DNA from: a virus
IMG/VR virus record: IMGVR_UViG_3300017759_000017
Coordinates: 1-41,761 of that record
Reading direction: 5' to 3' (one strand)
DNA: 41,761 nt
In this document: positions 1 through 41,761 of the stretch, piece by piece
Layout: each line of letters opens with the position of its first letter
Numbering within the stretch: position 1 is the first letter of the stretch
Program-made: the position numbers and the translations under genes
The notes under the pieces: model-generated
What the model was told of the DNA's origin: nothing
The model's database searches: none
Seen by the model: only the letters and a program-made list of their open reading frames with translations

Positions 1-1624
1 AGACTTTCTCCTTAAAAGGGTTTTCAATCTCAGTCATTCTACCATTATCATCTGACCATAATAAATAAGAAGCTACACCAGTTGTACCTGCATATCTATT
101 TTTTAAGACTCTAATAGTTGAAGTATTACTGGCTATCTCATCATCATCTTGTTGGTTTCTTTCCATACCAATCACTGCATCACTAAGTTGTGCGATTGAA
201 TGTGAACCTCTAAGATGTGAGAGAGATACCTGCTTACCTTCTTCATGACCTTTATCATTATCAAGTCTTCGTAAGTGACAGGCAAGTATGATACCAATCT
301 TAACTTCTGAACATAAACTTCTGAGCTTAGTCATCAGCATGTCAATAGCTTTTCTTTCATTGCCATCATCTCTGCCTGAGATAATCAAACTTAAATGGTC
401 AAGGACAATCCACTTACAATCACAACCTTTAGCCATGTATCGTATACGATTGATGACATCATCATCTTCCATAGAACCAAAGTGGTCATAGATAACTAAC
501 CTATTACCCTTCATTTCTGCAGACCATTTATGTAAATCTTCTTTAGATTGTTTCTTCCACTCCTCAGGTTTATGTAACTGTTTGTTAACATGTATACCTA
601 CGAGTCCTCTGAAAGTTCTCTTGTGTTCTTCTTCAAGAAACATCAGACCAATACTGTCCTCAGTATTCTTCCAGATATGATAAACTAATTCTCTAAGTAG
701 AGAAGACTTACCCATACCAGTACCTGATGTAAGAGTAACAAGTTCTCCCACTCTCATACCATAAAGTTTTTTATTGAGTCCTTCATATGGATATGAAATA
801 GAGTGTACTTCTTTCTCATCCCACAAAGTATCTTGTATATCATCAAAGGTAACAATACCTGCAGGAGTAAATGACTTAGCATTCCACCAGTTTCTCATGA
901 AGTGTTCTCTCTTGCCAGTCTTTAGATACTCATTAGCATCTTTCAAATCAAGGTTAACAACCTTACATTTGTTAGGTGAAAATAATTGTGCAACTTTACT
1001 AGCTGTTGCCCTACCTATCTCATCATTATCAAAACAGATAACTATATTCTCAAAGCTATTCAGGTATTCAAAGTTATGTTTACAATCTCTAACTGCTGAA
1101 GCTACTCCATTCTTAATGGAAACACTTGCCCATTTAGAACCCATCATTTCGTAGGCAGATAAGGCATCACATTCTCCTTCACATATAGTAAGATACTTAC
1201 ATGAACCTTCAGGAAATAAATGTTGTCCAAACAATTGTGCTGAACCAAAGTTACCTTGAGCAGTAAACTCTTTGGGTAAGGTTCTTATCTTATTAGCTAC
1301 ATGTTTTCTAGTGCTATCATAAAAAGGATAGATATGTTTTGTAACCATACCATTGTTAGTAATGGTAGTCACACCATATTTACTAGCAGTATCTTGAGAT
1401 ATATTTCTATCTCTCAAAGATGTAGTCTGTCCAGTAAATAAACTACTGTATGTATTATTGTAGGTGTTTGTCATTGGTATCACTTCTCCTTCTCCTTTCT
1501 CGTGGTAACCACAGTCAGGTGTGAAACAATAAGCATGTCCATCACTGTATCTACCTAAGTTATTTTTACTGCCACACTTTGGACAGTTCTCATGCTTAAC
1601 AAATTGACTTTCATTCTGTATCAT
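1..1624 (-). CDS. T7 gp4-like bifunctional DNA primase-helicase (3' end cut by window edge)
   Basis: I translated this gene by hand; 541 codons lie in the window and no stop is reached. Residues about 14-38 form a zinc ribbon (CPKC, then CFTPDC) as in the T7 gp4 primase. A TOPRIM motif (ICEGECDALSA) lies near 147-157 and the acidic FDNDEIGRA near 198-206. The helicase has a P-loop (TSGTGMGKSS) near 299-308 and a Walker B-type WIVLDH near 405-410. The protein would unwind DNA at the phage fork and lay primers. T7 gp4 is 566 residues, so little is missing. The start ATG follows AGGGG at a short distance. It is the last gene seen in the leftward unit, downstream of the DUF3310 and endolysin genes, an order that recalls T7. 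Confidence 0.95.
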   Translation of the reverse strand, partial: MIQNESQFVKHENCPKCGSKNNLGRYSDGHAYCFTPDCGYHEKGEGEVIPMTNTYNNTYSSLFTGQTTSLRDRNISQDTASKYGVTTITNNGMVTKHIYPFYDSTRKHVANKIRTLPKEFTAQGNFGSAQLFGQHLFPEGSCKYLTICEGECDALSAYEMMGSKWASVSIKNGVASAVRDCKHNFEYLNSFENIVICFDNDEIGRATASKVAQLFSPNKCKVVNLDLKDANEYLKTGKREHFMRNWWNAKSFTPAGIVTFDDIQDTLWDEKEVHSISYPYEGLNKKLYGMRVGELVTLTSGTGMGKSSLLRELVYHIWKNTEDSIGLMFLEEEHKRTFRGLVGIHVNKQLHKPEEWKKQSKEDLHKWSAEMKGNRLVIYDHFGSMEDDDVINRIRYMAKGCDCKWIVLDHLSLIISGRDDGNERKAIDMLMTKLRSLCSEVKIGIILACHLRRLDNDKGHEEGKQVSLSHLRGSHSIAQLSDAVIGMERNQQDDDEIASNTSTIRVLKNRYAGTTGVASYLLWSDDNGRMTEIENPFKEKV

Positions 1625-1632
1625 ATTAACCC

Positions 1633-1938
1633 CTAATGTAATGTTGTTTTATTTTTTTTGTTTGTTAGCTTACTAAACTTATCGTGAAACTCTTCTTCTT
1701 CAGATGGTAACTTACCCTGTTTCTCTAAGTCTATTTCAATAAGTTCTTGCATAGCATCATTCAATGCATTCTGTATTGTTAAGTACCCATATATTTGTTC
1801 TTCAGCTTTTGTTATTGCTAATAAAGATAAGACTCTTGCCATTACATATAATGTTTCTGGCTCATCATTATCTCTTAACAAGAGAAGAACTTGTTTGTAG
1901 AAGTCAGTCGTTAGTTTTTCCTTCTGGTCTTTGTCCAT
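1633..1938 (-). CDS. hypothetical protein, 101 aa, helical and acidic
   Basis: An unrecognised small protein starting MDKDQKEKL. It is rich in Leu, Glu and Lys, has no cysteine or membrane segment, and is probably all-helical with a charged C-terminus (PSEEEEFHDKF). It ends 8 bases before the primase-helicase start, so it is very likely translated from the same leftward mRNA. Its own start overlaps the 3' end of the next upstream small gene. No function can be assigned. Confidence 0.7.
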   Translation of the reverse strand: MDKDQKEKLTTDFYKQVLLLLRDNDEPETLYVMARVLSLLAITKAEEQIYGYLTIQNALNDAMQELIEIDLEKQGKLPSEEEEFHDKFSKLTNKKNKTTLH

Positions 1939-2068
1939 AGTCTTCTATTCCTTCTATAAAAGTATTAATATCATGTAGGCTAAGAGACTTAATGTTGCTT
2001 TCCCCACTTGCAGTTAAAACAAAATCAGTAATAGATGTAGGTAATTCGTCATAAGTTTTATATTTCAT
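1904..2068 (-). CDS. hypothetical small protein, 54 aa
   Basis: A short reading frame starting MKYKTYDELP. It overlaps the upstream DUF3310 gene by 11 bases and the downstream 101-residue gene by 35 bases. Without it there would be a 119-base gap in an operon where nearly all genes touch or overlap. The composition is normal for the neighbourhood, with many Ser, Asp and Glu residues. There is no recognisable domain. The 35-base overlap with the next gene is long, which lowers confidence. Confidence 0.5.
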   Translation of the reverse strand: MKYKTYDELPTSITDFVLTASGESNIKSLSLHDINTFIEGIEDYGQRPEGKTND

Positions 2069-2348
2069 AGTCATGTGCACCCTCTTTAAATCCTTTCATG
2101 ATTAATTGTTTTCTTTTTAGTTCTGCATTATGAACTACTTCAATTAATTTGTCAAGATACCATTTTGCTTTTTGCAAATCTTCCAAAGGTTTACCCTTGT
2201 AATTGTATCGCCACAAATATTTTAAGTTGTTACCTTTTAAGTAACCTTTAAATTCTTCTTCAGTCATTGATGCTTGTATGGCATCTATACATTCCACCCC
2301 ATGTTTATTATAATGAGGTGGATTATTTACTAAGTCTATCTTGTTCAT
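2058..2348 (-). CDS. DUF3310 family protein (relative of T7 gp1.7 nucleotide kinase)
   Basis: The sequence has the hallmarks of DUF3310: NPPHY near residue 9, GVECIDAIQ near 17-25, then LKYLWRYNYKGKPLEDLQKA and KWYLDKLI. The family includes T7 gp1.7, a nucleotide kinase acting on dTMP/dGMP-type substrates. Kinase activity in this short version is inference, since DUF3310 also occurs as a small stand-alone protein of unknown role. The gene overlaps its upstream neighbour by 4 bases and lies two genes before the primase-helicase, in keeping with a role in nucleotide metabolism during replication. Confidence 0.85.
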   Translation of the reverse strand: MNKIDLVNNPPHYNKHGVECIDAIQASMTEEEFKGYLKGNNLKYLWRYNYKGKPLEDLQKAKWYLDKLIEVVHNAELKRKQLIMKGFKEGAHDYEI

Positions 2349-2704
2349 CTATACTCCTTCTTAAAACCACTACCACAATTAGGTTGGTACTGATAGTTGT
2401 AGTCCCATTTAATATCTTCTCGTTTCTTCAAAGGCACAAGAGGTTTTGGTTTTATATCTGGTAGCACCTCTCTGATTTCTTCTACCTTCTTTGCTTGGGT
2501 AGGTGTTAACTCTTTGAGATAAGGTTTTCTATGTTTCCATACTTCATTAGTAATACATATATAACCTGTTGCATTTTTTTCTTTTTGTTTATATCTTTCA
2601 AATACAGATTGACTATAAGAACAGTCAGGAATTTTACCAACATAAACTTCCTTCTCTCCTATGGGTGTATTCAATAGCATAAGTATTATAAATTCATTTA
2701 GCAT
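2345..2704 (-). CDS. hypothetical protein with hydrophobic N-terminus, 119 aa
   Basis: An unrecognised protein starting MLNEFIILMLLNT. The first 13 or so residues are hydrophobic and could be a short signal or anchor. The remainder is basic and Pro-rich, with cysteines at YIC and NCGSG. Its stop overlaps the DUF3310 start by 4 bases. The gene upstream also has a hydrophobic N-terminus and a similar YVGK segment, so the two may be related or act as a pair in the envelope. No lipobox is visible. Confidence 0.65.
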   Translation of the reverse strand: MLNEFIILMLLNTPIGEKEVYVGKIPDCSYSQSVFERYKQKEKNATGYICITNEVWKHRKPYLKELTPTQAKKVEEIREVLPDIKPKPLVPLKKREDIKWDYNYQYQPNCGSGFKKEYR

Positions 2705-2913
2705 TATCTATTCTCCTTTGTTATACATTTTTGTTTATAGTAAACATTACCTAGTAATGTAAGACTAGGATTAACTGGGTTGGGTGTAGACTTACCTACA
2801 TATTCCCACTTACAATTCATAGTCTTGTTATTACTAGCTCGTTGATGGAAGAAGTCTGCATTGTTTAACGAGTAAAGATTAAATACAAAACCTATTACCA
2901 AACTTTCAATCAT
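2704..2913 (-). CDS. hypothetical protein with hydrophobic N-terminus, 69 aa
   Basis: A small protein starting MIESLVIGFVFNLYS, giving a hydrophobic stretch at residues 4-14, followed by a polar body with two cysteines (NCKWEYVGK and KQKCI). The stop and the ATG of the next gene share one base, indicating coupled translation. It lies just after the endolysin gene, which makes a role at the membrane possible, but it does not look like a classical holin (one short hydrophobic segment) or a spanin (no lipobox). Unknown function. Confidence 0.6.
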   Translation of the reverse strand: MIESLVIGFVFNLYSLNNADFFHQRASNNKTMNCKWEYVGKSTPNPVNPSLTLLGNVYYKQKCITKENR

Positions 2914-2936
2914 AATTATTTTCTTTCTGTTTAAGA

Positions 2937-3356
2937 TTAATATACATACAGAACTTGGGGGAGTTCTGTGTAGTCACTTCGCCTATCTATGTGTATGAAT
3001 GTCTTAGCCACACCAACAGACCACCCTCGTTTCAAGGCAAGTTCAACTAAGTCCTTGCGAGATACACCATCTGAACATGCGACATCAACTGCACATGTAT
3101 CTGTGTTGTATTTTGTATTACCTATTTTATGGAATGAGTTAGCACTCGCAGGATAACCACGAGACCTCAACCAATCATTGTGTTCTTGTGAACGACATGC
3201 TGAAGTAATAGTCATAGGTTTATTATACTCCATTCTAAATGCTATAAGTGTAGACAAAAATCCTTCTTGTAAAACTACATCATGACTTGTAGGACATTCT
3301 AGTTCTAAATCATTAAAGAAACTATTGTCGTTGTAATTTTTCCTTAAGCTCATCAT
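2937..3356 (-). CDS. peptidase M15-type endolysin (peptidoglycan endopeptidase)
   Basis: This matches the phage M15 (D-Ala-D-Ala carboxypeptidase-like) fold used as an endolysin. SACRSQEHNDWL near residues 52-63, SFHKIGNTKYNTDTCAVDVACSD with the zinc-binding His and Asp near 74-92, and FIHIDRR near 120-126 with the third zinc ligand. The expected H-x(n)-D...H pattern is complete, so it should be active on peptidoglycan cross-links. There is no signal peptide, so it would need a holin, which I do not see in the window. Two in-frame ATGs (3356, 3353) follow GAAAGGAAA; the second has the better spacing. As in T7, the lysis enzyme lies just before the helicase end of the replication genes. Confidence 0.85.
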   Translation of the reverse strand: MMSLRKNYNDNSFFNDLELECPTSHDVVLQEGFLSTLIAFRMEYNKPMTITSACRSQEHNDWLRSRGYPASANSFHKIGNTKYNTDTCAVDVACSDGVSRKDLVELALKRGWSVGVAKTFIHIDRRSDYTELPQVLYVY

Positions 3357-3450
3357 TTTCCTTTCTTAATTCTTTTAATTTCTTATAAGAATTATATAAT
3401 TGTTCAGTTAACATTTGTATTTCTTTTTCATAAGTCTCTTTGGGTATCAT
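3322..3450 (-). CDS. small coiled-coil protein, 42 aa
   Basis: This tiny gene starts MIPKETYEKE and is almost wholly charged heptad-like helix (YKKLKELRKENDELKEKL). Evidence that it is translated is strong: its ATG is preceded by AAGGAGGTAAC, the best ribosome binding site I noticed in the left arm, and it is the first gene after a perfect consensus promoter. Its 3' end overlaps the endolysin start by 35 bases. Lacking a membrane segment or lipobox, it is not a normal spanin. It may be a regulator or a leader peptide coupling translation to the endolysin. Confidence 0.65.
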   Translation of the reverse strand: MIPKETYEKEIQMLTEQLYNSYKKLKELRKENDELKEKLQRQ

Positions 3451-3482
3451 CTTTTTGTTACCTCCTTGTTAAATATAAGAAA

Positions 3483-3511
3483 ATTATACAGTTTTCTATA
3501 AATCATGTCAA
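3483..3511 (-). promoter_or_regulatory. perfect-consensus sigma-70 promoter, leftward
   Basis: On the minus strand TTGACA (3506-3511) is followed by exactly 17 bases and then TATAAT (3483-3488), a 12/12 match to the bacterial vegetative consensus. Transcription should start near 3476 and read the coiled-coil gene, endolysin, DUF3310 and primase-helicase genes. It sits in the only sizeable gap (3451-3565) in this part of the operon. Confidence 0.85.
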
Positions 3512-3546
3512 ACTTATTCAACCATAGTCAAATTACTGACAGTATT

Positions 3547-3566
3547 ATGTTGTATTATTACAACAT
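3547..3566. promoter_or_regulatory. 20-bp perfect palindromic arms, hairpin or operator
   Basis: ATGTTGTA (3547-3554) and TACAACAT (3559-3566) are perfect inverted arms around a TTAT loop. The element ends on the first base of the stop codon of the upstream leftward gene and lies 35 bases upstream of the perfect promoter. No T-tract follows on the minus strand, so it is a poor intrinsic terminator. A protein operator or an mRNA 3'-end hairpin is more likely. Confidence 0.5.
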
Positions 3567-3811
3567 TACTCTTCAAAGTAATCTTTAATCTCCTCTGGTG
3601 TCAAAAGATTGACAAGTATAGGTGTGTCTTCACCTATATATGCACCTTCAATATTAAAATCTATAAACTCAAGTGCTTCTTCATAAGACATACCATCTCT
3701 TTTAACCAACTTGGTTATCATTTTCTGTTTGTCATAGATAAATACACTCAGCATACCACTTCGTGTACCTACACCTATGATACAGTCATCATAGTCATCC
3801 CATATTTTCAT
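3566..3811 (-). CDS. conserved phage hypothetical protein, 81 aa, acidic
   Basis: Starts MKIWDDYDDCIIGVGTRSG. The segment RDGMSYEEALEFIDFNIEGAYIGEDTP looks like a conserved motif seen in small phage proteins of unknown function (from memory, not searched). It is acidic, with no membrane segment. Its ATG overlaps the stop of the upstream gene by one base, so translation is coupled. It is the last gene of the small-gene array before the internal promoter region. Confidence 0.7.
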   Translation of the reverse strand: MKIWDDYDDCIIGVGTRSGMLSVFIYDKQKMITKLVKRDGMSYEEALEFIDFNIEGAYIGEDTPILVNLLTPEEIKDYFEE

Positions 3812-3960
3812 TACTCATTCTCCTTCACTACATCTTTAAGTTTTGATGTATCAAATTCATATAATTCAGTAAGTCCATCATTAGAGCAGGAAGTAGTATA
3901 AGGTACTGGACATGACCCTAACCATTCATCAAACTCTTTCATTGTAATTAATACTTTCAT
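3811..3960 (-). CDS. hypothetical small protein, 49 aa
   Basis: Starts MKVLITMKEFDEWLG and carries two Cys (GSCPVP, TSCSND). It exactly fills the space between its neighbours: its ATG overlaps the upstream stop as ATGA, and its stop shares a base with the downstream ATG. These double couplings are the main support. No domain is recognised. Confidence 0.65.
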   Translation of the reverse strand: MKVLITMKEFDEWLGSCPVPYTTSCSNDGLTELYEFDTSKLKDVVKENE

Positions 3961-4256
3961 CTATCTCTCCTTTCTTTTATTGCAAGTTCGTGTAGCCATC
4001 CATCACCTCCAAAGGGAAAAGCTATAAAACATTCGTACAAAAACTCTGCTTGTTTTATACTTATGCTTTTAGTAGACACAACACTAATATCTCTATAGTC
4101 ATCTTGCTCACCACCATTGCCATCTTCTATGGAATCAGGAAATATATCTCTGATTAGTTCTTTCTTATCTCTCACATCAGTATCATCTTGATGTATAAGA
4201 TAGTCATAATACTCATTGAAACCATCAATGATTCTATATTGTACTAATATTGGCAT
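3957..4256 (-). CDS. hypothetical protein, 99 aa, acidic
   Basis: I prefer the ATG at 4256 (MPILVQYRIID) to the GTG one codon earlier: AAAGGAG is well placed before it and the upstream stop overlaps it. The middle is very acidic (HQDDTDVRDKKEL, DSIEDGNGGEQDDYRD); the C-terminus has a hydrophobic Phe/Gly patch (FIAFPFGGDGWLHEL). No known family. It belongs to the acidic small-gene array. Confidence 0.65.
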   Translation of the reverse strand: MPILVQYRIIDGFNEYYDYLIHQDDTDVRDKKELIRDIFPDSIEDGNGGEQDDYRDISVVSTKSISIKQAEFLYECFIAFPFGGDGWLHELAIKERRDR

Positions 4257-4447
4257 CACTCACTCCTTTCTATTTTTATATGCCACCTATACTCAGGTTC
4301 TGAGATAGCATCTATAAACCTTGTATGTATTTTTAGTCCATGTTTTTTTAATAAAGAATTAATAACAGGTATCCCCTCTTTAAATCCTTCAGAGTAATAG
4401 CTATCGTGAAAGCCTAATTCTTTTATCTCATCTTTTACTTTACTCAT
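4256..4447 (-). CDS. hypothetical protein, 63 aa
   Basis: Starts MSKVKDEIKELGFHDSYYSEGFKEGIPVINSLLKKHG. The first half looks helical, the second more beta-like (YRWHIKIERSE). It overlaps the upstream zinc-ribbon gene by 8 bases and the downstream gene by one base. No recognisable motif. Confidence 0.65.
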   Translation of the reverse strand: MSKVKDEIKELGFHDSYYSEGFKEGIPVINSLLKKHGLKIHTRFIDAISEPEYRWHIKIERSE

Positions 4448-4607
4448 CTTTCATCTCCTCAATCATTGCATCTATTTCCTCTGAACAGAAACCACATACC
4501 CACCCTTCAACATCACGAGGGTATCTATTAACAAACCTACCACTACCAAAGTGGCAAGGTTCACCACACTCCACACATATCTGTGAATCAAATAAATCTT
4601 TAGTCAT
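4440..4607 (-). CDS. small zinc-ribbon protein, 55 aa
   Basis: Hand-translated, starting MTKDLFDSQICVECG. Two CxxC knuckles, CVECGEPC near residues 11-18 and CGFC near 38-41, are separated by about 20 residues. This is a zinc-ribbon arrangement suited to binding nucleic acid or protein. A helical acidic tail follows (EEIDAMIEEMKDE). It overlaps the neighbours on both sides by 8 bases. Viral zinc ribbons of this size often modulate transcription; that role is inference. Confidence 0.65.
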   Translation of the reverse strand: MTKDLFDSQICVECGEPCHFGSGRFVNRYPRDVEGWVCGFCSEEIDAMIEEMKDE

Positions 4608-4710
4608 CAGTTATCTCCTTTCTACAAAGTTCACATAGATTGTGTTCATCATAAGGTGGTTCATCTTTGTGAAATATCTCGTTACAGTTAACACATTCAT
4701 ACTCACCCAT
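4600..4710 (-). CDS. small zinc-ribbon protein, 36 aa
   Basis: Starts MGEYECVNCNEIFHKDEPPY. Two CxxC pairs (CVNC near 6-9, CELC near 26-29) make a minimal zinc ribbon with almost nothing else. Its GAAAGGAG-type internal sequence also serves as the ribosome binding site of the next gene, and it overlaps that gene by 8 bases. Being directly next to a second zinc-ribbon gene suggests a related role or an old duplication. Confidence 0.6.
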   Translation of the reverse strand: MGEYECVNCNEIFHKDEPPYDEHNLCELCRKEITDD

Positions 4711-4740
4711 CACTCACTCCTTTCTTTTTTTATTATAGGT

Positions 4741-4881
4741 TTACTCATCTTCATTATATCCTTCATAGTCTAAAAGTTTTAATTTTAATCTATCATTAGG
4801 GTTTGGATTATCAAATCCAAAATGTTCCCAAATTTCAAGACATTCATCTCCATATAAATATACCCATTTCTTTTTACTCAT
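4741..4881 (-). CDS. hypothetical protein, 46 aa
   Basis: Three consecutive ATGs occur at 4887, 4884 and 4881. GGAGG directly abuts the first, so the third (MSKKKWVYLYGDE) has the right spacing and is chosen. The body is aromatic-rich and acidic at the end (YEGYNEDE). Its start overlaps the stop of the upstream gene by 8 bases, while 30 bases separate its end from the zinc-ribbon gene downstream. No family recognised. Confidence 0.6.
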   Translation of the reverse strand: MSKKKWVYLYGDECLEIWEHFGFDNPNPNDRLKLKLLDYEGYNEDE

Positions 4882-5011
4882 CATCATCCTCCTTGTCTAA
4901 ATCAAACCTAATCCATATTGATGCACCTGCTTCATCACTGAAGTGTTCAACTTCTTCATAATCAACTGGTGCATTTTCATCTAACCATTTAATAAATTCT
5001 TTTTCATTCAT
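4874..5011 (-). CDS. hypothetical protein, 45 aa, strongly acidic
   Basis: Starts MNEKEFIKWLDENAPVDYEEVEHFSDE. About 17 Asp/Glu against 4 Lys/Arg, ending KEDDDE. It overlaps the genes on both sides by 8 bases. The charge and size would fit a DNA-mimic type inhibitor, but nothing specific shows this. Confidence 0.6.
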   Translation of the reverse strand: MNEKEFIKWLDENAPVDYEEVEHFSDEAGASIWIRFDLDKEDDDE

Positions 5012-5288
5012 CTCTCATCTCCTCTTCAACCTCAAACTCAAGTCTGCTTTGTATGGCAGACATAAGCACAAGCATTGCTTGGTTAGGGTTAGGTGCAAAG
5101 TCATAGCTCATATCAGTAGCTACTTCTGACAAGGCAGTTGCCACTGTCAAAGGACTAAACTTTTTCTGCAAAGCTTTGCTAACTACCTTCTCAAGCTCAG
5201 TAACTACCCATTCAAGTTGCTCTTCAACATGCACATTAGTATCTTTAAATTTCTTTTTACTTTTAATATCGTATATATTATCACTCAT
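5004..5288 (-). CDS. hypothetical protein, 94 aa, helical
   Basis: I choose the ATG at 5288 (MSDNIYDIKSKKKF), whose first base pairs with the upstream stop as TAATG, over a TTG two codons earlier. A mostly helical protein with VEEQLEWVVTELEKVVSKALQKKFSPLTVATALSEVA and an acidic C-terminus. The pattern of a long amphipathic pair of helices suggests oligomerisation. Unknown family. Confidence 0.65.
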   Translation of the reverse strand: MSDNIYDIKSKKKFKDTNVHVEEQLEWVVTELEKVVSKALQKKFSPLTVATALSEVATDMSYDFAPNPNQAMLVLMSAIQSRLEFEVEEEMRDE

Positions 5289-5497
5289 TAGCAATCCTTC
5301 ATCTTTCTATAGGTGTCAAAGTTTCTAGGGTTCTCAAGTTTATATTCTTCTAAGTCAAACATAAATGTTAACTCGTCTGTCTCATATATTTCTTCAACAA
5401 TAAACTCGTCTACCCCCATTTCAAGTAGATAGTTTTCAGTCACAGATTTTCTTGAACCAGTGTCTGTGTTAGTCAATATAAATTTTTGGCTATTCAT
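5288..5497 (-). CDS. hypothetical protein, 69 aa, acidic
   Basis: Starts MNSQKFILTNTDTGSRKSVTENYLLEMGVDEF. Strongly acidic in the centre (VEEIYETDELTFMFDLEEY), basic near the end. Overlaps the upstream gene by 8 bases and the downstream gene by one base. Part of the acidic small-gene array; no function can be assigned. Confidence 0.65.
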   Translation of the reverse strand: MNSQKFILTNTDTGSRKSVTENYLLEMGVDEFIVEEIYETDELTFMFDLEEYKLENPRNFDTYRKMKDC

Positions 5498-5720
5498 TTT
5501 TACTCCAATCTTTTTTAAGTTTATTAATTACCTCGTCAGGTTGTTCAACCATAGATTCTATTTGTTCATCTTGAATATTGGTAGGGTCACCATTGTTTAA
5601 TTCTTCATAGTCCCCTGCCCAAACTTTTTCTTCAACTTCTTCTATAGAAGAATCATCATCAACTTCTACTATGCATTGCCATTCAGCATTAGCATAGGTT
5701 GTTACAACATATTTTTTCAT
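5490..5720 (-). CDS. hypothetical protein, 76 aa, very acidic
   Basis: Starts MKKYVVTTYANAEWQCIVEVDDDSSIEEVEEKVWAGDYEEL. I count about 21 Asp/Glu and 7 Lys. A beta-hairpin-like N-terminus is followed by an acidic helix. Its ATG overlaps the upstream stop by one base. The charge would suit a protein that binds a basic surface of a host factor, which is speculation. Confidence 0.65.
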   Translation of the reverse strand: MKKYVVTTYANAEWQCIVEVDDDSSIEEVEEKVWAGDYEELNNGDPTNIQDEQIESMVEQPDEVINKLKKDWSKNE

Positions 5721-5950
5721 TAGTCTTTCTCCTTTGGATGTAGTGGAAACATAGTGTACTCACCATACTTTTCTTGGTGAAACTTTACATTACATTTCTC
5801 TGTTAAGTATTTTCGTAACTCTGAACCCTCATAACCCTCAGTGTCATACCATTTTTTCAAGGTTGGATTATCAAAATCCAATCTTAAAACTTCACTTGCG
5901 AATTGATTAGTCATATCAATATCTATTGGTGTCTTTAAATATTTACCCAT
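5720..5950 (-). CDS. hypothetical protein, 76 aa
   Basis: Starts MGKYLKTPIDIDMTNQFASEVLRLDF. Contains one Cys and many aromatic residues (KKWYDTEGYEGSELRKYLTEKCNVKFHQEKYGEY). Mixed charge. It ends on the first base of the next ATG and starts 4 bases after the preceding stop. No known domain. Confidence 0.65.
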   Translation of the reverse strand: MGKYLKTPIDIDMTNQFASEVLRLDFDNPTLKKWYDTEGYEGSELRKYLTEKCNVKFHQEKYGEYTMFPLHPKEKD

Positions 5951-5954
5951 TGTT

Positions 5955-6188
5955 TCACACTCCTTTGTATCTGTCCCATAGTTCTGGGTGTTTGTTTTTC
6001 ATGGCTTGGAATAATCCTTGTCCATTATAATTACCATACTTATTTTCATTGTCAATAAGTATATTGGCTAGTATGTGTAAGTCAACTACAGACATACCTT
6101 TAATCAAGGTTGCTACTTTTTTTATATCTCTTAACGAGTGAGATTTGTAATTGGACTTATTATTTTTTATGTTGATTGTTATAGTCAT
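5955..6188 (-). CDS. hypothetical protein, 77 aa, basic
   Basis: Starts MTITINIKNNKSNYKSHSLRDIKKVATLIKGM. Unlike its neighbours it is basic. A helical middle (DLHILANILIDNENKY) is followed by QGLFQAMKNKHPELWDRYKGV. This size and pattern could fit a small DNA-binding regulator, but I see no clear helix-turn-helix. Confidence 0.65.
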   Translation of the reverse strand: MTITINIKNNKSNYKSHSLRDIKKVATLIKGMSVVDLHILANILIDNENKYGNYNGQGLFQAMKNKHPELWDRYKGV

Positions 6189-6191
6189 TCG

Positions 6192-6380
6192 TTACTCCTT
6201 AAGTTTATATTTTGCTAATCTACCTATTGAAATTGTTTTTAATCTATACATAATGGGATTGTTATTACTTATGCATTCATACTGCACACACATTCCCTCA
6301 GTTGATAGGAGTGCATTCACCCCTCGTATAGTTATTTCAAAGGCATTTGCCTCGTCTTCATTATAAAATGTTAAGTTCAT
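6192..6380 (-). CDS. hypothetical protein, 62 aa
   Basis: The reading frame extends upstream to 6425, but the supported start is the ATG at 6380 (MNLTFYNEDEANAFE), preceded by TTAGGAG at good spacing. The longer version would run through the neighbouring membrane-protein gene. The predicted protein has two Cys (GMCVQYECIS). It starts 2 bases before the stop of the upstream gene. Unknown family. Confidence 0.6.
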   Translation of the reverse strand: MNLTFYNEDEANAFEITIRGVNALLSTEGMCVQYECISNNNPIMYRLKTISIGRLAKYKLKE

Positions 6381-6382
6381 AA

Positions 6383-6535
6383 TTAAACTCCTAATATTTG
6401 TTTTGAATAATATAATGCATAACATACTGTTCCAAGTATTGCAAACACTTTTATAAATAACATCTGCATTTTCTTTTTCCTTTCTTTTTCAAGTTGTTTA
6501 GTTCTTCGTAAGAGGTACACATTCTCTATGTTCAT
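6383..6535 (-). CDS. small single-pass membrane protein, 50 aa
   Basis: Hand-translated, starting MNIENVYLLRRTKQ. A highly basic N-terminal half (KQLEKERKKKMQ) precedes one hydrophobic helix at residues about 26-42 (LFIKVFAILGTVCYALYY). By the positive-inside rule the N-terminus should be cytoplasmic. Its ATG overlaps the upstream stop as ATGA. It could be a small membrane effector; one transmembrane segment with a charged N-terminus is also compatible with an antiholin-like or pinholin-like protein, but nothing proves this. Confidence 0.6.
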   Translation of the reverse strand: MNIENVYLLRRTKQLEKERKKKMQMLFIKVFAILGTVCYALYYSKQILGV

Positions 6536-6858
6536 GAGCCATACCTCCTCATATAAAACTTTTCTCTGGCTTTTTCTATTGAGGTCGTATCATAATACTC
6601 TTCTAGCCACTCATCAGTCGCTGAGACTATTTGCCCATTGCTGACTATATCTTTTACATAGGTGTCACCATACTCCCATGAACCATAGGTGAAAGGTGAG
6701 CTACAGGCAGTGTACCATCTTGAGTATTGGTTCTTATTCTCACCCTCTTTTGACTGATAGGTTTTAAGTATTGCCCAAGTCCAATCAGTTCTTGGGTCAT
6801 GAAAAGTTGCATAAGGTTTATCAACTTTAACAGTCTTACCAAATTTATTTTTTGCCAT
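6532..6858 (-). CDS. hypothetical protein, 108 aa
   Basis: The start at 6858 (MAKNKFGKTVKVDKPYATF) follows AAAGGAC with 8 bases spacing and is preferred to an ATG 8 codons upstream. The protein is rich in Trp and Tyr (DWTWAILKTYQSKEGENKNQYSRWYTACSSPFTYGSWEYGDTYV), suggesting a compact beta fold, with a helical C-terminus. No recognisable family. It overlaps the preceding gene by 14 bases. Confidence 0.7.
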   Translation of the reverse strand: MAKNKFGKTVKVDKPYATFHDPRTDWTWAILKTYQSKEGENKNQYSRWYTACSSPFTYGSWEYGDTYVKDIVSNGQIVSATDEWLEEYYDTTSIEKAREKFYMRRYGS

Positions 6859-6988
6859 ATTTTTTAGTCCTTTCTTTATCAAAATATTTATTTAGTTGTT
6901 TGTTAAAACTATCCAACACTATATTGGATAGTTCTTTACAAGCATCAGGGTGTAAGTCCTGAGTGCTACATATTACAAGTCTACTCAT
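6845..6988 (-). CDS. hypothetical protein, 47 aa
   Basis: I choose the start at 6988 (MSRLVICSTQDLHPDACKELSNIV) because it overlaps the upstream stop by 8 bases, the common pattern in this array. A longer in-frame version to 7057 would lie inside the upstream gene. The C-terminus is basic (NKYFDKERTKKYGKK). No family recognised. Confidence 0.55.
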   Translation of the reverse strand: MSRLVICSTQDLHPDACKELSNIVLDSFNKQLNKYFDKERTKKYGKK

Positions 6989-7157
6989 CACTGTAGCCAC
7001 ACTTGTTAAGTATGTATTGCCTAGCAATAGGTTTTGCTTGTTCACCAAATGCACCACTTACTTGGGTGATAAGGTCTTGCATAGACCAACCCCTAATCTT
7101 AGGGTCAGCTTTGCCTTGAGCCATAAGTGACTCAATATATTCGTGTATTTGTTGCAT
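6981..7157 (-). CDS. hypothetical protein, 58 aa
   Basis: Starts MQQIHEYIESLMAQGKADPKIRGWSMQDLITQVSGAFGEQ. The ATG is preceded by AAAGGAG seven bases away, which is strong support. Helical, with one Cys near the end. It overlaps the following gene by 8 bases. Unknown function. Confidence 0.65.
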   Translation of the reverse strand: MQQIHEYIESLMAQGKADPKIRGWSMQDLITQVSGAFGEQAKPIARQYILNKCGYSDE

Positions 7158-7178
7158 GTTGCAACTCCTTTCGTGTTA

Positions 7179-7319
7179 TTAATTACTAAGTTCTTGCATT
7201 TTTTCTGCAAAGTTTTCCCAATCTTTGGTCAACTTGTGTTTATGCACTGGACACTCTATGTGTTGGATTACTTTCCAACTAAAATCTGCCCAAGCACTAG
7301 CTATAAGTCTTTTATCCAT
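7179..7319 (-). CDS. hypothetical protein, 46 aa
   Basis: Starts MDKRLIASAWADFSWKVIQHIECPVHKHKL. GAAAGGAAAA precedes the ATG. Has a Cys and three His close together (HIECPVHKHK), a possible metal site. It is the first gene after hairpin copy 1, which lies in its leader. No family recognised. Confidence 0.6.
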   Translation of the reverse strand: MDKRLIASAWADFSWKVIQHIECPVHKHKLTKDWENFAEKMQELSN

Positions 7320-7352
7320 GACATTTTCCTTTCTCTTGTGTTAATGTAAAAT

Positions 7353-7391
7353 AAATAATATATAATACACAAGTATTATTATATATTATTT
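7353..7391 (-). repeat. bulged hairpin, copy 1 of 4
   Basis: Arms 7353-7368 and 7373-7391 pair over about 16 bp, with loop ACAA on the plus strand and a three-base bulge (7378-7380) between the inner 5 bp and the outer stem. The structure fills the gap between the stop of one leftward gene (7394) and the next start (7319), so it lies in the mRNA. The same structure recurs at about 8319, 8855 and 10214. Confidence 0.75.
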
Positions 7392-7393
7392 TT

Positions 7394-7753
7394 TTAGTAC
7401 CAATTATATGGTTCGTTATCTTGTCTCTGCTCTTGCCTATGCTCTTGGATATCTTCTTCCAATAACTCATAGAGTTTATCTAGCACATATTCATTTAGTT
7501 GTTCTGACTCTTCCATAGTTAAGTCAATGCTAAACCTGTGCCAAATCTTTTGATGTATAGACTCAAAGTGGTGGTCTAAAAAAGTATTATCTTCTGCGAC
7601 TTCTTCAAAGTTAAACTTTGTAATCCTCTCAGATTTTTTTAATGTGTCATTCCAATATAAGGCATTACACATAACCTTTTGATACTCCTCTTCAATTCTG
7701 AAATCTATTTCAGAGTATATTTTTTCTTGCATTTTTAAATGTTGATTTGACAT
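7394..7753 (-). CDS. hypothetical protein, 119 aa, acidic, helical
   Basis: The ATG at 7753 (MSNQHLKMQEKIYSEIDF) has AAAGGAG seven bases before it and is better than the TTG two codons upstream. The protein is largely alpha-helical and acidic, with a charged C-terminal run (EEDIQEHRQEQRQDNE). No recognised domain. Its stop lies 3 bases from hairpin copy 1. Confidence 0.7.
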   Translation of the reverse strand: MSNQHLKMQEKIYSEIDFRIEEEYQKVMCNALYWNDTLKKSERITKFNFEEVAEDNTFLDHHFESIHQKIWHRFSIDLTMEESEQLNEYVLDKLYELLEEDIQEHRQEQRQDNEPYNWY

Positions 7754-7774
7754 AGTCAAACTCCTTTCTTTTTG

Positions 7775-8149
7775 TTATGCCACATAATATATCTGGCTTG
7801 TTACCCTACCAACAAAATGTCTTTTTGAAAGTAGAACTTGTTTAGCTTTAGCTAATGGTTTCCTAGAGGTTGCATCAACAAAGCTACTGTACTTATAAGG
7901 ATTATAAGTAGCTACCTTGATAGGAAAGTTAGGTTCAAACTCACTCTCCCAAGTGCCTACAACATAGGCATGTACATTCTTTTTCTTTTCTCGCAACACT
8001 CTTTGTCTGCCTTTCTCTGACACTTTAAACTGTGCATTAAGTAATGGCACACAGTTACTGTGTTTAATTACTTTGCCATAGTTCTCTTTCTCAAGAGAAA
8101 CAATAGAATAACAGTTCTTATGTAGGTTGTAGTAAACTTTAACTCTCAT
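7775..8149 (-). CDS. conserved phage hypothetical protein, 124 aa, basic
   Basis: Starts MRVKVYYNLHKNCYSIVSLE. The segment FKVSEKGRQRVLREKKKNVHAYVVGTW resembles a conserved protein found in cyanophages and pelagiphages (from memory), always of unknown function. It is basic and may bind nucleic acid. It shares one base with the upstream gene, so translation is coupled. Confidence 0.75.
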   Translation of the reverse strand: MRVKVYYNLHKNCYSIVSLEKENYGKVIKHSNCVPLLNAQFKVSEKGRQRVLREKKKNVHAYVVGTWESEFEPNFPIKVATYNPYKYSSFVDATSRKPLAKAKQVLLSKRHFVGRVTSQIYYVA

Positions 8150-8292
8150 TATTCTATTACCTCCAAAAGTTTTTCCAAAGGTGAACCTTTGAATTGTTTA
8201 GAAGTAATAGTTTCCATTGGAAGTCCTTTGTAAACAAGAGCCTTCAAATGTTTGTGTTGACTACTTGTCAACTGTATGTGTTTGTATATCAT
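8149..8292 (-). CDS. hypothetical protein, 47 aa
   Basis: Starts MIYKHIQLTSSQHKHLKALVYKGLPMETITSKQFKG. Preceded by ATAGGAG at good spacing. A short basic helical protein whose stop shares a base with the start of the next gene. It is the first gene after hairpin copy 2. No family recognised. Confidence 0.6.
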   Translation of the reverse strand: MIYKHIQLTSSQHKHLKALVYKGLPMETITSKQFKGSPLEKLLEVIE

Positions 8293-8318
8293 AATATCTC
8301 CTATGATTTCGTTAAAAT

Positions 8319-8357
8319 AAAATATATATAATACATAAGTATTATTATATATATTTT
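8319..8357 (-). repeat. bulged hairpin, copy 2 of 4
   Basis: Arms 8319-8334 and 8339-8357, loop ATAA on the plus strand, with a three-base bulge (8344-8346) at the same place as in copy 1. It sits in the 145-base gap between leftward genes ending at 8438 and starting at 8292. A run of eight T follows on the plus strand but not on the transcribed minus strand, so it is not a good leftward terminator. Confidence 0.75.
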
Positions 8358-8372
8358 TTTTACTGTCACTGA

Positions 8373-8406
8373 CATGCTACATGAAAGGAAGGAATCATGC
8401 AACATG
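8373..8406. promoter_or_regulatory. pair of CATG-N3-CATG palindromes, possible operator
   Basis: CATGCTACATG (8373-8383) and CATGCAACATG (8396-8406) are two near-identical palindromic sites 23 bases apart, about two helical turns. They lie in a non-coding gap, just upstream of hairpin copy 2 with respect to leftward transcription. The spacing suggests paired binding of a dimeric regulator. No matching regulator gene is identified. Confidence 0.35.
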
Positions 8407-8437
8407 TTTCGTCTATCTTTAAGACTCTTCAGAGTGA

Positions 8438-8812
8438 CTAACTTTGAACATCAAGCCTTACTTTCGTAAAGTCTTTATTGGTAAAGAAACCAAAGAAACC
8501 AGTAAACTTGTCTACTAATTGTCTCAATGAAAGTTTATCATTGACTCTAACTTCATCAATAACTTTCTTGCCTTGAGTTTGCACTAATACTTCTTGAGCA
8601 TTAGAACAACTATCTTGCACAAGAATCTCAGTCCCTTGTATATCTGCAATCATCTTATGAGTTGATGATGCTGACATGTCAAAGGGTGAGCAAGTTACTT
8701 TAAGTTTACCATAGGTAAAAACTATATTGCCATTATCATTCGTTGTAATTAATGGTGTTTCTGAGTAGATTTTATTTTTTGCTACTCGCAAAATTAAGTT
8801 GTCAGTTGCCAT
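8438..8812 (-). CDS. hypothetical protein, 124 aa
   Basis: Starts MATDNLILRVAKNKIYSETPLITT. Mainly beta-like in the first half, with two Cys (TCSPFD, DSCSN), and a Phe-rich stretch near the end (KFTGFFGFFTNKDF). The ATG follows AAAGGAT. It stands alone between hairpin copies 2 and 3, so its mRNA segment could be separated by processing at both ends. No family recognised. Confidence 0.75.
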   Translation of the reverse strand: MATDNLILRVAKNKIYSETPLITTNDNGNIVFTYGKLKVTCSPFDMSASSTHKMIADIQGTEILVQDSCSNAQEVLVQTQGKKVIDEVRVNDKLSLRQLVDKFTGFFGFFTNKDFTKVRLDVQS

Positions 8813-8854
8813 GTTATTATCCTTTCATGGTGGTTAATGTTTAATATAATAAAT

Positions 8855-8887
8855 AAATATATATTACACAAGTAATAATATATATTT
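8855..8887 (-). repeat. bulged hairpin, copy 3 of 4
   Basis: Arms 8855-8867 and 8872-8887, loop ACAA, again with a three-base bulge (8877-8879). In the inner stem one pair is swapped relative to the other copies (ATTAC/GTAAT here, AATAC/GTATT elsewhere), so pairing is kept by a compensatory change. It lies between the leftward gene ending at 8892 and the start at 8812. Confidence 0.75.
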
Positions 8888-8891
8888 TTTA

Positions 8892-9623
8892 TTAATGTTG
8901 GTAAATCGCAACACTTTTCGCATTGAGATTTGAACCACTACAAAGAACACAAGTTTCACATGTAGCTCGTCTTCCAGCCTCTTTAGAGGCAGGGCAAAGC
9001 ACTTCTTTTGTCTTGTCAAGCACTTCGTCTTTCTGCATAACTCTAAAGGTTCGTAGTCCTTTAGACCAGAATTTCTTTGACTCTTCGTAAGAGTCTGCAC
9101 TCATCATGCTGATATCACTTCTTACATCACAACTACTGTTGTGAGATTGATGTGTATAGCTTGTATGTTTCTTAGCTTTGGATAGTAAACTATCCCAGAT
9201 GTAGCTAGGTACTGCACTAGGGTCACCATAAGTACCAAGTCTTACGACTTGATTATCGCCTAAACTTTGTATGTCTTTGTGGTTGTTAACCACTGGATAA
9301 GCACCTTTCATTAATTGTTTATAAACAATTAAAACACCTTGGGCTAGATTGACATAGCAAGTTCTGCCTTTAGCTTGTTTTCTATCTGGTTCAGTAGTAA
9401 CTGAACCTCTATGCTTACAACTACCACAAATTGAGTAGTCCTCGCCAGTTTTACTGGCAAGTCTTGGGTCTATATCACTTCGTATGATATAGGTTTGTGC
9501 CATGTTACCAGTCTTTTTGTTCAAACTTTGTGGTAAATATACCACACTTATTGACTTGCCATCTATCAAGGATTTACCTTGATAAATGACAAAACCTTTA
9601 GGTTTTTTGTTATTATTCAGCAT
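8892..9623 (-). CDS. DUF7227-like Cys-rich phage protein, 243 aa
   Basis: The ATG at 9623 (MLNNNKKPKGFVIYQGKSLIDGK) follows AAGGAT and is preferred to a TTG two codons earlier. Two cysteine groups are visible: CGSCKHRG near residue 67 with a Cys in RTCYVN, and CETCVLCSG near the C-terminus. VRLGTYGDPSAVP and YTHQSHN are typical of a family I recall as DUF7227, common in phages of Proteobacteria and of unknown function. Conserved Cys, Asp and His suggest a metal site, possibly Fe-S or zinc. It is the largest leftward gene apart from the primase-helicase. Confidence 0.75.
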   Translation of the reverse strand: MLNNNKKPKGFVIYQGKSLIDGKSISVVYLPQSLNKKTGNMAQTYIIRSDIDPRLASKTGEDYSICGSCKHRGSVTTEPDRKQAKGRTCYVNLAQGVLIVYKQLMKGAYPVVNNHKDIQSLGDNQVVRLGTYGDPSAVPSYIWDSLLSKAKKHTSYTHQSHNSSCDVRSDISMMSADSYEESKKFWSKGLRTFRVMQKDEVLDKTKEVLCPASKEAGRRATCETCVLCSGSNLNAKSVAIYQH

Positions 9624-9876
9624 GTTCAATCCTTATCTTTTTAATATTTGATGCGAAATCACTATTAGAAAGCTCATAAGCCTTGCTTTGTATTTCATGA
9701 TTTGTTTGTTTATACAAATCTTTGTAGTAATCTTCCAATTCCCAACCAAATTTCTCAAGTCTTTCACCAACTTCGTTGGTTAATTTATCTATATGTTCCA
9801 AATCTTTTTGGATAACTTCTAGTCTTTCATCAAAGCCATCTGGCAATGTTGTTTGTAAAACAATTTTATGTGTCAT
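9613..9876 (-). CDS. hypothetical protein, 87 aa, helical
   Basis: The ATG at 9876 (MTHKIVLQTTLPDGF) has AAAGGAC before it; an in-frame extension to 9924 would run through a hairpin and is rejected. Long amphipathic helices (LEVIQKDLEHIDKLTNEVGERLEKFGWELEDYYKDL) suggest a coiled coil. It overlaps the DUF7227-like gene by 11 bases. Unknown function. Confidence 0.65.
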   Translation of the reverse strand: MTHKIVLQTTLPDGFDERLEVIQKDLEHIDKLTNEVGERLEKFGWELEDYYKDLYKQTNHEIQSKAYELSNSDFASNIKKIRIEHAE

Positions 9877-9910
9877 GTTAAGTCCTTTCTGTAAGTTGTT
9901 GTAATATATC

Positions 9911-9938
9911 ACTACTACTTCCAAAAGAAGTAAGTAGT
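9911..9938 (-). repeat. hairpin with single-base bulge in leader
   Basis: ACTACTACTTC (9911-9921) pairs with GAAGT-A-AGTAGT (9927-9938), loop CAAAA, with one bulged A: an 11-bp stem. It is unrelated in sequence to the four-copy hairpin but lies in the same kind of place, the gap between leftward genes (9877-9957). Confidence 0.55.
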
Positions 9939-9957
9939 AGTTATATATAATAAGTTG

Positions 9958-10170
9958 TTATTTCCAGCTATTATCATATTCTATGATATTTGCTAAAGCA
10001 AAATAAACTATGGATAATAATCCATAACCAATAAAGCCTATTGCCATGATGTCTGGTGTTACACCAAGACTTGGTGCAAAGCAAAGTAAAACAAGACTTA
10101 AGAAACTTAAGACTCCACTAATTGCAGAGATTTTTAAACAAAGTTTAGATTGAAACATAAAATCTAACAT
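9958..10170 (-). CDS. small membrane protein with two transmembrane helices, 70 aa
   Basis: Starts MLDFMFQSKLCLKISAISG. Two hydrophobic segments at about residues 13-33 (ISAISGVLSFLSLVLLCFAP) and 41-62 (IMAIGFIGYGLLSIVYFALA) are joined by a short turn. Both ends should lie on the same side of the inner membrane. It is the first leftward gene after the control region, so it should be made early. A superinfection-exclusion or other membrane role is possible; a holin role is less likely for the first early gene. GAAAGGAAA precedes the start. Confidence 0.7.
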   Translation of the reverse strand: MLDFMFQSKLCLKISAISGVLSFLSLVLLCFAPSLGVTPDIMAIGFIGYGLLSIVYFALANIIEYDNSWK

Positions 10171-10200
10171 ATTTTTCCTTTCACAGTTGGTTGTTGTCTA

Positions 10201-10264
10201 AGTAGTATATAACAAAAATATATATAATACATAAGTATTATTATATATATTTTTGTATACTACT
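10201..10264 (-). repeat. bulged hairpin, copy 4 of 4, within a 64-base extended palindrome
   Basis: The core (10214-10230 with 10235-10254, loop ATAA) matches the other copies, including the three-base bulge at 10240-10242. Here a further outer stem pairs 10201-10209 with 10256-10264, giving about 27 bp in all. The right outer arm overlaps the -10 box of the leftward promoter. The structure forms most of the leader of the first leftward gene. Confidence 0.75.
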
Positions 10265-10285
10265 AAAGGTTTGGGACTTTGTCAA
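10257..10285 (-). promoter_or_regulatory. sigma-70-like leftward promoter
   Basis: On the minus strand a consensus TTGACA (10280-10285) is followed by 17 bases and TAGTAT (10257-10262, 4 of 6). Transcription would start near 10250, inside the right arm of the hairpin, and read the whole leftward arm. It lies at the head of that arm, as expected for an early promoter. Confidence 0.55.
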
Positions 10286-10358
10286 CTGCATTGAATTTAT
10301 TATATAAATTAGACTTCAAAACTTCGTTACATGCATTCGCATAGACATATCACAGACC

Positions 10359-10481
10359 TGCACACATATTAGGCACACATATGCACACATATTAGGCATA
10401 TTCGCACACATACTCGCACATATATGCACTCACACACACGAAACCTGCACAAAAATTAGGCAACTGCACAAAAATTAGGCA
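10359..10481 (+). repeat. four 17-base iterons, consensus TGCACAMAWATTAGGCA
   Basis: Copies start at 10359, 10382, 10446 and 10465. The first two read TGCACACATATTAGGCA and the last two TGCACAAAAATTAGGCA. Partial units (GCACACATA, CGCACATA) fill the gap between pairs. Within each pair the copies are 23 and 19 bases apart, near two helical turns. Iterons next to divergent promoters usually bind a replication initiator or regulator. Confidence 0.65.
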
Positions 10482-10638
10482 TATCAATGGTATTGATGAG
10501 GGGGACAGGAAAAACTAGCCACCTCTTATATATATAAAAAAGGGTACCCCCAAAAAAATACCAAATAAAACCATAATGTACTACACAATTAGTGGTGTAC
10601 AATAGGTAGTAGCCAATAACAGCAGCAACTACTACATA

Positions 10639-10673
10639 TATGGGGGGAGTTCTAAAGAATTATGGGGGGAGTT
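10639..10673 (+). repeat. direct repeat TATGGGGGGAGTT, two copies
   Basis: The 13-base unit occurs at 10639-10651 and 10661-10673, 22 bases apart, in DNA that otherwise almost lacks G-runs. AGAAT-like tails also partly match. Likely a paired protein-binding site; on the minus strand it reads as C6 tracts. Confidence 0.5.
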
Positions 10674-10678
10674 TCAGA

Positions 10679-10756
10679 ATAGTCTATACAATATTGAGCA
10701 CGAGAGATGCAATAGAGTTATATAGACTATGTATCACATATTCTAGTGATACTTTT
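10679..10756 (+). ncRNA. candidate structured RNA ending in a terminator-like hairpin
   Basis: ATAGTCTATA (10679-10688) pairs perfectly with TATAGACTAT (10721-10730), closing a 32-base loop. Directly after comes GTATCAC (10731-10737) / GTGATAC (10746-10752), a 7-bp stem followed by TTTTATTTT. Read rightward this looks like a small structured RNA with its own intrinsic terminator, or an attenuator before the late genes. No clear promoter was found just upstream, so the RNA itself is unproven. Confidence 0.35.
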
Positions 10757-10768
10757 ATTTTGTCTCCT

Positions 10769-10789
10769 CAGGGGTTACCTTTAACCCTG
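10769..10789. promoter_or_regulatory. GC-rich hairpin with one bulged G
   Basis: CAGGG (10769-10773) pairs with CCCTG (10785-10789) and TTA (10775-10777) with TAA (10782-10784), leaving G10774 bulged and a CCTT loop. It is one of the most GC-rich spots in the control region. No T-tract follows on either strand, so it is more likely an RNA element or operator than a terminator. Confidence 0.35.
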
Positions 10790-10802
10790 GAAAACTTAGT
10801 AG

Positions 10803-10820
10803 AAGTATAGCATACTTTTT
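10803..10820 (+). terminator. weak AT-rich hairpin followed by T-run
   Basis: AAGTAT-AGC-ATACTT (10803-10817) is followed by TTT. The stem is short and AT-rich, so termination would be weak. It lies about 45 bases upstream of the rightward -10 box and may also act as an operator. Confidence 0.3.
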
Positions 10821-10864
10821 TAATTCTGGCAAGTTATTTTTTAATTTGTTTATAATTTAAACTA

Positions 10865-10873
10865 TGTTATAAT
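10865..10873 (+). promoter_or_regulatory. extended -10 promoter for the rightward arm
   Basis: TGT-TATAAT (10865-10873) is a full extended -10 element; a poor TTGTTT lies 16 bases before the hexamer. Only 7 bases separate TATAAT from the ATG of the terminase small subunit, so the transcript should start at or next to the A of that ATG. Confidence 0.6.
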
Positions 10874-10880
10874 ACAAACT

Positions 10881-11576
10881 ATGAAAAAAGATAAACATCT
10901 TCTATATGCTCACTTAGATGATAGAGGTTTACGTGACCTTATAAAAGAATTAGCATCATATCGTAAGAAACCTAATGCAGGTAGGGACTTAATTGAGATG
11001 AGACGTGAGTATATGCGAAGATGTGAAGAAAGGAAACTAAATATGGCTGAGAAAAAAGCTAAGAAATTACCTGAAGGACAAAAAGTTGAGATGCTCCAAA
11101 GAGCACAGAAGAAATATAACTCTTTTGCAAAAAATACTTTACCTAGTGGGTTGTCTCCTATGCAGGAAAAGTTTTGTTTGGAGTACATTGCAACAGGTGA
11201 CACCTTAACTGCATGGAAAGCAGCAGGATATAAAGACTGTAGGACTGAGGCAGATACTCGTGCAGAAAGTAAAAGACTTTTAAAGAATGATAAGATTGAA
11301 GAAAGATGTAATCAGATTAGAGAAGATGCAATAAAAGATGTAGGTCTTAATATTAATGAAGTTGTAAAGAAGTTTATGAAAGTTTATGACAGAGGTATGG
11401 AAGAAAATGATTTAACAAACTCTAATAGAGCAATGGAGTTTATTGGTAAGCACATGGGTATGTTAATTGAACGACAAGAAATTAAACAAGAGGTAACTAA
11501 CAAATCTCCTGAAGAATTAGAAAGAGAGATTAAGCATTACGAAAATGTTGTTAAACTTGAAAGTGGTAATAACTAA
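10881..11576 (+). CDS. terS: terminase small subunit
   Basis: The central region (LSPMQEKFCLEYIATGDTLTAWKAAGYKD, about residues 91-119) is the N-terminal helix-turn-helix of the Terminase_2 / XtmA-type small subunits that bind the packaging site. It is followed by the usual helical tail (RLLKNDKIEERCNQIREDAIKDVGLNINEVVKKF). About 90 extra N-terminal residues are very basic and could aid DNA binding. No Shine-Dalgarno sequence precedes the ATG, which lies 7 bases after an extended -10 box, suggesting a leaderless mRNA. It is the first late gene, two small genes before the large subunit. Confidence 0.85.
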   Translation: MKKDKHLLYAHLDDRGLRDLIKELASYRKKPNAGRDLIEMRREYMRRCEERKLNMAEKKAKKLPEGQKVEMLQRAQKKYNSFAKNTLPSGLSPMQEKFCLEYIATGDTLTAWKAAGYKDCRTEADTRAESKRLLKNDKIEERCNQIREDAIKDVGLNINEVVKKFMKVYDRGMEENDLTNSNRAMEFIGKHMGMLIERQEIKQEVTNKSPEELEREIKHYENVVKLESGNN

Positions 11577-11601
11577 AATTAATTTATATCTATTTTATAT
11601 A

Positions 11602-11781
11602 ATGGTAGGTATATTATTTAGTTGGCTTATATATATATTTAGTATGGCAGTTTGGAATACATTTTGTAGAGGTTGTCCTGCTACTTGGTATGTAACTAAT
11701 GTTCAACCTTTACTTCCTAAAATTAAACCTAAAATTATTATTGAAGAAGATGAAGAAGATTGGGAAGACAGTGAATTTTAA
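11602..11781 (+). CDS. small single-pass membrane protein, 59 aa
   Basis: From the ATG at 11602 the product begins MVGILFSWLIYIFSMAVW, a single transmembrane helix, then two Cys (FCRGCPATW) and a very acidic tail (EEDEEDWEDSEF). The frame is open back to 11545 inside the terminase gene, and no start has a good ribosome binding site, so the N-terminus is uncertain. A membrane protein between the two terminase subunits is unusual; it could be a lysis protein, but one helix with an acidic tail is not enough to say so. Confidence 0.5.
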   Translation: MVGILFSWLIYIFSMAVWNTFCRGCPATWYVTNVQPLLPKIKPKIIIEEDEEDWEDSEF

Positions 11782-11916
11782 ATGGCATATAATCACTACC
11801 ACAATAAATACTATAATAAACAAATTAAACCTAAACAGTATAAAAGTCCAGTTGTTATGTGGTCTTCTGAATTGGTTCGTAACGAAGAGGGTGAAGAAAG
11901 TTATCAAAAAAAGTGA
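11782..11916 (+). CDS. hypothetical protein, 44 aa, basic and Tyr/Asn-rich
   Basis: The ATG immediately follows the previous stop. Starts MAYNHYHNKYYNKQIKPKQYKSPVVMWSSEL; the stop overlaps the GTG of the terminase large subunit as GTGA. Translation is thus coupled on both sides. No recognised motif; a larger frame in another phase (11699-11923) is less consistent with this layout. Confidence 0.5.
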   Translation: MAYNHYHNKYYNKQIKPKQYKSPVVMWSSELVRNEEGEESYQKK

Positions 11917-13430
11917 TAAGTGAAAATTTAATTAAACTTAGAGAGTTATACTTTCAAAGAGCAGTACAACAATCTAAAGATAGCTTCCTACATTTTGTAG
12001 GTTTATTTGCTCCTACTCTTGTACCTGATTGGGTAATGGGTAAACATATACAAGTTATCTCTGATAAATTACAAAAGGTTGAGAGTGGTGAAATAAAAAG
12101 ACTGATGGTCTTCTTACCTCCACGTTCTTCTAAGTCAGTAATCTGTTCTAAATTATTTCCTGCATGGTATGTAGGTAGACATCCACAACATGAAATACTG
12201 TGTGTCTCACACTCTGACCAACTGGCTTCAGACTTTGGTAGGTCAGTAAGAGATTTAGTTAACTTTGATTTATTTAATAATGTTTTTCCTAGTGTAAGTT
12301 TAAGAAGTGATGTAAGAGCAGCAGGTAAATGGAAAACAAATGAAGGTGGAACTTATTATGCTGCAGGTGTTAGAAGTCAGATAGCTGGTCGTGGTGCACA
12401 TATAGCAATCTTAGATGACGTAATGTCTGAAGAAGATTCATTCTCTGCAACAGGTAGAAGATATGTAAAAGAGTGGTACCCCTCAGGATTAAGAACTCGT
12501 ATTATGCCTAATGGTTCAATAGTTATTATTAATACTCGTTATCATGAAGATGATTTATGTGGTTGGCTGTTAAGACAAGAATCACAAGTTGAATTAGAAA
12601 ACAAATGGGAAGTTATAAAAATACCTGCTTGGGTAGATGAAGATACAAGTAAGTTATTAAAGTTACCTGTAGGGTCTTCGTACTTTCCTGAATGGAAATC
12701 AAAAGAAGTTTTAAAGAATGATGAAGAAGAAATAAAAGCAAGTAATGGTTCACGTTATTGGGAATCATTATATATGCAAAATCCTGTACCTGATGAAGGT
12801 GGTCTTATAAAAAAGAAATGGATTGAATGGTGGGATTATGATGAACCACCTGAATGTAATTATATTATACAAACATATGATACTGCATTCTCAACAAAGA
12901 CAACTGCTGACTTTAGTGTAATACAAACTTGGGGAATCTTTGAAGATATAGAAACAGATTCTAATGGTGTTGAAAGATGGGTATCTAATTTAATTTTATT
13001 AGGAAATGAACGAGGAAGATTTGATTATCCTACATTAAGAATGAAAGCACAAGAACTCTATGATTATCATAAACCTGATGTATGTATTATAGAAAAGAAG
13101 GCAAGTGGACAATCACTAATCCAGGACATGCGAAGAGCAGGTCTGCCTGTTTTGGATTATATACCTGATAGAGATAAGACTGCAAGAGTATATGCAGCAA
13201 CCCCATTAATGGAAGCAGGGAGAGTCTGGTTGCCAAAAGGCAAAGAATGGAGTGATGATTTATTTAGTGAAGCAATAATGTTTCCTAATGGAAGACATGA
13301 TGACCAAGTAGATGCAATGACAATGGCAATACATTACATGAAAGAGTCTTGGAATTTAACTCATCCAGATGACCCTGATTATGATGAAGGGTATGAAAGA
13401 AAAAAAAGAGTTGCATACTGGAAATTTTAA
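11913..13430 (+). CDS. terL: terminase large subunit
   Basis: 505 residues, usual for the family. The ATPase has a Walker A-like PPRSSKS near residues 69-75 and Walker B AILDDV near 165-170, with a coupling-type TRYHEDDLCGWL further on. The C-terminal RNase H-like nuclease shows QTYDTAF, IIEKKASGQSL and GRHDDQVDAM, the acidic residues for cutting concatemeric DNA. It powers packaging through the portal with the small subunit encoded upstream. The start is a GTG overlapping the preceding stop. Serine replaces the common His-Gly of the P-loop (PPRHGKS in many relatives), a tolerated variation. Confidence 0.95.
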   Translation: MISENLIKLRELYFQRAVQQSKDSFLHFVGLFAPTLVPDWVMGKHIQVISDKLQKVESGEIKRLMVFLPPRSSKSVICSKLFPAWYVGRHPQHEILCVSHSDQLASDFGRSVRDLVNFDLFNNVFPSVSLRSDVRAAGKWKTNEGGTYYAAGVRSQIAGRGAHIAILDDVMSEEDSFSATGRRYVKEWYPSGLRTRIMPNGSIVIINTRYHEDDLCGWLLRQESQVELENKWEVIKIPAWVDEDTSKLLKLPVGSSYFPEWKSKEVLKNDEEEIKASNGSRYWESLYMQNPVPDEGGLIKKKWIEWWDYDEPPECNYIIQTYDTAFSTKTTADFSVIQTWGIFEDIETDSNGVERWVSNLILLGNERGRFDYPTLRMKAQELYDYHKPDVCIIEKKASGQSLIQDMRRAGLPVLDYIPDRDKTARVYAATPLMEAGRVWLPKGKEWSDDLFSEAIMFPNGRHDDQVDAMTMAIHYMKESWNLTHPDDPDYDEGYERKKRVAYWKF

Positions 13431-13439
13431 GTGTATAAT
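13411..13439 (+). promoter_or_regulatory. candidate sigma-70 promoter before portal gene
   Basis: TTGCAT (13411-13416), 17 bases, then a perfect TATAAT (13434-13439), 30 bases before the portal start. The -35 hexamer matches only in TTG and lies in the end of the terminase gene. Similar TTGNAT-17-TATNAT arrangements precede the scaffold and tail genes. Confidence 0.4.
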
Positions 13440-13469
13440 ATTAACCATTAACAACTGTGAAAGAGTAAT

Positions 13470-15893
13470 ATGGCAACTGAAAAAAATCCCTTTGAACCTA
13501 TTCCTGATATGGAAGAGATTACACAGGACAATATTGAAATAGAAGAACAAGATGTAGCTACGAATCCTGAAAGTGTTATGATGATGGATGATGGTTCAGC
13601 AGTAGTAGACCTTACAGGTAAACCTGCTATGATGTCTGAAGAAGAAATGGAAGGTGGACATTATGATAACTTAGTACCTTTCTTAGATGAAACAGAGTTA
13701 GATGATATAGCAAGTGAAGTTATTGAAAAATATACAGCAGATAAATCTTCAAGAGGAGAATGGGAACAAACATTTGAAAGAGGATTTGATTTACTAGGTT
13801 TAAAACTAAAAGAAACTTCAGAACCCTTTGAAGGTGCATGTACTGCAGTTCACCCACTCTTAATAGAGTCAGCAGTGAAGTTTCAATCTAAAGCATCACA
13901 AGAATTATTTCCACCAGGTGGTCCTGTTAAATCTCAAATAATTGGAGTAGAAACAGCAGATAAACAGCAACAAGCAGAACGTGTTAAACAGTTTATGAAT
14001 TATCAGATAACTGATGTTATGCCTGAATACTTTCATGAGTTTGAAAGAATGTTATTTCATCTACCTATTATAGGTTCAGCATTTAAAAAGATTTATTATG
14101 ATGCATCTATAGATAGACCTTGTTCAGAGTTTGTACCTGTTGACCAGTTCTATGTTTCTTATCATGCATCAGACTTAAGAAAAGCTGATAGATATACACA
14201 TGTTATTTTAAGAAACCCAAATGATTTAGCAAAAGATATTGCAGCAGGAGTCTATGAAGATTTAGAATTACCTGAAGCAACTTCAGTTGACCCTACAAGT
14301 ATGTCAATGAAAGTTGACGAGATAATGGGTACGTCAGTTCCTGAAGATACTGACCCTCAATATACTTTATTAGAGCAACATTGTTATTTAGATTTACCTG
14401 AACCTTATGGTGATGAAGAAGGAATTGCTTTACCTTATATTGTTACAGTTGAAGAACAATCAAGAAAAGTTTTATCTATAAGAAGAAACTATAATGAAGA
14501 TGACCCAAAAAAACAAAAGAAGATGTTCTTTACTCATTATAAGTTTGTACCTGGTTTTGGTTTTTATGGTTTAGGTCTTATACATTTCTTAGGTAATCTA
14601 ACTATGACTGCAACTGCAGCTATGAGAAACTTAGTTGACTCTGGTCAGTTTGCAACATTACCTGCAGGATTTAAAGCTAAAGGTGTAAAGGTAGTTGGTG
14701 ATAATGAACCATTAGCTCCTGGTGAATTTAGAGATGTAGAATCTACTGGTATTGATTTAAATAGAGCCATTGTTCCATTACCTTATAAAGAACCTTCTAA
14801 TACATTATTTCAGATGTTAGGTTTTATTGCTGGAGCTGGACAAAAGTTTGCAGACTCTACTGAAAAAGTTATTAGTGATTCAACTAATTATGGACCAGTA
14901 GGTACAACTATGGCATTACTAGAAGCATCTAGTAAATTTTTTAGTGCCATACATAAAAGAATACATAACTCTCAGAAAGAAGAGTTTAAGATATTGGCAA
15001 GGATTAATTTTGAATCCTTACCTGACCAATATCCATATGAAGTTCCTGGTGGAAGTCCTACAATATTTAAACAGGACTTTGATGGTAAGGTTGACGTAAT
15101 TCCTGTCAGCGACCCAAACATACCATCTAGTGCACATAGATTAATGCTTTCACAGTTGGCATTACAACTCGCTAGTCAAGCACCCCCAGGAAGCTACAAT
15201 ATACAAGCACTCCATAGAACTATTTTAGAAGCTGCTAATATGCCTAACTTAGATATGATATTGCCACCACAACAACGACCACAGGCACTTGACCCTGTAT
15301 CAGATATACAAAATGCAGTAAAAGGTGTACCTATTGCAGCTTTTCCAGGACAAAATCATATGGCACATATTACAGTTAAGACTGCATATATGTCTGACCC
15401 TATGAATGGAGGTAGTCCAATTATGGAAAAAGTTAAACCAGTTCTTGAATCAAATATAAAAGAACATATGATTATGAAATATCAAGAAGAAATGAATGGA
15501 ATGGTAAATGGAATGGTATCAGGAGTTGCAACTGACCCTGCAACCTTACAACAAGTACAAGCACAAGCTGCTCAACAAATTTCACAAGCTAACCAAGCAA
15601 TGGGTGTACCTCAATCCCCAGAACAACAAATGGTTGAGCTTGAGAAACAAAGACTTAAAATTGAAGAAGAAAAATTAGGTCTTGATGCACTACAAGAAGC
15701 TGCTAGTTTATCTGTTAAACAACGTGAACTAACTCTTAAAGAAGAAGACCAAGGTATTAAAGCACTTAAAGAAGGTGCTTCAATAGCAATTAAGAGAACA
15801 GAGAACGAAAAAAATAGACAATCTAAAATTGCAGAAACAACAATAAAAACTCTTGGGAAGTTAGCTCAAGAAGAAATAAAAGGAGAAAACTAA
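13470..15893 (+). CDS. portal protein, 807 aa, podovirus type
   Basis: A large portal in the expected place after the terminase. An acidic N-terminus (to about residue 70) is followed by a typical core: FDLLGLKLKETSEPFEGACTAVHPLLIESAVKFQSKASQELFPPGGPVK, then PVDQFYVSYHASDLRKADRY, and FFTHYKFVPGFGFYGLGLIHFLGNL. The C-terminus (from about 690) is a long Gln/Glu/Lys-rich coiled coil, as in P22-like barrels. It forms the dodecameric ring at the capsid vertex that passes DNA and joins the neck. GAAAGAG precedes the start. Confidence 0.9.
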   Translation: MATEKNPFEPIPDMEEITQDNIEIEEQDVATNPESVMMMDDGSAVVDLTGKPAMMSEEEMEGGHYDNLVPFLDETELDDIASEVIEKYTADKSSRGEWEQTFERGFDLLGLKLKETSEPFEGACTAVHPLLIESAVKFQSKASQELFPPGGPVKSQIIGVETADKQQQAERVKQFMNYQITDVMPEYFHEFERMLFHLPIIGSAFKKIYYDASIDRPCSEFVPVDQFYVSYHASDLRKADRYTHVILRNPNDLAKDIAAGVYEDLELPEATSVDPTSMSMKVDEIMGTSVPEDTDPQYTLLEQHCYLDLPEPYGDEEGIALPYIVTVEEQSRKVLSIRRNYNEDDPKKQKKMFFTHYKFVPGFGFYGLGLIHFLGNLTMTATAAMRNLVDSGQFATLPAGFKAKGVKVVGDNEPLAPGEFRDVESTGIDLNRAIVPLPYKEPSNTLFQMLGFIAGAGQKFADSTEKVISDSTNYGPVGTTMALLEASSKFFSAIHKRIHNSQKEEFKILARINFESLPDQYPYEVPGGSPTIFKQDFDGKVDVIPVSDPNIPSSAHRLMLSQLALQLASQAPPGSYNIQALHRTILEAANMPNLDMILPPQQRPQALDPVSDIQNAVKGVPIAAFPGQNHMAHITVKTAYMSDPMNGGSPIMEKVKPVLESNIKEHMIMKYQEEMNGMVNGMVSGVATDPATLQQVQAQAAQQISQANQAMGVPQSPEQQMVELEKQRLKIEEEKLGLDALQEAASLSVKQRELTLKEEDQGIKALKEGASIAIKRTENEKNRQSKIAETTIKTLGKLAQEEIKGEN

Positions 15894-15894
15894 T

Positions 15895-16056
15895 ATGAAT
15901 AATAAACCAATTATAAGTGGTCCAGGACCAGATACTTTTGGAGACTCAAGTAAATTAACAACTGAAAACTTTTCTATTAGAGCAAAGAAAGCTGTTAAGA
16001 GACAAGACCCAGGCTATGCTTATCAACCAGCAGGTGGTAGTAAAGTAAAAGGTTAA
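15895..16056 (+). CDS. hypothetical protein, 53 aa
   Basis: Begins one base after the portal stop with AAAGGAG in front. MNNKPIISGPGPDTFGDSSKLT, then a basic stretch (IRAKKAVKRQDPGY) and a Gly-rich end. Probably a small virion or assembly protein, judged only from position. Confidence 0.6.
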   Translation: MNNKPIISGPGPDTFGDSSKLTTENFSIRAKKAVKRQDPGYAYQPAGGSKVKG

Positions 16057-16063
16057 ATTATTT

Positions 16064-16267
16064 ATGGACAATATTCTAAAAGAAATTGGACATGAAATAG
16101 ATAAAGAAATAAGTCAGATTCAAGTAATGTTAGGGGATGGAGTCTGTGAGGATTATGCCCAATATAAACAAATGGTAGGTTCAATAGTAGGTTTAAAAAA
16201 ATCTAAAGAACTTATTAAAACAATATATACTAACATGATAAATGGAGATGATGATGCAGACGATTAA
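16064..16267 (+). CDS. conserved phage hypothetical protein, 67 aa, helical
   Basis: Starts MDNILKEIGHEIDKEISQIQVMLGDGVCEDYAQYKQMVGSIVGLKKSKELI. This pattern, a short helical protein with GDGVCEDYAQYKQMVG, appears after the portal in many podovirus genomes (from memory), function unknown. No clear ribosome binding site. Ends just before the co-chaperonin gene. Confidence 0.7.
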   Translation: MDNILKEIGHEIDKEISQIQVMLGDGVCEDYAQYKQMVGSIVGLKKSKELIKTIYTNMINGDDDADD

Positions 16268-16268
16268 A

Positions 16269-16670
16269 ATGCCACAAGCAATTAAAAATGATAAATGGAC
16301 TAACAAAGATGAATTACCTGACCCTACAATATTACCAGAGTTACCAGGTTACCATGTACTGGTTCGCCCTGTTTCAATAAAAGATAAAACTAAAGGTGGT
16401 ATTATGCTACCTGAATCTGTTAAGAGTGATATTGCTTATTTAACAACAGTAGGTAGAGTATTAAAGATAGGAGATATAGCATATAAAGATAATGATAAAT
16501 TTCCTAATGGACCTTGGTGTAAAATAGGTGACCATGTATGTTATGGTAAACACACAGGTCAAAAACTTTTATATAAAGGAGTAAGACTTATATTATTATT
16601 TGATGACCAAATAATTATGAGAGTACAAAATCCTAAAGATTTAGATACAACTTATAATCTATCTAATTAA
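16269..16670 (+). CDS. groES: GroES-like co-chaperonin (Cpn10 family)
   Basis: From MPQAIKND the product is 133 residues. PGYHVLVRPVSIKDKTKGGIMLPES (about residues 28-52) corresponds to the first strands and mobile loop region of Cpn10. TVGRVLKIGDIAY and KIGDHVCYGKHTGQKLLYKGVRLILLFDDQIIMRV match the core barrel. The KTKGGI loop should contact host GroEL. Phage co-chaperonins such as T4 gp31 help fold the capsid protein, which fits its position before the capsid genes. An in-frame extension to 16242 overlaps the previous gene and is not preferred. Confidence 0.85.
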   Translation: MPQAIKNDKWTNKDELPDPTILPELPGYHVLVRPVSIKDKTKGGIMLPESVKSDIAYLTTVGRVLKIGDIAYKDNDKFPNGPWCKIGDHVCYGKHTGQKLLYKGVRLILLFDDQIIMRVQNPKDLDTTYNLSN

Positions 16671-16671
16671 T

Positions 16672-16869
16672 ATGAAAGAAAAATTAAAACAAGCCTTTCT
16701 GTCTCATGCAGATGGTCATGTTAAAAAACATGTTGCAAATGTTGAAGTGTTATTAAATAATCCTATGGGTATAGCTCAACATGGTGACATACTTACTGAA
16801 GTTGAAAAAGAACTTGAAGAAGTGGCGAAGTACGAAGATTTAATTAATGTAATGAATAAATATTTTTAA
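16672..16869 (+). CDS. conserved phage hypothetical protein, 65 aa, helical
   Basis: Starts MKEKLKQAFLSHADGHVKKHVANVEVLLNNPMGIAQHGDILTEVEKELEEVAKYEDL. The SHADGHxxKH and NVEVLLNNPMGI pattern recurs in marine podoviruses and cyanophages (from memory), role unknown. Follows the co-chaperonin stop by one base. His-rich first half could hold a metal, which is speculative. Confidence 0.75.
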   Translation: MKEKLKQAFLSHADGHVKKHVANVEVLLNNPMGIAQHGDILTEVEKELEEVAKYEDLINVMNKYF

Positions 16870-16881
16870 AGGAGTAGTATT

Positions 16882-17010
16882 ATGTTATTAACTAAAAAAA
16901 TAATAAAGTTCTCTAACACATATTTTATAAAAATTCCTGAAGCTATGAAAGGTTTATGGGATTTATCTGAAAATCGTTGGGGATATAAAAAGGTAAAAAA
17001 TAATGACTAA
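16882..17010 (+). CDS. hypothetical protein, 42 aa, basic
   Basis: Preceded by AAAGGAG. MLLTKKIIKFSNTYFIKIPEAMKGLWDLSENRWGYKKVKNND. A small Trp-containing basic protein; overlaps the next gene start by 8 bases. No family recognised. Confidence 0.55.
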   Translation: MLLTKKIIKFSNTYFIKIPEAMKGLWDLSENRWGYKKVKNND

Positions 17011-17260
17011 ACTATGTGCAAGGGGGAAAAATGCTGCGAAACGTAAATTTAAAGTTTATCCAAGTGCGTATGCAAATGCGTATGCTTCTAAAATCTGTGC
17101 AGGAAAAATTAAAGACCCTAGTGGAAAAAAGAAAAAAGATTGGAAAGGCTCTGCAAAAAAAATGGTTGTTGGTAAAAAGGTGGGTAAACCACAAGGTAAA
17201 GTTGCTAGGGGTTGTGGTGCAATTATTCCTACTAGAAAGAAAAAAACCAAGTATGCTTAA
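17003..17260 (+). CDS. small basic phage protein with KVYPSAYANAYASK motif, 85 aa
   Basis: MTKLCARGKNAAKRKFKVYPSAYANAYASKICAGK is a motif found in many small basic phage proteins of unknown function (from memory). The remainder is Lys/Gly-rich (GKKKKDWKGSAKKMVVGKKVGK) with three Cys. High positive charge suggests binding to packaged DNA or to the capsid interior. Other open frames across this interval are shadows caused by the Lys-rich composition. Confidence 0.75.
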   Translation: MTKLCARGKNAAKRKFKVYPSAYANAYASKICAGKIKDPSGKKKKDWKGSAKKMVVGKKVGKPQGKVARGCGAIIPTRKKKTKYA

Positions 17261-17289
17261 ATTTAGAAAAAGACCTAAGTTAAAAGATG

Positions 17290-17385
17290 ATGAATAAATA
17301 TACACAAAGACAATGGGATAGAACTGTAGGTTATGGTAAAGTTCCAGATAAATATAAATTAAAAGAAGAAAAAAAGAATGGCTAA
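17290..17385 (+). CDS. possible small protein, 31 aa
   Basis: MNKYTQRQWDRTVGYGKVPDKYKLKEEKKNG fills the 117-base gap between two basic-protein genes and overlaps the next start by 8 bases. There is no strong ribosome binding site, so support is mainly positional. Confidence 0.35.
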   Translation: MNKYTQRQWDRTVGYGKVPDKYKLKEEKKNG

Positions 17386-17650
17386 AAAAGGTGGACTTAA
17401 AAAATGGTTTAAAGAAGATTGGGTAGATATATCTACAGGTAAACCATGTGGCAGAAAATCTGCTAAGTCTTCAAAAAGAAAATATCCAGTCTGTAGACCT
17501 AAGGCAGTTGCAAATAAAATGACTGCTTCACAAAAGTCATCTGCAGTTAAAAGAAAAAGAAATAAAAGTAATGCTGGACCTAAACCAACTTCCATAAAGT
17601 ACCCTATTAGTGCAAGTGGGAGGAAACAAAAAACAAGAAGGAAAACATAA
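17378..17650 (+). CDS. basic phage/viral protein resembling DUF5872, 90 aa
   Basis: MAKKGGLKKWFKEDWVDISTGKPCGRKSAKSSKRKYPVCRPKAVANKM is a well-conserved pattern I associate with DUF5872, found in phages and large eukaryotic viruses. KEDWVDI, PCGR, YPVCRPKA and a C-terminal YPISASGRK are the hallmarks. Very basic; two Cys could bind a metal. Its function is unknown, but late position and charge suggest a virion DNA-binding protein. Shares one base with the next start. Confidence 0.75.
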   Translation: MAKKGGLKKWFKEDWVDISTGKPCGRKSAKSSKRKYPVCRPKAVANKMTASQKSSAVKRKRNKSNAGPKPTSIKYPISASGRKQKTRRKT

Positions 17651-18108
17651 TGATAGACCCATTTACAGCCTTTGCAGCCTTAAAAGCTGCTAGTAGTAGT
17701 ATTTCTACTGCTATAAAAGTTGGTAAAGATTTAACTTCAATGGGTGGTGCAGTTTCTAAGTGGGCAAAAGCTGAAGCTAGTCTACAAGTAGTTGCTAATC
17801 ATAAACCAGGAATGTTTGGAAAATTAACTGGTGTTGAGCAAAATGCTATTGATGCTCATTTTAGAAACGAAGAAGCTAAAAGACTTCGTGATGAAATGAG
17901 AGAACTGTTTGTTCTTTATGGTTCTCCAGGTCAATGGGATAGATTGCAAAGTGAGATTGCTGCTGAAAGAGCACGTCAAGCTGCTGCAGTTAAAGAACAA
18001 CTACGAAAGCAAAAGTTACGACATAATATTATTATAGGTGTTGTGTTAGGAATTATTGGTTTTGGTTTAATAACTTTAGAAATAATGTACTTGAAAGGAA
18101 TGTTATAA
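17650..18108 (+). CDS. conserved phage protein with C-terminal membrane anchor, 152 aa
   Basis: MIDPFTAFAALKAASSSISTAIKVGKDLTSMGGAVSKWAKAE begins a helical protein known from marine phages as a conserved protein of unknown function (from memory). Residues about 85-122 are charged helix (EEAKRLRDEMRELFVLYGSPGQW). A transmembrane helix lies at about 127-147 (IIIGVVLGIIGFGLITLEIMY), making it tail-anchored. Location among late genes allows a virion, ejection or lysis role. Confidence 0.75.
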   Translation: MIDPFTAFAALKAASSSISTAIKVGKDLTSMGGAVSKWAKAEASLQVVANHKPGMFGKLTGVEQNAIDAHFRNEEAKRLRDEMRELFVLYGSPGQWDRLQSEIAAERARQAAAVKEQLRKQKLRHNIIIGVVLGIIGFGLITLEIMYLKGML

Positions 18109-18221
18109 TGAAGAAATCTAAAATGGGTTATGCTGGTGGCAAGAAAGTTAAAATGGGATATGCTGGTGGTAAAAAAGTTAAGATGATGAATGCAGGTGGA
18201 ATTATTTCAGGTCCTAAATGA
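18108..18221 (+). CDS. tiny protein with tandem GYAGGKKVKM repeats, 37 aa
   Basis: The product reads MKKSK, then MGYAGGKKVK twice in tandem, then MMNAGGIISGPK. Its ATG is coupled to the upstream stop (TAATG) and its stop to the next ATG (ATGA). Similar GG-K motifs end several Lys-rich proteins further right. Possibly a capsid-binding or DNA-binding peptide. Confidence 0.55.
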   Translation: MKKSKMGYAGGKKVKMGYAGGKKVKMMNAGGIISGPK

Positions 18222-18886
18222 GTGAACTAATATCCAACATACCTTTTTTTAGGTGTTGGGTAAGGAAGGAGTTTACTCATAGTCATCAAAAATATCATGG
18301 GGAATATTTACATGGACTAGCAATTGCAGTTAATTGTATGCCTGATAGATGTTTAAGTTTCCAAGTTGTATTTACAGGTTGTGAAGCTGAAGAAAAAAAT
18401 TTACATGGTGGTGCTATGTGGGCACGAATGCCAATCACAGGTTTAATAGGTGATATACCTTTAGATGAATGGACACCTCCTATGGAAACACACTATGCTC
18501 AACCTTGGGATTGTCCAAGTCATAATCATAGTGTGATTGTTATGGACAGAGTTAGTTCAAGTCCTTGGTTATGTAAAGTAAATGGAGAATTTTATACTGG
18601 TAAATATTATTTTACTGTAGACTTTACAGGGAATGCAGTGGCAGATGACCCTGCACAACATAAACAATCTCATGTATTACATTTAACTTCAGGACCATAT
18701 AAAGGTGCAATGGTAGCTTTACCTAATAATAGAGTTAGAGTTACAAGTCCTGCAATGTGGTCAGCAGGTGAAGGTGCTCCAGATTTTATACCTTCACAAT
18801 ATAAACATACTGCTGAATGTCATGATGATTATATGGATGTTAATAAAACATTTGATAATTTATATAATGGTAAAAATAAAAAATGA
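18218..18886 (+). CDS. conserved marine phage protein, 222 aa
   Basis: A conserved late-gene protein (from memory, of unknown function) with GAMWARMPITGLIGDIPLDEWTPPMETHYAQPWDCPSHNHSV in the middle. It is rich in His, Trp and Cys and looks beta-structured; the His/Cys clusters (PWDCPSHNH, HKQSHVLH) may bind metal. No signal peptide. Probably a structural or enzymatic virion protein, judged from place alone. Confidence 0.7.
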   Translation: MSELISNIPFFRCWVRKEFTHSHQKYHGEYLHGLAIAVNCMPDRCLSFQVVFTGCEAEEKNLHGGAMWARMPITGLIGDIPLDEWTPPMETHYAQPWDCPSHNHSVIVMDRVSSSPWLCKVNGEFYTGKYYFTVDFTGNAVADDPAQHKQSHVLHLTSGPYKGAMVALPNNRVRVTSPAMWSAGEGAPDFIPSQYKHTAECHDDYMDVNKTFDNLYNGKNKK

Positions 18887-18987
18887 ATGAAAGAACAGTT
18901 AAAGGTGTAGTTGCTGCATTAAAAAAAGCATCAAAGGCACATGCAGCACAAGCTAAAAAATTAGAAAAGATGTTAAATAAAAAATAA
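18883..18987 (+). CDS. tiny basic helical protein, 34 aa
   Basis: MNERTVKGVVAALKKASKAHAAQAKKLEKMLNKK, an amphipathic, strongly basic helix. The pattern KKASKAHAAQAKKL recurs in small phage proteins (from memory). The ATG overlaps the preceding stop by 3 bases. Function unknown; DNA or capsid binding would fit. Confidence 0.55.
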   Translation: MNERTVKGVVAALKKASKAHAAQAKKLEKMLNKK

Positions 18988-18990
18988 CTC

Positions 18991-19019
18991 TTGTATCTCA
19001 TAGGGTTGTATAGTATTAT
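18991..19019 (+). promoter_or_regulatory. candidate sigma-70 promoter before scaffold/capsid genes
   Basis: TTGTAT (18991-18996), 17 bases, TATTAT (19014-19019). An AGTATT-ATA-AATACT hairpin overlaps the -10. It lies in the 84-base gap before the scaffold gene, a logical start for the capsid operon. Confidence 0.4.
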
Positions 19020-19071
19020 AAATACTTTATAACTTTACGTAATCGTTTGGTTCGTAACAAATGGAGATAAT

Positions 19072-20121
19072 ATGTCTAAAGAAGAAGAAACATGGAGTAA
19101 AATAGATACTTCAAAAAAAGAAGATACAGAAGATAAAGTAGATTTTGAGGTTGAAAAACCTTCAGTAGATTCTAAAGCTAAAGAAATGGCAGAAGTTGTT
19201 AAACAAGAAGTTGAAGTTGAACAAGAAAAGCCAGTTGAAGAAAAAGTAGAAGTAGAAGCTAAAGAAGAAACTCAACCAGTTGAACAAAAGTCTGAAGAAG
19301 AAAAAGCAACTGAAGGCATTGAAGGTAAACGTGCTGAAAAAAGAATCAGACAATTAGTTCGTCAAAAAAAAGAACGAGAAGAAGAGGTTCAAAAACTTTT
19401 AACTAAACAAAAAGAGTTAGAAGAAAGATTAAAAACAACTCATGACTCTCAGTTTGATTTAACTAAAACAAGTATTGAGTCTCAAGAAAAAAGTTTAGAA
19501 AATCAATTAGGTTTAGCTAAACAAAATTATTTAGATGCTTTTGAAAAAGATGATAAGAATCAATTATTAAAAGCACAAGAAGCATTAAATGAAGCTCAGA
19601 TAAATTTAAACACAGTTAAGAATAATAAGGTAAGTTTTGAGAAAGATTACGAGAGTTACCAAAATAGAATTAAACAACAACCCTTACAACAGACACCTCA
19701 ACAACCTCAACAACAATATGACCCTAAGGCAGTTGAGTGGGCAGAGGCTAACGAATGGTTTGGGAAAGACAGAGTAATGACTGCAGCAGCTTTAGCTGTA
19801 GACACTCAGTTAAAAGAAGAAGGTTTTGACCCATCAGATGATGACTTTTATAAAGAAGTAGATTCAAGAATAAGAACTACATTTCCAACAAAGTTTAATG
19901 ATGAGTCACAAGTTCGTCAGAAGGCTACGTCAAGTCCTTCTCAAGTGGTTGCAGGAACATCTCGCACTCCTGCTTCTAAAAAAATTAAGTTAACCCAAGA
20001 AGATGTTAGGTTAGCTAATAAATGGAATATACCACTTGATAGGTATGCCAAAGAAAAGGCAAAGGTTGAACAAACCAAAGAAGAATATACCACAATATCA
20101 ACAATGCGAAGGAGTTCATAA
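19072..20121 (+). CDS. head scaffolding protein
   Basis: 349 residues placed two genes upstream of the decoration-type and capsid genes. Residues 1-100 are an acidic low-complexity tail, about 100-200 a long charged coiled coil (KRIRQLVRQKKEREEEVQKLLTKQKELEERL), then a Gln/Pro linker (QQTPQQPQQQ). EWAEANEWFGKDRVMTAAALAVDTQLKEEGFDPSDDDFYKEVDSRI is a motif typical of podovirus scaffolds. It guides capsid assembly and leaves before DNA enters. GGAG precedes the start. Confidence 0.8.
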   Translation: MSKEEETWSKIDTSKKEDTEDKVDFEVEKPSVDSKAKEMAEVVKQEVEVEQEKPVEEKVEVEAKEETQPVEQKSEEEKATEGIEGKRAEKRIRQLVRQKKEREEEVQKLLTKQKELEERLKTTHDSQFDLTKTSIESQEKSLENQLGLAKQNYLDAFEKDDKNQLLKAQEALNEAQINLNTVKNNKVSFEKDYESYQNRIKQQPLQQTPQQPQQQYDPKAVEWAEANEWFGKDRVMTAAALAVDTQLKEEGFDPSDDDFYKEVDSRIRTTFPTKFNDESQVRQKATSSPSQVVAGTSRTPASKKIKLTQEDVRLANKWNIPLDRYAKEKAKVEQTKEEYTTISTMRRSS

Positions 20122-20122
20122 C

Positions 20123-20620
20123 ATGGCATTAACTAAATTAAAAGCAACACGTACTGAAGAAACTAGAGAAGCAACTTCAAAAAATGAAACGTATTCATTT
20201 GAAGAACAAAGTGCATTAGACATACCTGAAAATGTAGTTGAAAGATTTCATAGTCAAGGTATGGCATTAAGATGGATTAGAATATCTTTAGATGGAGAAG
20301 ACGATTATAAAAATGTTGGTAAACAACAAAGAGTAGGGTGGACTTTCGTTTCCCCTGAAGAAGTACCTGAATTATCTAACTCTTCTTTTACAAAAGAAGA
20401 TGGTCGTTATAAAGGTGTAGTTTCTAATGGTGACGTAGCATTGGCAAAAATGCCAAAAGGTAAAGTTGAAGCTATGACTGAATATTATAGGAATAAGCAT
20501 AAAGCACAGGAACAGGCTGTAGAGAAAAATCTTCAAGCAGCTTCTGATTCTAAGATGCCTATAACTAATTCTAGCAAATCCTCTACAACAAGAGGAAGGG
20601 AGCCTCGCTTCCAAAGATAA
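20123..20620 (+). CDS. head-module hypothetical protein, 165 aa
   Basis: Begins MALTKLKATRTEETREA at 20123 with AAGGAG in front; a longer frame from 20036 lies within the scaffold gene. The segment FHSQGMALRWIRISLDGEDDYKNVGKQQRVGWTFVSPEEVPE is conserved next to capsid genes in marine podoviruses (from memory). A helical C-terminus ends in a basic tail. Likely head assembly or scaffold-associated. Confidence 0.75.
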   Translation: MALTKLKATRTEETREATSKNETYSFEEQSALDIPENVVERFHSQGMALRWIRISLDGEDDYKNVGKQQRVGWTFVSPEEVPELSNSSFTKEDGRYKGVVSNGDVALAKMPKGKVEAMTEYYRNKHKAQEQAVEKNLQAASDSKMPITNSSKSSTTRGREPRFQR

Positions 20621-20648
20621 TTAATAATGTATAACAAGGAGAATATAT

Positions 20649-21230
20649 ATGTCTACAACAAAAGGACTCTTTGGGTTACAGCCTTTAAGACAGTTAGGTT
20701 CAGGATATAATACTACAGGTTCATCTGAGTATAATATTGCAAACACTTTAACTGTTAATATATTTAAAGGTGATGTGGTAACTATGAATAATGGTTTTAT
20801 TCAACCAATTGCAACAACTACTGATTATATCATAGGTGTTTTTCAAGGTTGTTCCTACATTGACCCAACAACTAAACAACCAACCTTTAGTTCTTTTTAT
20901 GCTGCCAATACGTCAAGTGCAGTAGGAAATCCTAAAGCATTTGTTGTTGATGACCCTGCAGCTACTTTTATGGTACAGGCAGATGCATCAGTAACAATTG
21001 GTGATATTAACTCGCAAAACTTTCCAGTAACATTAGGAGCAGGAAATACTATAACTGGTATCTCAGGCTTTGGTATTAAGGCTGCAGGAAGAGCAACAAC
21101 AAGTAAAGCATTAAGACCTCTTAATGTTATTAACGAACCAGGTAATTCATTATCAGGTGCAGATGGTGCATTTCCTAAAGTTGAAGTTGAAATTGTTCAA
21201 CACTGGACCAAACGATTTGCAACAGCATAA
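20649..21230 (+). CDS. capsid decoration or head structural protein, 193 aa
   Basis: MSTTKGLFGLQPLRQLGSGYNTTGSSEYNIANTL is followed by a beta-rich, Gly/Thr/Ala-rich protein with few charges. NIFKGDVVTMNNGFIQPIATTTDYIIGVFQGCSYIDPTTKQPT is typical of proteins encoded just before the major capsid gene in marine phages. AAGGAG precedes the start. The decoration role is inferred from composition and position. Confidence 0.65.
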   Translation: MSTTKGLFGLQPLRQLGSGYNTTGSSEYNIANTLTVNIFKGDVVTMNNGFIQPIATTTDYIIGVFQGCSYIDPTTKQPTFSSFYAANTSSAVGNPKAFVVDDPAATFMVQADASVTIGDINSQNFPVTLGAGNTITGISGFGIKAAGRATTSKALRPLNVINEPGNSLSGADGAFPKVEVEIVQHWTKRFATA

Positions 21231-21247
21231 TATAGGAGAAATAAATT

Positions 21248-22159
21248 ATGGCTATTAATAGAGCAAGTATTGCTAAAGAACTTCTCCCAGGTCTAAATGC
21301 TGTGTTTGGACTTGAATATGGAGATGTTAATGAAGAACATAAACCTTTATTTGAAGTTGAAAATTCAGATAGAAGTTTTGAAGAAGAAGTATTGTTCACA
21401 GGATTCGCAAGTGCACCAGTCAAAGCTGAAGGTGCTGCTGTTTCATTTGATACAGCACAAGAATCTTTCACTGCTAGATACAACCACGAAACAGTTGCAT
21501 TAGCTTTCTCAGTAACTGAAGAAGCTATGGAAGATAATCTTTATGATACTTTCGCAAAAGTTCGTGCAAGAGCACTAGCAAGAGCAATGGCAAACACTAA
21601 GCAAGTAAAAGCTGCTAACATTTTTGTTAATGGTTTTACTGCAGGTGATACAGCTATTGGTGATGGACAAGCATTTTTTGCAAACTCACACCCAGTTGTA
21701 GAGGGTGGAACACAAAGTAACTTATTAGCTGCTGCTGATTTATCAGAAGCTGCATTAGAAGCTGCTTTGATTGCAATTGACAAAACCAAAGATGATAGAA
21801 ATATTTTAATTGGTGCACAAGCTATGTCATTGCACATACCTACTGACCTGAAATTTACTGCTGATAGAATATTAGCATCACCAGGCAGAACTGCAACAGC
21901 TAACAACGACATTAATGCAGTTAGAAACATGGGAGTAGTTCCAGATGGTTATTTTGTAAATAGAAGATTTACAAGTGTAAATGACTATTTCATTAAAACT
22001 GATGTTCCTAATGGTACTAAGATGTTTGTTAGAGTTCCATTACAAACTAAGATGGAGCCTGACTTTGATACTGGCAATGTTAGATTTAAATCAAGAGAAA
22101 GATATTCTTTTGGTGTGTCTGACTGGAGAGGGTTTTATGGCTCTCAAGCAGCTAGTTAA
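21248..22159 (+). CDS. major capsid protein, HK97-fold (Mu gpT-like)
   Basis: 303 residues. It opens MAINRASIAKELLPGLNAVFGLEY, has an N-terminal arm and the Mu-like major head signature (VEGGTQSNLLAAADLSEAALEAA, DDRNILIGAQAMSLHIPTDL). It ends with VRFKSRERYSFGVSDWRGFYGS, a common end of this family. It forms the icosahedral shell. Strong ribosome binding site (AGGAGAA) and a strong terminator 22 bases downstream fit the most highly expressed gene of the phage. No cleavable propeptide is evident. Confidence 0.92.
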   Translation: MAINRASIAKELLPGLNAVFGLEYGDVNEEHKPLFEVENSDRSFEEEVLFTGFASAPVKAEGAAVSFDTAQESFTARYNHETVALAFSVTEEAMEDNLYDTFAKVRARALARAMANTKQVKAANIFVNGFTAGDTAIGDGQAFFANSHPVVEGGTQSNLLAAADLSEAALEAALIAIDKTKDDRNILIGAQAMSLHIPTDLKFTADRILASPGRTATANNDINAVRNMGVVPDGYFVNRRFTSVNDYFIKTDVPNGTKMFVRVPLQTKMEPDFDTGNVRFKSRERYSFGVSDWRGFYGSQAAS

Positions 22160-22180
22160 TAAATAAATAACATATATAAT

Positions 22181-22208
22181 AGGGTCTCTTATGAGACCCT
22201 TTATATTT
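22181..22208 (+). terminator. intrinsic terminator after major capsid gene
   Basis: AGGGTCTC (22181-22188) and GAGACCCT (22193-22200) form a perfect 8-bp GC-rich stem with TTAT loop, followed by TTATATTT. It is the best rightward terminator in the window and should reduce transcription from the capsid operon into the neck genes. Confidence 0.85.
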
Positions 22209-22223
22209 ATATAGGAATTATAA

Positions 22224-22520
22224 ATGACCAATTTAACTACAATAAGACATATCACAACTTCAGCAGGTGATTCAACAGCAGTTGGAGCTGCTTTTCCTAC
22301 AAGAATTAGAGGTTTTAATGTTTTAAATTCAAAAGATACACTAGGTACATTTGAAATAAAAAATGGTTTGTCAACAGGAGTTACTGATTCAAGGATTAAA
22401 ATAAACATAGCAGCAGGTGGTTCATTAGATACTTATCTAGCAGATGAAGGTGTTAGATGTGATACAGGTGTTGTTGTAAGTGCAACTCCAAGTGTCTTTG
22501 CTACAATTTATTTTGGATAA
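22224..22520 (+). CDS. hypothetical head/neck protein, 98 aa
   Basis: MTNLTTIRHITTSAGDSTAVGAAFPTRIRGFNVLNSKDTLGTFEIKNG begins a small beta protein rich in Thr, Gly and Ala, like virion beta-sandwich proteins. Just after the capsid terminator, with TAGGA before the start. Possibly a minor capsid or fibre-tip domain protein; not identified. Confidence 0.65.
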   Translation: MTNLTTIRHITTSAGDSTAVGAAFPTRIRGFNVLNSKDTLGTFEIKNGLSTGVTDSRIKINIAAGGSLDTYLADEGVRCDTGVVVSATPSVFATIYFG

Positions 22521-22524
22521 ATAA

Positions 22525-22827
22525 ATGCCTAGAAAGAGAAAAAAATCTAAAGGCATGGGAATTAAAACGAGTGTTAAGTCAGGTAATTTTTTACCTACTA
22601 ACAAAGGTGCAGGTATGACTAAGAAAGGAGTAGCTGCTTATCGTAAAGCTAATCCAGGTTCTAAGTTAAAGACTGCAGTTACAGAATCAAAACCTACAGG
22701 GAAAAGAGCAAAGAGAAGAAAATCATTTTGTGCACGTTCAGCAGGACAAGCCAAGATGCATAACATTAGTTGCAAGAAAACTCCAAAGAAAAGAATTTGT
22801 GCAGCTAGACGTAGATGGAAATGTTAG
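22525..22827 (+). CDS. Lys/Arg-rich phage protein resembling DUF6321, 100 aa
   Basis: MPRKRKKSKGMGIKTSVKSGNF, then NKGAGMTKKGVAAYRKANPGSKLKTAVTESKPTGKRAKRRKSFCARSAGQAKMHN and a Cys-containing basic end (KRICAARRRWKC). GAGMTKKGVAAYRKANPGSKLKTAV and RRKSFCARSAGQ are conserved in a family I recall as DUF6321. Very basic; a nucleoprotein-like role in the virion is possible. The next gene starts directly after its stop. Confidence 0.75.
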   Translation: MPRKRKKSKGMGIKTSVKSGNFLPTNKGAGMTKKGVAAYRKANPGSKLKTAVTESKPTGKRAKRRKSFCARSAGQAKMHNISCKKTPKKRICAARRRWKC

Positions 22828-23484
22828 ATGGCAGATTATACAACTTTAATTACAGAAATTTTAAACACAACTGAGAATGATGCAAGTGAGTTTATAAACC
22901 ATTTACCTAATATTGTTAATCGTGCTGAAGAAAGAATGGTTGATGACTTAGATGATTATGGTTTAGTATCATATACATCAGTAGCAGTTTCTGCAGGAAA
23001 CAATATCGTTACCTTACCAACAGGTACAAGAATTGTAAAGAATTTTAATGTCATTACAGATGGCGAGAGAACAAATATATTAGTGAAGACTGATGAATAC
23101 TTAAGAGATTATTGGACAGTATCAGCTTCAACAGGAAATCCAAAGTATTATGCTCATAAAGATAATACTAATATAATGATTGCACCTACACCTGCATCAA
23201 CAAGTAATGGTGAGATAGTGCATGTTAGTAGACCTACTACTTTAAGTTCTACTGCACCTTCTAATTATTTTACAAACTTTTGTTATGATGGTTTGTTTAA
23301 TGCATGTTTAGTTGAAAGTTATATCTTTATGAAGAACTTTGAGATAGTTCCTCTCTTTGAACAAAGGTATCAATCTTCTATTAATATTTTAAGAAATAGA
23401 GCCAGAAGATTTAGAAGAGATGATATGACTGCTCCATCAAGTCCAGCAGGTGGAGATGATACAATTATAGACAGGAGTAACTAA
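22828..23484 (+). CDS. head-to-tail adaptor, gp4-like, 218 aa
   Basis: MADYTTLITEILNTTENDASEFINHLPNIVNRAEERMVDDLDDYGL begins a helical N-terminus. GNNIVTLPTGTRIVKNFNVIT, GNPKYYAHKDNTNIMIAPTP and a helical C-terminus (CYDGLFNACLVESYIFMK) are the organisation of podovirus neck adaptors that dock under the portal. A second adaptor-like gene lies at 25504. Assignment rests on pattern and position. Confidence 0.7.
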   Translation: MADYTTLITEILNTTENDASEFINHLPNIVNRAEERMVDDLDDYGLVSYTSVAVSAGNNIVTLPTGTRIVKNFNVITDGERTNILVKTDEYLRDYWTVSASTGNPKYYAHKDNTNIMIAPTPASTSNGEIVHVSRPTTLSSTAPSNYFTNFCYDGLFNACLVESYIFMKNFEIVPLFEQRYQSSINILRNRARRFRRDDMTAPSSPAGGDDTIIDRSN

Positions 23485-23987
23485 TGACAAAAAAAAAGAA
23501 ACCAGTACAACCAGATTTATTTTTAAAAAAAGATACATATAATATTAATGGTGATAATGTTAAACAACAAGATTTATCAGGTTATATGGATAAACAATAT
23601 GACAGAGCAAATAATCATGATATTCGTGGTTCTGATAGATTACAAGCTAGTAAGAAATTAGTTAAAACAAAAAAAATTTTAGGAATAAAATTAGATGAAG
23701 ACGATATATCTACTATTAAACATAAAACTAGAAAAATAAAAGATAAAATTGATACGAAAAATAAAATTAAAAAACTACATAAAAAAGCCTCAGACATGGC
23801 AAGTTTTTTAACAAAAAAAATGGGTGTAAAAGGTAAAATATTAAGTAAAATAATTTTACCAAAATCTCCTAAAGTAAAAAATAAAAAGTCTAAGTTTACT
23901 GGATTACCTCCTACTAAAAAAAAATCTGGTGGTAGATTAAATAATGGTACTTCATTTATTAGTAGTTTGTATAAGGATAAAACGTAA
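23484..23987 (+). CDS. Lys-rich protein with KFTGLP motif, 167 aa
   Basis: Over a quarter Lys; starts MTKKKKPVQPDLFLKKD. Central helices are Lys/Asp-rich (KILGIKLDEDDISTIKHKTRKIKDKI). Ends SKFTGLPPTKKKSGGRLNNGTSF. The KFTGLP and SGGR motifs recur in the Lys-rich protein encoded at 24816. Starts on the last base of the preceding stop. Likely a virion protein that contacts DNA; no family recognised. Confidence 0.65.
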   Translation: MTKKKKPVQPDLFLKKDTYNINGDNVKQQDLSGYMDKQYDRANNHDIRGSDRLQASKKLVKTKKILGIKLDEDDISTIKHKTRKIKDKIDTKNKIKKLHKKASDMASFLTKKMGVKGKILSKIILPKSPKVKNKKSKFTGLPPTKKKSGGRLNNGTSFISSLYKDKT

Positions 23988-24334
23988 TGGCAATAATGAG
24001 AAGTGATATATCTCAACAGATAAATAAACCTGGTGCTAAAGGTAGAAAAAATAGACGTAGTGTAGTATCTAAAAATAATATAAAAAAAACTATTAAGAAA
24101 TTAAAAAAAGATGGTTCAAAATTTATGGATAATTATGGTGGAGATATTACAGAAATAGCTTCTTATATAACTCCTGCTACAACTTTTGCATATGAACTTT
24201 TAAAACCAACTAAAGCTGGTTCTGCTGAATTATATTCTAAAAAAGAATTAGCTAGTATAAAACGTAAAGAAAAAGAAAATGAAAAAGCTATTAAAAAATA
24301 TATGGGTGGTACCCTAAACAAAAGGAGTAAATAA
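23987..24334 (+). CDS. Lys-rich protein, 115 aa
   Basis: MAIMRSDISQQINKPGAKGRKNRRSVVSKNNIKKTIKKLKKDGSKFM is basic; a short neutral helix (GGDITEIASYITPATTFAYELL) follows, then a charged helix and YMGGTLNKRSK. One-base overlaps at both ends place it in a coupled series of basic genes. Function unknown. Confidence 0.65.
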   Translation: MAIMRSDISQQINKPGAKGRKNRRSVVSKNNIKKTIKKLKKDGSKFMDNYGGDITEIASYITPATTFAYELLKPTKAGSAELYSKKELASIKRKEKENEKAIKKYMGGTLNKRSK

Positions 24335-24801
24335 TGTCTAAAGCAGAAGCAGTAAAAGCAGCTAAAAAATATGTTACAATAGGATTTAATAAATTATCTA
24401 AAATAGAAAAAGATGATGTTATAAAATCTATGGGAAAATTAAAAGACTTTGCAGGTAAAACTAAAAAAGAAATTAGAGATGTTTTAAAAAAAGTTTATAA
24501 AAAAGATGTGACTCCTCCAGCTAAGTTAAAGAAAATACAAGCAAATAAAGATAGACCAAGAAAACCTTTATTTGATTTAACAGATAGAATGAGAGGTAGG
24601 AAGAGAGAAGTAAATATGCTTAATAGAATAACTCCTAGACAACAACCTACTGCAAAAGATTTTACATCAGAAGGAATTAGTAAACAACTTTTAAAACTTC
24701 AAGATGAAGCAGGTGATGGTATGAATATTGTAAAAAGAAAAACAGGGCGTACACTTCGTAGCACTCTTGGTTATGGTAAAGCTAGAAAACCTATTAATTA
24801 A
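24334..24801 (+). CDS. Lys-rich protein with KDFTS motif, 155 aa
   Basis: MSKAEAVKAAKKYVTIGFNKLSKIEKDDVIKSMGKLKDF; a basic, helical protein with RQQPTAKDFTSEGISKQLLKL near residue 105 and a basic end (KRKTGRTLRSTLGYGKARK). KDFTS is shared with the next gene. Part of the coupled basic-protein block between the two adaptor genes. Confidence 0.65.
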   Translation: MSKAEAVKAAKKYVTIGFNKLSKIEKDDVIKSMGKLKDFAGKTKKEIRDVLKKVYKKDVTPPAKLKKIQANKDRPRKPLFDLTDRMRGRKREVNMLNRITPRQQPTAKDFTSEGISKQLLKLQDEAGDGMNIVKRKTGRTLRSTLGYGKARKPIN

Positions 24802-24815
24802 TAAAGGAGAAGTAT

Positions 24816-25499
24816 ATGATTATAAAAGGTGTAGGTAAAGTTACAGAAGCAATGTTTAAAGCTGCTTCAAAAAAAGCTAATAAACTTAAAAAGAAAAAAG
24901 ATAAACTTGAAAAAGAATCAATTGTAACTGCAAAAAATGACCCTGCAGTTATAGCTGAATTAAAAAAATTAAAACCAGGTTCAATTCCAGGCATTAAATC
25001 TGGAAGTAGAGAAGCTGATGCTTTGAAAAATACTTTAGGTCCTAAAGATTTTACATCTCAAAGTAGTAATACAAAAGGTTTGCCAAAGTTTACTGGACTG
25101 CCTAATAAAACTGCATCTTCAGCTAGTGGTTCTTCTAAAAAACTATCTAAACAATTAACTTTAAAACAAAGAAGTAAAAAAAGATTAATGGAATTAAATA
25201 GAAAAAAGAATTTAACTGAAGCTGAAAAATTAGAACAAAGAGGATTACTAAGAGATTTTGGTTCTATTAAAAGTTTGCAAAAAGAAACTGGAAAAATTAC
25301 AAATTATTTAGCTAAAAGAAATAAAAAACTTCCACCAGATGTTAAAGGTAAAAAAGATTTTGACCCTAAAGTATTAGAAGAAATCACTAGAAAAGCTAAC
25401 AAAAAAAAATTAGGTGGTGCAATTAAAAAATTAAAATCTGGTGGTAGAGTTGGTAGCTGTAAAAGTTATCGTGGCTATGGTGCTGCAAGAAGGGGTTAA
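24816..25499 (+). CDS. Lys-rich protein with KDFTS and KFTGLP motifs and GGRVGSCKSYRGYGAARRG tail, 227 aa
   Basis: AAAGGAG precedes the ATG. The N-terminus is a basic helix (AASKKANKLKKKKDKLEKE). KDFTS near 76 and LPKFTGLP near 87 link it to its neighbours. The C-terminus, LGGAIKKLKSGGRVGSCKSYRGYGAARRG, is a tail I recall from many marine phage basic proteins. It seems to combine motifs of the two smaller Lys-rich proteins, as if by duplication and fusion. Function unknown. Confidence 0.7.
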   Translation: MIIKGVGKVTEAMFKAASKKANKLKKKKDKLEKESIVTAKNDPAVIAELKKLKPGSIPGIKSGSREADALKNTLGPKDFTSQSSNTKGLPKFTGLPNKTASSASGSSKKLSKQLTLKQRSKKRLMELNRKKNLTEAEKLEQRGLLRDFGSIKSLQKETGKITNYLAKRNKKLPPDVKGKKDFDPKVLEEITRKANKKKLGGAIKKLKSGGRVGSCKSYRGYGAARRG

Positions 25500-25503
25500 A
25501 TAA

Positions 25504-26187
25504 ATGACAACAAATTCAACGTCAGGTACTTATAACTTTAACTTAGAGATAGGTGATGTTATACAGGAAGCTACTGAGATGATTGGTGGCGAGATTACTT
25601 TAGGTGAAGAACCTAGAAGTGCCAGACGTTCTATTAATTTAATTTTAAATGATTGGCAAAATAGAGGTGTATGTCTTTGGACTACTAATACTACAATTGT
25701 AAGTATTGCTGCAAGTACAACTGCTATTAATTTAGGTAATAACATTAGTGACGTTATGCAAGTTGTAATTAATAGAGACAATACAGATTTAAATTTAACT
25801 CGTATATCTTATGAACAATACTTAATTCTTCCTAATAAAGGACAGACAGGTAGACCTTCACAATATGCAATTAAGAGATTTGCAGATAATGTTGAGTTAT
25901 ATATGTGGGCATTATCAGATAATAATACAAGTAAATTAAAAATTGAAAAGATTGATTACATGCAAGACGTAACAAAGTCAGCAGTACAAAATGCAGATAT
26001 GCCTAGAAGATTTTTACCTTCACTTACAACTGGACTTGCTTATTATATGTCATTAAAAAGACCAGGGATAACTGAAGCAAGAGCAACATTTTTAAAAAAA
26101 GAATATGAAGAACGATTAGCTTTTGCTATGACTGAAGATAAAGAAAGGGCATCTTTATATATTACTCCACGTATGAGTAGTATATAA
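25504..26187 (+). CDS. neck adaptor, P22 gp4-like tail accessory factor, 227 aa
   Basis: MTTNSTSGTYNFNLEIGDVIQEATEMIGG then RSARRSINLILNDWQNRGVCLWTTNTTIVSI, a pattern of the P22 gp4-like DNA stabilisation / tail accessory family. GRPSQYAIKRFADNVELYMWALSDN and PRRFLPSLTTGLAYYMSLKRPG follow as expected. It should ring the portal base and connect to the gp10-like hub encoded at 34419. P22 gp4 is 166 residues, so this is longer. Confidence 0.75.
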   Translation: MTTNSTSGTYNFNLEIGDVIQEATEMIGGEITLGEEPRSARRSINLILNDWQNRGVCLWTTNTTIVSIAASTTAINLGNNISDVMQVVINRDNTDLNLTRISYEQYLILPNKGQTGRPSQYAIKRFADNVELYMWALSDNNTSKLKIEKIDYMQDVTKSAVQNADMPRRFLPSLTTGLAYYMSLKRPGITEARATFLKKEYEERLAFAMTEDKERASLYITPRMSSI

Positions 26188-26477
26188 TGGCAGTAGGTAA
26201 AAAGTCTTTAGCAGTTTGTGATATATGTGGATTTGTATATCCTCATAGTGTAATGAAAAGAAATAGTTATGGACTTATAGTTTGTCCTACTGATTATGAT
26301 GGAGCTTATGATGAAAAGAATCATCCACAGAATAGAGCACCTGATGTAAGAGATGACCCTGCAATAAGAGACCCTAGACCTTCTCCTTCTGAAGCTATGA
26401 CTGATTGGGAAAATCAAAATACTAAATGGGAAGCTACAACAAAATTTTGGAATATGGTGAATAATAACAATGCCTGA
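26187..26477 (+). CDS. zinc-ribbon neck-module protein, 96 aa
   Basis: CDICGFVYP (residues about 10-18) and LIVCPTDYDGAYDEKNHPQNRAPDVRDDPAIRDPRP make a short zinc ribbon followed by a conserved acidic/proline region. The pattern is common in phage genomes next to neck genes (from memory), role unknown. It shares one base with the adaptor gene and overlaps the fibre gene by 8 bases. Confidence 0.75.
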   Translation: MAVGKKSLAVCDICGFVYPHSVMKRNSYGLIVCPTDYDGAYDEKNHPQNRAPDVRDDPAIRDPRPSPSEAMTDWENQNTKWEATTKFWNMVNNNNA

Positions 26478-28506
26478 TTTAACTGGAACACAAATATCAA
26501 ATACCTATAAAAGATTAATGCAGGTTAATGTATCTGCAAACTCAGGTATTACAACAGACTTACAAACAATTCAATCTGGAGATAATTCTAATACTCCTCT
26601 TCAACTTTCAAACTCAACTTTAAATGTTAATGGAACTTTTGCAATAGGTGGTGTAAACCTTACAGCAACAGTATCTTCTATAAATGCTATCTCAGATATT
26701 TCAGGTGGTGTAGGATATATTGTTGTATCAGGTACAAACATTTATAATAGAACATTTTCTGCAGGTTCTAATATTACAATTACAAATGCAAATGGTGTTG
26801 CTAGTAATACTGGTATTGCATTAACAAGTGCAGTTGCTACTGAGTCTTTAGGAGCTACAACAGTTTCATGTTCAACATTAGAAGTAACAGGAAGTATAGA
26901 TGTATCAGCAGTAAGTGTAGGTACATTTACTGCAGTATCTATTAATACCTCAGTAATGAAAGCAGCTTCAGTTTCAATTGCAGGTGGTGATGCTACACTA
27001 CAAACAGGAAGTATTACAACCTTTGCAGCAACAACAGTTGCCTGTTCAGTTCTTGAGGGAACAACAGGTACATTTACAGGAATAGTTTCAGCATCAGGGT
27101 TTGCAGGAGATGGTTCTCAATTAACTAATGTACCTTCAGCAGAAGGTGGAACTGTTAAACGTATAACTGCAGGTACTGGAATAGGTATTACAGTTAATGG
27201 TGCAACTTCAACTTCTATTCCTACAAGTGGTACAGTTCTTATAAATCCTAATCAATCATTTGGTACAGTTTCAGTTTCAACAGGATTAGTAGTTCCTGAA
27301 GGTCTTGCAAGATTTTCAATACCTGTTAGTGGTACAGCAGCAACATTCTCAGGTAATGTATCTGCTGCAAATGTTTATGCATCTACAAATGTTTTTGTAG
27401 CTGGAACAGCAGTACCAACAGGTGCACAAATTGCTGCAGTATCAGCTTTAACTTCAGTAAACAAAGCTGACATTGCTACCAATGTAGCTGCAATAACTTC
27501 AGTAAACTCAGTTGTAGCAGCAGTATCAGCATTAACGTCAGTAAATAAAGCAGGAGTTGCAACTAATGTAGCAGCTATTACTTCTGTCAATAGTAAGATA
27601 GCAACAGTTTCAGGAGCACTTGCAACTTCAATAGGAAATACAAATACAGTTTTAGCAGCAACGTCAGCAGCTTTAGCCACGTCTATAGGTAATAGTAATA
27701 CAGTTATTGCAGCAGTCTCAGTTTTAACATCAGTTAATTTAGCTAAGATTACATCTATAAATTCAGTAATAGGGGATGGTTCTGGATTTGCAACAGATGC
27801 TGAACTACAAGCAGTGTCTGCTACAATGGCTACATCTATAGCAAATAGCAACACAGTCATAGCTGCAGTGTCAGTTCTGACTGGAGTTAATCTTGCAAAG
27901 ATAACTTCAATTAATTCAGTAATAGGTGATGGTACAGGGTTTGCTACAGATGCAGAATTACAGGCAGTATCTGCAACAATGGCTACGTCTATTGCAAATA
28001 GTAATACAGTAATTGCTGCAGTATCAGCATTAACCTCAGTAAATAAAGTTGATGTAGCTGCAAGGTTACCATTATCAGGTGGTACATTAACAGGTATCTT
28101 ATCTGCTACTGATGTATATACAAGTGCAGTAGCAATTGGTGTTGATACATTATTAGGTAAACAATTACATATAGGTACAGCAGCAGTTGCTGACATTGTA
28201 AGTTTAACTGATGGTACAAATATAGCAGTAGATTTAAATGCAGGTCAAAATTTTGCAGTTCAGTTAGGTGGTAATAGAACATTATCTAATCCAACAAATT
28301 GTGTAGCAGGACAGACAGGAAGTATCTTTGTAATACAAGATGGCACAGGAAGTAGAACATTATCTTTTGCAGCTAATTATAAATTTCCAGGAGCAACTGC
28401 TCCAACATTAACAACAACTGCAGGGCAAACAGATAGAATTGATTATATAGTTTTTGCTTCTGCAAACGTACATGCAATAGCAACTTTAAATGTAAGTACA
28501 TCTTAG
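26470..28506 (+). CDS. tail fibre with tandem coiled repeats, 678 aa
   Basis: Low charge, rich in Ser, Thr, Ala, Val and Asn. Residues about 1-320 are beta-rich (GVGYIVVSGTNIYNRTFSAGSNITITN). Residues about 320-530 are repeats alternating alanine-rich helix and NSV/SVN turns, including 28-residue and 51-residue tandem units. The C-terminus (AGQNFAVQLGGNRTLSNP to GSIFVIQDGTGSRTLSF) is a beta domain also found at the end of the 33438 gene. A trimeric fibre for host recognition is likely. Confidence 0.8.
   Translation: MPDLTGTQISNTYKRLMQVNVSANSGITTDLQTIQSGDNSNTPLQLSNSTLNVNGTFAIGGVNLTATVSSINAISDISGGVGYIVVSGTNIYNRTFSAGSNITITNANGVASNTGIALTSAVATESLGATTVSCSTLEVTGSIDVSAVSVGTFTAVSINTSVMKAASVSIAGGDATLQTGSITTFAATTVACSVLEGTTGTFTGIVSASGFAGDGSQLTNVPSAEGGTVKRITAGTGIGITVNGATSTSIPTSGTVLINPNQSFGTVSVSTGLVVPEGLARFSIPVSGTAATFSGNVSAANVYASTNVFVAGTAVPTGAQIAAVSALTSVNKADIATNVAAITSVNSVVAAVSALTSVNKAGVATNVAAITSVNSKIATVSGALATSIGNTNTVLAATSAALATSIGNSNTVIAAVSVLTSVNLAKITSINSVIGDGSGFATDAELQAVSATMATSIANSNTVIAAVSVLTGVNLAKITSINSVIGDGTGFATDAELQAVSATMATSIANSNTVIAAVSALTSVNKVDVAARLPLSGGTLTGILSATDVYTSAVAIGVDTLLGKQLHIGTAAVADIVSLTDGTNIAVDLNAGQNFAVQLGGNRTLSNPTNCVAGQTGSIFVIQDGTGSRTLSFAANYKFPGATAPTLTTTAGQTDRIDYIVFASANVHAIATLNVSTS
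27676..28050 (+). repeat. 51-residue tandem coding repeats in tail fibre
   Basis: The 153-base unit starting ATSI..NSNTVIAAVS and ending DAELQAVSATM occurs at 27676-27828 and 27829-27981, with a third partial copy from 27982. Protein copies are almost identical while codons differ at many sites. A separate 84-base pair of units lies at about 27433-27600. Confidence 0.8.
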
Positions 28507-28802
28507 TGGTTAGAAGAATACCTAGAAAAAAAGGTCAACTTGCTAAAAGTAAAAAACATTCAGACTTATATACTGATGAAGACCCAAAGGGTACAATACA
28601 TGGTTTAAAGTTTGCAACTGAAGCAGATGCAAAAAGGTCAATACGAAAGATAAAAAATTCTACTCGTAAACATAACCATAAAACACAAGCAGCAATTGCA
28701 ATGGAACAAAGAGCAAAAGTTGCAGGTAAAGATAAAGCAGCAATGATTTATAGAAAATTTATTGAGCAACAAAAAAAGAAAACTAAAAATAGGAAGGCTT
28801 AA
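28506..28802 (+). CDS. Lys-rich conserved phage protein, HSDLYTDEDPKGTIHGLKF type, 98 aa
   Basis: KKHSDLYTDEDPKGTIHGLKFATEADAKRSIRKIKNSTRKHNHKTQAAIAMEQRAKVAGK is a pattern I recognise from small proteins of phages and algal viruses, unknown function. Very basic. The start is a GTG sharing its G with the fibre stop. It lies oddly between two fibre genes. The regular spacing of conserved His and Lys suggests nucleic acid binding. Confidence 0.7.
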   Translation: MVRRIPRKKGQLAKSKKHSDLYTDEDPKGTIHGLKFATEADAKRSIRKIKNSTRKHNHKTQAAIAMEQRAKVAGKDKAAMIYRKFIEQQKKKTKNRKA

Positions 28803-30277
28803 TGGCAGTATTTCAAAATAATTTATTAATGGGAGCAGCTTCTCAAGCAGGGGGTAGTGTATATTCCATAGACCAATCAATTAGGTTTAATGATGATGAT
28901 TCACCGAAATTACAAAGAACATTTAGTTCAGCAGGAACTGAGGAAACATTTACATTTTCTTGTTGGTTTAAGCGAGGTAACACTGGTGCTGGTTTAGGTG
29001 ATAGCAGTCAAGGATTAGCTATATTTTCTGGAGGGTCAAGTGGTAACAATTATGGAGAAATACGAATAGATTCAAGTGGATATGGAGTACAAGACTCTCT
29101 TCATTTTTATAATATAAATGGTGGTGCTTTTAATATGCAATTAGTAACAACTAGATTATTTAGAGACCCTTCTGCTTGGTATCATATTGTTTGTGTTATG
29201 GACACAACTAAAGCTATAGCTAGTGAAAGAATGCGAATTTATGTAAATGGTGCTAGAGAAACTAGTTTTTCTACTGAAACTTATCCTTCTCAAAATACTG
29301 CATCAAATTATAACACTGCAAGTGAACATGGGGTAGGAGTGTCTTTAGGTATTAGGTCATTTGATGGTTATTTTGCTGAAGTTCAATTTTTAGATGGCTT
29401 GGCTTTAGACTCAAGTTATTTTGGCGAAACCAATGAAAACGGAATCTGGGTGCCTAAAGAATATAGTGGTAGTTATGGTACAAATGGATTTTATATTAAA
29501 GGTGCTGATGCAAGTTCGTTAGGCGCAGATAGTTCAGGTAATGGAAATAATTTTGCCTCAAGTGGTTTAACTTCTGCTGACCAAATGGCTGACTCACCTA
29601 CAAATAATCATGCAGTAATGAATCTTCTTGATACTAATACTACTCCTAATTGGACTGCAAGTAATGGTAATTTAGATATTTCATGGAATGGAGCAAATTA
29701 TACTAATCATTTATTTTCTACTCTTGCAATGCCACCTACAGGTAAATGGTATTTTGAAATAAAGTTTGTTTCTGACTCTAATCAAGTACTTCTTAATCAA
29801 ATAATGAGAATAGGACTTATGAGAGATGATTTTAATGCAGCAATGGTTCAAACAACATATGCAGGAGTTAATTTAACTGATTCAGCAACTGACCCTGAAA
29901 TTTATCTTGTTTTAGGTAATGCAGGAAACTCTTGTCAGCTTTCAGGTATGGGTAATTCCATTTATAATGTTGGAGGAAGTATATCTGCAGGTGATGTTAT
30001 TAATTTTGCAAGAGATGGTACTAATTTATGGGTTGGTAAAAATGGAACTTATTACAATAGTGGTAATCCTGCAACAGGTTCTAACCCATCTTTATCAGAT
30101 TTACAGTTAAGAAGTTATAGAGCAAACATGCACTTTACAGGTACTTCAGCTTCACTTGGTACTGCTGTTCTACATGCATTTTTTGGTGCAGATAAATCTA
30201 TTGGCAGTGGTACTGGTTTTAACAATACAGTTCCAACTGGTTTCTTAGCATTGAACACAACAAACTTAGGAAGTTAA
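28802..30277 (+). CDS. LamG + SPRY tail fibre/adhesin, 491 aa
   Basis: Residues about 20-205 form a LamG / concanavalin A-like jelly roll (FTFSCWFKRG, WYHIVCVMDTT, MRIYVNGARE, FDGYFAEVQFLDGLAL). Residues about 310-440 resemble a SPRY domain (GKWYFEIKFVSD, GDVINFARDGTNLWVGKNGTYYNSGNP). These are carbohydrate- or protein-binding folds common in marine phage tail proteins. It is paralogous to the next gene. A host-receptor role is likely. Confidence 0.75.
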   Translation: MAVFQNNLLMGAASQAGGSVYSIDQSIRFNDDDSPKLQRTFSSAGTEETFTFSCWFKRGNTGAGLGDSSQGLAIFSGGSSGNNYGEIRIDSSGYGVQDSLHFYNINGGAFNMQLVTTRLFRDPSAWYHIVCVMDTTKAIASERMRIYVNGARETSFSTETYPSQNTASNYNTASEHGVGVSLGIRSFDGYFAEVQFLDGLALDSSYFGETNENGIWVPKEYSGSYGTNGFYIKGADASSLGADSSGNGNNFASSGLTSADQMADSPTNNHAVMNLLDTNTTPNWTASNGNLDISWNGANYTNHLFSTLAMPPTGKWYFEIKFVSDSNQVLLNQIMRIGLMRDDFNAAMVQTTYAGVNLTDSATDPEIYLVLGNAGNSCQLSGMGNSIYNVGGSISAGDVINFARDGTNLWVGKNGTYYNSGNPATGSNPSLSDLQLRSYRANMHFTGTSASLGTAVLHAFFGADKSIGSGTGFNNTVPTGFLALNTTNLGS

Positions 30278-30278
30278 T

Positions 30279-32735
30279 ATGGGTACACCTACAATTATAC
30301 AAGGCGAAGAATATTTTAACACTGTGATTTACGAAGGTAATGGTGGTGGGCAACGAGTAGGTCGTTTTGTACCATTTACTGCAAATCCATCTATTGCTAA
30401 TAGTGTTATATTTAATACTGGAGATAGTGCTAAATTAGAAAGAACACCTAGTTCAAATGGAAGTGGTACAACTTTTACAATTAGTCTTTGGTATAAACCT
30501 GGAAAATTAGGAACACAATATTCTCTTTTTGATAATGCTCCTGGTGGAAGTGCAATTAATATATTTAGTATAATTTATAATAGTGATAATACAATTTTAA
30601 TACATGGTTTTGATAGTAGTGGAAATTTTACTTTAAACCTAGCAACTAATCGTACATTTGAAGATACATCAAAATTTTACCACATTCTCGTTGCTGTTGA
30701 TACAACACAAGGTACATCATCTAATCGTGTTAAATTATATGTTGATGGAACACAAATAACTTCTTTAAGTAGTACAACTTATCCTGGCAGTAGTGCAACT
30801 TATGGAACAAATCAAACATCAGTAAAACAAGCTGTAGGTTATTATCCTCATAATAGTTCACGATATTTAGATGGCTATATAGCAGAATTTAATTTAGTTG
30901 ATGGAACTGCTTTAACACCATCAACCTTTGGACAAACTGACACATCAACTGGTCGTTGGATTCCAAAAACTATAACAGGTGTTACTTATGGAACAAATGG
31001 AGTAAGACTAACCTTTGCTGATTCCAGTGCATTTGGAGATGATACCAGTGGTAATGGTAATGATATGACTGCTACAAATTTAGCAAGTACAGACCAGACT
31101 ACAGATAGTCCTACTCAAAATTTTACAACTTTAAATACTTTACGAAAAGGTCCTAACATAACTTTATCTGAAGGTAATTTAAAATCAACATATAGTGGAG
31201 GTTCACAAAGTTATGGTATTGCCTCACAAAAAGGTGTTAATAGTGGAAAGTTTTATGCAGAATGCACAGTAAATACAAGAGGAAGTCAGTTAATGTTTGT
31301 ATGTGTTTGGAGTGAAGACCAATATTTATCAGTAGTTGGTAATGATAATCCAGTTTTTAAAAATGGTGGTGTGGGATATAGAGATGATACTGGAAATGTT
31401 GATAGAGAAGATGCTATTAATCAAACTTATGGAGCAACTTATACTTCTGGAGATATAATAGGAATTGCATTAGATGCTAATACTGGCACTGTCTGGTTTT
31501 CTAAAAATGGAACTTGGCAAAATTCAGCAACTGCAAGTGAGATAGCTGCTGGTACGACAACAAATTCTGCTGTAACTGGATTAAATGGTTCAAATTATAA
31601 TAAACCAAGTGGTAATTTTATTTTAGGAACTGTATCACATAGTGGTCATGTTTCTACTTGGAACTTTGGTCAAAAAAGTTTTTCATACACTCCACCAACT
31701 GGTTTTGTGGCTTTAAAACAGGACAACTTTCCAGCCACAGATAAAGGTATCAGTAGTCTTGTTTGGGCAAAAAACAGAGATAATGGTAATAGAGGACATC
31801 AACTTTATGATTCATCAAGAGGTCCATTATTAACATTATATTCAAATGGTAATAATGCAGAAAGCACTAATGCAGATTCATTACAAAAGTTTTTAAGAGG
31901 TGGTTTTTCAGCAGAAGATTTTACAGGATTAAATGAAGCATCAGAAAGTCATGTTGCTTGGAACTGGGTAGCAAACAAAGGAACAACTGCAAGTAATACT
32001 GAAGGCTCAAATACCAGTACAGTTCAAGCTAATACAACTGCTGGGTTTAGTATTGTTGAATTTACAACTCCAAGTGGAGGTACTACAATTACTTATGGTC
32101 ATGGACTTACACAAGCACCTGAATGGTTTTTTTTTAAAAATAAAGGTGCAACTGGAGATTGGCTTCTTTTTCATAAGTCAGCTTATGATGCTTCAAATGG
32201 TGGGTATAGTATGGTCTTAAACTCAGATGCTGCAAATGCAGCTTTTAATACTGAATTTGGAGCAACTGCAATATATCCAGAAGCACCAACTGCTACAACT
32301 TTTGCTTTACGAAATAATTCTGCAACAGCAGGTAGTGCTAATTATATTGCCTACTGTTGGCATGGGGTTGATGGTTTTAGTAAATTTAGTAGCTACTCTG
32401 GAAATGGTAATGCTAATGGACCTTTTATTCAAACCAATTTTAAACCAGCTTGGCTTATGATTAAACGAATAGATAGTGCTGGTTATCATTGGTGTATTTT
32501 AGATAACAGAAGAAATATATTTAATCCTGCTGATAATGTTTTAAAAGCAAATTTAAGTGCAGCAGAAGATGATGATGCAAATATGGCAATAGACTTGTTG
32601 AGTAATGGTTTTAAAATAAGAGGTGCAGGAAGTGATGGAGATAATATAAATGCAAGTGGTGGAATATATATTTATATGGCATTTGCTGAAGCACCCTTTA
32701 TTGGTGATGGTGTATCTCCAGTAACTGCAAGATAA
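30279..32735 (+). CDS. LamG + SPRY + DUF7483-like tail fibre/adhesin, 818 aa
   Basis: The LamG domain spans about 35-215 (FTISLWYKPGK, FYHILVAVDTT, VKLYVDGTQI, LDGYIAEFNLVDG). A SPRY-like domain spans about 300-480 (GKFYAECTVNTRG, GDIIGIALDANTGTVWFSKNGTWQNS). The C-terminal third (KGISSLVWAKNRDNGNRGHQLYDSSRGP, SHVAWNWVAN) matches a domain I recall as DUF7483 from marine viruses. Begins one base after the previous gene. It is an extended paralogue of its neighbour. Confidence 0.78.
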   Translation: MGTPTIIQGEEYFNTVIYEGNGGGQRVGRFVPFTANPSIANSVIFNTGDSAKLERTPSSNGSGTTFTISLWYKPGKLGTQYSLFDNAPGGSAINIFSIIYNSDNTILIHGFDSSGNFTLNLATNRTFEDTSKFYHILVAVDTTQGTSSNRVKLYVDGTQITSLSSTTYPGSSATYGTNQTSVKQAVGYYPHNSSRYLDGYIAEFNLVDGTALTPSTFGQTDTSTGRWIPKTITGVTYGTNGVRLTFADSSAFGDDTSGNGNDMTATNLASTDQTTDSPTQNFTTLNTLRKGPNITLSEGNLKSTYSGGSQSYGIASQKGVNSGKFYAECTVNTRGSQLMFVCVWSEDQYLSVVGNDNPVFKNGGVGYRDDTGNVDREDAINQTYGATYTSGDIIGIALDANTGTVWFSKNGTWQNSATASEIAAGTTTNSAVTGLNGSNYNKPSGNFILGTVSHSGHVSTWNFGQKSFSYTPPTGFVALKQDNFPATDKGISSLVWAKNRDNGNRGHQLYDSSRGPLLTLYSNGNNAESTNADSLQKFLRGGFSAEDFTGLNEASESHVAWNWVANKGTTASNTEGSNTSTVQANTTAGFSIVEFTTPSGGTTITYGHGLTQAPEWFFFKNKGATGDWLLFHKSAYDASNGGYSMVLNSDAANAAFNTEFGATAIYPEAPTATTFALRNNSATAGSANYIAYCWHGVDGFSKFSSYSGNGNANGPFIQTNFKPAWLMIKRIDSAGYHWCILDNRRNIFNPADNVLKANLSAAEDDDANMAIDLLSNGFKIRGAGSDGDNINASGGIYIYMAFAEAPFIGDGVSPVTAR

Positions 32736-32737
32736 GG

Positions 32738-32766
32738 TTGTATCTAAAATGATTTTAATATATAAT
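32738..32766 (+). promoter_or_regulatory. candidate sigma-70 promoter before tail-assembly gene
   Basis: TTGTAT (32738-32743), 17 bases, perfect TATAAT (32761-32766), in the 63-base gap before the gene at 32799. This is the best-matched promoter of the right arm apart from the extended -10 at 10865. Confidence 0.55.
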
Positions 32767-32798
32767 ATAAATTTAAATAACATGAAAGGAAAAAGATA

Positions 32799-33428
32799 AT
32801 GTGGGCATTAGTAAAAGCTGACCAAGTTATTGAAGTCTTTGGGAGTGCGAAAGCTATGACTATAAATGGTGTTCAGCATCCTGCAAGTATTTTTAATAAT
32901 TGGACAAAAGGAGAATTACAAACATTAGGTATTTATCCAGTGACTCAAGCATCACCTGCTGATAATAGATTTTATAAAAATGGTGCTTCAAGTTATAGTT
33001 ATAGTGATGGAGTTGTAACTGAAACAATAAATTCAACTCCACATAAAATAGCTGATGTAACTGTAACTGATGAGGATGGTGTAGTTTTAAAAAATAGAGA
33101 TGGAACTACTATGATTTCTAAAGGTTTAATTACACAGTATAAAGAAAATATTGATAATCGTGCATATAATGAATTACAGTCTTCTGATTGGATGGCAGTA
33201 AGACAATATGAAACTGGAGTATCTATGACTGATGCTTGGAAAACTTATAGAGCAGGTGTAAGAACTAAAGCTGCAGAAATGAAAACTGCAGTATCTGCTG
33301 TAACTTCAGTAGGTGCATTAAAAGATTTACATGTAGTTTCTGTACCAGTAACTGCAACAGATGGAACAGTTACAACTACAATTGGAAGTGGTATTCTATA
33401 TAATTTTGGTGAAGCACCAACAACTTAG
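32799..33428 (+). CDS. tail fibre assembly-like protein, 209 aa
   Basis: MWALVKADQVIEVFGSAKAMTINGVQHPASIFNNWTKGELQTLGIYPV is a frequent N-terminus in marine phage fibre-cluster proteins. SSDWMAVRQYETGVSMTDAWKTYRAGVRTKAAEM resembles the C-terminal motif of phage tail assembly chaperones (SDWT-type). GAAAGGAAAA precedes the start. It lies between fibre genes, so help in fibre folding or attachment is plausible. Confidence 0.65.
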   Translation: MWALVKADQVIEVFGSAKAMTINGVQHPASIFNNWTKGELQTLGIYPVTQASPADNRFYKNGASSYSYSDGVVTETINSTPHKIADVTVTDEDGVVLKNRDGTTMISKGLITQYKENIDNRAYNELQSSDWMAVRQYETGVSMTDAWKTYRAGVRTKAAEMKTAVSAVTSVGALKDLHVVSVPVTATDGTVTTTIGSGILYNFGEAPTT

Positions 33429-33437
33429 GGGAAATAA

Positions 33438-34409
33438 ATGGCAACTTTTACTTCAAGTATAAGACTTGAGAAACAAGATAATGGTTCCAACTCAGGAAGT
33501 TGGGGTACTGTACTTAATGCAAATGTAATTGACTTAGTAGATAGTGCTATTGCAGGATATACTATTGTATCTTGTAGTAGTGCAGATATAACTTTAAGTT
33601 CTAGTAATGGTTCTGCTGACCAAGCAAGAAGTGCTATACTTGAATTACAAGGAACATTAACAAGTAATGTTGCAATTACAATTCCTGCAGTTTCTAAAAT
33701 ATATTTTGTAAAAAATAGTACATCAGGTTCATATTCAGTTACATTAAAAACAAGTGGTAATAGTGGTAAGGCTATTACTCAAGGTGGTACAACTGGAGTT
33801 ATATGTAATGGAGTAACAGTAACAGATGCTGTAGATACAACTGGATTAGGTTTAGGTACAGCTTCTACATTAAACTTTGGTACTGCAGATGCTAATTTAA
33901 TTCCAGTATCAAGTGCAGATATTAGATACATACCTACTTCAACTTCTTCAACTATTAGTTCTAATAAAGTATTTAGTGGTACTGTTATTACTTCAGGAAC
34001 AAATACATTTACTTCAACTACTACACAATCAGGTAAGGCAGTATTTACTGCTGAAGTATCAGCAGCTTCATCAGCAACTTTTTCAGGTGCAGTAGGAACT
34101 CCTGAAGTTTCAATTGCAAGTGCAACTTCAATGAATGTAGATTTTTCAAATGGTAATAACTTTGCAATTACACTAGGAACAAATGCTACACTAGCAGGAG
34201 CAGTTAATGGCAAGGTAGGTCAGTCAGGTACAATAACAATAACACAAGATGGTACAGGTAGTAGAACATTATCTTATGGAGCTTCTTATAACTTTTCAGG
34301 AGGTACAGCACCTACTCTTTCAACTGCTGCTGCTGCAAAAGATATTATAGTTTATAAAGTAAGAGAAGTATCTTCAATAGATTGTGCTAGTATATTAAAT
34401 CTTTCGTAA
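33438..34409 (+). CDS. tail fibre or spike protein, 323 aa
   Basis: N-terminus MATFTSSIRLEKQDNGSNSGSWGTVLNANVIDLVDSAIAGYTIV is a fibre-type baseplate-attachment pattern (NxGxWGTxLN). The middle is Ser/Thr-rich. The C-terminus (FAITLGTNATLAG to GTITITQDGTGSRTLSYGASYNFSGGTAPTLS) matches the C-terminal domain of the long repeat fibre at 26470, so the two genes share a module. Low charge throughout. Confidence 0.75.
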   Translation: MATFTSSIRLEKQDNGSNSGSWGTVLNANVIDLVDSAIAGYTIVSCSSADITLSSSNGSADQARSAILELQGTLTSNVAITIPAVSKIYFVKNSTSGSYSVTLKTSGNSGKAITQGGTTGVICNGVTVTDAVDTTGLGLGTASTLNFGTADANLIPVSSADIRYIPTSTSSTISSNKVFSGTVITSGTNTFTSTTTQSGKAVFTAEVSAASSATFSGAVGTPEVSIASATSMNVDFSNGNNFAITLGTNATLAGAVNGKVGQSGTITITQDGTGSRTLSYGASYNFSGGTAPTLSTAAAAKDIIVYKVREVSSIDCASILNLS

Positions 34410-34418
34410 GGAGAAACT

Positions 34419-36254
34419 ATGTCAACAGAGACTAGACTCCAACTTTTAAAACTTGACTTTGCTCCAGGGTTTCATAGAGAGTCAACTCAATATGCTGAAC
34501 AAGGTAAATGGTATGATGGCAATAGAGTTAGATTTAGAGCAGGTAAACCTGAGAATATAGGAGGTTGGAACTTTAAAGTTACTGATGCTTTTATAGGAAC
34601 ATCAAGAGATTTAATTAGTTGGGAAGATAATGACACATTAAAGAGAGCAGCTTTTGCAACTGAATCTAAACTCTATACTTATTTTGGTGGTGTCAATTAT
34701 GATATTACTCCAATTGTTTCTACTGTTACTGCTACTAATAAACTGACTACTACATCAGGTAGTATGAAAGTTATTTGTTCTGTAGCAAATACAGTTGAGA
34801 CTGGAGACTTTGTAGAGTTTACTTCAATGGCTGCAACAATAGGTGGTAATGTATTCTTTACAAGTGGTAGTAGTTTTGCAGTAAGTTCAGTTAATAGTAA
34901 TTCATTTGAAATACTTACATCAACAACTGCTGCATCTAGTCAAGCTGCTGCAGGAACTGTAACAGTTAATTTTTTATTACCTACAGGAACAAGTGAACAA
35001 GTTGTAGGTTTAGGTTGGAATGCAGGTTACTATGGACAAAGTACATATGGTACTGCAAGAGCAACTTCAGATATAAGTATTTTAGCAAGACAATGGAAAC
35101 TTGATACATGGGGGGAAGATTTAATTGCAGGAGTTAGAGGTGGTAGAGTTTATTATTGGGAAACTTCAACAGGTATAAATAGTAGAGCAATAGAAGTATC
35201 AGCAGCTCCTAACACAAGCAATAGTTTAATTGTTTCACAAGAGGATAGACACCTTATTTGTTTAGGTACAAATGAACAAACAAGTGGTTCTTTTAATCCT
35301 ATGTTAGTTAGATGGTCTAATCAAAATGATTTTAATAACTGGACACCTTCAGTAAGTTCTACATCAGGTGAAGTTATTTTAGGTTCAGGTAATTCAATTA
35401 GAACTGCAGCTAGAAGTAGAAATAATATTATTATTCTTACAGATAACTCTGCACATACTATGCAATTTATTGGACCACCTTTTACTTTTGGTTTTAATGA
35501 GATAGGTACAAACTGTGGTGCAGCAGGTGCTCATTCAGCAGTTGACTTTGATGGTAGAGTTTACTGGATGGGTAGTGCAAACTTTTATGTATTTGATGGT
35601 ACAGTTAAAAACTTACCTTGTACTGTAAGAAGATTTGTTTTTGATGATATTAATCTTGACCAAGCTGATAAGATATATGCAGGAGTTAATTCACAATTTA
35701 AAGAAGTAACTTGGTTATATCCTTCAGCAAGTTCAACTGAATGTGATAAGTATGTAACTTATAATCCTAATGAAAACTATTGGGTTTATGGAGATACTCA
35801 CTTTACTACCTTTGAAGATAAAGGAGTATTTGGTAATACAATTACTAATGGAGTTGAATCAAGCACTACGTTTTCTTATTTATATGATAATGAACCTGAA
35901 GGAATTTATACTGCTAATGGTAGTAAAATAGAATCATTCTTAGAGTCAAGTGATTTTGATATGGCTGAAGGTAATGATGTAATGTTTATTGACAGGATGG
36001 TCCCAGATATAAATATACAAAATGAAACTGAAGGAACTTCTGGTAAGATTAATTTACAATTAACAACCAAACAATATCCTAATGCTACACAAGCAATATT
36101 GAAAGGACCTTTTGATGTTAGTGCTACAACTGAAAAAGTTTCAATGAGGGCAAGGGGAAGACAAGCGAAGATAAGGGTGGGTACTTCTACGTCTGGGACT
36201 AAATGGCAGTATGGTACGATACGTTTAGATATTGGTAAAGATGGTATGAGATAA
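34419..36254 (+). CDS. P22 gp10-like tail hub / packaged DNA stabilisation protein, 611 aa
   Basis: Opens LLKLDFAPGFHRESTQYAEQGKWYDGNRVRFRAGKPENIGGW, the classic start of the gp10-like family. RQWKLDTWGEDLIAGVRGGRVYYWE, DRHLICLGTNEQ, VRWSNQNDFNNWTP and THFTTFEDKGVFG follow in order, as in the beta-propeller hub. It plugs the portal channel together with gp4-like adaptors and carries the tail needle and spikes. Longer than P22 gp10 (472 residues). AAGGAG precedes the start. Confidence 0.88.
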   Translation: MSTETRLQLLKLDFAPGFHRESTQYAEQGKWYDGNRVRFRAGKPENIGGWNFKVTDAFIGTSRDLISWEDNDTLKRAAFATESKLYTYFGGVNYDITPIVSTVTATNKLTTTSGSMKVICSVANTVETGDFVEFTSMAATIGGNVFFTSGSSFAVSSVNSNSFEILTSTTAASSQAAAGTVTVNFLLPTGTSEQVVGLGWNAGYYGQSTYGTARATSDISILARQWKLDTWGEDLIAGVRGGRVYYWETSTGINSRAIEVSAAPNTSNSLIVSQEDRHLICLGTNEQTSGSFNPMLVRWSNQNDFNNWTPSVSSTSGEVILGSGNSIRTAARSRNNIIILTDNSAHTMQFIGPPFTFGFNEIGTNCGAAGAHSAVDFDGRVYWMGSANFYVFDGTVKNLPCTVRRFVFDDINLDQADKIYAGVNSQFKEVTWLYPSASSTECDKYVTYNPNENYWVYGDTHFTTFEDKGVFGNTITNGVESSTTFSYLYDNEPEGIYTANGSKIESFLESSDFDMAEGNDVMFIDRMVPDINIQNETEGTSGKINLQLTTKQYPNATQAILKGPFDVSATTEKVSMRARGRQAKIRVGTSTSGTKWQYGTIRLDIGKDGMR

Positions 36255-36541
36255 TGGCTACACGAAAAGCAATTATATATCCTGAACTTAGAGATACTTT
36301 TAATCAACTAACAGATGAGAAACAAAAAATTGCATTTGATGTTGTAAGGCAATGGGCAGATTCTTTAATTAATGAATTAACTTCTCAGCTTATTGAGCAA
36401 CAAGCAAGAGAATCAATTAGAGTTGCAAGAGTAACTAATACTAACATTGTCCCTAATCCACAATTAGGTGACATTAGATTTAACGAAGCTACTTCAAAAT
36501 TCCAGGGATATACTGGAAGTGCTTGGGTAGACTTTCATTAG
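36254..36541 (+). CDS. hypothetical tail protein, 95 aa
   Basis: MATRKAIIYPELRDTFNQLTDEKQKIAFDVVRQWADSLINEL is helical; the end (GDIRFNEATSKFQGYTGSAWVDFH) is the short beta motif often found at fibre ends. It shares one base with the gp10-like gene. Could be a tail needle or trimeric coil with a tip, but it is short. Confidence 0.65.
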   Translation: MATRKAIIYPELRDTFNQLTDEKQKIAFDVVRQWADSLINELTSQLIEQQARESIRVARVTNTNIVPNPQLGDIRFNEATSKFQGYTGSAWVDFH

Positions 36542-36549
36542 GAGATAAT

Positions 36550-37227
36550 ATGGGTGCTGGTGGACAACGTATGTTGTATGAAGATTTACTTAAAAGAATA
36601 CCTCAACAAGAGGTAGAGCAGCCTGTTGTTAATGAAAGTTATTCTCAACCAGTACAAACAAAAGGTAATTATCAAGCTACTCCTGAAGAACTTCTTTTAA
36701 AATATACTGAAGCTGGTAGTGGTTTAAAAGCAACTCCACAAGCAAATAACTTAGCAAATACAATTGCTGAACGTGAAAAATTATTAAATGAATTAACAGT
36801 TAATGAAACTTTAAATAAAACAAGACCAGGTGGTTATCAATATACTCCCTTACAAATAAATCCATATACTCAACCAGGACCTTCAAGAGTAGTAGGTAGT
36901 ATGCCTACAGGATTATCTCAAACAACTGGAGATGGTAGAGGAACAGGTATACCTTCAGGAGTTTATGTAGAGAGAGGACCTGGAGGGGGAGGTACATCTT
37001 TACCACAGGCAACAGGTTATTATAAACCTTTACCTGATGTAAAGTATACAGAAAATATAACTAGAGATGCAACTCCAGATGATTCTGAGTATATTAAACA
37101 ACAAAGAATAATAGACTCATTAAGACAAAGGCAAGGTATTAATGAAAGAACAGGAATAAATTCCCTTGTAAATCAGCCACAAACAAGTTATAATATAAAT
37201 GATATAATGAAAAGGTATATAGCATAA
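36550..37227 (+). CDS. hypothetical protein of the ejection module, 225 aa
   Basis: The ATG at 36550 (MGAGGQRMLYEDLLKRIPQQEVEQPV) has TTAGGAG before it; the frame upstream overlaps the previous gene. Gln/Pro/Gly/Thr-rich, probably partly disordered, with helical ends. Located at the head of the ejection cluster and coupled to the next gene by one base, so a virion protein is likely. Confidence 0.65.
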   Translation: MGAGGQRMLYEDLLKRIPQQEVEQPVVNESYSQPVQTKGNYQATPEELLLKYTEAGSGLKATPQANNLANTIAEREKLLNELTVNETLNKTRPGGYQYTPLQINPYTQPGPSRVVGSMPTGLSQTTGDGRGTGIPSGVYVERGPGGGGTSLPQATGYYKPLPDVKYTENITRDATPDDSEYIKQQRIIDSLRQRQGINERTGINSLVNQPQTSYNINDIMKRYIA

Positions 37228-38477
37228 TGCAAAACGTCAGGACTTCACCACCACTCTCAGGTATAAGTAATCTTATGAAGATGCAGGGTCGTTATGGTGA
37301 CTCTGAATTAGTACATATGTCACCTATGGAAGTTAAAGGTTTATCTTCTTTAGGCAAACTAACTCGTAATCCTGATACAGGTTTACCTGAAGCATTTAAC
37401 ATTGGTGGATTTTTTAGAGACTATGTAGGTCCTGCCCTTGCGACTGCTGCTTTTGGACCAGCAGGTGGTGTTACTTATTCTATGGCTAATACTGCATCTA
37501 AAGGTGGCGATTTTGGTGATATTGCTTTAGCAGGATTTACAACATATGCAGGTGGTAAATTAGGTGAAAAATTAGGTGGAGCTTTAGGAAGTTTAGGTGA
37601 TACAGCAGGTCAGACTGTTGGAACAAATGCAACTACAGTAGGAGCTGAGGCAGGTTCTAATCTAGTAAGTGGTGCATTACCTAATACTGCAGAAGCAAGT
37701 TCTGCAATATTAGAAAATATAGGTGCAAAAAATATAACAAGTTCACTTGACCCTACATTAGGTCAAAAGATTGCAGGTGGTTTAAAAGGAGGTTTAGATA
37801 AGATAGGGAGTGGTCTTACTTCATTAGCTACTGACCCTACAAAAGCATTAAGTAACCTTGGTTCATCTGCTTTAGAAACATTAAATGACCCTGTAAAATT
37901 AGGTGGAGCTGTGGGAAGAACTTTAGGCTCAACATATGCAGATTCAGCTTTACAGTTACAATCACAAGCAATACCTGAACAAGTTAAAGAAGCTGCAGAA
38001 ATTGAGTCTGGTTTTGGTAAGACACAACTTAATAGAAACCCACAATATTCAAGAAGTACGAATCCATTAACAACTTCACAAATAACTGCTGCAGCTACAG
38101 GTTCTGGTGCACCTATACAATATTATAATCCTGATTATATAAGTAGTATGGGATTAAATGAAGGTGGTGGTATACAAGATGCATTAGAAGCTATTACTGA
38201 AAAAGCTGAAGAACTAGCAGATGTAAGTGATGGAGAAGTTTACTTTGAAGGAATGGTAAAAGGTAAAGGTGATGGTATGTCAGATGAAATACCATTTAGT
38301 ATTGAAGGAGAACAACCTGCATTGTTAAGTAGAGATGAATATGTATTACCTGCAGATGTAGTATCTGCTCTAGGTAATGGCTCATCAAATGCAGGAGCAG
38401 AAACTTTAGATAAATTTATGACTGCTGTTAGAAAGAAATCAATGGGGAGAGAAAGACAAATCAACGAAATAGGTTAG
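37227..38477 (+). CDS. ejection/internal virion protein with GDGMSDEIPFSI-type C-terminal domain, 416 aa
   Basis: An RYGDSELVHMSPMEVKGLSSLG motif lies at residues about 22-43. The middle (FRDYVGPALATAAFGPAGGV and many Gly/Ala/Ser repeats) is amphipathic and Gly-rich, as in membrane-penetrating ejection proteins. GKGDGMSDEIPFSIEGEQPALLSRDEYVLPADVVSALGNGSSNAGAETLDKFM near the C-terminus is a widespread phage domain with DExVxPADVVSxLGNGS. It probably enters the host with the DNA. Confidence 0.75.
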   Translation: MQNVRTSPPLSGISNLMKMQGRYGDSELVHMSPMEVKGLSSLGKLTRNPDTGLPEAFNIGGFFRDYVGPALATAAFGPAGGVTYSMANTASKGGDFGDIALAGFTTYAGGKLGEKLGGALGSLGDTAGQTVGTNATTVGAEAGSNLVSGALPNTAEASSAILENIGAKNITSSLDPTLGQKIAGGLKGGLDKIGSGLTSLATDPTKALSNLGSSALETLNDPVKLGGAVGRTLGSTYADSALQLQSQAIPEQVKEAAEIESGFGKTQLNRNPQYSRSTNPLTTSQITAAATGSGAPIQYYNPDYISSMGLNEGGGIQDALEAITEKAEELADVSDGEVYFEGMVKGKGDGMSDEIPFSIEGEQPALLSRDEYVLPADVVSALGNGSSNAGAETLDKFMTAVRKKSMGRERQINEIG

Positions 38478-38478
38478 T

Positions 38479-38895
38479 ATGAAAGTAGTCCCTGTTCAAC
38501 CTGTAGGGGTTGACATTTTTTGGAAACAAATTGAACCATTAATTAAAAAAGCAGTAAGTTATTCAGGTGGTAGACATACAGTAGATACCACTAAATATCT
38601 TTTAAAGACTGGTATGATGCAATTGTTTGTTGTGTTTAAATCAGTAAAAGATATTGAAGCAGTTATTGTTACACAAAAAGCAATCTATCCTGCTAAGACT
38701 ATGATGACTGTTGTGCTCTGTGGTGGTAAGAATATGAATAAGTGGGCAGGTATGGGTATAAAAACCATTATGGAATCTGCAAAAGAACAAGGATGCTCTG
38801 GTGTTGAAGTTATGGGTAGACCTGGATGGAGAAAAATTTTTAGTAAACATGTTAAATATAAGGAAAGTTATGTCTGTTTTGAAACGTATTTCTAG
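38479..38895 (+). CDS. GNAT-like internal virion protein (T7 gp13-like role), 138 aa
   Basis: MKVVPVQPVGVDIFWKQIEPLIKKAVSYSGGRHTVDTTKYLLKTGMMQLFVVFK followed by IEAVIVTQKAIYPAKTMMTVVLCGGKNMNKWAGMGIKTIMESAKEQGCSGVEVMGRPGWRKIF. The GGKNMxxW and GVEVMGRPGW segments are typical of the acetyltransferase-like fold used by a T7 gp13-type core protein. It probably acts structurally in the internal core, not as an enzyme. Fold assignment is from memory of the family. Confidence 0.7.
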   Translation: MKVVPVQPVGVDIFWKQIEPLIKKAVSYSGGRHTVDTTKYLLKTGMMQLFVVFKSVKDIEAVIVTQKAIYPAKTMMTVVLCGGKNMNKWAGMGIKTIMESAKEQGCSGVEVMGRPGWRKIFSKHVKYKESYVCFETYF

Positions 38896-41014
38896 TTTTA
38901 TAGTACAAAAACTATTACCAATTAAATATAAAGTTTGGTTATTAGAAACTCTTGCTTGTGATATTGCAGCACAGGGTGAAGATGGTGATACTGAACTTGC
39001 ACATATTAATTCATATGAAGCAAAGTTATTAAAATCAGTTGGTGGTTCAGGTACAATTAATAGTAAGACTGGTTTAAAAATGTATGGTTCAGGTGGTGGG
39101 TCTGCACCAGCTCCTGCTGCTACATCTACTGTTGTGGAAAAAGCAGAGTTTCCTCCAGAACTTAGACCTTATATTACTGATATACTTTCTAAAGCACAAG
39201 CACAGGAAGAATCAAGACTGGCTGCAGGTTATCCTTTATACCCTGGTCCTCGTATTGCACCTTTTACAACTGAAGAACGAGCTGCTCAAGAAGGTATTAA
39301 ATCATTAGTAGGTTCTTCGCAACCAGGTTTTGATGTAGCTAAAGGTTTAACTGCTGCAGGTACAGGAGCAGCTACAGCTTCAGACATTGCAAGTGGTATG
39401 TCTCCTTATATGCAGAATGTAGTTGATATAGAAAAGAGAGAAGCACAACGTGCTGCTGAACCTATGCAACAAAAAATAGCTGCAGAAGCTATAGGTGCAC
39501 AGGGTTCATTTGGTGGTTCAAGACAAGCTATATTAGAAGCTGAAGCTAATAGAAACTTACAACAACAGCTAGGTGATATACAGACTAGAGGTCAACAAGC
39601 TGCCTTTACAGAAGCACAGAGAGCCTTTGAATCACAAAAGCAAAGGCAACTTGCAGGTGGTCAACAGTATGCTAACATTGTACCACAACAACAAGGTCTT
39701 GCATTTAAAGAACTAGGTGCACTTGCAGGTATAGGTGAGCAAGACAGACAGCAAACACAAAAAGCATTAGACTTAGGATTCCAAGAGTTTAGAGAGCAGC
39801 AGCAATATCCTGAAGCAAGTCTACAACAATATCAATCTATCATTCGTGGATTTCCTCTTAACCCAACAACCACACAAACTCAACAATCAATTCTACCTAC
39901 ACCTTCATTAGGTCAACAACTTATTGGTGCAGGTACAGGTGCTTTAGGTTTAGCAGGTGCAGCTAAAACTTTATTTAAAGATGGTGGAACATTAAAAGAA
40001 GTTCCTAAAGACAATGAAGGTTTATCTAAACTTCCTACAGAAGTAAGAAACAAAATGGGTTTTATGAAAGATGGTGGTTCACCTACAAAGAAAATATCTA
40101 AAAAAGAAAACACCATGTATAAAAAAATGTTAATGGATTTAATAAATAAAACTTCAGTATCATCTACAAAGGGTCTTAATAGTGTTGTTAAAAAAGCTCC
40201 TGGTGGAACAATATTTAATATTCCAGATTCTTTTACTTATGGAGATATAACAAGTGCAGAAATTGAGAACTTATTACAAAGAGCTAAAGCTAGGTCATTA
40301 AGAGCAGATGAATTAGAATTAGTTATGGGTGATGAAGAAAGGCAAAAACAAATTGAAGAAGATAAATCTGCAGCTAAACTTAAGGCTTATATGAATATGG
40401 CACAATTAGGTGGTGATATATTAGCTGCTGACCCAAGTAGAGGTACATTAGCTGCAGTAGGTTCTGCTGCTTCTAAGGCTGCTCCAGGATTTTTAGAAGC
40501 TGCTAAAGACTTTAAAGATGTAGATAGAAAAGCCAGAAAAGAAAAATTAGATGAAACATTAAAACAAATTACTGCTGAAAGTGTAGTTGATAAAGATGTT
40601 CTTGAGATTCTTAAAACTGATGCTGACTACAAAGCTGCTATTCAAAAAGCAGGTGATTTAGGTTTATCTATTGTAGGTGATGTTAAAAGAATTACTGATA
40701 TAGTTAAAGGAAAATTATCAGGTTCTGACCAACTAGCATTAGATGCTAATTCTTTATTAGAAACAACTGAAGGTCAAAAAAGTATAACAGATATAACTAA
40801 AATTACTACAGAAAATGCATTAGAAAAATTTAAACAATTAAATAATCAAGGTAAACTACGAGGAACAGATAAAGAGACAGTATTTAATAATTTATTAATT
40901 GATGAAGTTAATCTGTTAGGTATAGGTGGTCTTGAAAAATTAAAAGAAGGTGGTTTAGTTCCTGCAACTAAAGAACAAAAAACTGTATCACAAATATTAG
41001 ATGAGATAGAATAG
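38870..41014 (+). CDS. internal virion / DNA ejection protein, 714 aa
   Basis: The ATG at 38870 (MSVLKRISSFIVQKLLPIKYKVW) has AAGGA before it and overlaps the GNAT-like gene by 26 bases. GEDGDTELAHINSYEAKLLKSVGG near 36-60 matches a motif in the 37227 gene. SPYMQNVVDIEKREAQRAAEPMQQKIAAEAIGAQGSFGGSRQAILEAEANRNLQQQLG is a signature of podovirus ejection proteins. A long coiled helical C-terminal half follows. The protein likely forms part of the tube that carries DNA across the envelope. Confidence 0.8.
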   Translation: MSVLKRISSFIVQKLLPIKYKVWLLETLACDIAAQGEDGDTELAHINSYEAKLLKSVGGSGTINSKTGLKMYGSGGGSAPAPAATSTVVEKAEFPPELRPYITDILSKAQAQEESRLAAGYPLYPGPRIAPFTTEERAAQEGIKSLVGSSQPGFDVAKGLTAAGTGAATASDIASGMSPYMQNVVDIEKREAQRAAEPMQQKIAAEAIGAQGSFGGSRQAILEAEANRNLQQQLGDIQTRGQQAAFTEAQRAFESQKQRQLAGGQQYANIVPQQQGLAFKELGALAGIGEQDRQQTQKALDLGFQEFREQQQYPEASLQQYQSIIRGFPLNPTTTQTQQSILPTPSLGQQLIGAGTGALGLAGAAKTLFKDGGTLKEVPKDNEGLSKLPTEVRNKMGFMKDGGSPTKKISKKENTMYKKMLMDLINKTSVSSTKGLNSVVKKAPGGTIFNIPDSFTYGDITSAEIENLLQRAKARSLRADELELVMGDEERQKQIEEDKSAAKLKAYMNMAQLGGDILAADPSRGTLAAVGSAASKAAPGFLEAAKDFKDVDRKARKEKLDETLKQITAESVVDKDVLEILKTDADYKAAIQKAGDLGLSIVGDVKRITDIVKGKLSGSDQLALDANSLLETTEGQKSITDITKITTENALEKFKQLNNQGKLRGTDKETVFNNLLIDEVNLLGIGGLEKLKEGGLVPATKEQKTVSQILDEIE

Positions 41015-41018
41015 TGTT

Positions 41019-41761
41019 ATGGCAATTAGTATTGACTCACAATCATTCAGAGAAACTGCAGAAAAAATTGAAGACCTGCAAAACAAGGGAGCTTTAGATT
41101 CTAGTAAAGCTAAACAACTTATTGAAGAACAAGGTTTTGACCCTATTGAATTTAAAGAAACTTATAATGAATACTCAGGTTTAACTCAAGAAGAAAAAGC
41201 TAAAGCTACAGAGATAACTGGTTTAGGTATTATAGATGCACCTATAAGAGTAGCAGGTAGAGCATTTGGTGAAGCAGGTAGAGACATTGCAAGTTTTTCT
41301 GCAGATGTAGCACCTAATTTAACTAAAAAGATTTCAGATAATTTTTCAGTTGTGTCAGATAGAATGGGAGAATATGTACCTGAAAGTATAAAAGAATTTT
41401 CAGATGAATTATTTGACCCTTATCATGGTGATGGTGTATATGGAACTGCTGAAGGAGCTATAGGTAATATTGCTTCTTACTTTGTACCTGCAACAGGTAT
41501 ACTTAAAGCAACAAGAGGAGCACACACATTAGCTAAAGGTAATAAGTTTCTTAACTCAGGTTTAAAACAAGCATCAAATCTATTAGGTGCTAAAGGTCGT
41601 AAAGCTGCAAAGGTAGCAGGTTTTCTAACAACTGGTGGAGCAGCAGCTACAATAGCTGAAGACCCTTCAGAAAATATAGTAAATACCTTACGAGAACAAT
41701 TCCCTGAATCAACACAAATATTAGAAGGTCTTAGTGTCAACCCTGAAGATACAAGGTTGCA
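41019..41761 (+). CDS. large internal virion protein, N-terminal part (cut by window edge)
   Basis: Begins MAISIDSQSFRETAEKIEDLQNKGALDSSKAKQL four bases after the preceding stop; about 247 codons are visible without a stop. GTAEGAIGNIASYFVPATGILKATRGAH and KVAGFLTTGGAAATIAEDPSENIVNTLREQFPES match the N-terminal region of the giant internal proteins of marine podoviruses, which often carry a transglycosylase further on. That part lies outside the window. Confidence 0.75.
   Translation, partial: MAISIDSQSFRETAEKIEDLQNKGALDSSKAKQLIEEQGFDPIEFKETYNEYSGLTQEEKAKATEITGLGIIDAPIRVAGRAFGEAGRDIASFSADVAPNLTKKISDNFSVVSDRMGEYVPESIKEFSDELFDPYHGDGVYGTAEGAIGNIASYFVPATGILKATRGAHTLAKGNKFLNSGLKQASNLLGAKGRKAAKVAGFLTTGGAAATIAEDPSENIVNTLREQFPESTQILEGLSVNPEDTRL

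Follow-up and report, generated by a model that had tools for sequence, protein, structure and literature searches.

A conserved phage promoter module with a candidate phage regulator site and a palindrome that also occurs at porin genes of the probable host

Sites of the P2 Ogr/Delta activators lie near -55 of their promoters, with a half-site spacing that differs from that of the GTCA-N6-TGAC site (type 1) analyzed here. Cyanophage metabolic genes are reportedly under the control of host PhoR/PhoB, a nutrient-linked regulator (a finding attributed to Zeng and Chisholm, 2012); at the present locus lysis and replication genes take the place of metabolic genes. The part of Mascolo et al. 2022 (PMC9437464) on which we draw describes phages of alphaproteobacteria with large intergenic regions that are packed with CtrA sites and proposes “lytic deferment”, CtrA being the host regulator of those phages’ receptors, pili and flagella. 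Fur boxes are described, in the portion of the source used here, by GATAAT hexamers (PMC2864753).

Compared with lytic deferment as set out in that part of the CtrA paper, our locus may be similar in that host-like regulator sites, recognized by sequence resemblance, occur in a phage control region and are clustered in some relatives. It differs in that the sites resemble outer-membrane protein operators and come in several exchangeable kinds, and in that one TGTTGTA-N4-TACAACA palindrome (type 2) lies directly at the lysis/replication promoter, where it is single. The best reading is that the lysis/replication promoter is probably under host-regulator control, which would resemble lytic deferment; this is a likeness on paper, and membership is not claimed. 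With P2 Ogr/Delta the locus shares a dyad of similar size centered in the -55 to -58 zone. Unlike in P2, no Ogr-like protein was found and the promoters have a perfect -35. A likeness to the Fur box is seen in TGATATTGATAATCATTATCA-like repeats in the control regions of two relatives (L243, L248), with none at the studied promoter. If the reading is true, lytic phages of very common marine bacteria would read host surface-protein regulators before lysis and replication proteins, lytic deferment would extend beyond CtrA, and phage sequence would offer a route to the host porin regulator.

The promoter of the leftward lysis/replication operon

The window, i.e. the whole stretch of 41,761 nt that was analyzed, is an IMG/VR virus record; a comparison of its first 25,000 bases with 50,697 phage records gave no near match. 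Its large terminase subunit best matches those of the pelagiphages HTVC027P and HTVC023P, with 39–40% identity. A GroES-like (Cpn10) gene lies in the late operon (16242-16670) and is likewise found in these two phages. The following features surround the promoter:

3811-3566, minus strand: upstream small gene, its stop codon at the start of the palindrome
3600..3613, minus strand: possible second type-1 site GTCAATCTTTTGAC, within the upstream gene, where it codes for VNLLT
3547..3566, minus strand: type-2 palindrome ATGTTGTA-ATAA-TACAACAT, centre at about -80, matching the palindrome at host porin genes
3527..3540, minus strand: type-1 operator-like site GTCAGTAATTTGAC (GTCA-N6-TGAC), exactly 15 nt to the -35 hexamer, centre at about -58
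3506..3511, minus strand: -35 hexamer TTGACA, exact, also in 29 of 29 modules scored
3483..3488, minus strand: -10 hexamer TATAAT, exact, likewise in all 29 scored modules (spacers of 17 or 18 nt)
3461..3467, minus strand: ribosome binding site AAGGAGG, read from the sequence
3322..3450, minus strand: 42-aa coiled-coil ORF, first gene of the operon, with a homologue upstream of the endolysin in relatives
2937..3356, minus strand: M15-type endolysin (phrog_894, E 2.5e-12; Pfam Peptidase_M15_3, E 2e-4, just under the cut-off)
2..1624, minus strand: primase-helicase (Pfam Toprim and DnaB_C), extending past the window end

As the original prediction had stated, TTGACA and TATAAT are separated by 17 nt and carry no mismatch (3511-3483, minus strand). 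Such a perfect promoter had also been called rare. It is the sole exact TTGACA-17-TATAAT in the scanned 41,761 nt, but 17 of 100 shuffled windows contain at least one exact consensus promoter as well (0.20 expected per window for spacers of 15–19), so its rarity by itself carries little weight. The promoters of the window and of its relatives agree with the sigma-70 consensus (TTGACA, 17 ± 1 nt, TATAAT), and a transcription start is predicted near 3476. Sequence and domain matches also bore out the leftward order of AAGGAGG, small coiled-coil gene, endolysin and replication genes: the coiled-coil ORF (3450-3322) overlaps the endolysin (3356-2937), and a DUF3310 gene and the primase-helicase follow. 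A bZIP-like reading of the 42-aa coiled-coil gene was dropped, no basic region being visible.

The palindrome lies 35 nt from the -35 box, a distance that the coordinates confirm. Described as perfect in the original prediction, it is in fact an inverted repeat of 8+4+8 bp (3566-3547) whose arms ATGTTGTA and TACAACAT are interrupted by ATAA. The exact TGTTGTA-N4-TACAACA has one copy in the window, and with up to three mismatches 12 matches were found against 6.6 expected; it is conservation across relatives that lifts the palindrome above chance. Between palindrome and -35 box sits GTCAGTAATTTGAC, which had been overlooked.

A search of relatives for the palindrome, as had been proposed, revealed a whole module. 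We collected 32 upstream regions by an endolysin protein search (at least 57% identity), without selection for the motifs; these are sequences that differ, not independent lineages. The module, composed of TGTTGTA-N4-TACAACA, 6–7 nt, GTCAGTAATTTGAC, 15 nt, TTGACA, 17–18 nt and TATAAT, was found in 29 of them. Its 26 core bases (14+6+6) are free of mismatches in all 29 modules, GTCAGTAATTTGAC thus being identical in 29/29, and the 15-nt gap is invariant while the other gaps vary. The palindrome is exact in 22 modules and has one mismatch in three and two mismatches in four. Among the three exceptions, the spacer of L008 contains Ns, L012 is cut off 46 nt upstream and L026 (three loci) lacks the module. 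Where relatives carry an extra gene inserted before the coiled-coil gene, the module remains beside the promoter. As the whole module is conserved even then, a separately controlled promoter with a dimer site is suggested. The idea that the operon is under its own control by a dimeric protein fits the conservation in 29 of 32 regions, but it had missed the second, more conserved operator, and the palindrome appears not to be private to the phage, since porin genes of the probable host carry a matching site. The arms of GTCAATCTTTTGAC are retained in 27 of 30 distinct sequences, with a codon conservation of 0.99 versus 0.88 in the rest of the upstream gene, which is suggestive only of a second type-1 site.

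The palindrome at outer-membrane protein genes of the probable host

An IscU-like protein provides a host link independent of the motif. It comes from G008, a close relative (the corresponding stretch is absent from the window), and its four best matches among a sample of 385 alphaproteobacterial genomes, with 83–85% identity, are exactly the four sampled members of the family that bears the type-2 palindrome. Genomes of this family are AT-rich alphaproteobacterial genomes of 0.9–2.0 Mb, and size, G+C content and gene content suggest that it is SAR11-like. We regard it as the probable host of these phages. The IscU-like gene is located at L531:7775-8475 (G008) and an IscA/ErpA-type gene at L535:10336-11051 (G016); these iron-sulphur protein names were assigned by eye.

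The exact palindrome TGTTGTA-N4-TACAACA occurs in 8 of the 385 genomes and its control in 5, four of the 8 coming from this one family. Within the family, 13 of 32 genomes carry the exact palindrome, at 15 sites in all, and none of the 32 has a control site; with one mismatch allowed, 57 sites compare with 18 for the control. Each of the 15 exact sites lies at an outer-membrane protein gene and typically precedes its start codon by about 100 bp, although orthologous promoters make up most of the sites and they do not represent 15 independent cases. They belong to a porin-like gene (11 sites, usually behind tonB), Porin_O_P (2) and Gcw_chp (2); the porin-like protein, matched by Pfam KdgM below the cut-off only, is named from its length, signal-like start and tonB/exbD context. 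Further loci from the one-mismatch search lie at an outer-membrane protein gene in 13 of 17 cases, as against 1 of 20 comparison loci with type-1 matches in the same genomes.

Placement may also be similar. From the end of the palindrome to the -10 the distance is 59 nt in 20 of the 29 phage modules, 60 nt in 8 and 58 nt in 1. For the 28 host loci at outer-membrane genes the -10 was guessed from sequence; at the tonB-linked porin promoters the commonest -10-like hexamer is 58 nt from the palindrome end (10 of 16 loci; second most frequent position, 5), and the Porin_O_P and Gcw_chp promoters showed no clear spacing. The palindrome is 97 nt from the start codon in the window and 99–110 nt in the tonB-linked host porins. 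No clear -35 is seen in the host porin promoters. The same palindrome with a free 4-bp centre marks the host porin class and the phage module (exact in the window and in 22/29 modules). We predict that TGTTGTA-N4-TACAACA is a porin-regulon operator of the host family that has not been described before. Among the papers found, none brought SAR11, porin, regulator and palindrome together; the main text of a paper on structured RNAs in Pelagibacter (PMC2704228) mentions neither porin nor TonB, and the terms promoter, palindrom and intergenic have zero occurrences in PMC9599517.

Read from sequence, the locus has a fixed architecture in which each site type is recurrent, and its palindrome precedes outer-membrane protein genes in the host family. 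Beyond a strong promoter of the phage's own, it is a conserved module in which a putative phage-type regulator site stands beside a putative host-type one. We think it fairly probable that this is a conserved phage sigma-70 promoter of the lysis/replication operon carrying a site for a host porin regulator and a site for a dimer that is probably phage-encoded. Host RNA polymerase would recognize the consensus promoter, and a putative host dimer controlling porins would bind the palindrome at about -80 as it would at porin promoters. Given the apparently nearly equal distance from palindrome to -10 in phage and host, the operon may then track the envelope or nutrient state of the host. A putative phage-encoded dimer at GTCA-N6-TGAC, at about -58, would couple the promoter to the early/late control region. 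Activation by the host regulator seems somewhat more likely than repression: the lack of a clear -35 suggests an activator at the host porin promoters. At the phage promoter the regulator could instead be a brake or a decoy.

Several points speak against involvement of a host regulator. A perfect promoter requires no activator, and the palindrome is mismatched in 7 of the 29 modules. Both motifs are also absent from the cultured relatives HTVC023P and HTVC027P in our motif search. In the part of a pelagiphage infection study used here, HTVC027P, itself without the motifs, raised host phoB, zur and irr transcripts (PMC12753301), which shows a response of the host's nutrient regulators to phages of this kind.

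Exchangeable repeats in the phage control regions

Of 63 related phage loci, 54 extend far enough upstream of the small terminase gene for this analysis (nine were left out), and 49 of these have GTCA-N6-TGAC in their divergent early/late control region, in 1–8 copies that often form arrays with sites 19–21 bp apart. Its stricter form GTCANNNNTTTGAC was found in 41 of 43 records searched, the reversed control in none of the 43. On other viral contigs we counted 47 loci with three or more type-1 sites, and at 20 of them a large terminase gene lies at most 4.5 kb away. The window and its near-identical sisters have no type-1 site in the control region, yet one is kept at the lysis/replication promoter, which is a point against our main reading. 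The window has a different repeat there:

10359..10482, plus strand: four TGCACANANATTAGGCA repeats (type 3; 10359, 10382, 10446, 10465) in the divergent control region, where sister phages have type-1 arrays

Where comparable, L229 and the window differ essentially in the control-region repeats only, with flanks that are 95–99% identical. The repeat array is cleanly swapped (window 10310-10528 versus L229 1998-2310). Beside the array lies a long AT-rich inverted repeat (10203-10265; 27-nt arms, 85% complementary), also present in L212, which is a possible origin or terminator.

The probable host family shows no enrichment of TGTCA-N6-TGACA (36 sites versus 35 for the control), and the type-1 binder is therefore probably phage-encoded. 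Pfam scans of the left-operon proteins of the window and G016 (for G016 the commonest 25 of 45 families) gave no helix-turn-helix family. TerS was rejected as binder of the control-region arrays: it is 100% identical in the window, L229 and L232 while the arrays differ, whereas a TerS packaging site would change only together with TerS. Comparing window/G001 with G008 for a gene that co-varies with the array, we found differing small genes, none recognizable as a regulator, and the recurrent neighbours of type-1 arrays in other phages were just terminase and early genes. Spellings of the type-1 pattern retrieved one paper only, which is unrelated. Among the listed genome matches to type 1, most come from G+C-rich actinobacteria with paired TGTCAG-N4-CTGACA 27–28 bp apart (L408-L527), apparently an unrelated operator pair.

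Other host-like sites occur in the control regions of relatives. L241, L243 and L244 each have two type-2 palindromes, and L253 and L254 three exact or near copies each. L243 and L248 carry three to four Fur-box-like repeats (TGATATTGATAATCATTATCA type) about 350–550 nt upstream of the small terminase gene, which match 18 of 19 positions of the 19-bp Fur box consensus. Within the host family, 18 of 32 genomes together contain 26 sites of the Fur-box-like core TGATAATNATTATCA, compared with 5 for the control; a TonB-dependent receptor gene was found in 14 of 18 loci, with the Plug domain confirmed in three. Allowing one mismatch, we found the type-3 repeat TGCACANANATTAGGCA at 10 host sites and its control at 1; 5 of the 10 closely precede Gcw_chp genes, and we treat this apparent resemblance as a lead, not a result. 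Tentatively, and with somewhat less than even confidence, we suggest that the control regions of this group of phages are built from interchangeable copies of the operators of host outer-membrane proteins (a porin, a TonB-dependent receptor, a Gcw_chp-type protein), that lysis and replication would be timed by the regulation of the likely receptor, and that close relatives swap the receptor operator. A porin or TonB-dependent receptor is our guess for the phage receptor.

Alternative explanations

It is unlikely that phage-encoded regulators bind all sites and that the likeness to porin operators reflects convergence or host capture of a phage-type operator. Phages commonly control their middle operons themselves, and type 1 is phage-specific. 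Host porin genes, however, are enriched in type 2, for which the control gave no site, and the left-operon scans of the window and G016 (for G016 again the commonest 25 of 45 families) contain no helix-turn-helix protein. Slightly less probable is a decoy function, in which phage copies of host operators would titrate the host regulator as the phage DNA is replicated and shift porin or receptor levels, with any effect at the promoter secondary. The multiple sites in relatives (two type-2 palindromes in L241, L243 and L244, three to four Fur-box-like repeats in L243 and L248) and the four type-3 repeats of the window would suit it, whereas the studied promoter has a single, co-conserved palindrome at a set distance to the -10, which local control fits better. 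Replication iterons at GTCA-N6-TGAC, with the promoter autoregulated by a phage initiator protein, seem improbable: the arrays have a 19–21 bp period next to AT-rich inverted repeats and the operon encodes replication proteins, but near-identical phages exchange the array for other repeats between flanks of 95–99% identity, and no initiator was recognized.

An RNA stem-loop that ends the upstream mRNA, be it a terminator, processing or stability element, is very improbable. The palindrome begins where the upstream gene has its stop codon, several host sites lie 4–23 nt after the tonB stop, and the predicted RNA hairpin has -10.8 kcal/mol (z -2.5; a host site is similar with z -2.4). Against this, the arms are of one sequence without compensatory changes, the palindrome lies between divergent genes at Gcw_chp loci, and in phages it also occurs well inside non-coding control regions. 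Nor does it resemble an intrinsic terminator with G+C-rich stem and T-run: it is not among the terminator-like sites and is followed by no U-run. That chance or mere common descent without function explains the module is hardly credible; an exact promoter does arise in 17 of 100 shuffles, but across the 29 modules the spacers diverge while the 26 core bases are constant. The promoter under combined host and phage control remains our preferred reading.

Four more distant relatives (L276, L278, L283, L288) have an exact TTGACA-17-TATAAT 66–69 nt upstream of the small terminase gene, which faces leftward where the early operon begins. About 160 bp farther, these phages have a second leftward promoter, the -35 of which is overlapped by a lone type-1 site.
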